A DNA stretch of 41,546 bases from NCBI RefSeq assembly GCF_003946625.1, contig NZ_RHOR01000019.1, positions 1 to 41,546 of the forward strand, read 5' to 3'. This DNA comes from Companilactobacillus kedongensis. Lineage in GTDB: Bacteria; Bacillota; Bacilli; Lactobacillales; Lactobacillaceae. The first letter of the stretch is position 1. Every line of letters starts with the position of its first letter. Below the pieces are notes generated by a model, which was not told the DNA's origin, searched no databases, and worked only from the letters and a program-made list of their open reading frames with translations. Positions 1 to 41,546 of this stretch are shown here, in pieces. Both the position numbers and the translations under genes were made by a program.

Positions 1-151
1 GACAAGTTAATGTCAACAACTTTTTAAAATAATTATTTGAAGGTAAAGATGAAAGGAACTCATCAATACGTTGTCGCCGTTGCTCTGTCGCAACAACAGG
101 TAATATATTACTAGTTAAGTAACACCTTTGCAAGTACTTTTGTAAAAAAGA

Positions 152-1693
152 TTACATTTTTTTGATTTGCTCTATATCTAGTACCTTGTCGATCCAGTCA
201 CTACTATAGAAGCCCTCTTCGTGGGTAACTAAGATCATAGATCCAGGGTAATTTCTTAGAGCTTTTCGCAATGAAGATTTACTTTCATCGTCCAAATGAT
301 TAGTTGGTTCATCCATAAATAGAAAGTTTGTTGGATCAAACATCAAATCAGCAATCTTAACTTTTGTCTGCTCACCACCAGATAATGATCTAATTGGAGA
401 CATGATCTGCTGACTTGTTAGTCCAGTTCTAGCCAGAACCTGTCTAACTTCCTTGTTATCTTTCTCAGGATGTTCCTCTCCAACAATTTGGAATGGAGTT
501 GCCATCTTATTCTTCCAATCAAGATCCTGCTTAAAGTATCCAACCTTAACAACTTCTGAAAAATCAAAATTACCTTCGATTGGTTTAATAATATCTAATA
601 GTGTCTTGATCAATGTAGACTTACCGATACCATTGAATCCTTTGATAACCATTTTTTCTCCACTTACTATAGAGAAGTTCAGCATCTGCTCAAATAAAGG
701 TTTGTCATAGCCTATCTTTAGATCGTTTACTTCAAGTACCATTCGAGAACTGGGGATTTCTTGATACGGGAAGTTAAAGCTGGCAATTTTCTTATTACCA
801 GGTGGTGTTAGAACATCCATATGTGCTAACTGCTTCTCACGACTCTTAGCACTTTTAGATCTAGTACCGGCCTTAAACTTTCTAATATAAGCTTTGGTCT
901 TTGAAATTTTTTCTTGTTGTTTAACATAGGCTTTCATATATGTTTCTTTGTTAGCAGCCTTCTGTTTCATAACTTGCTTAAGATTACCGGTGTACTTAGT
1001 GATCTTACCAAATTCAATATCTGCTACACAGTTAACGATTTTATCCAAAAAACCGTAATCATGGGAAATAACTATAAAGGCACCTTCAAAATCATTCAAA
1101 TAGTCTGATAACCATTCAATATGATTAGTATCCAAGTAGTTAGTTGGCTCATCTAATAAAATCATATCTGGTTTTTCTAAAAGGATTTTAGCCAAAATGA
1201 TCTTTGAACGTTGACCACCACTTAGTTTTGAAACGTCATGGTCATATCCAATAGCATCTAGTCCTAAACCAGTAGCAACTTGTTCGATTTTAGTATCCAG
1301 CTCGTAAAAATCATTAGCATCCAATATCTCTTGAAGTTTACCAGCCTTTTCCAAGTCATCATCGTCTGGATCGTTCATATAAATTTCAGTCAACTTATCA
1401 TTTGCTTCATACAACTTATCAAAAGCAGTTTGAAGATATTCTTTTATGGACATCCCTTCAACTAGTTTTGCTTGCTGATCTAAATAGCCCACTGTTAAAT
1501 GTTTTTGCCAAGTGATCTTACCTTCATCGGGTTCGATCTGGCCTGTCAAAATTTTGATGAAAGTAGACTTACCCACTCCATTTTGACCAGTGATTCCCAG
1601 ATGATCTTCTTTGTTTACTTGGAGACTTGCGTCATCGTAAAGTCTTTTATCCAAGAATTGTTGTGTTAAATCATGTACCTCTAAAACGCTCAT
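152..1693 (-). CDS. ABC-F family ATPase (YfmM-like)
   Basis: A 513-residue protein with two ABC ATPase domains and no membrane segments, the hallmark of ABC-F proteins, which act on the ribosome rather than in transport. Domain 1 has Walker A GQNGVGKST (about 36-44), signature LSGGQRSK and Walker B ILLDEPTNYLD. Domain 2 has Walker A GFNGIGKST, signature LSGGEQTK and Walker B FLFMDEPTNHLD. A charged linker (about 230-310, rich in Lys and Gln) joins them, as expected for the tRNA-interacting arm. From memory, length and sequence resemble Bacillus YfmM more than the known antibiotic-resistance members. The start is an ATG behind AAGGAG. It lies 64 nt downstream of the LCP gene's stop with a hairpin between them, so it is probably a separate unit. 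A housekeeping translation factor is likelier than a resistance protein, but the sequence does not decide. Confidence 0.93.
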   Translation of the reverse strand: MSVLEVHDLTQQFLDKRLYDDASLQVNKEDHLGITGQNGVGKSTFIKILTGQIEPDEGKITWQKHLTVGYLDQQAKLVEGMSIKEYLQTAFDKLYEANDKLTEIYMNDPDDDDLEKAGKLQEILDANDFYELDTKIEQVATGLGLDAIGYDHDVSKLSGGQRSKIILAKILLEKPDMILLDEPTNYLDTNHIEWLSDYLNDFEGAFIVISHDYGFLDKIVNCVADIEFGKITKYTGNLKQVMKQKAANKETYMKAYVKQQEKISKTKAYIRKFKAGTRSKSAKSREKQLAHMDVLTPPGNKKIASFNFPYQEIPSSRMVLEVNDLKIGYDKPLFEQMLNFSIVSGEKMVIKGFNGIGKSTLIKTLLDIIKPIEGNFDFSEVVKVGYFKQDLDWKNKMATPFQIVGEEHPEKDNKEVRQVLARTGLTSQQIMSPIRSLSGGEQTKVKIADLMFDPTNFLFMDEPTNHLDDESKSSLRKALRNYPGSMILVTHEEGFYSSDWIDKVLDIEQIKKM

Positions 1694-1722
1694 AAATAAA
1701 CTCCTTATTTTAAAAACATAAC

Positions 1723-1755
1723 AAAAGGCCGAAACAAATTCTGCTTCAGCCTTTT
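1723..1755 (-). terminator. Terminator-like hairpin after the LCP gene
   Basis: Arms aaaaggccgaa (1723-1733) and ttcagcctttt (1745-1755) pair along 11 positions with one G-U pair. It directly follows the LCP stop codon on the minus strand. The following T-tract is interrupted (CTTTTGTTATGTTTTT), so termination may be partial with readthrough into the ABC-F gene. Confidence 0.6.
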
Positions 1756-1757
1756 AA

Positions 1758-2963
1758 TTAAAATCCTGATAGTCCGATCGTATCGTCTCTATCTTTATTA
1801 GTACCTTCACTACTTGGCGTACTCTTAATCTTAGTTTCATAATTCTGGTTTTGATCACCTGTGTACTTAAACGAGAATCCTAAAGACTTATTGTACTTAT
1901 TCAATTTTGTTTCTTGATTATCTAAAGTTGCTGGTGTTAAATCCAATTGCTTTCTTAGCTTATCAGACACACGTTGCAATTCTTTGGTTGGAGCAATTTC
2001 ATACGAAGATCCATTAATCGTTGAACTGAATCCTTGAACATGATCTGAACCGATCTTCTTGGAAGCTCCTCGATAGTTAAGAAAAATAGACTGCATATCA
2101 CTGAAACTCAGATTTGTTGTCATTGAATTTGAAATACTGTTCAATACTTTCTGATAGTGAGTGAATGTGTTCGCACTTGCTGCACTCTTAATAATAGCAG
2201 AGATTACCTGTCTTTGACGTTTTTGTCTACCGTAATCACCTTCAGGATCTTCATATCTCATTCTTGAGTAATCCAATGCCTGCTTACCGTTAAGGTGCAT
2301 TTCACCCTTCTTAAAGTGAGATTCTTTTTCATCAGTATCTCCATAAGAAAAGCTGAATGGGACATCAACATCAACACCACCGACACTATTAACGATCTTT
2401 TTCAATGAATTAAAGTCGACTTTTACATAGTAATCAATGGGAACATTCAAGAGTTTTTCAGTTGTCGCAACAGCACTCTCTTCGTTACCTATATTGTAAG
2501 CAGAATTGATTTTTTGAATCTTCTTAGTGTTGTTGTTAGTGTCTTTCCAAATTTGAGCCATAGTATCTCTTGGTACTGATACCATTGTCGTCTTATTAGT
2601 CTTTGGATTGACGGTCACAATGATCATCGTATCTGAATTACCGCGATAATCTAATTCCATATCTCTAACGCCGCCATCAGTCGTATCTACACCTAACAAT
2701 AAAATTGAGATAGGTTTCTTATCGGAAATCTTAACTGAAGCTTGTTTACCATCCAGTGCCTTGTAAGTCTTGCCCAAAGTTTCTTGTGTCTGAGCATAAA
2801 TCCTAAATCCATACGCACCTAATATGAAAAATACTGTTAAAACTACTAAGCCTAGAATTTTTAGGAAGGATTTCTTTGTCCCTCCACCATTATTAGAAGC
2901 CAACGCACTATTTCTAGTCAAACGACGTCTTTGCTCCCTAGACATATTATTCTTATTATTCAT
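1758..2963 (-). CDS. LytR-CpsA-Psr (LCP) family wall-polymer ligase
   Basis: A 401-residue type II membrane protein: a basic cytoplasmic N-terminus with RREQRRRLTR-like character, one membrane helix (about 33-54), then an extracellular LCP domain. LCP landmarks visible are ILLLGVDTTDGG, YRGNSDTMIIVTVNP, SVPRDTMAQIW and LDYSRMRYEDPEGDYGRQKRQRQVI, which carry the conserved Asp and Arg residues that bind the polyprenyl-pyrophosphate substrate and metal. The family transfers teichoic acid or capsule precursors from the lipid carrier onto peptidoglycan. The roughly 100-residue C-terminal tail is hydrophilic and low in complexity. The start is an ATG with CGGAG 7 nt upstream. Which polymer it handles (wall teichoic acid or capsule) cannot be told. 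It has its own upstream gap of almost 300 nt and seems monocistronic. Confidence 0.93.
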   Translation of the reverse strand: MNNKNNMSREQRRRLTRNSALASNNGGGTKKSFLKILGLVVLTVFFILGAYGFRIYAQTQETLGKTYKALDGKQASVKISDKKPISILLLGVDTTDGGVRDMELDYRGNSDTMIIVTVNPKTNKTTMVSVPRDTMAQIWKDTNNNTKKIQKINSAYNIGNEESAVATTEKLLNVPIDYYVKVDFNSLKKIVNSVGGVDVDVPFSFSYGDTDEKESHFKKGEMHLNGKQALDYSRMRYEDPEGDYGRQKRQRQVISAIIKSAASANTFTHYQKVLNSISNSMTTNLSFSDMQSIFLNYRGASKKIGSDHVQGFSSTINGSSYEIAPTKELQRVSDKLRKQLDLTPATLDNQETKLNKYNKSLGFSFKYTGDQNQNYETKIKSTPSSEGTNKDRDDTIGLSGF

Positions 2964-3168
2964 AAATAAACTCCGTTTAGTATATCCCTGAGATTTTCCA
3001 TTATTTTATGAAAAATGGACATATTTGTACAACGTTAATAATATACCCTAAAAATATGAAGAAATTTAGTGTACGTTGAAACAATTATAAAAGTTTAAGC
3101 TATTCTGTCAAATTGTGAAATAATAAATGTCCCCAGAAACTGGTAGAAAATACACCTTTATCCTAAAA

Positions 3169-3224
3169 AAAAGAGAAAACAGATCAAAACTTGAAAAACT
3201 CAAGTAATATCTGCTTTCTCTTTT
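3169..3224 (-). terminator. Rho-independent terminator
   Basis: Arms aaaagagaaaacagat (3169-3184) and atctgctttctctttt (3209-3224) pair at 15 of 16 positions. On the minus strand the stem is followed by T8, so it ends the transcript of the zinc-ribbon gene (and perhaps of the PBP operon). The rest of the gap to the LCP gene (2964-3168) is AT-rich and should hold the LCP promoter. I see a small inverted repeat caacgt/acgttg there but no clear -35/-10 pair. Confidence 0.85.
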
Positions 3225-3256
3225 CTAATAATTAAAACTTATTGCAATACTACCAA

Positions 3257-3511
3257 CTACAATACTCGATCCAAATTAGGAACTTTATCTGTTTTTTCAG
3301 ATTTAGATGCAACGTCAACCTTACCGTCATTCAAAGTAAATTCATCTTTATTGCGACAACGTGGACACTGCATTGTAATTTCGTATTTAACAGAGTCGTC
3401 TGGATTAGTTCCCAGTTCCTTTTTCTTAAGGATCAGCATGGCTGGATGATTGCATTGACTGCATTTAAATAGCAATATTTTTCCCTCAGAAACTTTATCT
3501 GCTAAGCTCAT
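3257..3511 (-). CDS. Small zinc-ribbon protein of unknown function
   Basis: An 84-residue soluble protein. Cys17-x2-Cys20 (KCSQC) and Cys49-x2-Cys52 (QCPRC) form a probable four-cysteine zinc ribbon separated by a beta-rich 28-residue insert. The C-terminus is charged (KSEKTDK). It is real rather than accidental: GGAGG lies 12 nt before the ATG, it ends at a strong terminator, and both CxxC knuckles are intact. It follows the PBP gene after 65 nt with no terminator between, so it may be the last gene of that transcript. Zinc ribbons of this size are common among nucleic-acid-binding or chaperone-like proteins, but no function can be assigned. Confidence 0.8.
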   Translation of the reverse strand: MSLADKVSEGKILLFKCSQCNHPAMLILKKKELGTNPDDSVKYEITMQCPRCRNKDEFTLNDGKVDVASKSEKTDKVPNLDRVL

Positions 3512-3576
3512 TGTCCTTAACCTCCATTAATTATTCTATTTAAATGTTAATAGATTGCGTACCTCATGACAACCTC

Positions 3577-6207
3577 TTAATTGCTACTATTAACGTTTAT
3601 TTTCACGTCTGGAACGTTTCCACCATAACTTCTGATTTCATTCATAATATCAATCAATTTTTGCTTTTGATTTTCTTTATCAGAATCATCATTGTTGTAA
3701 GCGTCTTTAACCTTTTGCAATTGAGAATTGTATTGTGGCATCAGGTCATTTACTTTAGCTTTACGCTTTGAGGCTCGTTCTGATTCAATTTGTTCTTTTT
3801 CTTGATTATATTTGGCAATCTTCTTATTATCTTTTGAAGTTTGGAACATTGCTTGACTCATATTAAGGTCTTTTTGTAGATCAAGAATCTGGTTGTTAAA
3901 GTCACTCTTAGCATTCTGACGTTTAACATTGGCATTCAAATAACGGATCTTTTGTAATTGATCCAACTTTTTATTGTATTGAGATTGTTTGATAATTGGA
4001 GACTCTTTATACTTCTCGATTGCCTTTTCAACTTTACGTTCACGAGAATATTCTTCTTTTTTCGTTAAGTGATAAATGATCCGATAATCTAAGTTAGCCA
4101 AACGTTCAGAATTCTTATTTGTCTGTTCAGTATTATATTTAGAAAAGTCTGTATCAATAATATCTTGTATTGACTGCTTCCTATTCTTAGTTTGAACTGA
4201 CAATTTATCACCATTAACCGTGATAGTACTTGGTTTCTTAAAGTCTTTATTCTTCTCTTTAAGCGAATCAACCAAATACTCACCTTCAGCTTTAAAAGCC
4301 TGCATCGAAAGATTCTCTTCAGCGGCAGTCAATGTCGATGGCATATCATTACCGGTCCAATTAGCAATCGTAAATCTTGGTGTCATACCCACAAAATATG
4401 AATCCTTAGTATCATCAGTCGTACCTGTTTTACCAGCTGTAAAGTCATAGTTATCCAATTTAGCATTTTTACCTGAACCATCACTAATTACTGATTGCAT
4501 GGTATTCAACGTCATATAACTGGCATCCCTAGTATAAATGGATTTTTTAGGGTGAGTATTTTGATAAATATATCGTTCATTGGCATTATCATAAATACTG
4601 CTCAAATTACTTGGGGCTATAAAACTACCACCCCTTGAGAATGAACTATATGCTGAAGCCATCTCAGTGGTAGTTACACCATTTTGAAAACCACCAATGG
4701 CAATGATTGGATTATCGTCTTCTGGCGCTAATCTGGCAAAGTCCATCTTGATCAAATTGTTATAATACAAGTGTTTATTGTCTTCTAAAGCCAATTTATA
4801 AGCAACAGTATTAATTGAATTTGCCAAAGCATCACGAACGGTCGTCTTACCTTTATAACCACTATACCAATTCTTTCTACCGGCAATTGCCGAATCAATA
4901 ACGGTACTTTGTGGCAAATAGCCACGCTCGAAGGCTGGAGCATAGGCTGTAATTGGTTTAGAAGCAGAACCTGGCTGACGATAACCTGTAATAGCACGAT
5001 TAACTTGGTCTCCATCAGTCGTTCTACCACCAATAATTGCTAAAACATCCCCTGTTTGGTTATCAACTACTGTACTAGATACTTGTGGTGCCAACTTTCC
5101 GTGTACATCTCGTCCGGTATATGACTTATAGGTATCAGAAACGATGCTTTCGATTTTATTCTGGACATCCATGTCAATAGTCGTATGGATACTATATCCA
5201 CCTTCCAATAACTCACCACGAGCCCGCTCAAATTCTTGTTGATATTTAGCGTAGTACTGACTCATCTCTTTATCACTGCTGAATTTGTACTTCATCATAA
5301 AGCCAGACGACTTCATAAGTTCTTCGGCAGCATTATTGACGGCATAACTTAGCGCATAATTATTGGAAACATCGTTATCAAATTTATGTTCATTGATCTT
5401 CAATCCTAATGGTCGCTTTCTGGCGTTCAAATAGGCGTTATGACTGATCAATTTATTCTTATAGAAAATGTATAATACCATGTTCCTACGCTTCAATGAG
5501 CGTTGCGGATAACTGACAGGATCATAGTAAGCCGGGTTATTCGGAATACCAACTAGCATTGCCAGTTTATCAATTGATAATTCATTTTGATTCTTAGAGA
5601 AATAATAATCGGCGGCGCTGCTAAACCCATATGAACCATGGCCCATGTAAACGTCATTGATATAAAATTCTAGAATCTGTTTTTTGGTAAACTTCTTTTC
5701 CAGTTGTTGGGCAATAACCATTTCCTTTAACTTACGATCGACTGTTTGTGATTGATCTTTTAGAACAACATTTTTAACCAACTGCTGTGTCAAGGTTGAC
5801 CCACCTTCGATCCTACGATGTAGGATTCTGGCTCCGATCGATCGAATGATAGCATAAACATCGACCCCATGATGAATATAGAATCTCTGATCTTCAACCT
5901 TTACCAATCCTTTAGTGATCTTAGGATTGATCTTATTTATCGGCACATAATCAGAACTTGACTGTGATAACTTCTTTAAGACTTTGCCGTTACGATCATA
6001 TATAACGGTAGAGTTTTTAGGGCGGAAATCGCTCTTTGTCAGACCTTCACTGTATGAATAACCGTCAGCAATCGCACCTTTGATATCATAACCATACTTC
6101 ATCCAAAATGTCCCGATCCCACTTAAAATAAGAATGATCAATATCAGTATTATCCACGGCCATTTTCTATGTTTTCTTTTAACTGTATTTCTCTTAGCTT
6201 CTCGCAT
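3577..6207 (-). CDS. Class A penicillin-binding protein (PBP1A type), bifunctional
   Basis: An 876-residue protein with a basic cytoplasmic tail and one membrane helix (about 17-37). A GT51 glycosyltransferase domain (about 65-260) has catalytic Glu105 in VEDQRF and the EGGSTLTQQLVKN motif. A transpeptidase domain (about 370-640) has all three active-site motifs: Ser414-A-S-Lys417, Ser464-I-Asn466 and Lys593-T-Gly595. It polymerises lipid II and crosslinks peptidoglycan outside the membrane. From about 650 to the end there is no PASTA or fibronectin domain but a Lys/Glu/Gln-rich, strongly helical, probably coiled-coil tail of over 200 residues ending in a Gly-Asn-Val-rich stretch. The start is an ATG with AGGGG that overlaps the stop codon of the upstream membrane-protein gene (8 nt gap), implying coupled translation. 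Confidence 0.96.
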   Translation of the reverse strand: MREAKRNTVKRKHRKWPWIILILIILILSGIGTFWMKYGYDIKGAIADGYSYSEGLTKSDFRPKNSTVIYDRNGKVLKKLSQSSSDYVPINKINPKITKGLVKVEDQRFYIHHGVDVYAIIRSIGARILHRRIEGGSTLTQQLVKNVVLKDQSQTVDRKLKEMVIAQQLEKKFTKKQILEFYINDVYMGHGSYGFSSAADYYFSKNQNELSIDKLAMLVGIPNNPAYYDPVSYPQRSLKRRNMVLYIFYKNKLISHNAYLNARKRPLGLKINEHKFDNDVSNNYALSYAVNNAAEELMKSSGFMMKYKFSSDKEMSQYYAKYQQEFERARGELLEGGYSIHTTIDMDVQNKIESIVSDTYKSYTGRDVHGKLAPQVSSTVVDNQTGDVLAIIGGRTTDGDQVNRAITGYRQPGSASKPITAYAPAFERGYLPQSTVIDSAIAGRKNWYSGYKGKTTVRDALANSINTVAYKLALEDNKHLYYNNLIKMDFARLAPEDDNPIIAIGGFQNGVTTTEMASAYSSFSRGGSFIAPSNLSSIYDNANERYIYQNTHPKKSIYTRDASYMTLNTMQSVISDGSGKNAKLDNYDFTAGKTGTTDDTKDSYFVGMTPRFTIANWTGNDMPSTLTAAEENLSMQAFKAEGEYLVDSLKEKNKDFKKPSTITVNGDKLSVQTKNRKQSIQDIIDTDFSKYNTEQTNKNSERLANLDYRIIYHLTKKEEYSRERKVEKAIEKYKESPIIKQSQYNKKLDQLQKIRYLNANVKRQNAKSDFNNQILDLQKDLNMSQAMFQTSKDNKKIAKYNQEKEQIESERASKRKAKVNDLMPQYNSQLQKVKDAYNNDDSDKENQKQKLIDIMNEIRSYGGNVPDVKINVNSSN

Positions 6208-6215
6208 AATGACCC

Positions 6216-7514
6216 CTAATCAGCGTAGAATATTGTTCCCGATGAAATCTTAGATTGCAAACTCGATAAGTCTGATGAACTTATTTGTAGTCCATTACTA
6301 TAACTGCTTCCACCAGAATAAATAAATCCAATTGTTGATCCATTGCTGAAGTAGATCGACTTACTCAAACTGCTATTATTCTTCATCCAAAAGACTGGCG
6401 TAGCTGAATTGAAATCAGACGTTGTATTATCGGCGTCAGTAATATCATTACTCTCCAAAGTACTGTCAGTCGCATTAGTTAGATACTGTCCAAAACTACT
6501 ATTACTACTGTCCGTGATGATGGCATCATTATTGCCTGCTGAAGTAATGACTTTCTTGATACTATACTTACCTGAACTTACTCTTGAATTACTTACTGAA
6601 ATATATCCACTTTCAGCTACGTAATTTCCGTTAACATTAGTCATCAAAGCTAATTTACTACTACTAGAATCATAGTAAAGAACAGTCTTGCCCGTTAAAC
6701 CAGCATTATTCAACGTATCAGAATCATTATCTGATTTATCAAGCGTTCCGATAATATCGACATTGGCTGCTTTATATTTCTCCGTCAAAGGCGAATTTCT
6801 CAAAGCATCTAGTTGCTCCTTTGCAGCAGTAACTCTAGCACTGGCACCCTTATGGTTAGCATAGTAGTCAGTCATCTTCGAAACTGCTTCAGTCCACTGT
6901 TTTTTAATTGTCTTATTCTTGATCAACTTATAATAGGCATTGACCATGGAGATCTTTTTGATGTCCAAACTAGCATTGTCACTGCTGAACTTATCCCAAG
7001 TTTTAGAAATATACCCATTAGCATCTTGAGTTTGTTCAAACCAGATTTGAATCATATCCAATCTATTACGCTGCTTCTGATAAACATCCTGATTCTTTTC
7101 TTTTAGCAGTTTTTTATCTAATTCGTCAATTTCACCACTAGAAACACCATCTTTATAGTTGCTCTTTCCATCAAAGAGAGCCGAAACCTGCTCAGCTCGT
7201 ATTGATCTGGCATCGATATATTGTTCTAGTTCATGATACCTTTTAACGTTATCCTTAGTTATGATATTATTTCCACTGACTTTTATCAGCTTGCCCACAA
7301 AACTCACTGAACCAGAATCAACATGTGTTTTTAAAACTTTGTTAGTCTTATCCTGATATTGACCATTTATCTTAGCTGTTACAGCCGCATTGACTACCCC
7401 GCGTGAAAGCATGACAAAAAATATAACTGCTGTGATAGCAGCAATTACCTTGGCCCCTAGTAGTAAATAGTGTACTGATGAAGAACTACCTTTTAAATCT
7501 TTTTTATCTTTCAC
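6216..7514 (-). CDS. Membrane-anchored extracellular protein, possibly MapZ-related
   Basis: A 432-residue protein that I cannot place firmly. It has a very short cytoplasmic N-terminus, one membrane helix (about 17-38), a helical extracellular region rich in charged residues (about 45-235), a Ser/Asn/Asp-rich linker, and a compact Gly/Ser-rich C-terminal part ending in SSGTIFYAD. Anchor, helical domain, Ser-rich linker and small C-terminal domain are the outside architecture of the streptococcal division-site protein MapZ. The long FtsZ-binding cytoplasmic part of MapZ is missing, so this is a suggestion only. I chose the GTG at 7514 because GAGG lies 6 nt before it; the in-frame TTG at 7526 overlaps that Shine-Dalgarno and has none of its own. 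It is 8 nt upstream of the PBP gene, so a wall-synthesis or division role is plausible. Confidence 0.75.
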   Translation of the reverse strand: MKDKKDLKGSSSSVHYLLLGAKVIAAITAVIFFVMLSRGVVNAAVTAKINGQYQDKTNKVLKTHVDSGSVSFVGKLIKVSGNNIITKDNVKRYHELEQYIDARSIRAEQVSALFDGKSNYKDGVSSGEIDELDKKLLKEKNQDVYQKQRNRLDMIQIWFEQTQDANGYISKTWDKFSSDNASLDIKKISMVNAYYKLIKNKTIKKQWTEAVSKMTDYYANHKGASARVTAAKEQLDALRNSPLTEKYKAANVDIIGTLDKSDNDSDTLNNAGLTGKTVLYYDSSSSKLALMTNVNGNYVAESGYISVSNSRVSSGKYSIKKVITSAGNNDAIITDSSNSSFGQYLTNATDSTLESNDITDADNTTSDFNSATPVFWMKNNSSLSKSIYFSNGSTIGFIYSGGSSYSNGLQISSSDLSSLQSKISSGTIFYAD

Positions 7515-7540
7515 GATTTTCCTCAAATAACGTTTCTTTT

Positions 7541-7569
7541 TGTATATTATATATATTAAAGTACCACAA
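7541..7569 (-). promoter_or_regulatory. Candidate promoter of the membrane protein-PBP operon
   Basis: On the minus strand TTGTGG (7569-7564) and TATACA (7546-7541) are separated by 17 nt, about 27 nt before the chosen GTG start. The 74-nt gap is shared with the divergent gene at 7589, so the two promoters overlap or lie back to back. Confidence 0.5.
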
Positions 7570-7588
7570 TTATAAAGGGTGAGAAATT

Positions 7589-8518
7589 TTGAAAAAATTA
7601 TTAAAAAAACATCTGAAATTATTAATTACTTTACTGATCCTAATCTTAATAATTTTAACCTATGTCTTCAACTGGGGAAATATCAAAGATAAGACTGTCA
7701 ACAAAATATCTTCGATCACGATCCCCTTCTCTTTGATCGTCAATCCTAAAAATATCGATCAGGATGTCACGCCAAAATCGATCAAATTAAATGATAAGGA
7801 TTTTGAAGCTGACAAGACTCAAGCCATCAATCTAGTTAATACGATCAACAGCAATTATAAAGCTACCAAAGATTTTAATTTTCTCACTGAAAAACAGGAT
7901 AAGTCTCTCACCGATAAAATCAAAAAGCAATCGCATCAATACATCCATGATGTCACTCTGTTGAATTTTGGAAAAGACCGTAAAGGTAAATACTTGACCA
8001 TCAGTCTGAATCAATACAATGACACCAAACAAATAGTCAGTTATCGCTATCGTCTATATCACAAGAAATCACAGATATTCTCAGTTAAATATCTAAAACA
8101 GACTTCAAATACCTATCCTCCACGTTTCATTATTCCTGATGTTGAAGTTGGGGATGCTGGCATCAACAATTCTAAGAATTTCATGCAGCGTCTCAAAACG
8201 GCTGTCATCAATTCCAATTTAACAATGAACAATGCATCTGAACCGGGTAACTTCAATCAAATTGCTATAAATCTTGGACTTAATGCCGATAAGAGCAATA
8301 AGGGACTCTACAATCTAGCTAAAAATTCTAACTCCAGAGTAACTAATTACGGAATAGTTGGTTATGAAATATCTGACGTACCTCGTCATTCACGAGTCTA
8401 TATCAAACAACTAAGTAAAAATAAGCATTATTATTACACTCTAACTTATAACCGTAACAGCAAAAAATTTGTCAGTTTTCAAAAGGGCATCATATCAACT
8501 GATAACAGAGCAAAATAA
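7589..8518 (+). CDS. Orphan membrane-anchored or secreted protein, unknown function
   Basis: A 309-residue protein with a Lys-rich N-terminus (KKLLKKHLK), one very hydrophobic Leu/Ile-rich helix (about 12-28) and a roughly 280-residue outside domain that is Lys-, Asn- and Ser-rich and predicted mixed alpha/beta. There is no lipobox, no LPxTG and no recognisable catalytic motif. It begins with TTG behind AAAGGGTGAG and stops inside a bidirectional terminator. It is divergent from the MapZ-like/PBP operon and points against replication, unlike everything else on this arm. The setting hints at a cell-envelope role, but the sequence itself gives no function. Confidence 0.75.
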   Translation: MKKLLKKHLKLLITLLILILIILTYVFNWGNIKDKTVNKISSITIPFSLIVNPKNIDQDVTPKSIKLNDKDFEADKTQAINLVNTINSNYKATKDFNFLTEKQDKSLTDKIKKQSHQYIHDVTLLNFGKDRKGKYLTISLNQYNDTKQIVSYRYRLYHKKSQIFSVKYLKQTSNTYPPRFIIPDVEVGDAGINNSKNFMQRLKTAVINSNLTMNNASEPGNFNQIAINLGLNADKSNKGLYNLAKNSNSRVTNYGIVGYEISDVPRHSRVYIKQLSKNKHYYYTLTYNRNSKKFVSFQKGIISTDNRAK

Positions 8519-8547
8519 AAGTGGATACCTAAACGGTATCCACTTTT
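8517..8547. terminator. Bidirectional terminator
   Basis: A perfect 13-bp stem, aaaagtggatacc (8517-8529) with ggtatccactttt (8535-8547) and loop taaac. It lies between the stop of the plus-strand orphan gene and the stop of purA on the minus strand, with A/T runs on both sides, so it can serve both converging genes. Confidence 0.9.
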
Positions 8548-8556
8548 CACTTTTAA

Positions 8557-9843
8557 TTAAGCATTCCAAACATCATTAACTTCAATTGTTTGTTCACGAT
8601 CAGGACCAACTGATACAGTCGCATATTCAACGCCAAGTTGTTCCTTCAAGAAATCAAGATAATTTCTAGCTGCTTCTGGAAGATCACTGAGCTTTTTAGC
8701 ACCTGTAATATCGTCATCCCAGCCCGCAAATGTCTTATAAACGGGTTTGCATTGAGCCAAGATATTAAGATTAGCAGGATACTCATCAATTATTTTTCCA
8801 TTCAAATCATATCCGGTACATACTTTGATCTCTTTTAGACCAGTTAAAACATCAAGACAGTTTAGTGAGAGATGAGTAACACCAGCCACGTTAGCTGAAT
8901 GACGTAAAACAACTGTATCTAACCAACCAACACGACGAGGACGATGTGTAACTGTTCCATATTCATGACCAGCATCTCGCAAGAAATCACCAATTTCATT
9001 CTCTTGTTCTGTTGGGAATGGTCCAGCACCGACACGTGATGTATACGCTTTGACAACCCCAATGACCTTATCAACCATCGGAGCACCAATACCAGCACCT
9101 GTGGTAACACCACCAGCGGGATTAGATGAAGTTACATATGGATATGTACCATGGTCAATATCAAGCATGATCCCTTGTGCACCTTCAAATAAAACATTCT
9201 TACCATTCTTTAGCTCTTTATTTAAATAAGCTGAAGTGTCAATAACACGATCTTTTACATCTTGTCCAAATTGATAGTACTTTTCAAAAACATCATCAAA
9301 CTTGATCTCATCTGAATTGTAAATTTTTGTAAATAATTCATTTTTTTGCTTCAAGTTTTCTGTAAGTAGGCTCTTGAAGATATCCTTATCCAAGATATCG
9401 GCCATTCTGATACCGATACGAGCAACTTTATCCATATAGGCTGGACCAATACCTCTATTAGTAGTTCCGACTTTAGAATCGCCTCTGGCAGCTTCTTGAA
9501 GGGAATCCAGTTTAATGTGATAAGGCAAGATCAATTGTGCACGGTTTGAAATCTTCAAGCTTGAAGTATCAACACCTTGTTCGTGCAAACGATTCAACTC
9601 TTCTAAAAGAGATTCTAGATTTAAAACAACACCATTACCAATAACACTAGTCTTATCAGGATAAAGAATTCCTGATGGGACTGATCTTAATTTGTAAACA
9701 TTGCCATCAATGTTTAGGGTATGACCGGCATTATCTCCACCTTGATATCTAGCGATAATATTTGCTTCACCACTGAAATAATCAGTGATTTTACCTTTTC
9801 CTTCGTCACCCCATTGGGTACCTACTACAACAACTGTTGTCAT
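8557..9843 (-). CDS. purA: Adenylosuccinate synthetase
   Basis: A 428-residue enzyme joining IMP and aspartate with GTP to form adenylosuccinate, the first step from IMP to AMP. Family landmarks: the N-terminal P-loop [14 protein letters not shown] with the catalytic Asp, the GDNAGHT loop, the IMP-binding region [38 protein letters not shown], and the C-terminal guanine-recognition region with SVGPDREQT. Length is normal. The start is an ATG with GAGGAG. It is downstream of dnaB on the same strand but separated by 142 nt holding a large imperfect inverted repeat and no T-tract. I see no PurR-box pair directly upstream. Confidence 0.99.
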
Positions 9844-9890
9844 GTCTATCTCCTCTTAATTGATTGAGTTTTTGGAACTTGGTTTGAAAC

Positions 9891-9983
9891 GAGCTGCGAA
9901 GAGACGGATTTCTGCGCTTACTACGACTACTAGCATGGCAGGTTCGCAATTCTAGTTAGTCTCTACTGTCTCTTCTCCGCTCT
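9891..9983. repeat. Large imperfect inverted repeat between dnaB and purA
   Basis: Outer arms gagctgcgaagagac (9891-9905) and gtctcttctccgctc (9969-9983) match at 12 of 15 positions. Nested inside, gactactag (9925-9933) pairs with ctagttagtc (9952-9961) with one bulge. It is GC-richer than its surroundings and almost fills the gap. There is no T-tract, so it is not a simple terminator. It could be an RNA element at the dnaB-purA junction or a palindromic intergenic repeat. A ggttcgcaattc string resembles a tRNA T-arm, but no cloverleaf can be drawn. Confidence 0.6.
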
Positions 9984-9985
9984 CT

Positions 9986-11362
9986 CTAATTTTCAGGGAT
10001 ATTGGCTATCGATGAAAATTTATTATAAGACTTCACAAACAATAACTTGGCAGTCCCACGCGGACCGGAACGGTTTTTACTAACAATGACTTCTACTTCA
10101 CCGACGTCTTGATCCTCCTGATCCTGTGGTTCACTGTTATCATCCCCATCTTCATCACGATAGTAATCATCACGATAAAGAAAGGCAACGATATCAGCAT
10201 CCTGTTCAATTGAACCAGATTCACGAATATCTGACAACATTGGTCTCTTATCCTGGCGTTGTTCAACACCACGGGAAAGCTGTGATAACGCAATTATTGG
10301 GACATGTAATTCTTTAGCTAATTTCTTTAAGTTACGTGAAATTACTGAAACTTCTTGTTGTCTGTTCTCTTGACCTGTACCTTCGATCAACTGTAAATAA
10401 TCAATGATGACTAAATCCAACTTGCCGCTTTCTTTTAACAATCGACGACATTTTGATCTGATTTCAGCCATTTTAACACCGGGGGTATCGTCAATATAGA
10501 CATTAGTTCGAGACAAACTCCCCATGGCAACAACCAAACTGTTCCATTGATTCTCATCCAATTGACCTGTACGCAATGAATTAGCGTCGATACTACCTTC
10601 AGAACAGATCATACGGTTAACTAATTGTTCAGCACCCATTTCCAATGAGAAGATGGCAACCGTTGCTTGATCTTTAGTTGCAGCATTTTGAGCGAGATTC
10701 AACGCAAAGGCTGTTTTACCAACACCGGGACGTGCGGCTAAAATGATCAATTCATCTTTATGCAAGCCCGTCGTTAAATTATCAAGATCTTTATAACCTG
10801 TTGAAAGTCCAGTGACATCAGTATCTTCACCATATAATTTATCAATTTCATTGAAAGACGACTTTACAACATCGGAAATTCTTCTGAATCCTTGATGGTT
10901 GCGATTCTCAGAAACTTCCATAATGTCTTTTTCAGATTGATCAATGATCGTATCAAGGTCATCAGACTCTTCAAAACTACGAGAGACAATAGTTGTACCA
11001 GCATTGATCAAACGTCTTAAGACGGCTTTATTTTTGACGATACGGGCATAATAGCTAGTATTAGCAGCCGTTGGTACAGCATTAGCCAGATCGGCTAGGT
11101 AACTAACCCCGCCTATATCCTCAACTTGATTTAAACGATCAAGCTCATTTTGAACAGTCACGACGTCGACTGGAGATTCCTGATCATTTAAATTAACCAT
11201 TGCCTGGAAGACTAATTGATTAGCATGTTGATAAAAATCTTCAGCTTCAACGTATTCCATCGCTTCAACTAGTGCATATTGGCTTAAAAATACCGCACCT
11301 AAAACAGCTTGTTCAGCATCTTTATCATTTGGCGGTATTCTTGTTGTCATTTCATTATTCAT
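9986..11362 (-). CDS. dnaB: Replicative DNA helicase (DnaB; called DnaC in Bacillus)
   Basis: A 458-residue hexameric helicase that unwinds the fork 5'-3' and recruits primase. The N-terminal helical domain (about 10-110: PPNDKDAEQAVLGAVFLS) is followed by a RecA-like motor with Walker A AARPGVGKTAFAL, Walker B LVIIDYLQLI, the ALSQLSRGVEQR arginine-finger region and DIRESGSIEQDADIVAFLYR. An acidic stretch (about 405-425) is typical of lactobacilli. No intein or insertion. The ATG at 11362 has only a weak Shine-Dalgarno (GAAGT) and lies 5 nt after the rplI stop, so translation is probably coupled. Confidence 0.98.
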   Translation of the reverse strand: MNNEMTTRIPPNDKDAEQAVLGAVFLSQYALVEAMEYVEAEDFYQHANQLVFQAMVNLNDQESPVDVVTVQNELDRLNQVEDIGGVSYLADLANAVPTAANTSYYARIVKNKAVLRRLINAGTTIVSRSFEESDDLDTIIDQSEKDIMEVSENRNHQGFRRISDVVKSSFNEIDKLYGEDTDVTGLSTGYKDLDNLTTGLHKDELIILAARPGVGKTAFALNLAQNAATKDQATVAIFSLEMGAEQLVNRMICSEGSIDANSLRTGQLDENQWNSLVVAMGSLSRTNVYIDDTPGVKMAEIRSKCRRLLKESGKLDLVIIDYLQLIEGTGQENRQQEVSVISRNLKKLAKELHVPIIALSQLSRGVEQRQDKRPMLSDIRESGSIEQDADIVAFLYRDDYYRDEDGDDNSEPQDQEDQDVGEVEVIVSKNRSGPRGTAKLLFVKSYNKFSSIANIPEN

Positions 11363-11367
11363 TTAAA

Positions 11368-11823
11368 TTACTTCTTTTCAGCAACGTGTACTCTAATTGT
11401 TGCCTCAACACCCTCAAAAATTTTACTTTTAACATTGATGTAGCCTAATGACTTAACACCTTCGTTTAATTCCATCTTGTGTTTATCAACTTTTAAGCCA
11501 TATTGTTTTTCTAGTTCTTCTGAAATTTTCTTACTTGTGACTGAACCGAATAGTCGACCATCAGCACCTGATTTAGCTGAGATCTCAACAATAGTTTTGT
11601 CATCTTCAATTTGCTTTTTTAGTGCTTGGGCTTGAGCTAACTCTTCTTTATAGTTCTTAGCTTCTTTATTTTGTTCAGCTTTGAGTTTAGCTACATTTTG
11701 GTTAGTAGCTTCAATAGCTTTGTTATTTTTGATCAAGAAGTTTTGGGCATAACCATCTGCAACGTTCTTTACTTCACCCTTTTTTCCTTTTCCTCTTACA
11801 TCTGCGGTAAAAATAACTTTCAC
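11368..11823 (-). CDS. rplI: 50S ribosomal protein L9
   Basis: A 151-residue protein with the two-lobed L9 architecture: an N-terminal rRNA-binding domain starting [26 protein letters not shown]-like and containing the N-F-L-I-K-N segment, a long charged connecting helix (about 42-75), and the C-terminal domain with GRLFGSVTS. It starts with GTG behind AGGAGG; that Shine-Dalgarno overlaps the gdpP stop codon (12 nt gap), so the two genes are translationally linked. Confidence 0.98.
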
Positions 11824-11835
11824 GATGGATTCCTC

Positions 11836-13842
11836 CTAGTTTTTATTTTCAGATTCAGATAAAACCTGGACCAGTTGTTCTTTAGCTTCATTGACAGTCA
11901 CATCAGAAATTTGAGTTGCGGCATCAGATAAGTGACCGCCACCGCCCAATTTCTCCATGATAACTTGGACATTAATATTACCTAAACTACGTGCAGAAAT
12001 ACCTACACGATCATCTGGACGCTTACTAATAACAAATGAGGCCTCGACATTATTTAATGATAACAATGTATCAGCTGCTTGAGCAACAATTACTGGGTCA
12101 TAAACCCGATCATTTTCACCAAAGCAAACTGCCATCTGATTTCCAATCATGGTGATCGATTCGATCAGATGATTTCTCTGAATAAATGAATCAATATTCT
12201 CTTTTAAAAGATTTTGAATCAGAGTTTCATCAGCTCCGACTGAACGTAAGTAACTAGCGGCATCAAAGGTTCTGGTACCAGTTCTAAGTGAGAAGGATTT
12301 GGTATCGACTGTGATTCCGGCCAATAAAGAAGTAGCTTCGATTTTCTCGATAGCTTTCTTATTCTTAGGTTGATATTCTAACATTTCAGTAATCAACTCA
12401 CTGGTTGATGATGCGTAAGGTTCAATATAAATCAACATTGGATTCTCAGGGAACTCTTCACCACGACGATGGTGATCGATAACGACAACCTTTTCGCTGG
12501 TCTTATTGAATAGATCTGGATTGATCGAGATACTCTGCTTAGAATGATCGACCATAACGATCAATGTGTTAGAAGTAACAGTATTCAGTGACTCTTCTGA
12601 TGAAATAATGTCATCTTTTATAGCTGGATCTTCATCGATCAAACTGATCAAACGACTAACGTCCGTATGTAGATCCTTAGTGTCGATCACGATTTTACAT
12701 GGAGTATTGTTCATCTGTGCAATTCTTCTGATACCTAAACATGAACCTAAAACATCCATATCAGGATGATTATGTCCCATAACTAACACTTGATCGCTGT
12801 CTTTTAGTAACTCTTGTAAAGCTTCACTGATCATTCTTGCTCGAACACGTGTTCGTTTTTCCATTGGATCAGTATTTCCACCATAAAAACGAGCTTTCTT
12901 ACCGATCTCTTTAACAACAACCTGATCTCCCCCTCGACCTAGTGATAGATTAAGGTTCTTTTGTGCTTCATCATTCAAAACATTCAAGTCATCAACACCA
13001 TATGAGAATCCCATACTCAAAGTTAACGGAACATTTTGTTGGGATGTATATTCTCTAATGACATCTAAGATTTTAAATCCTTTTTTCTCCATGTTAAAAA
13101 TCTTACCTGAATAGGCAACAATGAAGAAATGATCATCATCGATCCGTTTTAAAAACATTTGTTCGCTGGATGCCCAATTGGACAATTCATTGGTTATATA
13201 ATTATCCAGATTGGAAACATCACGATCACTCATTGATTGTGTGATTTCTGCGTAATTATCCAAATATACTTGACCAATAACTGAACGGTTATCTTCATAG
13301 CGTCGTTCAATCTTGGAATAACGAGTTATATCCATAAAGTACATCGTCTGTAATTCTCTTTGGATCTGAACTAAATAGTACTTATCACCGATTTTTATAG
13401 TTTGATGAGATTCATTTTCTTGATCATCACTAACCAATGAAAGTAAATCATTTGAAATATCAGATAGACTCATACTAAATGCGGATTCGATCCCGGTTTT
13501 TTCAACAAAATAAGGATTGACCCATTGAACTTGATTATCATCATCATAAAGTAAGATTCCCAAAGGATATTCGACAAAACTATTATCCGTTCCCCGATCA
13601 ATTCGATACTGCAAATTATTCGTATACTTACCCGCTTTTTCACCTAAAAGCAAGAAGAGGTATACAAAAAGTATCAACGAGATAATTACAAGCACAGCTT
13701 GAATATAGCCACTGATGGATCCATGTACCATACCAACAATTAAAATTGAAATCAGCATGACAATTAAAGATAGCGCTGTCAGTTGTGTTGAATAATCTAC
13801 TCGAGAAAGGAAAAATCGCAGGTTAGATTTTATTTTTTCCAT
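11836..13842 (-). CDS. gdpP: Cyclic-di-AMP phosphodiesterase GdpP
   Basis: A 668-residue membrane enzyme that hydrolyses c-di-AMP and so affects osmolyte transport and wall stress. Two membrane helices (about 22-40 and 46-68), a PAS-like domain (about 85-170), a degenerate GGDEF domain (about 175-305), then a DHH-DHHA1 phosphodiesterase unit. Metal-binding motifs seen are GHNHPDMDVLG, MVDHSK and VIDHHRRG; the DHHA1 part has GGGGHLSDAATQ. Length and order match Bacillus GdpP. The ATG has AGAGGGG; a second perfect AGGAGGT lies about 20 nt further up with no start behind it. It heads gdpP-rplI-dnaB. Confidence 0.98.
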   Translation of the reverse strand: MEKIKSNLRFFLSRVDYSTQLTALSLIVMLISILIVGMVHGSISGYIQAVLVIISLILFVYLFLLLGEKAGKYTNNLQYRIDRGTDNSFVEYPLGILLYDDDNQVQWVNPYFVEKTGIESAFSMSLSDISNDLLSLVSDDQENESHQTIKIGDKYYLVQIQRELQTMYFMDITRYSKIERRYEDNRSVIGQVYLDNYAEITQSMSDRDVSNLDNYITNELSNWASSEQMFLKRIDDDHFFIVAYSGKIFNMEKKGFKILDVIREYTSQQNVPLTLSMGFSYGVDDLNVLNDEAQKNLNLSLGRGGDQVVVKEIGKKARFYGGNTDPMEKRTRVRARMISEALQELLKDSDQVLVMGHNHPDMDVLGSCLGIRRIAQMNNTPCKIVIDTKDLHTDVSRLISLIDEDPAIKDDIISSEESLNTVTSNTLIVMVDHSKQSISINPDLFNKTSEKVVVIDHHRRGEEFPENPMLIYIEPYASSTSELITEMLEYQPKNKKAIEKIEATSLLAGITVDTKSFSLRTGTRTFDAASYLRSVGADETLIQNLLKENIDSFIQRNHLIESITMIGNQMAVCFGENDRVYDPVIVAQAADTLLSLNNVEASFVISKRPDDRVGISARSLGNINVQVIMEKLGGGGHLSDAATQISDVTVNEAKEQLVQVLSESENKN

Positions 13843-13960
13843 ATTAGTCCCCTCTTAAACGTACCTCCTAATTTTATCACAGCAGGGTTTCACTTTTAAT
13901 ATCTAAATATAAGACTTTGATGATACCAAAATTGAAATTTCGTTAATTCAGAGAATAAAA

Positions 13961-13984
13961 AAAGACCACTTTTCAGTGGTCTTT
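13961..13984 (-). terminator. Terminator of the rpsF-ssb-rpsR operon
   Basis: A perfect 10-bp stem, aaagaccact (13961-13970) with agtggtcttt (13975-13984), followed on the minus strand by T7. It lies 14 nt after the rpsR stop. The remainder of the gap to gdpP (13843-13960) should hold the gdpP promoter; a GATAAAAT -10-like hexamer is present but the -35 is unclear. Confidence 0.9.
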
Positions 13985-13997
13985 AATTAATTTTCAA

Positions 13998-14234
13998 TTA
14001 GTCTTCAGCGACGAATGGTAATAGAGCCATGATTCTTGCACGCTTGATAGCAATTGTAAGCTTTCTTTGGTTCTTAGCACTTGTACCAGTTACACGTCTT
14101 GGCAAAATCTTACCACGTTCTGAGATAAATCTCTTAAGTAATTCTGTATCTTTATAATCGATAAATTCGATATGGTTAGCTGCGATGAAGTCAACTTTAC
14201 GTCTTCTACGTCCGCCTCTTCTTTGTTGAGCCAT
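13998..14234 (-). CDS. rpsR: 30S ribosomal protein S18
   Basis: A 78-residue small basic protein. S18 signatures: Arg-rich N-terminus [32 protein letters not shown]-type central region and [23 protein letters not shown] near the end. It binds 16S rRNA as a heterodimer with S6, encoded two genes upstream. It lies 19 nt after ssb and ends at a strong terminator. Confidence 0.98.
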
Positions 14235-14253
14235 TTATGTCATTCCCTTCACT

Positions 14254-14808
14254 TTAGAATGGTAAGTCGTCATCTGATATGTCGATTGGTTTACTGTTGT
14301 CAGCAAATGGATCGCCCATATTATTTGAGTTGTTACTGTTATTGTTAGATTGATTGTTAAAGTTATTGTTATTGTTGCTATTATTGTTATTTGCTGGAGA
14401 CTGATTTGATGATTGATTTTGTTGGTTATAATTAGGTGCTTGATTTGGATTACTATTACTACTTGAATTTGCTCTCTTTTCACTATCAGATCTAGACTCT
14501 AGTAATGAGAAGTTTTCAACAACTACCTCAGTAACATAGACTCTTTGTCCTTGTTGGTTTTCATAGTTACGTGTTTGAAGACGTCCATCAATTCCAACAA
14601 GTGAACCTTTATTAGTAAAATTAGAGAAGTTTTCAGCAGCCTTTCTCCAAATAACACAATTAATAAAATCAGCTTCGCGCTCACCTTGAGCATTAGTAAA
14701 TTGTCTGTTTACAGCGACTGTAAAACTGGCAACTGCTGCACCATTGGCAGTATATCTAAGTTCAGGATCACGTGTCAGGCGCCCCACTAGAACTACTCGA
14801 TTAATCAT
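14254..14808 (-). CDS. ssb: Single-stranded DNA-binding protein
   Basis: A 184-residue protein with an N-terminal OB-fold (1-105: [41 protein letters not shown]), a long Asn/Gln/Ser-rich disordered linker (about 110-170), and the conserved acidic C-terminal tip DISDDDLPF that recruits partner proteins. It coats single-stranded DNA in replication and repair. The start is an ATG behind AAGGAGG. It sits between rpsF and rpsR, the usual Firmicutes arrangement. The linker codons are repetitive and create long spurious reading frames in other phases. Confidence 0.98.
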
Positions 14809-14826
14809 ATACCTGCCTCCTTAAAA

Positions 14827-14842
14827 TGTTTCACGTGAAACA
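14827..14842. promoter_or_regulatory. parS site (ParB/Spo0J binding)
   Basis: TGTTTCACGTGAAACA is a perfect 16-bp palindrome that matches the bacterial parS consensus TGTTNCACGTGAAACA. It lies in the 37-nt gap between rpsF and ssb, about 9 kb from oriC, where ParB-SMC loading sites are expected. parA/parB genes are not in this window. Confidence 0.93.
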
Positions 14843-14845
14843 AAA

Positions 14846-15142
14846 CTAGTCTTCACGTTTGATGATCATGTGACGAAGAATGTTATCTTCGATCTTTGAT
14901 AGACGATCGAATTCATTGATTGCTTCATCGTTATCAGCGTCTACGTTAATAATGTGGTAGACACCTTCTTTATAGTTAGCAATTTCGTATGCTAAGCGTT
15001 TCTTTTCCCAGTCTTTTGAATCGATTACTTTGGCGCCGTTATCTGTAAGGATCTTATCGAAACGATCGATTAGAGTTTTCTTTGCGTCTTCTTCAACATC
15101 AGGTTTGATGATGTATGTAATTTCGTAATGTGTTTCAGCCAT
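14846..15142 (-). CDS. rpsF: 30S ribosomal protein S6
   Basis: A 98-residue protein with the ferredoxin-like S6 fold: [17 protein letters not shown] at the start, then the [14 protein letters not shown] and [13 protein letters not shown] strands, ending [12 protein letters not shown]. It binds 16S rRNA with S18. It is first in the rpsF-ssb-rpsR operon. Its Shine-Dalgarno (AAGGAGG, 8 nt before the ATG) is sequestered in a predicted stem in the leader, suggesting feedback control. Confidence 0.98.
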
Positions 15143-15152
15143 GACTGTACAC

Positions 15153-15191
15153 CTCCTTATGGTCTAATGGTTCTAATTAAAGAACAAGGAG
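15153..15191 (-). promoter_or_regulatory. Candidate S6:S18 autoregulatory leader
   Basis: On the minus strand CTCCTTGTTCT (15191-15181 region) pairs with AGAAC and then, after an 11-nt one-sided bulge containing ACC, with AAGGAG (15158-15153), the rpsF Shine-Dalgarno. A stem broken by a one-sided bulge just before rpsF is the general architecture of the known S6:S18-binding mRNA motif. Pairing is read by eye only; the exact conserved bulge was not verified. Confidence 0.5.
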
Positions 15192-15221
15192 CATAAATTA
15201 ACTACATTTTATACTCACGAT

Positions 15222-15249
15222 GTTATAGTTTAGCATAACTAACAAACAA
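15222..15249 (-). promoter_or_regulatory. Candidate promoter of rpsF-ssb-rpsR
   Basis: On the minus strand TTGTTT (15249-15244), a 16-nt spacer, then TATAAC (15227-15222). It lies about 80 nt before the rpsF start and upstream of the predicted leader stem, so the stem would be in the mRNA. Confidence 0.5.
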
Positions 15250-15270
15250 TTTCTAGATAAATTTCCCAAT

Positions 15271-15339
15271 AAAAAAGTGTTTCTGCCTGACACGTATCAA
15301 AAACTTGATACATATCAAATTACGCAGAAACACTATTTT
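15271..15339. terminator. Terminator after gyrA
   Basis: A stem gtgtttctgc (15277-15286) / gcagaaacac (15324-15333) flanked by A6 and T6, with a smaller nested hairpin gtatcaa/ttgatac in the loop. On the minus strand it follows the gyrA stop directly and ends in T6, closing the yaaA-recF-gyrB-gyrA operon. It is symmetrical enough to work in both directions. Confidence 0.85.
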
Positions 15340-17880
15340 TTACTCTTCAGTATTATTTGAATCCTCATTTGTGTCAACTGAGTCGACAGATTCATCATCA
15401 CTAGCTAGATCATCAGGATTTGATTCAGTGCTCTGATCAGCATCTTCTTCAGGTTCTTCGTGTTGGATCTTGGCCATAGTTGAAACGATAGAATCGCCAT
15501 CAACCTTGATCAATCTAACGCCTAAAGTAGCACGACCAGTTTGTGACACGCTTTGAACTTCAAAACGGATCATAACACCCATATCCGTGATCAACATGAT
15601 ATCTTCATCCCCATTGACGGAAGTAACTCCGGCAATCGGTCCGTTCTTTTCAGTTACGTTAGCAGTCTTGATACCTTTACCGCCACGTCCCTTGATCGGA
15701 TATTCTTCAACCTTAGTTCGCTTACCATACCCCTTTTCAGAGATCGTAAGAACTTCTTGTCCCGATTCAACGATTGATGAACCAACAACATAGTCCTCCT
15801 CACGAAGCTTGATACCACGAACACCAGCAGCAGTTCTACCCATTGGACGAACATCACTTTCTCTAAAGGTTACCGCGTAACCTCTATGAGTTCCGATAAA
15901 GATAACCTTGCTGCCATCTGTTAAGAAGACATTAGTTAATTCATCACCATCTTTTAAAGTGATCGAGCGAAGACCAGAATGTCTGATATTGGCAAAATCA
16001 GTTACTGGCGTACGCTTAACAGTTCCATATTTAGTAACAAAGAACAGGAATGAATTTTCCTTATCAACATCACGTCCGACATTGATAACGGTTTGGATCT
16101 TCTCACCTTTTTCAATGTTCAACAAATTGATAACGGGGATACCTTTAGCAGTACGACCGTATTCAGGGACCTCGTAACCTTTAGTCCGATAAACTTTACC
16201 AGTATTAGTAAAGAACAACATTCGATCATGAGTCGATGCGTAAATCATATGTTCAATAAAGTCATCATCATGAATACCCATACCTTGGATACCACGACCA
16301 CCACGATTTTGAACTCTGAATTCATCAGCAGACAAGCGCTTGATATATCCGTTATGAGTCAAGACGACCAAGATATTCTCTTCTTCGATCAAGTCCTCAT
16401 CTTCAATATTAGCAACTTCACTGGCACGAATCTCAGTTCTTCTAGGATCACCAAATTTATCTTGGATATCCAATAATTCATCATAAATTATTTTATCTAC
16501 ACGTTCTGGTGTATTCAAAATATCTTTGTAATCAGCAATTTTTACCAAAAGATCTTGATATTCAGCTTCAACTTTCTCGCGTTCCAAGCCAGTCAAACGA
16601 ACCAAACGCATATCAAGAATAGCTTGCGATTGTTTATCTGATAACTTAAAACGATCCATCAAAGTTTGTTTAGCCACACTAGAAGTCTGCGAACCTCTGA
16701 TAATACTGATAATTTCATCAATATGATCCAGAGCAATTCTTAGTCCTTCTAGAATATGGGCACGTGCCTGAGCACGATCTAATTCATATTGAGTTCTTCT
16801 TCTGATAACAACTTCTTGATGCTTTAAATAATAAACTAGAACTTCTTTAAGTGATAAAACACGTGGCGTTTTATCAACGATAGCAACCATATTGATACCG
16901 TAAGAAATTTGTAGTTGTGTCAGTTTATAGAGATTATTCAAGACAACAGAAGCACTCATATCACGACGAATATCAATAACGATCCTCATACCTTCACGGT
17001 CAGATTCATCATTTAGATCAGTGATTCCATCAAGCTTTTTATCACGTGCTAATTCAGCGATACGTTCAACTAAATTGGCCTTGTTGACCATATAAGGCAA
17101 CTCAGTAACAATAATTTGTTCCTGACCACTCTTTTTGGTAACCACGTCGACTTTGGCACGCAAAATGATTGTACCTTTACCATTTTCATAGGCTTTTCTA
17201 ATTCCAGAGCGACCCATGATGATTCCTCCAGTAGGGAAATCAGGTCCAGGTAGTACCTTCATCAAGTCAGCAATACTTGCATCTTTATTTCTCATCAAAA
17301 TATGCAAAGCATCAATAACTTCTTTTAAGTTATGTGAAGGGATATTAGTAGTCATACCAACGGCAATTCCGGTTGCACCATTGACCAAAAGGTTTGGAAA
17401 ACGTGCAGGAAGTACCATAGGTTCTTTTTCTTCACCGTCATAGTTTGGTACTAAATCAACGGTATCTTTATTAATATCACGCAACATTTCAACTGCCATC
17501 TTACTCATACGAGCTTCGGTATAACGCATGGCAGCGGGTGGATCACCATCAATTGAACCAAAGTTTCCGTGTCCATCGACTAATGGATAACGGTAACTAA
17601 AGTCCTGAGCCATTCTGACCATTGATTCATAAATGGCAGAGTCCCCATGTGGATGATACTTACCCATGATGTCACCGACAAAACGAGCACTCTTTTTATA
17701 TGGTTTATCTGGCGTAACGCCAAGTTCGTTCATACCGTAAAGAATACGACGGTGAACTGGCTTCAACCCATCACGCACATCTGGAAGTGCTCTTGAAACG
17801 ATAACACTAGCGGCATAATCCACGAAAGATTTTTTCATAACTTCCGTTAGATTAACATTGGATATTCTTCGATCGTCCAT
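15340..17880 (-). CDS. gyrA: DNA gyrase subunit A
   Basis: An 846-residue subunit of the type II topoisomerase that introduces negative supercoils. Breakage-reunion domain with catalytic Tyr120 ([10 protein letters not shown]). The quinolone region reads [13 protein letters not shown], with Ser81 and Glu85 at the positions equivalent to E. coli Ser83 and Asp87, which looks like the sensitive type. The C-terminal beta-pinwheel contains the GyrA box QNRGGRG, marking it as gyrase rather than topoisomerase IV. The last 40 or so residues are very acidic (Asp/Glu/Ser). It follows gyrB by 17 nt; start ATG with GGGAGG. Confidence 0.99.
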
Positions 17881-17897
17881 TAACTTGCTTTACCTCC

Positions 17898-20971
<3,074 letters not shown>

Positions 20972-20977
20972 ATGCGG

Positions 20978-21187
20978 TTATTCAATCTCGTAAGATTCTT
21001 TATCGATAATTAATACATCGCCTTTATGCAATTTCTTGCCTCGACGATCCTCCAATGCCCCATTAAGTTGCACCGCGTTATCTTTCAAATACCACTTGGC
21101 TTGACCACCGGTTGAAATGATTCCAACGTCCTTTAAAAACTGTCCTAACGTTATAAATTCCGTTTCAATCTTTATTTTTTGCGACAT
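20978..21187 (-). CDS. yaaA: S4-domain RNA-binding protein YaaA
   Basis: A 69-residue protein made of one S4-like RNA-binding domain: ITLGQFLKDVGIISTGGQAKWYL followed by VQLNGALEDRRGKKLHKGD-type residues. It is found between dnaN and recF in most Firmicutes and is linked to ribosome assembly. First gene of the yaaA-recF-gyrB-gyrA operon, behind a good promoter; start ATG with AGGGTG. Confidence 0.95.
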   Translation of the reverse strand: MSQKIKIETEFITLGQFLKDVGIISTGGQAKWYLKDNAVQLNGALEDRRGKKLHKGDVLIIDKESYEIE

Positions 21188-21233
21188 ATTAACACCCTAT
21201 TTATTAGATTTACATATTTAATGACATATTATA

Positions 21234-21262
21234 ATTATAGAGGTTTTTAACTCGAAAAACAA
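21234..21262 (-). promoter_or_regulatory. Promoter of the yaaA-recF-gyrB-gyrA operon
   Basis: On the minus strand TTGTTT (21262-21257), 17-nt spacer, perfect TATAAT (21239-21234), with a second TATAAT overlapping just downstream. It is about 47 nt before the yaaA ATG. Confidence 0.75.
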
Positions 21263-21371
21263 CTTATCAGGCGTTTAGAGCAATTTTCAAACGGTTTAGT
21301 AGTTCCCCACTAAAAAAGATAAAAAAATCACAGACAGCGCGAAATAATGGTATATTTCCAAATCAGACAAA

Positions 21372-21406
21372 AAAAAGGGTCAGAACGAAATGTTCTGACC
21401 CTTTTT
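21372..21406 (-). terminator. Terminator after dnaN
   Basis: A perfect 15-bp stem, aaaaagggtcagaac (21372-21386) and gttctgacccttttt (21392-21406), followed by T's on the minus strand. It lies 7 nt after the dnaN stop and separates dnaA-dnaN from the yaaA operon. Confidence 0.93.
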
Positions 21407-21413
21407 GACATAT

Positions 21414-22550
21414 CTAGAACGTTCTAACAGGAGTAATCAGTTGAACAAAGTCATCTTTATTCTCTACTGGTCTCAATGTGAACGGATGTAATGGCGAAGT
21501 AAAACTCATTTCAATATTAGTATTTCCACCAAATGACCTTAAGGCATCTTTCAAATAATCAGGGTTAAATGAAATTTCTAAATCGTCACCTTCAAGGTTT
21601 TCGAAATCTAGAACTTCTTCAACAGTTCCGACCTCTGGTGAATTCCCATAAAGAATTGCTTTCTTTTCAGCCGTCTTTATCTCTAACTTAATAACATTAT
21701 TGCGACTCTCATGTGAAAGAAGTGAAGCTCTCTCAACAGAACCTAATAACTTTGTCGTATCGAAAGTAATCTTGGTATTTGAATCTGCCGGGATCAAACG
21801 GTCTGTTTCTGGATATCTTCCGTCAAGCAGACGTGAGTAAAACATAACATTGTCAAAACTGAATAGGACTTGATTCTCAGAGATAGACATTGAAATTTCT
21901 TTAACTGAGTCATTAATTGTTCTTACCAATTCAGTCAAACTCTTTCCAGGAATGATCAAGTTGTAATCTTCATCGCTAGTAATATCGATTCTTCTTTGAG
22001 ATAAACGGTGACTGTCAGTTGCGACCGAAACTAAACCTTCACTACTGATCAAGAAGTTAACACCAGTTAAAACTGGACGACTTTCTTGATTTGAAACAGC
22101 AATGACGGTTTGGTTAACAACTTCTTTAAATAGATCCGTGGGGAAAACTAATTGATTTGAGGTCTCAACTTCTGGAAGGTGTGGATAATTACTTGCATCC
22201 AAACCATTGATAGTAAATTCAGATACTCCGGAAGAAATAAGAGTTTGATTATTACTTAGAACTTCTAAATCAAAATTATCCCCAGGTAATTTTTTAATGA
22301 TTTCATTAAAGAATCTAGCTGGTAAGACGATTGAACCGGTACTTTCGATTCTTAAATCATTATCAGTGTCCTCTTTTGAAATAAATGAAGTGATAGAAAT
22401 ATCTGAATTGCTACCAGTAATAGTTAAACCACTGTCTGACAAATCTAATTTCATTCCTGTAAGTATTGGAATTGTAGTTTTTGTGGAAATTGCTCGTTGA
22501 ACGTTATTTGTTTGGTTTACGAATTTTGATCTATCGATTGAAAATTTCAT
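21414..22550 (-). CDS. dnaN: DNA polymerase III beta subunit (sliding clamp)
   Basis: A 378-residue clamp protein of three similar domains that encircles DNA and tethers the polymerase. It begins MKFSIDRSKFV and shows the clamp landmarks SGSIVLPARFF-like, GVNFLIS, VATDSHRLSQRR, and the C-terminal LITPVRTF tip near the partner-binding pocket. Length is normal. ATG behind AGAGGGG, 156 nt downstream of dnaA across the second half of the origin. Confidence 0.98.
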   Translation of the reverse strand: MKFSIDRSKFVNQTNNVQRAISTKTTIPILTGMKLDLSDSGLTITGSNSDISITSFISKEDTDNDLRIESTGSIVLPARFFNEIIKKLPGDNFDLEVLSNNQTLISSGVSEFTINGLDASNYPHLPEVETSNQLVFPTDLFKEVVNQTVIAVSNQESRPVLTGVNFLISSEGLVSVATDSHRLSQRRIDITSDEDYNLIIPGKSLTELVRTINDSVKEISMSISENQVLFSFDNVMFYSRLLDGRYPETDRLIPADSNTKITFDTTKLLGSVERASLLSHESRNNVIKLEIKTAEKKAILYGNSPEVGTVEEVLDFENLEGDDLEISFNPDYLKDALRSFGGNTNIEMSFTSPLHPFTLRPVENKDDFVQLITPVRTF

Positions 22551-22561
22551 AGGTACCCCTC

Positions 22562-22676
22562 TTTTAATTAATTAGTATATAAATAGAAGTAGTAGTAGGT
22601 GCTGTTGATTCTGTGGATAACTTTCATAAAGCCAAGGCGATCTTGAATTTATCTTGTTATTAACAGGTGTGGATAA
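22562..22676. other. oriC: oriC right half: DnaA boxes, DnaA-trios and AT-rich unwinding region
   Basis: The dnaA-dnaN gap holds two perfect DnaA boxes, TGTGGATAA at 22612-22620 and 22668-22676. Upstream of the first, at 22584-22598, is a run of five trinucleotides TAG-AAG-TAG-TAG-TAG, matching the DnaA-trio element of bacterial origins, separated from the box by 13 nt (gtgctgttgattc). Next to the trios, 22562-22583 is almost pure A/T. Box, spacer, trios, AT-rich DNA in that order is the published unwinding-element layout of Bacillus, placing initial melting here. Confidence 0.85.
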
Positions 22677-22706
22677 CTTAGTATAAACTAAATACTTTTC
22701 AACATG

Positions 22707-24077
22707 TTAATTTCTGAGTTCGTCCTTTAATTCAGCGACGGCTCTTTTTATTTCACCATTTTTTATAACTAACTCGGATATTTTATCACACGAATGCATA
22801 ACTGTCGTATGATCCTTACCACCGAATTCCATTCCAATTTGTGGTAAGGATTTATCTGTTAGTTCTCTGGCTAAATACATAGCGATTTGTCTAGGAACAA
22901 CAATTGTTTTAACACGTTTCTTACCCTTAAGGTCGTTGACAGATACATGGTAGTATTTGGCGACACGACTCTGAATTTTCCCAACGGTCAGACCATTTTG
23001 TTCCTTATTAAGTTTTAATGATTTTAAAGCATCTGCGGCAATGGATTTAGTGATGTCTTCTTTATTCATTGTTGAATAAGCTTGAACTCTCAGCAAGGCA
23101 CCTTCCAATTCACGAACGTTGGTATCAACTTGTTCAGCTATATATGAAAGAGTGTCATCAGGAATTTCAAGATTTTCGGCGATAGCTTTGTTTCGTAAAA
23201 TGGCAATTCTTGTTTCAAGATCAGGCGCAGTGATATCAACAGGTAGCCCCCATTTGAAACGTGATACTAATCTTTCCTCAAGCTTAGGAATTTCATTTGG
23301 TAAGCGATCAGAAGTCATAACGATTTGCTTACTATTAGCGTACAGTTCATTGAAAGTATGGAAAAACTCTTCTTGAGTTCCCTCTTTTTCACCAAAGAAC
23401 TGGATGTCATCTATTAGTAATAAATCTACATTACGGTATTCTTGACGGAATTCTTCTTGAGTTCTGGTCTGGATTGAATTAATAAAATCATTGGCAAAAG
23501 TTTCGCTGGTAACGTATTTGACATTTGCTGCTGGTTCTAGCTTGATCATTTGGTGTCCTATGGCCTGCATCAAGTGAGTTTTTCCAAGTCCAACACCACC
23601 ATAAATAAACAATGGGTTGTAAATAGTACCTGGTTCTTCGGCAACTGCTAAAGCTGCGGCGTGGGCCATTTGGTTACCACTACCAGTTATAAAAGAATCA
23701 AAAGTGTATTTTGGATTCAAATGAGAATTATGGAAGACATGTCCAGTGGTAGTAGTTTTTTCAATGTTATTTTTAGGAGCTGCCGGTTCTTCCCTCTTTG
23801 TTTGATCTTCAGCAGTCTCGATGACTGGATTAAGTTCAATACCATTTAATTCAAAAGAATAAATTGCAATATCTTCGGTATAATGTCGCTCCCAATAGTC
23901 TTTATGCAAGTTGCTGGGAACAGAAATATGAAGATCATTCCCAGAAATATATAAAGGATGCGCGCTTTCTACCCAAGTTGTATAGCTTACGGGGGTTAAA
24001 CTAGATTTTAATTTTTTAGTTAAATAATCCCAAAATTCTTTGATTTGAGTATTTGAATCGTCATTTATATTTTGCAA
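22707..24077 (-). CDS. dnaA: Chromosomal replication initiator DnaA
   Basis: A 456-residue AAA+ initiator that binds DnaA boxes and opens oriC. Domain I (1-85, FWDYLTKKLKSSLTPVSYTTW), short variable domain II (about 86-118), AAA+ domain III with Walker A GGVGLGKTHL (160-169), Walker B LLLIDDIQF and sensor YVTSETFANDF region, and domain IV with the DNA-binding helix-turn-helix ending GGKDHTTVMHSCDKI. The start is TTG, preceded by an unusual G6 Shine-Dalgarno 8 nt upstream, which may keep expression low. Its promoter region contains DnaA boxes. Confidence 0.99.
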   Translation of the reverse strand: MQNINDDSNTQIKEFWDYLTKKLKSSLTPVSYTTWVESAHPLYISGNDLHISVPSNLHKDYWERHYTEDIAIYSFELNGIELNPVIETAEDQTKREEPAAPKNNIEKTTTTGHVFHNSHLNPKYTFDSFITGSGNQMAHAAALAVAEEPGTIYNPLFIYGGVGLGKTHLMQAIGHQMIKLEPAANVKYVTSETFANDFINSIQTRTQEEFRQEYRNVDLLLIDDIQFFGEKEGTQEEFFHTFNELYANSKQIVMTSDRLPNEIPKLEERLVSRFKWGLPVDITAPDLETRIAILRNKAIAENLEIPDDTLSYIAEQVDTNVRELEGALLRVQAYSTMNKEDITKSIAADALKSLKLNKEQNGLTVGKIQSRVAKYYHVSVNDLKGKKRVKTIVVPRQIAMYLARELTDKSLPQIGMEFGGKDHTTVMHSCDKISELVIKNGEIKRAVAELKDELRN

Positions 24078-24098
24078 AGATTTCCCCCCAATCTTTAA

Positions 24099-24432
24099 TG
24101 TGGATAAATTTTTTACGGAAAAAAGACATTGTATAGTTTATCATTGTATAAAAGAGTTTTCCACAGAACAAATGTTTAAATTATAAAAAAATAACAAGAA
24201 GGAAATACTAAAAAAGATAGCCTGTGAAAAAGTCGGACAATTTTAGTTATTCACACAGTTTTCCACAAACTAGTGTATCTATCAGGCCTTATATATCAAC
24301 TAATTCTACAAGATTTATTTTTTATTCTCAACCTGTGGATAACTAAAACACAGTAAAATTGTTCAGGTGAAAAGCCTGTCGATAACTTTGTGGGTAAAAA
24401 AAGTTGTAAAATGCTTCCACAAATTATCCACA
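24099..24432. other. oriC: oriC left half: DnaA box cluster between dnaA and rpmH
   Basis: Four perfect DnaA boxes in the 512-nt gap: TGTGGATAA at 24099-24107 and 24334-24342, TTATTCACA at 24247-24255 and TTATCCACA at 24424-24432. Four one-mismatch boxes are at 24157-24165, 24259-24267, 24377-24385 and 24389-24397. The gap is strongly A/T-rich and no gene is visible in it. Together with the boxes between dnaA and dnaN this forms a bipartite origin around dnaA. Confidence 0.9.
24143..24171 (-). promoter_or_regulatory. Promoter of dnaA
   Basis: On the minus strand TTGTTC (24171-24166), 17-nt spacer, TACAAT (24148-24143). A one-mismatch DnaA box (TTTTCCACA, 24157-24165) fills part of the spacer, and a perfect box (24099-24107) lies in the untranslated leader, so autorepression by DnaA is likely. 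Confidence 0.7.
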
Positions 24433-24498
24433 GGAAAACTGTTTAAAAACTTTTCAAAACAAAATAGTAACTATATAGAAGTAATCGAAAATTTGTTG

Positions 24499-24527
24499 TT
24501 TAAATTCATTGCATAGCATGGTATTAT
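24499..24527 (+). promoter_or_regulatory. Promoter of rpmH
   Basis: TTTAAA (24499-24504), 17-nt spacer, TATTAT (24522-24527) with an extended -10 TG at 24519-24520. It lies about 60 nt before the rpmH ATG. Confidence 0.65.
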
Positions 24528-24589
24528 AGTTAAGCAATTGTCTGAAGAAGTGAAAAATTTTTGTTAAATAAGATTCAGGAGGTTTATTG

Positions 24590-24730
24590 ATGACTACAAA
24601 AAGAACATTTCAACCTAAGAAGCGTCATCGTGAACGCGTCCATGGTTTCATGAAGAGAATGAGTACAAGTAATGGTCGCAAGGTTCTTGCAAGACGCCGC
24701 AAAAAAGGTAGAAAAGTATTATCAGCTTAG
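24590..24730 (+). CDS. rpmH: 50S ribosomal protein L34
   Basis: A 46-residue highly basic protein: starts [20 protein letters not shown], contains [19 protein letters not shown] and ends KVLSA. This is the canonical L34 sequence and size. ATG behind AGGAGG. It is the first gene on the right of oriC, followed by a terminator before rnpA, the usual rpmH-rnpA-yidC order. Confidence 0.98.
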
Positions 24731-24735
24731 TTTTG

Positions 24736-24766
24736 AAGGATCACTGATTTTTAGTGGTCCTTTTTT
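24736..24766 (+). terminator. Terminator between rpmH and rnpA
   Basis: Stem aaggatcact (24736-24745) / agtggtcctt (24753-24762) with one G-T pair, followed by T6. It would make abundant short L34 mRNA and let only part of transcription run into rnpA. Confidence 0.85.
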
Positions 24767-24795
24767 ATTACAAACAAGGGATCGTCTGGTGACAT

Positions 24796-25137
24796 ATGAG
24801 AAAGAGCTATCGAATTAAAAAAGAAAATGAGTTTCAATATGTTTATTCAAAGGGACAATCAGTCGCAAATCGTAATTTTGTTCTTTATCAAATTGATAAG
24901 AAGGATCAAAAACATTTTCGCGTGGGATTGTCAGTTGGGAAAAAGGTTTCGCATACAGCAGTCGGTCGTAATCGAGTTAAACGTTACGTCAGACAATCAT
25001 TGTTGGAATTAAAACCAGAATTACCAGCTGAACTGGACTTTTTGATCATTGCTCGAAAACCATCCGTTGATTTAGATATGTTCGAAACGAAAAAAAATAT
25101 CGTACATTTGCTAAAATTAGGTAAAATACTAGGGTAA
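24796..25137 (+). CDS. rnpA: Ribonuclease P protein component
   Basis: A 113-residue basic protein that assists the RNase P RNA in tRNA 5' maturation. Starts [20 protein letters not shown]; has [27 protein letters not shown] with the RNR signature and [10 protein letters not shown]. Size is typical. ATG with a weak GGTG Shine-Dalgarno. Confidence 0.97.
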
Positions 25138-25167
25138 GATAAAAAATAATAATATATAGGTGTAAAA

Positions 25168-26007
25168 GTGAATAAAAAAAGCTTAAAAAAATACTTAGGT
25201 GTGGCGTTATTACTTGGTGTTGTTTTAGTTTTGTCAGGTTGTTCTAACCTTAATGAACCGATTACTAGCCATAGTTCTGGGATTTGGGATCACTATGTTT
25301 TATATAGTTTCTCGCAATTTATCCTTTGGTTAGGTTCATTAGTTGGTAATAGTTCAGGTTGGGCTATCGTGCTCTTTACTCTGATTGTAAGAATTGTTTT
25401 ACTACCACTGAACTGGTATCAAATCAGAAGTATGAACAAGCAGATGACTGTTCAACCACAAATACAAGCACTTCAAAAGAAGTATTCTGCTAAGGATACT
25501 GACACACAAAGTAAGTTAAGAGAAGAGACTCAAAAACTTTATAGTGAGGCCGGAGTTAATCCGGTTGCGGGATGTTTGCCACTTTTGGTACAGATGCCGG
25601 TTATGTTTGCTTTGTATCAAGCAATTTATAAGACTGAGCAATTACGTAATGGTACATTCTTGTGGATGCAATTAAGTAAAGCCGATCCATATTACATTAT
25701 GGCTATTTTGGCCGCTGTATTTACTTTCTTAAGTACATACATTGCCAGCTATTCGCAACCAAATCAAAATACAACTACTAAGTTAATGACATACGTCATG
25801 CCGTTATTTATTTTCGTTCCTGCTTTGACATTCCCATCAGCCATTACTTTATACTGGGTTGTAACAAATGCTTTCCAAGTTGTTCAGACATTGATTTTCC
25901 AAAATCCTTTCAAGTACCGTCGTGCTCAAAAGGAAAAGGAAGAAGCAGAGCGTGAGAAGCAACGTAAGATCAGAAGAGCTAAAAAACGTGCTTACAAACG
26001 TCGTTAA
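25168..26007 (+). CDS. yidC: Membrane protein insertase YidC/Oxa1 (lipoprotein form)
   Basis: A 279-residue Sec-associated insertase. It has a lipoprotein signal with lipobox VLSGC (Cys25), then the five-helix YidC core; the groove Arg is in LIVRIVLLPLNW, followed by the cytoplasmic hairpin (about 90-130, QIQALQKKY) and the GCLPLLVQMPVMFALYQAI helix. The C-terminus is a very basic tail (KEKEEAEREKQRKIRRAKKRAYKRR-like) expected to touch ribosomes. GTG start 30 nt after rnpA. The jag/khpB gene that usually follows is absent. Confidence 0.97.
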   Translation: MNKKSLKKYLGVALLLGVVLVLSGCSNLNEPITSHSSGIWDHYVLYSFSQFILWLGSLVGNSSGWAIVLFTLIVRIVLLPLNWYQIRSMNKQMTVQPQIQALQKKYSAKDTDTQSKLREETQKLYSEAGVNPVAGCLPLLVQMPVMFALYQAIYKTEQLRNGTFLWMQLSKADPYYIMAILAAVFTFLSTYIASYSQPNQNTTTKLMTYVMPLFIFVPALTFPSAITLYWVVTNAFQVVQTLIFQNPFKYRRAQKEKEEAEREKQRKIRRAKKRAYKRR

Positions 26008-26010
26008 TTG

Positions 26011-26050
26011 ACAATTTTTCTAAAACTAGTTAAGATGTTTTAGAAATTGT
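26011..26050 (+). other. Hairpin after yidC
   Basis: acaatttttctaaaac (26011-26026) pairs with gttttagaaattgt (26037-26050) with a two-base bulge. There is no T-tract after it, so it is more likely an mRNA 3'-end stabiliser or processing site than a terminator; the true terminator follows at 26075. Confidence 0.5.
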
Positions 26051-26074
26051 ACAAACATATATAGAAAAGTAGTC

Positions 26075-26117
26075 AAAGTGCTTTTCCGCCATAATTGGTG
26101 GATTACGCACTTTTTTT
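26075..26117 (+). terminator. Terminator between yidC and mnmE
   Basis: Outer stem aaagtgc (26075-26081) / gcacttt (26107-26113), inner stem ccgcc/ggtgg, then a T7 run. It ends the rpmH-rnpA-yidC transcript. mnmE begins 29 nt later, so its promoter must lie inside or before the hairpin, or it depends on readthrough. Confidence 0.8.
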
Positions 26118-26146
26118 GTGCTTAAAAATGGGAAAAGAGGACTATT

Positions 26147-27535
26147 ATGCCAAGCGCAGTTACTGAATATGATACTATTGCTGCTATTTCGACCCCTCCT
26201 GGGGAGGGTGCCATTTCGATCGTTCGCCTTTCAGGAGATCAAGCAGTAGCTATAGCACAAAAGGTATTCAAGGGTAAAGATTTAACCAAAGTTAAGAGTC
26301 ATACAATAAATTATGGTCATATCATCGATCCTACAGATGAGTCTTTAGTTGATGAAGTCATGGTTTCGGTCATGTTAGCTCCAAAAACATTCACTAGAGA
26401 AGACGTAGTGGAGATAAATACTCATGGTGGTATTGTGGCCACTAATAAGGTATTACAGCTTCTGATCGGTTCTGGAGCACGTATGGCTGAACCTGGTGAA
26501 TTTACCAAACGGGCCTTTCTAAACGGTCGTATCGACTTAACACAAGCTGAGTCGGTAATGGATCTGATCCGTGCTAAGACAGATAAAGCTATGCAAGTCG
26601 CTGTAAATCAGTTGGATGGTAATTTGAATCATTTGATCGCAAATTTACGTCAAGAGATTTTAGATGCGTTGGCTCAAGTTGAGGTAAATATCGATTATCC
26701 AGAATATGATACCGAACAGATGACAACCAAGATGTTGTTAGAAAAAGCTCATTTAGTTAGCAAGAATATTGATAGTCTATTGAAAACAGCCGACAGTGGG
26801 GAAATCTTGCAGCATGGACTAGCCACGGCCATTGTTGGTAAACCTAATGTTGGTAAATCTAGTTTGCTTAATCGCTTACTTGATGAAGATAAGGCCATTG
26901 TTACGGATGTTGCTGGTACGACTAGAGATATTGTTGAGCAATATGTCAATATTGATGGTGTGCCACTTAAACTGATCGATACAGCTGGTGTTCGTGATAC
27001 AACAGATAAAGTTGAAAAAATTGGTGTTGAACGCTCTAAAAAAGCGTTAAAAGAAGCTGATTTAGTCATTGTTGTTTTAGATTCCAGTAGGGAACTCGAA
27101 AGTGATGACATTCAGTTACTTGATGCAACTAATGATAAACGTCGAATCATTATTTTTAATAAAAATGATTTAATACCCGTTATAACACCTAAAACGGTGA
27201 AACAAGTTAAAGCAGATGACACTATTTTACAAACTTCCGCTATAACGAATGACGGTATCGAAATGATCAAGCAAACTATCAGTCAGATTTTTAATGCTGG
27301 TATTGAAGACAGCAGTACAGATGTGATCATCACTAGTGCTAGACAGGCTGGTTTATTAAGACAAGCAAAAGAAAATTTAAATGATGTTATTTCAGGAATT
27401 GAAGCAGGGATGCCAATTGATTTAGTTCAGATCGATATGACAGCTTGCTGGGATACTCTGGGTGAAATTACCGGAGATAGCTATCCAGATGAGTTGATAA
27501 CACAACTATTCTCACAATTCTGTTTAGGAAAATAG
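26147..27535 (+). CDS. mnmE: tRNA modification GTPase MnmE
   Basis: A 462-residue GTPase that with MnmG adds the (carboxymethyl)aminomethyl group to U34 of certain tRNAs. N-terminal folate-binding domain ([22 protein letters not shown]), helical domain, and an inserted Ras-like G domain: G1 [10 protein letters not shown]2 GTTRD, G3 DTAG, G4 NKND. The C-terminus ends FCLGK, with the conserved catalytic Cys. It precedes mnmG by 8 nt. Confidence 0.98.
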
Positions 27536-27543
27536 GTGAATGT

Positions 27544-29448
27544 ATGCAAGTTAAAGAATTTGATTCAGAGAATTATGATGTAATTGTAGTTGGAGCTGGC
27601 CATGCCGGTTCAGAGGCTGCTTTGTCTGCCGCTAGAATGGGACAAAAGACGCTTCTCGTAACTATAAACTTAGATATGGTAGCTTTTATGCCATGTAACC
27701 CCTCTCTTGGTGGACCAGCCAAAGGGATCGTTGTTCGTGAGATTGACGCTCTTGGTGGTGAAATGGGTCGTAATATCGATAAAACTTATATTCAGATGAG
27801 AATGTTGAATACAGGTAAGGGTCCAGCCGTCAGAGCTTTGCGTGCTCAAGCAGATAAGAATATGTATCATCGTATGATGAAAGAAACTCTTGAAAAGGAA
27901 CCTAATCTTACTTTGAGACAAGGTATCGTTAACAAATTGATTGTTGAAGATGGTATTTGTAAAGGCGTTATAACGGCTACTGGCGCTAGATATCATGCCA
28001 AGGCTGTTGTGTTAACGGCTGGTACATCTTCAAGAGGTAAGATTATTATTGGTGAGCTAACTTATTCGTCCGGTCCTAATAACAGTATTCCTTCAATTAA
28101 ATTATCAGAAAATTTGGAAGAAAACGGCTTTAAGTTAACTCGTTTTAAGACTGGTACACCTCCACGTGTAAATAAAGATACAATTGATTTTTCTAAAACA
28201 GAGGAACAACCTGGCGATAAGGAACCAAATCATTTTTCATTTGAAACACCAGATTCACAATATTTGAAAGATCAGTTATCTTGTTGGATGACTTATACTA
28301 ATTCAACAACTCATCAAATCATTCGTGAAAATCTTGATCGTGCCCCAATATTTTCTGGAGTCATCAAGGGTGTTGGTCCAAGATATTGCCCATCAATTGA
28401 GGACAAAATCGTTCGTTTTGCTGACAAGCCACGTCACCAAATTTTCTTGGAACCTGAAGGTAGAGATACACAAGAATATTATGTTGGAGACTTCTCAACA
28501 TCTATGCCAGAAGAAGTTCAATTAAAGATGGTTCATTCAGTTGCCGGGCTTGAGAACGCTAAATTAATGCGTCCAGGATATGCAATCGAATATGATGTTA
28601 TTGAACCTTGGCAATTGAAATTGAATATGGAAACAAAGGTTGTTAAGAATCTCTTTACCGCTGGTCAAATGAACGGAACTTCTGGTTATGAAGAAGCTGC
28701 TGGACAAGGTCTTATGGCTGGTATTAATGCTGCTTTACGTGCTGAAGGTAAAGATCCGTTTGTACTACACCGTGATGAAGCTTATATCGGCGTTATGATC
28801 GATGACCTTGTTACTAAGGGTACAAATGAACCTTATCGTTTGCTTACAAGTCGTGCTGAATATCGTTTAATTTTACGTCATGATAATGCCGACTTACGTT
28901 TGACTGATAAAGGTTATGACTTAGGACTTATCAGTGATGACCGTTATGCTAAATTTAACGACAAACGTGATGCGACTAAGCGTGAATTGGAGCGTTTGAA
29001 TCGTAAGATGATCACTCCGAAGATGGATGAACCATTTATGACAAGTCATAACTTTAAGAATTTGAAAGATGGTATCTTAGCTGATCATTTATTGAGACGT
29101 CCTGAAGTTCACTATGAGGATATTATTGATATGATCGGTGATCCAGAGGATGGTCCAGTTGATCGTCGTGTTAAAGAACAAGTCGAGATCAGCATTAAAT
29201 ATGCAGGTTATATTAAAAAAGAAGAACTAAAGATCGAACGATTGAAGAAGATGGAGTCAAAGAAGATTCCTGATCGTATCGACTATACTAAAGTACCAAG
29301 TTTAGCTACTGAAGCCGTTCAAAAGTTATCTAAAATAACTCCAGAAACAATAGCTCAAGCTAGTCGTATCAGTGGTGTAAATCCTGCTGATATAGGAATT
29401 TTGAGTGTTTATATTGAACAAGGTAGAATTGCTAAAATAGCAGAATAA
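27544..29448 (+). CDS. mnmG: tRNA uridine-5-carboxymethylaminomethyl synthesis enzyme MnmG (GidA)
   Basis: A 634-residue FAD enzyme, partner of MnmE. FAD-binding [17 protein letters not shown] near residue 17, [13 protein letters not shown] with a catalytic Cys, GTSSRGKI, and the C-terminal helical domain that binds MnmE and tRNA. Full length and intact. Start ATG with AGGTG overlapping the end of mnmE. A terminator follows immediately. Confidence 0.98.
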
Positions 29449-29477
29449 AAAAGACGTCGTATTTCGACGTCTTTTTT
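29447..29477. terminator. Terminator after mnmG
   Basis: A perfect 13-bp stem aaaaaagacgtcg (29447-29459) / cgacgtctttttt (29465-29477), overlapping the mnmG stop codon and ending in T6. Confidence 0.92.
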
Positions 29478-29503
29478 GGTATAAATTAGTTAGAGGTGAT
29501 CAT

Positions 29504-29830
29504 ATGACCGTAATTGAAGACTATATCAGTAAGGCGGAGACTTCTCATCAAGAGAAGCTCAATCAAATGTACAAGCTTATTAAGTCAATCATTCCTGAAG
29601 CTGAAGAGAAGATATCATATGCTATGCCGACGTTTTATTTGAAGAAAAATCTAGTTCATTTCGCAGATTTTAAACGTCACTTAGGATTTTATCCAACTCC
29701 TTCAGCAATTGTTGAATTTGAAGAAGAATTGAAACCATATAAAACTTCCAAAGGTGCAATTCAGTTTCTCTACGAAAAACCGTTGCCTGAAGAATTGATC
29801 AAGAAAATTGTTCAATATCGAAAAGAGTAA
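29504..29830 (+). CDS. DUF1801 (YdhG-like) protein
   Basis: A 108-residue soluble alpha/beta protein with the DUF1801 pattern: IEDYISKAETSHQEKLNQMY at the start, IIPEAEEKISYAMPTFYLKKNLVHFA, and the FYPTPSAIVEFEEEL and GAIQFLYEKPLPEELIKKIV segments. Some relatives are described as frataxin-like iron chaperones, but that role is not evident here. ATG with AGAGGTGAT; it stands alone between two terminators. Confidence 0.88.
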   Translation: MTVIEDYISKAETSHQEKLNQMYKLIKSIIPEAEEKISYAMPTFYLKKNLVHFADFKRHLGFYPTPSAIVEFEEELKPYKTSKGAIQFLYEKPLPEELIKKIVQYRKE

Positions 29831-29865
29831 ATTGGAGTAAAGTAACTTTCTGAAAACATTTATAG

Positions 29866-29903
29866 AATAGGAAAATCGTACGAACGATTTTCCTATTTTT
29901 TTT
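29866..29903 (+). terminator. Terminator after the DUF1801 gene
   Basis: A perfect 14-bp stem aataggaaaatcgt (29866-29879) / acgattttcctatt (29884-29897) with loop acga and a T8 run. Confidence 0.92.
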
Positions 29904-29925
29904 ATTATTAAGTTTTATTACGTAT

Positions 29926-29972
29926 AAAATACGAACTATATTAAAAAACAAATTTGAAATTGTTCGTACTTT
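29926..29972. promoter_or_regulatory. Paired inverted PurR-type boxes
   Basis: AAAATACGAACTAT (29926-29939) and, inverted, AAAGTACGAACAAT (complement of 29959-29972) agree at 12 of 14 positions. Both have the CGAAC core of the Gram-positive PurBox (consensus AWWWCCGAACWWT), and the two cores are 25 nt apart, comparable with known PurBox pairs. The second box lies between the -35 and -10 of the downstream promoter, so repression is expected when PRPP is low (purines plentiful). Confidence 0.75.
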
Positions 29973-29982
29973 CTGCTATATT
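29954..29982 (+). promoter_or_regulatory. Promoter of the ABC importer-adenine deaminase operon
   Basis: TTGAAA (29954-29959), 17-nt spacer, TATATT (29977-29982) with an extended -10 TG at 29974-29975. It sits 32 nt before the first gene's TTG start and is overlapped by the inverted PurR-type boxes. Confidence 0.8.
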
Positions 29983-30014
29983 ACTGGTATTGATTTCAGA
30001 AAGGTTGTCATAAT

Positions 30015-30839
30015 TTGAAAAGATCTACTGTTTTATTACTATCCCCGGGACTTTTATTGATAATTGTTCTGTTGATATTACCGATCTTACAAATGTTCTT
30101 GCCGACATTTGTGGGAGATCAGTTTTTCTTGGAAAAATATCTTAACTTTTTCCATAGTAGCGGCAATATTCAAGTAATCTTACGAACATTGATGATTGCA
30201 GTTATCACAACCTTAATAACCCTGTCGTTGGGGTTGCCAACTGCATACTGGATGTCTCGTTTGGGAGAGAGATGGAAGAAAGTCGTATCAATAATTGTTT
30301 TATTCCCGATATTGACCAATGCCGTAGTTAGAAATTTTGCATGGATCACAATTTTAGGAAAAAACGGTGTAATCAATAATCTCTTGATGCAATTACACCT
30401 TATTGAGAAACCTATGACTTTGCTATACACGAACTTTTCGATCGTTATTGGATCGGTTTATCTGTTTTTGCCGATCATGATTACTTCGTTAGTTAGTTCG
30501 TTCAGTCAGCTTAACTTTGAAGTTGAAGAAGCTGCTTCTGTTATTGGTGCTCGACCTTCAATCGTATTTTTCAAAGTCATTTTGCCACAACTTTCGGTGG
30601 GGATGCTTACAGGTTCAATCCTGGTTTTTGTTGGTTCGCTAACGGCATATACAACGCCTCAGTTGTTAGGTGGAAACAAGAATATGGTATTGGCAACGTT
30701 GCTACAACAACAATCGATCACTTTAGGCGATTGGACAAGCGCCAGTGTAGTTGCTGTTATCTTAACTGTAATTGCTGTCTTGGTTATGACAATTATGAAT
30801 TACGGTACTAAGTTAATGGATCGGAGGAATGCTAAGTGA
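30015..30839 (+). CDS. ABC transporter permease, PotB-like
   Basis: A 274-residue inner-membrane permease with about six membrane helices and the EAA loop VEEAASVIGARPSIVFFKVILP that docks to the ATPase. Family: PotB of spermidine/putrescine importers and its relatives. The start is TTG behind AGAAAGG. It is the first of five tightly linked genes (permease, permease, ATPase, binding protein, adenine deaminase), and its last 4 nt overlap the next gene. Polyamine pot operons in this group usually run A-B-C-D, so the order B-C-A-D together with a PurR-type operator argues for another substrate, probably a purine. Confidence 0.9.
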   Translation: MKRSTVLLLSPGLLLIIVLLILPILQMFLPTFVGDQFFLEKYLNFFHSSGNIQVILRTLMIAVITTLITLSLGLPTAYWMSRLGERWKKVVSIIVLFPILTNAVVRNFAWITILGKNGVINNLLMQLHLIEKPMTLLYTNFSIVIGSVYLFLPIMITSLVSSFSQLNFEVEEAASVIGARPSIVFFKVILPQLSVGMLTGSILVFVGSLTAYTTPQLLGGNKNMVLATLLQQQSITLGDWTSASVVAVILTVIAVLVMTIMNYGTKLMDRRNAK

Positions 30840-31618
30840 GAACAAAAATTAAGTTTTCTTCCATAGTAGGATTCTTGATTTTGATCATACTAGTTGTACC
30901 ACTGTTGATCGTTATTATTACTTCTTTTGGAGAAGAGTCAGCTATTTCATTTCCAATTAAAGGATTTACTTTTGACTGGTATGCCAATGTTTTTCAACAA
31001 CCGGATTTTGTAGAAGGGTTAAAAATGAGCTCAATAGTGGCTGTTTTGGCCTCCTTTCTGGCTCTACTGGTTGGAACACCGATCGTCTATGTTTTGACGA
31101 GATTTGATATTCATCATAAGGATTGGTTTCAGACGATATTCTTAAGCCCAGCTTTGATACCGGAAATAGTAATTGGATTTGCGTTATACCAGGCTTTAGT
31201 AATCAGCTTGCAATTGCCGCTCTTTATAAGTTTAATAGTTGGACATTTTCTATTGTGCCTGCCATATGTGGTGCGTCTGATCACGGCGGGGATGATGGAA
31301 TTTGACGAAAGTATAGAAGAGGCAGCTTGGATGGTAGGATACGATAAAGTTTCAACTTTCTTCAAAGTAGTTATTCCTAACATTAAGCAAAGCGTCGTCG
31401 CAGCGTTTATCCTATCTTTTATTACATCGTTCAATAATATCCCAATAAGTCTGTTCTTGAATGGACCGGATTTAAATATGTTACCAACGTCCATCTTGAA
31501 TTATCTGGAGAATAATTACGATCCGACCGTTTCAGCTGTTTCAGTTATCTTGATGATCATCACGGCTTCGATCATGATCCTCGCTGAAAAGTATTTGGGA
31601 TTAAACAAATTGACTTAG
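30836..31618 (+). CDS. ABC transporter permease, PotC-like
   Basis: A 260-residue permease with about six membrane helices and the EAA loop IEEAAWMVGYDKVSTFFKVVIP. It pairs with the PotB-like permease to form the channel. GTG start overlapping the upstream stop (GTGA), so translation is coupled. A Shine-Dalgarno GGAGG lies 6 nt upstream inside the previous gene. Confidence 0.9.
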   Translation: MRTKIKFSSIVGFLILIILVVPLLIVIITSFGEESAISFPIKGFTFDWYANVFQQPDFVEGLKMSSIVAVLASFLALLVGTPIVYVLTRFDIHHKDWFQTIFLSPALIPEIVIGFALYQALVISLQLPLFISLIVGHFLLCLPYVVRLITAGMMEFDESIEEAAWMVGYDKVSTFFKVVIPNIKQSVVAAFILSFITSFNNIPISLFLNGPDLNMLPTSILNYLENNYDPTVSAVSVILMIITASIMILAEKYLGLNKLT

Positions 31619-31628
31619 GAGACTTAAC

Positions 31629-32630
31629 TTGGCAAATATCGAAATATCAGATCTATCTATGTCTTATCAAAAAGGTAAACAAATTCTTGATCAATTATCA
31701 TTGAGTATCAAAGATGGGGAACTGTTATCAATTTTAGGACCCAGTGGTTGCGGTAAAACAACCATGTTACGTTTGATTTCCGGTCTTATTCCGATTCAAA
31801 AAGGAACCATCAAAGTATCAGGAAAAGACATCAGCAAGGTGCCAGTCTATAAAAGAAATTTTGGGATGGTTTTCCAAAGTTATGCGCTTTTCCCACATAT
31901 GACAATTTTTCAAAATATTACGTTTGGCTTAAAGAGACGTAAGTTAGACAAAAAAACAATCGAACAAAAAGCACTCAACATTTTAGATATAACAGGTCTA
32001 TCAAATTTAAAAGACCGTATGCCGCATGAACTATCCGGTGGTCAGCAACAACGTGTTTCATTAGCTCGTGCTTTAGCGATAAATCCTAATGTTTTACTTT
32101 TGGATGAACCACTAAGCAATTTGGACGCTAAATTAAGAATTGAAATGCGAGAAGAAATTCATCGCTTGCAACAGAAGCTCAATATGACAACTATCTTTGT
32201 TACCCACGATCAGGAAGAGTGTTTTGCAATTTCTGATCGAGTAGCTCTGATGAATCAAGGTCAAATCGAACAACTAGATACACCGCAAAATATTTACAAG
32301 AATCCACGAACTGAATTTGTAGCTCGCTTTATCGGCTATGAGAATTTCATTCCTAAAACTTGGGCTGAAGATCAACAATGGCAATTTCATAAAGAAATTA
32401 TGGGGAATTTGTTGACTATTCGTCCAGAAAATATTGGGATCGGCGCAGGAGAGAATACTCTTTTGGGGAAAGTCGTTTCTAAAAACTTTTTAGGAAATTA
32501 CTATCAATATATCGTTGATACAGAACTGGGTATTTTAAAGGTAAATACGACTAAAGATCAGTCAGAAACAAATGCTGAAATTACATTGAATTTTCCAGAA
32601 TCATCATTAATTGAATTAGAGGATAAATAG
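31629..32630 (+). CDS. ABC transporter ATPase, PotA-like
   Basis: A 333-residue ATPase: Walker A GPSGCGKTT (about 38-46), Q-loop FQSYALFPHM, signature LSGGQQQR, Walker B VLLLDEPLSNLD and H-loop VTHDQEE, followed by a C-terminal TOBE regulatory domain (about 245-330). It powers the importer formed with the two upstream permeases. TTG start behind TTAGGAG, 10 nt after the previous gene. Confidence 0.93.
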   Translation: MANIEISDLSMSYQKGKQILDQLSLSIKDGELLSILGPSGCGKTTMLRLISGLIPIQKGTIKVSGKDISKVPVYKRNFGMVFQSYALFPHMTIFQNITFGLKRRKLDKKTIEQKALNILDITGLSNLKDRMPHELSGGQQQRVSLARALAINPNVLLLDEPLSNLDAKLRIEMREEIHRLQQKLNMTTIFVTHDQEECFAISDRVALMNQGQIEQLDTPQNIYKNPRTEFVARFIGYENFIPKTWAEDQQWQFHKEIMGNLLTIRPENIGIGAGENTLLGKVVSKNFLGNYYQYIVDTELGILKVNTTKDQSETNAEITLNFPESSLIELEDK

Positions 32631-32639
32631 GAGATTAAC

Positions 32640-33689
32640 ATGAAAAAAAATACTAAATTCTTTGCGATCATCACAACTTTACTAGTTACATTACTTGTAG
32701 CAGGATGTAGTAACAATAGCAGTAAAGAAAGTAAGCAATTGACGGTTTCTACTTTTGGATTAGCAACTAAGCAGATGACGAATGATGTTTTCAAACCATT
32801 CCAAAAAGATAATAAGCTAAAAGTTAAGAGCCAATTTGGAGATAGTTCATCTAGATTTACTCAAATTGAACATAATCCTAACTCAAGTGTTGATGTGATC
32901 GAGTTAGCTCAAAATAATGCCGTAGCCGGACAAAAAAAGGGTCTCTTTAAAAAATTAGACTTCAGCAAGCTTAAGAATTTCAAGTATTTAAGTAAGGAAC
33001 AACAAAAATTAGCTAAGGATACTAACAGTGTTCCTTATACTGTTAACAGCATTGGTATTATCTATAATCCTAAGACAGTTGGTAAAATTACTTCTTGGGA
33101 TCAATTATGGGATAAGAAATTAGAAAACAGAATTGCCATTCCAGATATTTCAACTACTTTTGGACCAGCTATGGTTTATATGGCTAGTGAACATGCTAAA
33201 ACTGATGTAACAAAAGATGACGGTAAGGCAGCCTTTGGTGCTTTGAAAGAACTAAAGCCAAACGTTGTTAAGACTTATGCAAAATCTTCTGATCTTGCTA
33301 ATATGTTCAAATCTGGTGAGATCGACGTCGCCGTTGTTGGTGACTTTGCTGTTGATATGATTCAAGGGGCAGCACCAGATGTTGATTATGTAGTTCCAGA
33401 ATCAGGTACATACGCTAACTATGATACAGTTTCAATTTTGAAGAATAGCAAGAATACAGAAGCAGCTTATAAGTACATCGACTACCGTATCAGCAAAGAT
33501 TCTCAAACAACAGTTGCCGGTTCAGACTCATTAAATAATGCTCCAGTAAATGATCAAGTTAACTTAACTCGCGATGTTAAACATATGACATATGGCGATG
33601 TTGCCAAACGTGCTAAATTAATTGACTTTAACTATGTAAATAAACAATTACCAACATGGATCAAAACTTGGAATCAAACAATGAACTAA
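32640..33689 (+). CDS. ABC transporter substrate-binding lipoprotein, PotD-like fold
   Basis: A 349-residue lipoprotein with lipobox LVAGC (Cys23) and the two-lobed class of PotD/AfuA binding proteins (INSIGIIYNPKTVGKITSWDQLWDKKL-type hinge region, DISTTFGPAMVYM, EAAYKYIDYRIS near the end). By eye alignment, the acidic residues matching PotD Asp168 and Asp257 are kept (PDISTTFG, ANYDTVSI) but the aromatic residues that sandwich polyamines in E. coli PotD (Trp34, Trp229, Trp255) are replaced by small residues. A non-polyamine ligand is therefore likely. Fourth gene of the PurR-box operon, 9 nt after the ATPase. Confidence 0.88.
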   Translation: MKKNTKFFAIITTLLVTLLVAGCSNNSSKESKQLTVSTFGLATKQMTNDVFKPFQKDNKLKVKSQFGDSSSRFTQIEHNPNSSVDVIELAQNNAVAGQKKGLFKKLDFSKLKNFKYLSKEQQKLAKDTNSVPYTVNSIGIIYNPKTVGKITSWDQLWDKKLENRIAIPDISTTFGPAMVYMASEHAKTDVTKDDGKAAFGALKELKPNVVKTYAKSSDLANMFKSGEIDVAVVGDFAVDMIQGAAPDVDYVVPESGTYANYDTVSILKNSKNTEAAYKYIDYRISKDSQTTVAGSDSLNNAPVNDQVNLTRDVKHMTYGDVAKRAKLIDFNYVNKQLPTWIKTWNQTMN

Positions 33690-33699
33690 TGAGGCGCAT

Positions 33700-35373
33700 A
33701 TGAAAATAGATACTTTAATCATCAATGGAAAAGTTTTTAACAGTTTTAATCAAACTTTTGAATCAAAAGATATAGCGATTGCCGATGGAAAGTTTGTCAG
33801 AGTTGATACTAATTTGAAGTATGAGGCCAAAAAAACGGTTGATGCTAAAGGTCAATATCTTATTCCCGGTTTGATAGATTCTCATATGCATATCGAGAGT
33901 TCGATGACTGGTCCTGCTAACTTTGGAGCAGTAGCAGTCAAGTTTGGAACAACGACTGTAGTTGCCGATGCTCATGAAATTTCAAATGTGGCTGGATTAC
34001 AGGGATTAAAAGACTTTATGAACCAGAGCAGTGTGGTTGATACGTTCTATGCAATCCCTTCGTCAGTTCCATCAACTAGACCAGATATGGAAACAACTGG
34101 TGGCATCATTGGATTATCTGAAGTAAATGAACTATTAAAGGATAAACGGATCATATGTTTGGGCGAGGCTATGAATTTTAAAGGTATCGTTGATGAACCA
34201 GATTCACTGATCAGGCAGATCATCCGTTTATGCCAAAACAAGCGTCCAACGATGCCGCTTGAAGGGCATTGTCCAAAGTATACAGGCGAAGATCTAGCAA
34301 AATTTGTCGCTAGTGGTATTACTTCTGATCACACTTTCCAAGCTCCAGAAACTATGCTAGAACGAATCAGTAACGGGATGTATATTCAGATTCAAAAGAA
34401 GTCACTTTCAAAAGAAAATATGCAGACGATTATTGATCATAACTTGTATGAATATATTGGTTTTGTAACTGATGACGTGATGGCTGACGATTTGATCCAT
34501 GGGCATTTGAATATGATCGTTAAAGAAGCAATCAGTCTAGGTTTACCAGCTGAAAAAGCCGTTTATATGGCTACATTTACACCGGCTAGAAGAATGTCTC
34601 TCAACGATCGAGGAGCAATCGCTCCGGGCAGAGTAGCTGATTTGATCATGTTATCCGATCTTAATGAATTTACTATCTCACAAGTCTTCAAATCTGGGAT
34701 TTCTGTCGCAGATTTACCATCTCAAAGGGCTGATTTTCCTAAGTATTTACGGACAACTGTTCACGCCAAAAAATTTACTAAAGATGATCTTATTCTTGAA
34801 AGTTCTCAAAATTCAGTTATTGCTAATATAATGGCAGTCAATGAGCATGGTACTTTCACTAAGCATGAAAAAATGGAACTGAATGTAGTAAATGGTGTGG
34901 TTGATTGGCAAAGTGCAGGGTTATCGTTGTTGGTTGTGCAAGAACGCTATGGTAAAAACGGTAATATCAGTTTTGGACTAGTCAAAAATACTTTGAATAA
35001 ATCCGGTGCAGTGGGAACTACCTGGGCGCATGATCATCACAATTTGATGGTTATGGGAACGGATCTTGATTCCATGTTACAAGTTCAACACCAAATCATC
35101 GATCAACAAGGTGGTTATGTGGTCGCTGAAGGCAATAAAATAACAGCCAATGCACCACTAAAAATTGGTGGTATTATCAGTGATGAGCCGGTAGAAATTC
35201 TAGCTATGAAGCTCAAACAAGTTAGAGAAGCTATGAATCGTTTAGGATACGTAAATTTCAACGAGATCATGTCTTTTTCAACTTTGTCATTATTAGTATC
35301 TCAAGAATTGAAGATCTCTGATGTAGGGATGTTTGATGTTAAAACACAGCAAAAAGTTCCACTATTTGATTAA
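33700..35373 (+). CDS. ade: Adenine deaminase
   Basis: A 557-residue amidohydrolase converting adenine to hypoxanthine and ammonia in purine salvage. Metal-binding DSHMHIESSM (His62, His64), the EGHCPKYTGEDLAKF and GITSDHTF motifs, the FVTDDVMADDL segment with a catalytic Asp, and the C-terminal TTWAHDHHNLMVMG signature typical of AdeC-type adenine deaminase. Start ATG with GAGGCGC, 10 nt after the binding-protein gene, ending at a terminator. Co-transcription with an importer suggests that the imported compound or its metabolite is adenine-related. Confidence 0.95.
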   Translation: MKIDTLIINGKVFNSFNQTFESKDIAIADGKFVRVDTNLKYEAKKTVDAKGQYLIPGLIDSHMHIESSMTGPANFGAVAVKFGTTTVVADAHEISNVAGLQGLKDFMNQSSVVDTFYAIPSSVPSTRPDMETTGGIIGLSEVNELLKDKRIICLGEAMNFKGIVDEPDSLIRQIIRLCQNKRPTMPLEGHCPKYTGEDLAKFVASGITSDHTFQAPETMLERISNGMYIQIQKKSLSKENMQTIIDHNLYEYIGFVTDDVMADDLIHGHLNMIVKEAISLGLPAEKAVYMATFTPARRMSLNDRGAIAPGRVADLIMLSDLNEFTISQVFKSGISVADLPSQRADFPKYLRTTVHAKKFTKDDLILESSQNSVIANIMAVNEHGTFTKHEKMELNVVNGVVDWQSAGLSLLVVQERYGKNGNISFGLVKNTLNKSGAVGTTWAHDHHNLMVMGTDLDSMLQVQHQIIDQQGGYVVAEGNKITANAPLKIGGIISDEPVEILAMKLKQVREAMNRLGYVNFNEIMSFSTLSLLVSQELKISDVGMFDVKTQQKVPLFD

Positions 35374-35379
35374 AGTAAG

Positions 35380-35409
35380 AGCGTTTGGAGTAATCCGAGC
35401 GCTTTTTTT
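35380..35409 (+). terminator. Terminator after ade
   Basis: Stem agcgtttgg (35380-35388) / ccgagcgct (35395-35403), nine pairs including two G-U, loop agtaat, then T6. It closes the five-gene operon. Confidence 0.88.
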
Positions 35410-35466
35410 GTATACTGGATTACGAATAGAGACCCATAAATATTTAGTATGCAAGGGAGAAATATT

Positions 35467-36369
35467 TTGGAAAAAATCGGTGTTATTGGATTAGGCAAGA
35501 TTGCTCAAAAAGCATATCTTCCCGTGATGTCAGAATTACAAGATCAATATGAATGGCATTTAACTACGCGTAATAAAGAGAAGGGTGAACGCCTACAAGC
35601 TAAATATAATTTCAGTCATCTCCACCAAACTTTAGACCAACTGATTGATGAACATCCCTTGGCAGTTTTTGTACATACGCCAACAGAGACTCATGCGGAA
35701 ATTATTCAACAATTATTGTTGGCAGGAATCAATGTTTATGTAGATAAGCCGATTTCTGATGATATTGAGGAAGTTAAACGCCTCTATACATTGGCTGAAT
35801 CCAAGAATCTAATGTTAACGTGTGGATTTAATCGTCGTTTTGCACCATTTAACCAAGATTTAAAAGCCATGGAAGATAAAAGAATGATAACCGTTGAAAA
35901 AACACGTGAAGATACAGAACAATCTGTAAATAAAGCCGTGTTTGATTTAGCTATTCATAGTGTTGATACGGCATTATATTTGATGGATGAAGCAGTGGAA
36001 AATACCAGTTCTAGATTAATTTTACAGGATGATAAGCTAGCACAAATGTATTTAGAAATTACTGGTAAGAACAGTCAAACACGTGTTGTAACTAACATGA
36101 TCAGTGGTCTAAACTTAGAACAGAGTGTGGTTCAAACTGAAACCAAAAGAGCGGTTGTAAAGGACTTGAGTTTATTGCAGAAGTACACTACTAGTGGTAT
36201 TCAGCAAACTGCTCGTCCTGATTGGGAACCAAACCTAGTTACACGTGGATTTGAGCCGATCATTGTGGCATTTTTGAAGGCTGTTTCTGAAAAATTAGAG
36301 AATCCAATAAGTCCAGAATCATCAATATTGAGTCATGAAACCTGTTACAAAATTGTTCATCAAAAATAG
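35467..36369 (+). CDS. Gfo/Idh/MocA family NAD(P)-dependent oxidoreductase
   Basis: A 300-residue protein with an N-terminal Rossmann fold (GVIGLGKIAQKAYLP at the start), VHTPTETHAEII and the VDKP dinucleotide motif (EKP variant), then an alpha/beta substrate domain with DLAIHSVDTALYL containing the usual catalytic His. Substrate unknown; the family acts on sugars, inositols and similar. An ATG at 35449 is in frame, but the Shine-Dalgarno AAGGGAG lies after it and 7 nt before TTG 35467, so I take the TTG. It follows the ade terminator and appears monocistronic. Confidence 0.88.
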   Translation: MEKIGVIGLGKIAQKAYLPVMSELQDQYEWHLTTRNKEKGERLQAKYNFSHLHQTLDQLIDEHPLAVFVHTPTETHAEIIQQLLLAGINVYVDKPISDDIEEVKRLYTLAESKNLMLTCGFNRRFAPFNQDLKAMEDKRMITVEKTREDTEQSVNKAVFDLAIHSVDTALYLMDEAVENTSSRLILQDDKLAQMYLEITGKNSQTRVVTNMISGLNLEQSVVQTETKRAVVKDLSLLQKYTTSGIQQTARPDWEPNLVTRGFEPIIVAFLKAVSEKLENPISPESSILSHETCYKIVHQK

Positions 36370-36389
36370 GACACTATATCTAGTAGAAA

Positions 36390-36449
36390 CGTATGTTCTG
36401 AATACAGAATGTTCCATGTGAAACAATTTGGCAATTCGGCCTTCATACG
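36390..36449. promoter_or_regulatory. Folded upstream element with a near-parS site
   Basis: TGTTCCATGTGAAACA (36410-36425) differs from the parS consensus TGTTNCACGTGAAACA at one base. It is flanked by cgtatg (36390-36395) / catacg (36444-36449), with hairpins ttctg/cagaa and ggc/gcc nested inside. The element lies upstream of, not inside, the predicted transcript of the next gene. Possible second ParB site about 12 kb right of oriC. Confidence 0.55.
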
Positions 36450-36453
36450 CCTG

Positions 36454-36482
36454 TTGTAATGAAATTAAAATAATGCTAATAT
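36454..36482 (+). promoter_or_regulatory. Promoter of the trans-sulfuration gene
   Basis: TTGTAA (36454-36459), 17-nt spacer, TAATAT (36477-36482) with an extended -10 TG at 36474-36475. The expected leader is about 40 nt. I see no S-box or T-box in the 160-nt gap. Confidence 0.7.
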
Positions 36483-36529
36483 ACTTGCCAAAGTGCAAGC
36501 AGAGTACTTTAAAATGAGGGGGATTTACT

Positions 36530-37672
36530 ATGTCAAAATTCAATACTACGTTGATTCACGGAGGGAAAATTGATGATAATAATACTGGTGCAATCAATAC
36601 ACCAGTTTACAATTCATCGACTTATGTTTCTCCTAAATTCGGTGCAGATGTCCGTTGGGATTATGAAAGATCCGGTAATCCAACTAGAGATTCGTTAGAA
36701 CAATTACTAGCTAAACTTGAAAATGGAGTAGGTGCCTTTGCTTTTGCATCAGGAATGGCTGCTATTACAGCTGCCTTTTCACTCTTTAAGCCGGGTGACA
36801 ACATCGTTATTGGTGACAATATTTATGGTGGGACTTTCCGTTATATCAACGATTATTTGAAGCCAAATGGCGTTACGTTTACTTCAGTTGATACCAGAGA
36901 TTCAGCGGCAGTTGAGGAAGCCATTTCTTCAGAAACTAAGGCAATTTATTTTGAAACAGTCACAAATCCATTACTGCAATTGACTGATGTTAGACAAATT
37001 ACTGCCATTGCTAAAAAGCACGATATTTTAACAGTGATTGATAATACATTCCTGTCACCATATCTACAACAACCACTTAATTTAGGTGCGGATGTTGTGA
37101 TTCATTCAGCAACCAAATATTTAGCCGGTCATTCTGATCTCGTAGCTGGAGTCGTTGTCGCTAAAAATAAAGATGTAGCTGATCAAATTTATAATTATCA
37201 AAATACTACTGGCGCTGTGCTACCACCACAGGAATGTAGTATTTTACAAAGAGGTATTCAAACATTAGCTGTAAGAATGGATCGTCACTTATTCAATGTT
37301 GAAAAGGTGATCGAATTTCTAGAGAGCGATTCTCGTATCAGCAAGATCCACTATCCTGGTCACGATGGGGACAAGAATTTTGATGCTATCAAGGATGAAT
37401 GTAAAGGATTTGGTGGCGTATTGTCATTTGAATTAAATCCTGGTTTGAATGCTAAAGAATTTGTTAATCATGTCAAAGTTATTTCTTTCGCTGTCAGTCT
37501 AGGTGCAGTTGAAAGTTTGGCTGAAGTTCCTGCTTTTCAATCACATGCTGAAATTCCACGTGATGAACGTTTAAAAGTCGGTATTACAGATGAATTGATC
37601 CGCCTTTCAATTGGTTTGGAAGATTATCACGATTTGATCGATGATTTGAAACAAGCATTGGAGTTTGTCTAA
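36530..37672 (+). CDS. Trans-sulfuration PLP enzyme (cystathionine gamma-synthase/lyase family)
   Basis: A 380-residue fold-type I PLP enzyme. PLP Lys196 in SATKYLAGHSD, phosphate-binding Tyr45/Arg47 (YERSGNPTR), and the C-terminal FAVSLGAVESLAEVPA and RLSIGLED motifs common to MetB, MetC and CGL. Sequence alone does not separate cystathionine gamma-synthase, beta-lyase and gamma-lyase activity. ATG behind a strong AGGGGG. No cys or met partner genes lie next to it, so context does not resolve the reaction. Confidence 0.93.
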   Translation: MSKFNTTLIHGGKIDDNNTGAINTPVYNSSTYVSPKFGADVRWDYERSGNPTRDSLEQLLAKLENGVGAFAFASGMAAITAAFSLFKPGDNIVIGDNIYGGTFRYINDYLKPNGVTFTSVDTRDSAAVEEAISSETKAIYFETVTNPLLQLTDVRQITAIAKKHDILTVIDNTFLSPYLQQPLNLGADVVIHSATKYLAGHSDLVAGVVVAKNKDVADQIYNYQNTTGAVLPPQECSILQRGIQTLAVRMDRHLFNVEKVIEFLESDSRISKIHYPGHDGDKNFDAIKDECKGFGGVLSFELNPGLNAKEFVNHVKVISFAVSLGAVESLAEVPAFQSHAEIPRDERLKVGITDELIRLSIGLEDYHDLIDDLKQALEFV

Positions 37673-37747
37673 GAGGTTCCGCCTCCGTGTACACTGCTTT
37701 CCAATCACCAGCGTACTCTTTGGCTCTTATTGAAGTTATATATATGA

Positions 37748-37777
37748 CTATGTCCTAAACGGGCATGGCCATTTTTT
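37748..37777 (+). terminator. Terminator-like hairpin after the PLP enzyme gene
   Basis: atgtcc (37750-37755) / gggcat (37761-37766) with loop taaac and one G-T pair, extended by two more pairs, then ccatttttt. The stem is short. Between it and the gene (37673-37735) is a GC-richer stretch with gagg/cctc and gtgtacac palindromes. Confidence 0.6.
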
Positions 37778-37794
37778 ATTTCCAGATAAAAAAA

Positions 37795-37846
37795 ATCCCT
37801 AAACGGTATTCAGATGAAATGTGGGTTCATCTGTTAACGATAAAGG
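37795..37846 (-). terminator. Terminator of the amino acid permease gene
   Basis: Outer arms atccct (37795-37800) / agggat (37844-37849 region), perfect inner stem cagatgaa (37811-37818) / ttcatctg (37826-37833). On the minus strand it is followed by T8 and lies about 25 nt after the permease stop. Confidence 0.8.
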
Positions 37847-37871
37847 GATGATTTATATATTTAGTTGTAGA

Positions 37872-39245
37872 TTAATCAGCTTGACGATAGCCATAAGCAA
37901 AGTAAATTCCAGTACCAACGATGATCCAACCGATAAAGGCGATCCATGAATTGATACTTACTTGAGTCATAAGTAAGATACATAGAAATGCTGATAACAG
38001 TGGAAAGACTGGATAAAAGGGAACGTGGAAGCCACTTTCTGGTACATCATCACGGCGTCTTAATTTAATGACGCCTAAGGAAACAAAAGTAAATGACAGA
38101 AGTGTCCCAATATTAACTAAACTGGTTAATTCTTTTAAGGAGACAAATCCACCTAAGAGAACGGCCATGATCGTAATAGCGTCTAGTGACAACATTGGCA
38201 TATTGGATTTCTTTTCCAGTTCGCCAAATTTTGCAGGGATCATTTTGTCACGTCCTAATGCGTAGACCAGTCGAGATCCACCATAGAGTGTGTTCAGCAT
38301 CATAGTGAACATTCCAGCTAAAGCACCAATAGTAATGATAAAGGCGATTTTTCCTAAACCAACATATCTCAAGGCTAAAACAACCGGATCAGAAACGTTC
38401 AAATGTTTATAATTGACCATACCTGTCAAAACCGCGGCCATGATTAGATAAAGACCCGCACAGACAGCTAGAGAGATCATGATACCAGCGGGAATATTTT
38501 TTTGAGGATCTTTAACTTCAGGTGCCGATGAGGGAATGACATCAAACCCTAAATAGGCAAAGAAGACTAACGCAGCACCTTTAACAACACCAAGACCGCC
38601 CATTGGGAAGTAGGGATGATAGTTAGCTGGTTTTACATAGAATAAACCAATAACGATAAAGGCGATAATGACGGCTAATTTAACAAAAACCATCACGGCG
38701 TTCATTCTGGCTGAGGCTTGAACACCTCGTTTTAACAGAAAATAAATCAGAATGAGGACAATAACTGATGGCAAGTTGACGATTGTTCCTTCTGAAGGAA
38801 TAAATGGTCCCGTTAGGGCTTTAGGAAGCTCTATGCCGAATCCTTGGAACAGACTAACAAAGTAGGCTGAAAATCCTGAAGAAACGGCTGAGACCCCTAA
38901 TACGTACTCTAGACATAATGCCCAACCGACGATCCAGCCGGGAAATTGTCCAAAGACGATACTTCCGTATGAATATGTACTACCAGCAACTGGAAAAGTT
39001 GATGATAATTCCGCAAAGCACATTGCTGCTAAGATACAAACTATTGCTGCCAAAACAAAAGATAACGTAATACTTGGTCCAGATGTTGAATAAGCAACGA
39101 TTCCGGGAAGAATAAAAATACCTGTACCAATAATTGAACCAATACCCATGGCAATCAAGTTATTTTTAGTCAATGACTTCGTAAAATGAGAGTCTTTTGA
39201 GATGAACTGTCTATAGTCTGCTTTTTTGAAAAGTTTTTCTTTCAT
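37872..39245 (-). CDS. APC-family amino acid permease (YfnA/CAT-like)
   Basis: A 457-residue membrane protein with about 12 membrane helices. The APC signature GIGSIIGTGIFILPG near residue 35 forms the substrate-binding unwound part of helix 1; helix 6 has FFAYLGFDVIPSSAPEVKDPQKNIP with the conserved EvkdP loop. It resembles cationic amino acid transporters of the YfnA/ApcT group. Exact substrate unknown. The start is ATG behind GGTAGGT. Unlike its neighbours it faces the origin. Confidence 0.93.
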   Translation of the reverse strand: MKEKLFKKADYRQFISKDSHFTKSLTKNNLIAMGIGSIIGTGIFILPGIVAYSTSGPSITLSFVLAAIVCILAAMCFAELSSTFPVAGSTYSYGSIVFGQFPGWIVGWALCLEYVLGVSAVSSGFSAYFVSLFQGFGIELPKALTGPFIPSEGTIVNLPSVIVLILIYFLLKRGVQASARMNAVMVFVKLAVIIAFIVIGLFYVKPANYHPYFPMGGLGVVKGAALVFFAYLGFDVIPSSAPEVKDPQKNIPAGIMISLAVCAGLYLIMAAVLTGMVNYKHLNVSDPVVLALRYVGLGKIAFIITIGALAGMFTMMLNTLYGGSRLVYALGRDKMIPAKFGELEKKSNMPMLSLDAITIMAVLLGGFVSLKELTSLVNIGTLLSFTFVSLGVIKLRRRDDVPESGFHVPFYPVFPLLSAFLCILLMTQVSINSWIAFIGWIIVGTGIYFAYGYRQAD

Positions 39246-39276
39246 ATTTTTACCTACCTGTAAAATAACCTTTACT

Positions 39277-39306
39277 AGATTACGTAACTTTCGGACCGAA
39301 TGTCAA
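39277..39306 (-). promoter_or_regulatory. Promoter of the permease gene with internal palindrome
   Basis: On the minus strand a perfect TTGACA (39306-39301), 18-nt spacer, TAATCT (39282-39277). The spacer contains the 11-bp palindrome TTCGGACCGAA (39290-39300), a candidate operator. The rest of the gap (39307-39492) is AT-rich and must hold the divergent promoter of the hydrolase gene; a TATATT at about 39452 is the best -10 I see, without a good -35. Confidence 0.7.
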
Positions 39307-39492
39307 TATTAATCGAATAAATAGTCCAATGGAATATTTTACTAGACTAAATATAAAGCTATAAATCTTTGATAGAATAGAATTATGCTCATGACAGATT
39401 ACTGTTTGATTAAGAATAAACAAATACAATGCAAAAGTTCAGTTTTTTCGGTATATTTTGAATGACAGAAAAAAGTAAAGAGGCAAATAGAT

Positions 39493-40332
39493 TTGGAAAA
39501 TAAATTAGAAACTTCACGTGGATTTGTAAATGTAAGAGTAACAGGAGACGTCAATAGCGATAAAGATATTATCGTTTTAGTTTCAGGAATCAATGGTTCA
39601 ATTTCTTATTATGATGCTATCACGCCTTATTTGACTGATAAATATACGGTTATAGCTATGGATCTTTTAGGACAGGGTGATTCTGGAGAAGGTAAGGATG
39701 ACCTTTATACAATTGATATCGAAGCTTGGGCTATGTGGGAAGGTATCGGACGTGTTAAGGTACTAAAACCCGTTATTGTCTTTGGATATGGTGTCGGTGG
39801 ACTTATCGTCAATCGCATGGCTGAACAACATGATATCGCAATGTCTAAGAAAATCATGTTGAATACACCGGCTACACAAAAATATGCTGATTTAGATACA
39901 TCAACAACTTTGTCATCAATACCTCTACTAGGCAAAATGGCCAAGTCTTCAGTTAAGTCGAATTTATACTTTGCAAAGGATTTTGACACTTCAACTTTGC
40001 CTGATCCTAATGTCATCGCTGATTCAGCTAAAGATACTGACAAAAAAGTTGCTAAAAAATTGTTGAAGTCAACTGATAGTTACCTTGAAGAAATGGCGTT
40101 AAATCGCCGTATGCGTAAAGTTAACTTGCCAACTATGGCTTTGTTCTCTGACAATGATCAAATTTTAGGAGAAGCTGGAATTAAAGATGCCAAGGCAACG
40201 ATTGGCCGTGTTCCTAACCTTAAAATGGAAGATGTAACTGGAACTGGACACATTGCCTTCTTAGAAAAACCAGAGGAAATTGCTAAAAAGATCATTGCTT
40301 TTGACGAAAGCACGCCAACAGAAGAAGCATAA
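39493..40332 (+). CDS. Alpha/beta-hydrolase-fold protein lacking the nucleophile Ser
   Basis: A 279-residue protein with the alpha/beta-hydrolase layout: oxyanion region VLVSGINGS (about 29-37), nucleophile elbow at 98-102, acid in LFSDNDQI (Asp222) and His253 in TGTGHIAFLEKP. The elbow reads Gly-Tyr-Gly-Val-Gly: Gly100 stands where Ser is expected. The codon is GGT, so a single sequencing error to a Ser codon (AGT) is possible but no more. Asp and His are kept. Either the protein is a non-catalytic relative or uses another mechanism. TTG start behind AGAGG; nicotinamidase gene follows after 65 nt, probably co-transcribed. Confidence 0.85.
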   Translation: MENKLETSRGFVNVRVTGDVNSDKDIIVLVSGINGSISYYDAITPYLTDKYTVIAMDLLGQGDSGEGKDDLYTIDIEAWAMWEGIGRVKVLKPVIVFGYGVGGLIVNRMAEQHDIAMSKKIMLNTPATQKYADLDTSTTLSSIPLLGKMAKSSVKSNLYFAKDFDTSTLPDPNVIADSAKDTDKKVAKKLLKSTDSYLEEMALNRRMRKVNLPTMALFSDNDQILGEAGIKDAKATIGRVPNLKMEDVTGTGHIAFLEKPEEIAKKIIAFDESTPTEEA

Positions 40333-40397
40333 TTTAGATTTGACTTAATCACTGTAACCATCAATAATCAAAGTAAAAAAGAAAGCAGGTACTTCTC

Positions 40398-40952
40398 ATG
40401 TCAAACCAAGCTCTTTTAATCATTGATTACACGAACGATTTCGTTGCCGATAATGGTGCACTAACTTGCGGTAAACCCGGACAGCTAATTGAACCAAGGA
40501 TCATTAAATTAGCTGAGGATATGAGAAAATCAGGTGATTGGGTATATTTACCAACTGATCTTCATAAACCATTCGATTCATATCATCCCGAAACAAAGCT
40601 TTTCCCAGCTCACAATATGCGTGACACTTGGGGTCGTGAATTTTTCGGAGATTTGAAAGATTGGTATGAGAAACATAAGTCAGAAAGTAATGTCGAGATG
40701 TTTGATAAAACACGTTACAGCGCTTTTGCTGGAACAGCATTAGACATTCGTTTGCGTGAAAGAGGAGTCGATACACTTCATCTGGTTGGAGTATGTACAG
40801 ATATTTGTGTCTTACATACTGCGGTTGACGCTTATGACTTAGGATATAAGATTGTTGTTCACAGTCAGGGTGTGGCTTCATTCAATCAAGTCGGCAATGA
40901 CTGGGCAATGGAACATTTTGAAAAAGTATTAGGCGCTACTATTAAAAAGTGA
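40398..40952 (+). CDS. pncA: Nicotinamidase (cysteine hydrolase family)
   Basis: A 184-residue enzyme hydrolysing nicotinamide to nicotinate for NAD salvage. Catalytic triad Asp10 (IIDYTNDF), Lys104 (FDKTRYSAF) and Cys137 (CTDICVLHT); metal ligands Asp54, His56 and His72 in TDLHKPFD and FPAHN. These, and the YHPETKLFP segment, match streptococcal-type nicotinamidases rather than plain isochorismatases. ATG with AGCAGGT. Nicotinate is an obligatory NAD precursor in many lactobacilli, so the gene is likely to be functional. Confidence 0.9.
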   Translation: MSNQALLIIDYTNDFVADNGALTCGKPGQLIEPRIIKLAEDMRKSGDWVYLPTDLHKPFDSYHPETKLFPAHNMRDTWGREFFGDLKDWYEKHKSESNVEMFDKTRYSAFAGTALDIRLRERGVDTLHLVGVCTDICVLHTAVDAYDLGYKIVVHSQGVASFNQVGNDWAMEHFEKVLGATIKK

Positions 40953-40970
40953 TTTTTTTCCGTCTTCGGG

Positions 40971-41083
40971 GATGAGGATATTTACCTGCTGTGCGGATTG
41001 GACTGAAGCCTTACCAAAAACTCGCCCGATGGTGTAATGACTCCGTCATAACGCCATTCCCACAGATGTTAAATATTCTCATC
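40971..41083. repeat. Structured intergenic repeat, copy 1
   Basis: Outer arms gatgaggatatttacctgct-type (40971-40993) and its near-complement (41061-41083) match at 19 of 23 positions. Inside, tggtgtaatgac (41030-41041) / gtcataacgcca (41045-41056) form a second hairpin. GC-richer than its surroundings. The inner hairpin and the adjoining ctcg(c/t)ccg string recur, inverted, in copy 2 about 260 nt away. No reading frame of interest. Function unknown: a palindromic mobile repeat or an RNA element. Confidence 0.7.
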
Positions 41084-41122
41084 CTCTACGACTAGTTAAC
41101 GGTTAATTAATATTGAATTTTT

Positions 41123-41169
41123 AGTGATCGATTGAATCTCTTATTGGAGGTTTGATTGATCACTTTTTT
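41123..41169 (+). terminator. Terminator after pncA region
   Basis: agtgatcgattga (41123-41135) pairs along 13 positions (with G-U pairs) with ttgattgatcact (41152-41164), followed by a T-tract. It would end transcripts from pncA that pass through repeat copy 1. Confidence 0.75.
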
Positions 41170-41286
41170 ATTGGGTTTAATTTTGTCGCTTAGTGCTATA
41201 AAAAATTCTGCTTACTCATAATTCTCCATTCATATATCTAAATGAATTATTAGCAAATAAATAAGTCGTAAGAACTGAGAAAATTC

Positions 41287-41419
41287 ACCAGCTATGGAAA
41301 GTGGCGTTATGGCGTAAGCCATTACACCACCGGACGAGTTTTAAGACTTGCTGAACTTTGCAAGGCTTAAAACCGAGGAACGAGACCAAGGCTCGTTATG
41401 CGTTAGTACCCATCTGGTT
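41287..41419. repeat. Structured intergenic repeat, copy 2 (inverted relative to copy 1)
   Basis: The core hairpin gtggcgttatggc (41301-41313), loop gtaa, gccattacaccac (41318-41330) is the reverse complement of the copy 1 core with few changes, and the flanking ccggacgagtttt matches the copy 1 complement. The outer ends accag..atgg (41288-41297) and ccatctggt (41410-41418) pair. Further short inverted repeats (ggttttaagcctt-like) lie between. No gene is visible between 40953 and 41453 apart from these repeats and the terminator. Confidence 0.7.
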
Positions 41420-41453
41420 GTCATTTAAAATAATATAAAATTTAGCTTTTTTA

Positions 41454-41546
41454 TTATATGGCTATACTCCAGAATTCTGCTGGGGTACAGCCATTTCTTG
41501 TTTCTGATCTACTAATATTGTTAAAATAATCGATTCCATCGTTTAC
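41454..41546 (-). CDS. Possible 3' end of a transposase (partial)
   Basis: The last 30 codons of a frame entering from the right edge read VNDGIDYFNNISRSETRNGC then TPAEFWSIAI and stop. Y-F-N-N, an Arg and TPAEF near the C-terminus recall the tails of IS3/IS481-type transposases. The final 13 codons coincide with a hairpin (atggctatactcc 41459-41471 / ggggtacagccat 41483-41495). The piece is too short for a firm call; it could also be noncoding. Confidence 0.35.
   Translation of the reverse strand, partial: VNDGIDYFNNISRSETRNGCTPAEFWSIAI

Follow-up and report, generated by a model that had tools for sequence, protein, structure and literature searches.

A putative PurR-controlled ABC importer of purine nucleosides or bases, linked to a divergent Ade-family deaminase, in Companilactobacillus kedongensis

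Closest described systems

In Bacillus subtilis, the PurR regulon is marked by inverted boxes with CGAA cores, and a member of a PurR regulon is recognised by an inverted PurBox pair (CGAA core) at fixed spacing near its promoter; PurR itself senses PRPP. Inverted boxes with CGAA cores and PurR also characterise the regulon of Lactobacillaceae, for which the accessible text of PMC3616900 adds purB, guaB and prsA to the regulon and leaves the operon described below unnamed. Among importers, the nearest well-described system is PotABCD of E. coli (8y5f-8y5i, 1pot), which combines two BPD_transp_1 permeases, a TOBE_2 ATPase and a binding protein of the SBP_bac_8 type, and whose spermidine-contacting residues in PotD, PotB and PotC are taken here from the accessible text of PMC11414716. 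Nucleosides are imported in lactic acid bacteria by the ABC system BmpA-NupABC (PMC7520893, accessible text). Purine ABC transporters of ocean bacteria are listed in PMC11698098, whose accessible main text never uses the term adenine deaminase. On the enzyme side, the references are AdeC/Ade (TIGR01178) and the proven adenine deaminase Atu4426 (3nqb), whose Arg260 recognises the substrate; the 6mA deaminase YerA is described as relying on an Arg at a comparable position (PMC12133300, accessible text).

The locus considered here shares the component domains of PotABCD, the structures of which are the best PDB sequence matches for both of its permeases, and differs from it in gene order (B-C-A-D), in its purine-type regulation and neighbours, in the loss of most spermidine contacts and in its sub-threshold scores against Pot models. 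Its binding protein belongs to the same family as 4edp (sequence search, E=4e-92; profile search, E=8e-141), which has been solved but is named by type only, as an ABC transporter substrate-binding protein. We take 4edp to come from Clostridium perfringens; the sole literature match for the string 4EDP is unrelated. ABC-type nucleoside uptake would be the same job as that of BmpA-NupABC, whereas the binding protein matches only SBP_bac_8, 6, 11 and 1 in Pfam and no Bmp family. We found no description of this operon or of a PotD-like purine importer in the open-licence literature searched, which included the accessible text of PMC3616900, PMC11698098, PMC11414716, PMC3146418, PMC12133300 and PMC7520893. 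We propose, with a probability of roughly 0.7, that the operon encodes an ABC importer which takes up purine nucleosides or bases, is repressed by PurR and is coupled with a divergent deaminase.

Operon layout and PurR-type boxes

The window (the whole stretch of DNA analysed, 41,546 nt from this food bacterium) carries the following features.

29864..29899, + strand: terminator-like hairpin closing the upstream unit
29931..29936, + strand: PurBox 1, ACGAAC with core CGAAC, retained ahead of the operon in relatives
29954..29982, + strand: sigma-70-type promoter TTGAAA-17-TATATT with extended TG, 10/12 matches
29962..29967, - strand: PurBox 2, GTTCGT on the + strand, inverted core, inside the promoter spacer; the CGAAC and GTTCG cores are 25 nt apart
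30015..30839, + strand: permease 1, PotB-like; TTG start; BPD_transp_1 (Pfam); PotB 8y5i_B, E=2e-29
30836..31618, + strand: permease 2, PotC-like; GTG start; BPD_transp_1 (Pfam); PotC 8y5f_C, E=6e-26
31629..32630, + strand: ATPase, PotA/PhnT-like; TTG start; ABC_tran and TOBE_2 (Pfam)
32640..33689, + strand: lipoprotein-type substrate-binding protein of the PotD-like family (lipoprotein signal judged by reading the sequence); SBP_bac_8 (Pfam); closest solved structure 4edp
33700..35373, + strand: Ade-family deaminase, a member of the divergent linked ('QK') clade; Amidohydro_1 and Adenine_deam_C (Pfam)
35377..35406, + strand: terminator-like hairpin closing the five-gene operon

The five genes are co-oriented, with intergenic distances of -4, 10, 9 and 10 nt, which bears out the first-pass annotation in its view of one importer-deaminase operon joined by 4-nt overlap or gaps of at most 10 nt. 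A scan of the whole window returned no riboswitch or other RNA at Rfam gathering scores. The promoter consists of a -35 TTGAAA at 29954, a 17-nt spacer and a -10 TATATT at 29977 with extended TG; promoter-like sites as such are no commoner in the region than in shuffles (21 vs 24.0). The boxes had been described as straddling this promoter, which needs correction: box 1 precedes the -35 element, and box 2 lies within the -35/-10 spacer.

By count, the boxes are unremarkable. CGAAC-N20-28-GTTCG matches once in the window against 0.13 expected, and 13 of 100 shuffles also have such a pair, so the window alone is insufficient to establish them. Genome-wide, ACGAAC-N18-30-GTTCG is found at two places (matched on both strands, 2+2) against 3+6 for the reversed control, and matches at up to three mismatches number 141 per strand against 244; since the control yields more, the genome shows no excess of box pairs. 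The weight of the box evidence rests on placement rather than number. Allowing one mismatch, the 37-bp arrangement occurs at four genomic places: one is a coding site, and the others belong to the operon, guaC and purE-purK. A second exact pair with an identical 25-nt spacer lies just upstream of guaC, and a third site, with one mismatch to the 37-bp pattern, just upstream of purE-purK (these identities come from reading the translations), so guaC and purEK carry the same PurR-type site as the operon. The N25 pair at 29931-29967 thus has the inverted orientation and fixed spacing of the PurR regulon, as at guaC. The genome has a PurR gene (TIGR01743, 361.7 bits; cut-off 258.7). It also encodes six PF00860-type permeases, within about 1.5 kb of which, on each side, no box pair was found (at most one mismatch per 10 core positions, six spacings), and two nucleoside hydrolases, near which there are only 9/10-core box matches. 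Some of the six permeases may carry uracil or xanthine.

Each of the seven sampled Companilactobacillus genomes with the operon retains the box pair; in the rest of Lactobacillaceae its retention is less even. Twelve of 22 Lactobacillaceae upstream regions, a set that includes some near-copies, match at least 9 of 10 core positions with N24-25 spacing, and for none of them do more than 9 of 500 shuffles score as high; the remaining ten have weak boxes (7-8 of 10 core positions). At 15 loci of the phylum outside Lactobacillaceae the pair is absent (chance level). Conservation in relatives, whose absence the first-pass annotation had listed among the findings that would count against its proposal, was therefore observed. 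Together with the boxes, their spacing, the PurR gene and the site common to guaC and purEK, it supports the predicted PurR control.

Substrate of the importer

An ade-type gene lies near the family binding protein in 37 of 39 loci (a Weissella plasmid locus, L035, stands outside this set), so the expected linkage holds in relatives. Across 301 Lactobacillaceae genomes the binding protein occurs in 22, the close ade clade (at least 53% identity) in 22 and both in 21, all counted regardless of how closely the genomes are related. This linkage and the loss of most spermidine-binding residues support the earlier suggestion of a purine rather than a polyamine substrate, and the imported compound is probably some purine.

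The operon could instead encode a true spermidine/putrescine importer, cotranscribed with adenine deaminase under PurR so as to tie polyamine to purine supply, but we consider this improbable. Its domain architecture and closest characterised relatives are those of PotABCD, and the closest relatives of known ligand are polyamine-binding proteins. In addition, the genome offers no evidently better PotD: the binding-protein query finds only two other, weak matches there (E 0.01-0.02), though two other proteins exceed the general SBP_bac_8 cut-off. The Pot equivalog models, however, are matched far below cut-off for PotD (70/582 bits), PotB (146/348) and PotC (130/326), and below it for PotA (325/482). 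By alignments that are distant, the window binding protein has lost PotD E36, D168, E171, Y37, W229 and W255, while W34 corresponds to F39 and D257 to D262; the permeases have lost PotB S113, Y223, D226 and K241 and PotC D198, Y219 and K223. Among the 33 of 40 sequences in the binding-protein alignment, all 33 have a hydrophobic residue in the D168 column and Thr in that of E171, and 17 keep the D257 equivalent, the window protein among them. The neighbours found are also purine or nucleoside enzymes, polyamine enzymes lying outside the search.

Returning to a purine substrate, a nucleoside hydrolase or phosphorylase lies within 3 kb of the importer in 20 of 39 loci, including 13 of the 15 phylum loci outside Lactobacillaceae; beside canonical ade the count is 0 of 30, viewed to 1.5 kb only. 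This frequent linkage favours purine nucleosides no less than free bases, and the genome has the six PF00860-type permeases and the two nucleoside hydrolases mentioned above. The first-pass annotation, which had named a purine base or related compound, seems right as to the purine and probably too narrow in its emphasis on free bases, and, given a purine, we lean slightly towards a nucleoside over a free base only. Import of free bases alone, adenine above all, followed by an ordinary adenine deaminase, is possible but rather unlikely. The window and six Companilactobacillus relatives speak for it, having the deaminase and no nucleoside-cleaving gene within 3 kb of the operon; the 20 loci with such neighbours speak against it, as do features of the deaminase given below. 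Outside lactobacilli, the substrate may be a pyrimidine, since the neighbouring phosphorylases tested score best against uridine phosphorylase and the hydrolases against RihC, all below cut-offs.

From sequence comparison we infer repression, direction of transport and substrate alike, and the proposed PurR-repressed importer might work as follows. When purines are plentiful, PurR would sit on both boxes and block the promoter; a shortage of purine nucleotides would release it. A purine nucleoside or base would then be caught outside the cell by the binding lipoprotein and imported through the two permeases, powered by the ATPase. A nucleoside hydrolase encoded elsewhere in the genome, or in the same operon in some relatives, would free the base, and the Ade-family deaminase would remove its exocyclic amino group, leaving a base usable for salvage. 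If this is true, the 'spermidine/putrescine' label is wrong for this importer group: polyamine-like importers of Lactobacillaceae and other Bacillota would carry purine nucleosides or bases, forming a further ABC family in purine salvage alongside BmpA-NupABC and the PF00860-type permeases. It would also allow testable predictions as to which lactobacilli remove nucleosides from food, and would expose a deaminase clade whose substrate may be mis-assigned.

The linked deaminase clade

The window deaminase resembles AdeC/Ade and Atu4426 in its full-length match to TIGR01178 and in its metal centre. All 32 linked sequences compared keep H62, H64, H92, E93, H190, H211 and D258, which we take to be the metal ligands and general base (L039, a near-copy of the window, was left out). 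It differs from them in scoring below cut-off (372 of 472.5 bits), in its substrate site (Q for R, K for G and T for E; a Q-x-K signature) and in belonging to a separate clade. None of the 21 linked deaminases scanned reaches E 1e-141, approximately the TIGR01178 cut-off. Gln in place of the substrate Arg, and Lys in place of Gly, occur in 35 of 35 linked Bacillota deaminases and in 0 of 30 canonical ones, all 30 of which have Arg; of 249 genomes, 95 have a match above the cut-off, and the canonical set comprises the best-scoring loci listed among these. The first-pass name, adenine deaminase, thus fits the metal centre and fits poorly the score and the substrate site, which make adenine an assumption; this compound is not assured as the substrate of the operon's deaminase.

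In the tree, the linked deaminases form one clade (support 100/98) apart from canonical adenine deaminases. Atu4426 groups beside it as the nearest group (95/89; long branches), so that adenine may yet be the substrate, and this, with the retained metal ligands and general base, favours import of free bases for an ordinary adenine deaminase. The clade-wide Gln and Lys changes count against that account, as does the presence, in several genomes, of a linked ade plus a second one, which lies over the TIGR01178 cut-off in G405, G480 and G490 and just under it, with Arg present, in G366 and G519.

These same observations (substrate-site residues changed clade-wide around an intact metal centre, one well-supported group, a coexisting second ade) would suit a purine that is modified or uncommon, such as an N6-substituted adenine, isoguanine or a plant cytokinin riboside, handled by a dedicated importer, a nucleoside hydrolase or phosphorylase and the QK deaminase. 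We regard this as a rather unlikely alternative: YerA, which acts on 6mA, is described as using Arg here (PMC12133300, accessible text), so the change is not known to go with N6-methyl specificity. Going beyond the proposed PurR-repressed purine importer, we tentatively entertain that a Bacillota branch of 'spermidine/putrescine' importers might be a nucleoside/nucleobase family, co-inherited with Q-x-K deaminases for a purine other than adenine itself and PurR-controlled in lactobacilli.

ATZ/TRZ-type deaminases are also neighbours of canonical ade, at 8 of 30 loci and at 2 of 20 further ones, so little can be read into the two found beside linked ade. Two canonical entries, L144 and L168_6992, are the same protein.

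Operon architecture and predicted PurR control

The operon consists of five genes on the + strand that lie between two terminator-like hairpins and are separated by gaps of -4, 10, 9 and 10 nt. They encode a pair of permeases, a TOBE-domain ATPase, a binding protein whose signal resembles that of a lipoprotein, and a deaminase of the Ade family. The window comes from a Companilactobacillus closely related to C. keshanensis, whose locus L011 shares 94.6-99.7% protein identity with it across the operon. Independent lines of evidence support both PurR control and a substrate of the purine type, and a polyamine is an unlikely substrate. Judged against the open-access literature, what is new is the predicted specificity of this PotABCD-type branch and the deaminase clade travelling with it. 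The features are as follows.

29864-29899: terminator-like hairpin of the upstream unit, bounding the operon on the 5' side
29931: box ACGAAC, 5' of the -35 element
29954: start of promoter TTGAAA-17-TATATT, with extended TG
29962: box GTTCGT, within the -35/-10 spacer
35377-35406: terminator-like hairpin at the operon end

The first-pass annotation described the boxes as straddling the promoter. That detail does not hold, as one box is upstream of the -35 element and the other inside the spacer; the remaining observation on the operon stands. By count alone, box pairs are unremarkable: a pair like that in the window is present in 13 of 100 shuffles, exact ACGAAC-N18-30-GTTCG occurs at two places genome-wide versus 3 and 6 matches for the reversed control, and up to three mismatches give 141 real versus 244 control matches per strand of the genome. 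Their placement is remarkable. The only other exact pair in the genome, with an identical 25-nt spacer, is directly 5' of the GMP reductase gene guaC, and the 37-bp pattern with at most one mismatch is found at four places, namely the operon (0 mismatches), guaC (1), purE-purK (1) and one site within a coding region (1); guaC, purE and purK were identified by reading translations. PurR recognises paired boxes with a CGAA core and responds to PRPP; guaC is among its targets in Bacillus subtilis. The genome has its own PurR gene, which scores over its cut-off.

Conservation was assessed in the upstream regions of 22 Lactobacillaceae loci (one on a plasmid, the others from 21 genomes; window excluded, some being near-copies). 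All 10 core positions are kept by the best N24-25 pair in six regions; six more keep 9, seven keep 8 and three keep 7. The twelve regions with 9 or 10 include all six Companilactobacillus relatives, and for each of these twelve no more than 9 of 500 shuffles score as high. Outside Lactobacillaceae (15 loci), the best pair scores 6-8, reached by at least 140 of 500 shuffles, which is chance level; the PurR wiring therefore belongs to Lactobacillaceae. PurR control, as the first-pass annotation predicted it, is supported in silico by the box placement shared with guaC and purE-purK, the PurR gene and the conserved boxes.

Across the loop of the upstream unit's hairpin (29864-29899) runs a third CGAAC core, either by chance or as a further PurR contact; similar hairpins containing CGAAC occur at L006, L007 and L011. 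At two loci, a LacI-family regulator gene is directly 5' of the operon (L085, 4130-5158; L086, 2175-3200). The L086 regulator, the one tested, reaches 255.5/501 bits with E. coli-type PurR and almost the same with RbsR (254.6/382). Outside Lactobacillaceae, the same system is perhaps under a different regulator.

Predicted substrate of the importer

The Pot models matched the transporter far under their cut-offs. The spermidine residues named in the excerpted text of PMC11414716 were mapped onto the window's proteins as follows.

Counterparts of Pot spermidine residues, mapped by script from alignments at large distance, so that single positions could be misaligned
PotD to binding protein: W34 to F39, E36 to K44, Y37 to Q45, D168 to I170, E171 to T173, W229 to Gly, W255 to N260, D257 to D262
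PotB to permease 1: S113 to A103, I160 to L150, F164 to I154, L213 to L203, F222 to Y212, Y223 to T213, D226 to Q216, K241 to Q231
PotC to permease 2: M104 to A106, S106 to I108, D108 to E110, F142 to Y144, L191 to L193, D198 to N200, Y219 to L221, K223 to E225

Among these residues, D257 of PotD, D108 of PotC and some hydrophobic or aromatic positions are kept or similar. Across 33 members of the binding-protein family, every sequence has Thr in the E171 column and a hydrophobic residue in that of D168; the overall loss of spermidine residues is clear. The closest solved structure to the binding protein is 4edp (E 4e-92), which bears a general name only; no paper on it was found in the open-access literature.

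Nucleoside-cleaving enzymes are frequent neighbours. Within 3 kb of the block, a nucleoside hydrolase is present in 12 of 39 loci and a nucleoside phosphorylase in 8 others; counted by group, they come from 6 of the 21 genomes of Lactobacillaceae, from the L. plantarum plasmid, and from 13 of the 15 loci elsewhere in the phylum. The remaining two of the 15 have an ATZ/TRZ-type deaminase, which is not specific since 8 of the 30 canonical ade loci have one too. Neither hydrolase nor phosphorylase was seen at those 30 loci in a view limited to 1.5 kb on each side. The tested hydrolases match RihC best and the tested phosphorylases uridine phosphorylase, all under cut-offs, and those names therefore do not settle which base is involved. 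The neighbours favour nucleosides as substrate; the operon of the window itself gives no indication either way, and its genome has two nucleoside hydrolases elsewhere and six PF00860 permeases. Taken with the ade linkage described below, the neighbours and the lost spermidine residues support, as a predicted specificity, the earlier proposal of a purine-type substrate rather than a polyamine.

Linkage of importer and deaminase

The linkage to ade was retained in relatives, with an ade-type gene near the binding protein in 37 of 39 loci (including one L. plantarum and two rhizobial plasmid loci); at rhizobial locus L037 this gene is divergent and only 30% identical. Searched alone, the binding protein occurs in 22 of 301 Lactobacillaceae genomes, including 7 of 15 listed for this genus, and the deaminase adjoins it in 21 of the 22 (exception L059/G036). 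With the deaminase as query, some ade at E 1e-40 or better is found in 154 of 301 genomes; among the places listed, 22 genomes reach at least 53% identity and the next 36% and below. These two sets of 22 have 21 genomes in common (Fisher p 4e-30, relatedness ignored). Outside the overlap are G036 and G009, the latter with a deaminase match over residues 3-473 only. In a phylum sample of 398 genomes, the binding protein is present in 16 including the window's own, with an ade-type gene nearby in 14 of the 15 others.

The transporter block seems mobile between genera. On L. plantarum plasmid pMK02 (L036), where ade and a nucleoside hydrolase accompany it, and on the 5.5-kb Weissella cibaria plasmid pMKC05 (L035), where neither does, it comes after an ISLpl1 (IS30) transposase gene. 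The latter, four transporter genes without deaminase, is outside the 39-locus count. At L043 (10923-11891; L012, from C. futsaii, covers this region too), ade is followed by a further binding protein from the family, with 41% identity; none above 100 bits was found in L042 or L044. The binding-protein gene of L049 (G148) contains a single in-frame TGA that seems to fall some ten codons ahead of the normal end, so its product may be only slightly short. A distant cluster form on an Agrobacterium vitis plasmid (L038/L207) has the importer, an N-carbamoyl-D-amino-acid hydrolase, an XRE regulator and an R-x-H ade-type gene, with a BMP-family protein nearby.

The linked deaminase clade

The window's deaminase matches TIGR01178 over its full length with 372 bits against a cut-off of 472.5, and none of 21 linked deaminases scanned reached E 1e-141, roughly that cut-off. 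The canonical set comprised the best-scoring 30 loci, with matches over the cut-off in 95 of 249 genomes; in none of them do permeases or a binding protein of the importer lie within 1.5 kb. All 32 linked deaminases (near-copy L039 left out) keep the active-site His/Glu/Asp residues, which we take to be metal ligands and general base. In all 32, Gln232 also replaces the canonical Arg, Lys234 replaces Gly and Thr212 replaces Glu. This Arg corresponds to Arg260 of Atu4426 (by an inferred index offset of 3 from the paper's numbering), named as substrate-recognising in the excerpted text of PMC12133300. With the more distant L093, L095 and L096, the Q-x-K signature (Gln232/Lys234) is present in 35 of 35 deaminases linked to the importer in Bacillota; both rhizobial enzymes read R-x-H instead.

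In a 61-row tree, the Q-x-K sequences cluster as a single group (support 100/98). The altered residues warn against taking adenine for granted as the substrate. Atu4426, a proven adenine deaminase with Arg, groups beside the clade on a long branch (95/89), which speaks against hasty denial of adenine. A second ade accompanies the linked one over the cut-off in G405, G480 and G490, and just under it, with Arg, in G366 and G519; five Lactobacillaceae genomes (G028, G065, G078, G145, G285) have a second ade with 31-33% identity to the window's deaminase.

Among 23 further ades from 20 importer-less loci (one identical to a canonical row), Q-x-K occurs in two, L164 and L166. The L164 contig starts 0.9 kb before the gene, and a phosphorylase lies in that stretch. 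At L166 (4099-7392), the Q-x-K deaminase and a phosphorylase are near a gene that reads as an Opp-type ABC permease, not the PotD-like importer; a swap of transporter is possible there.
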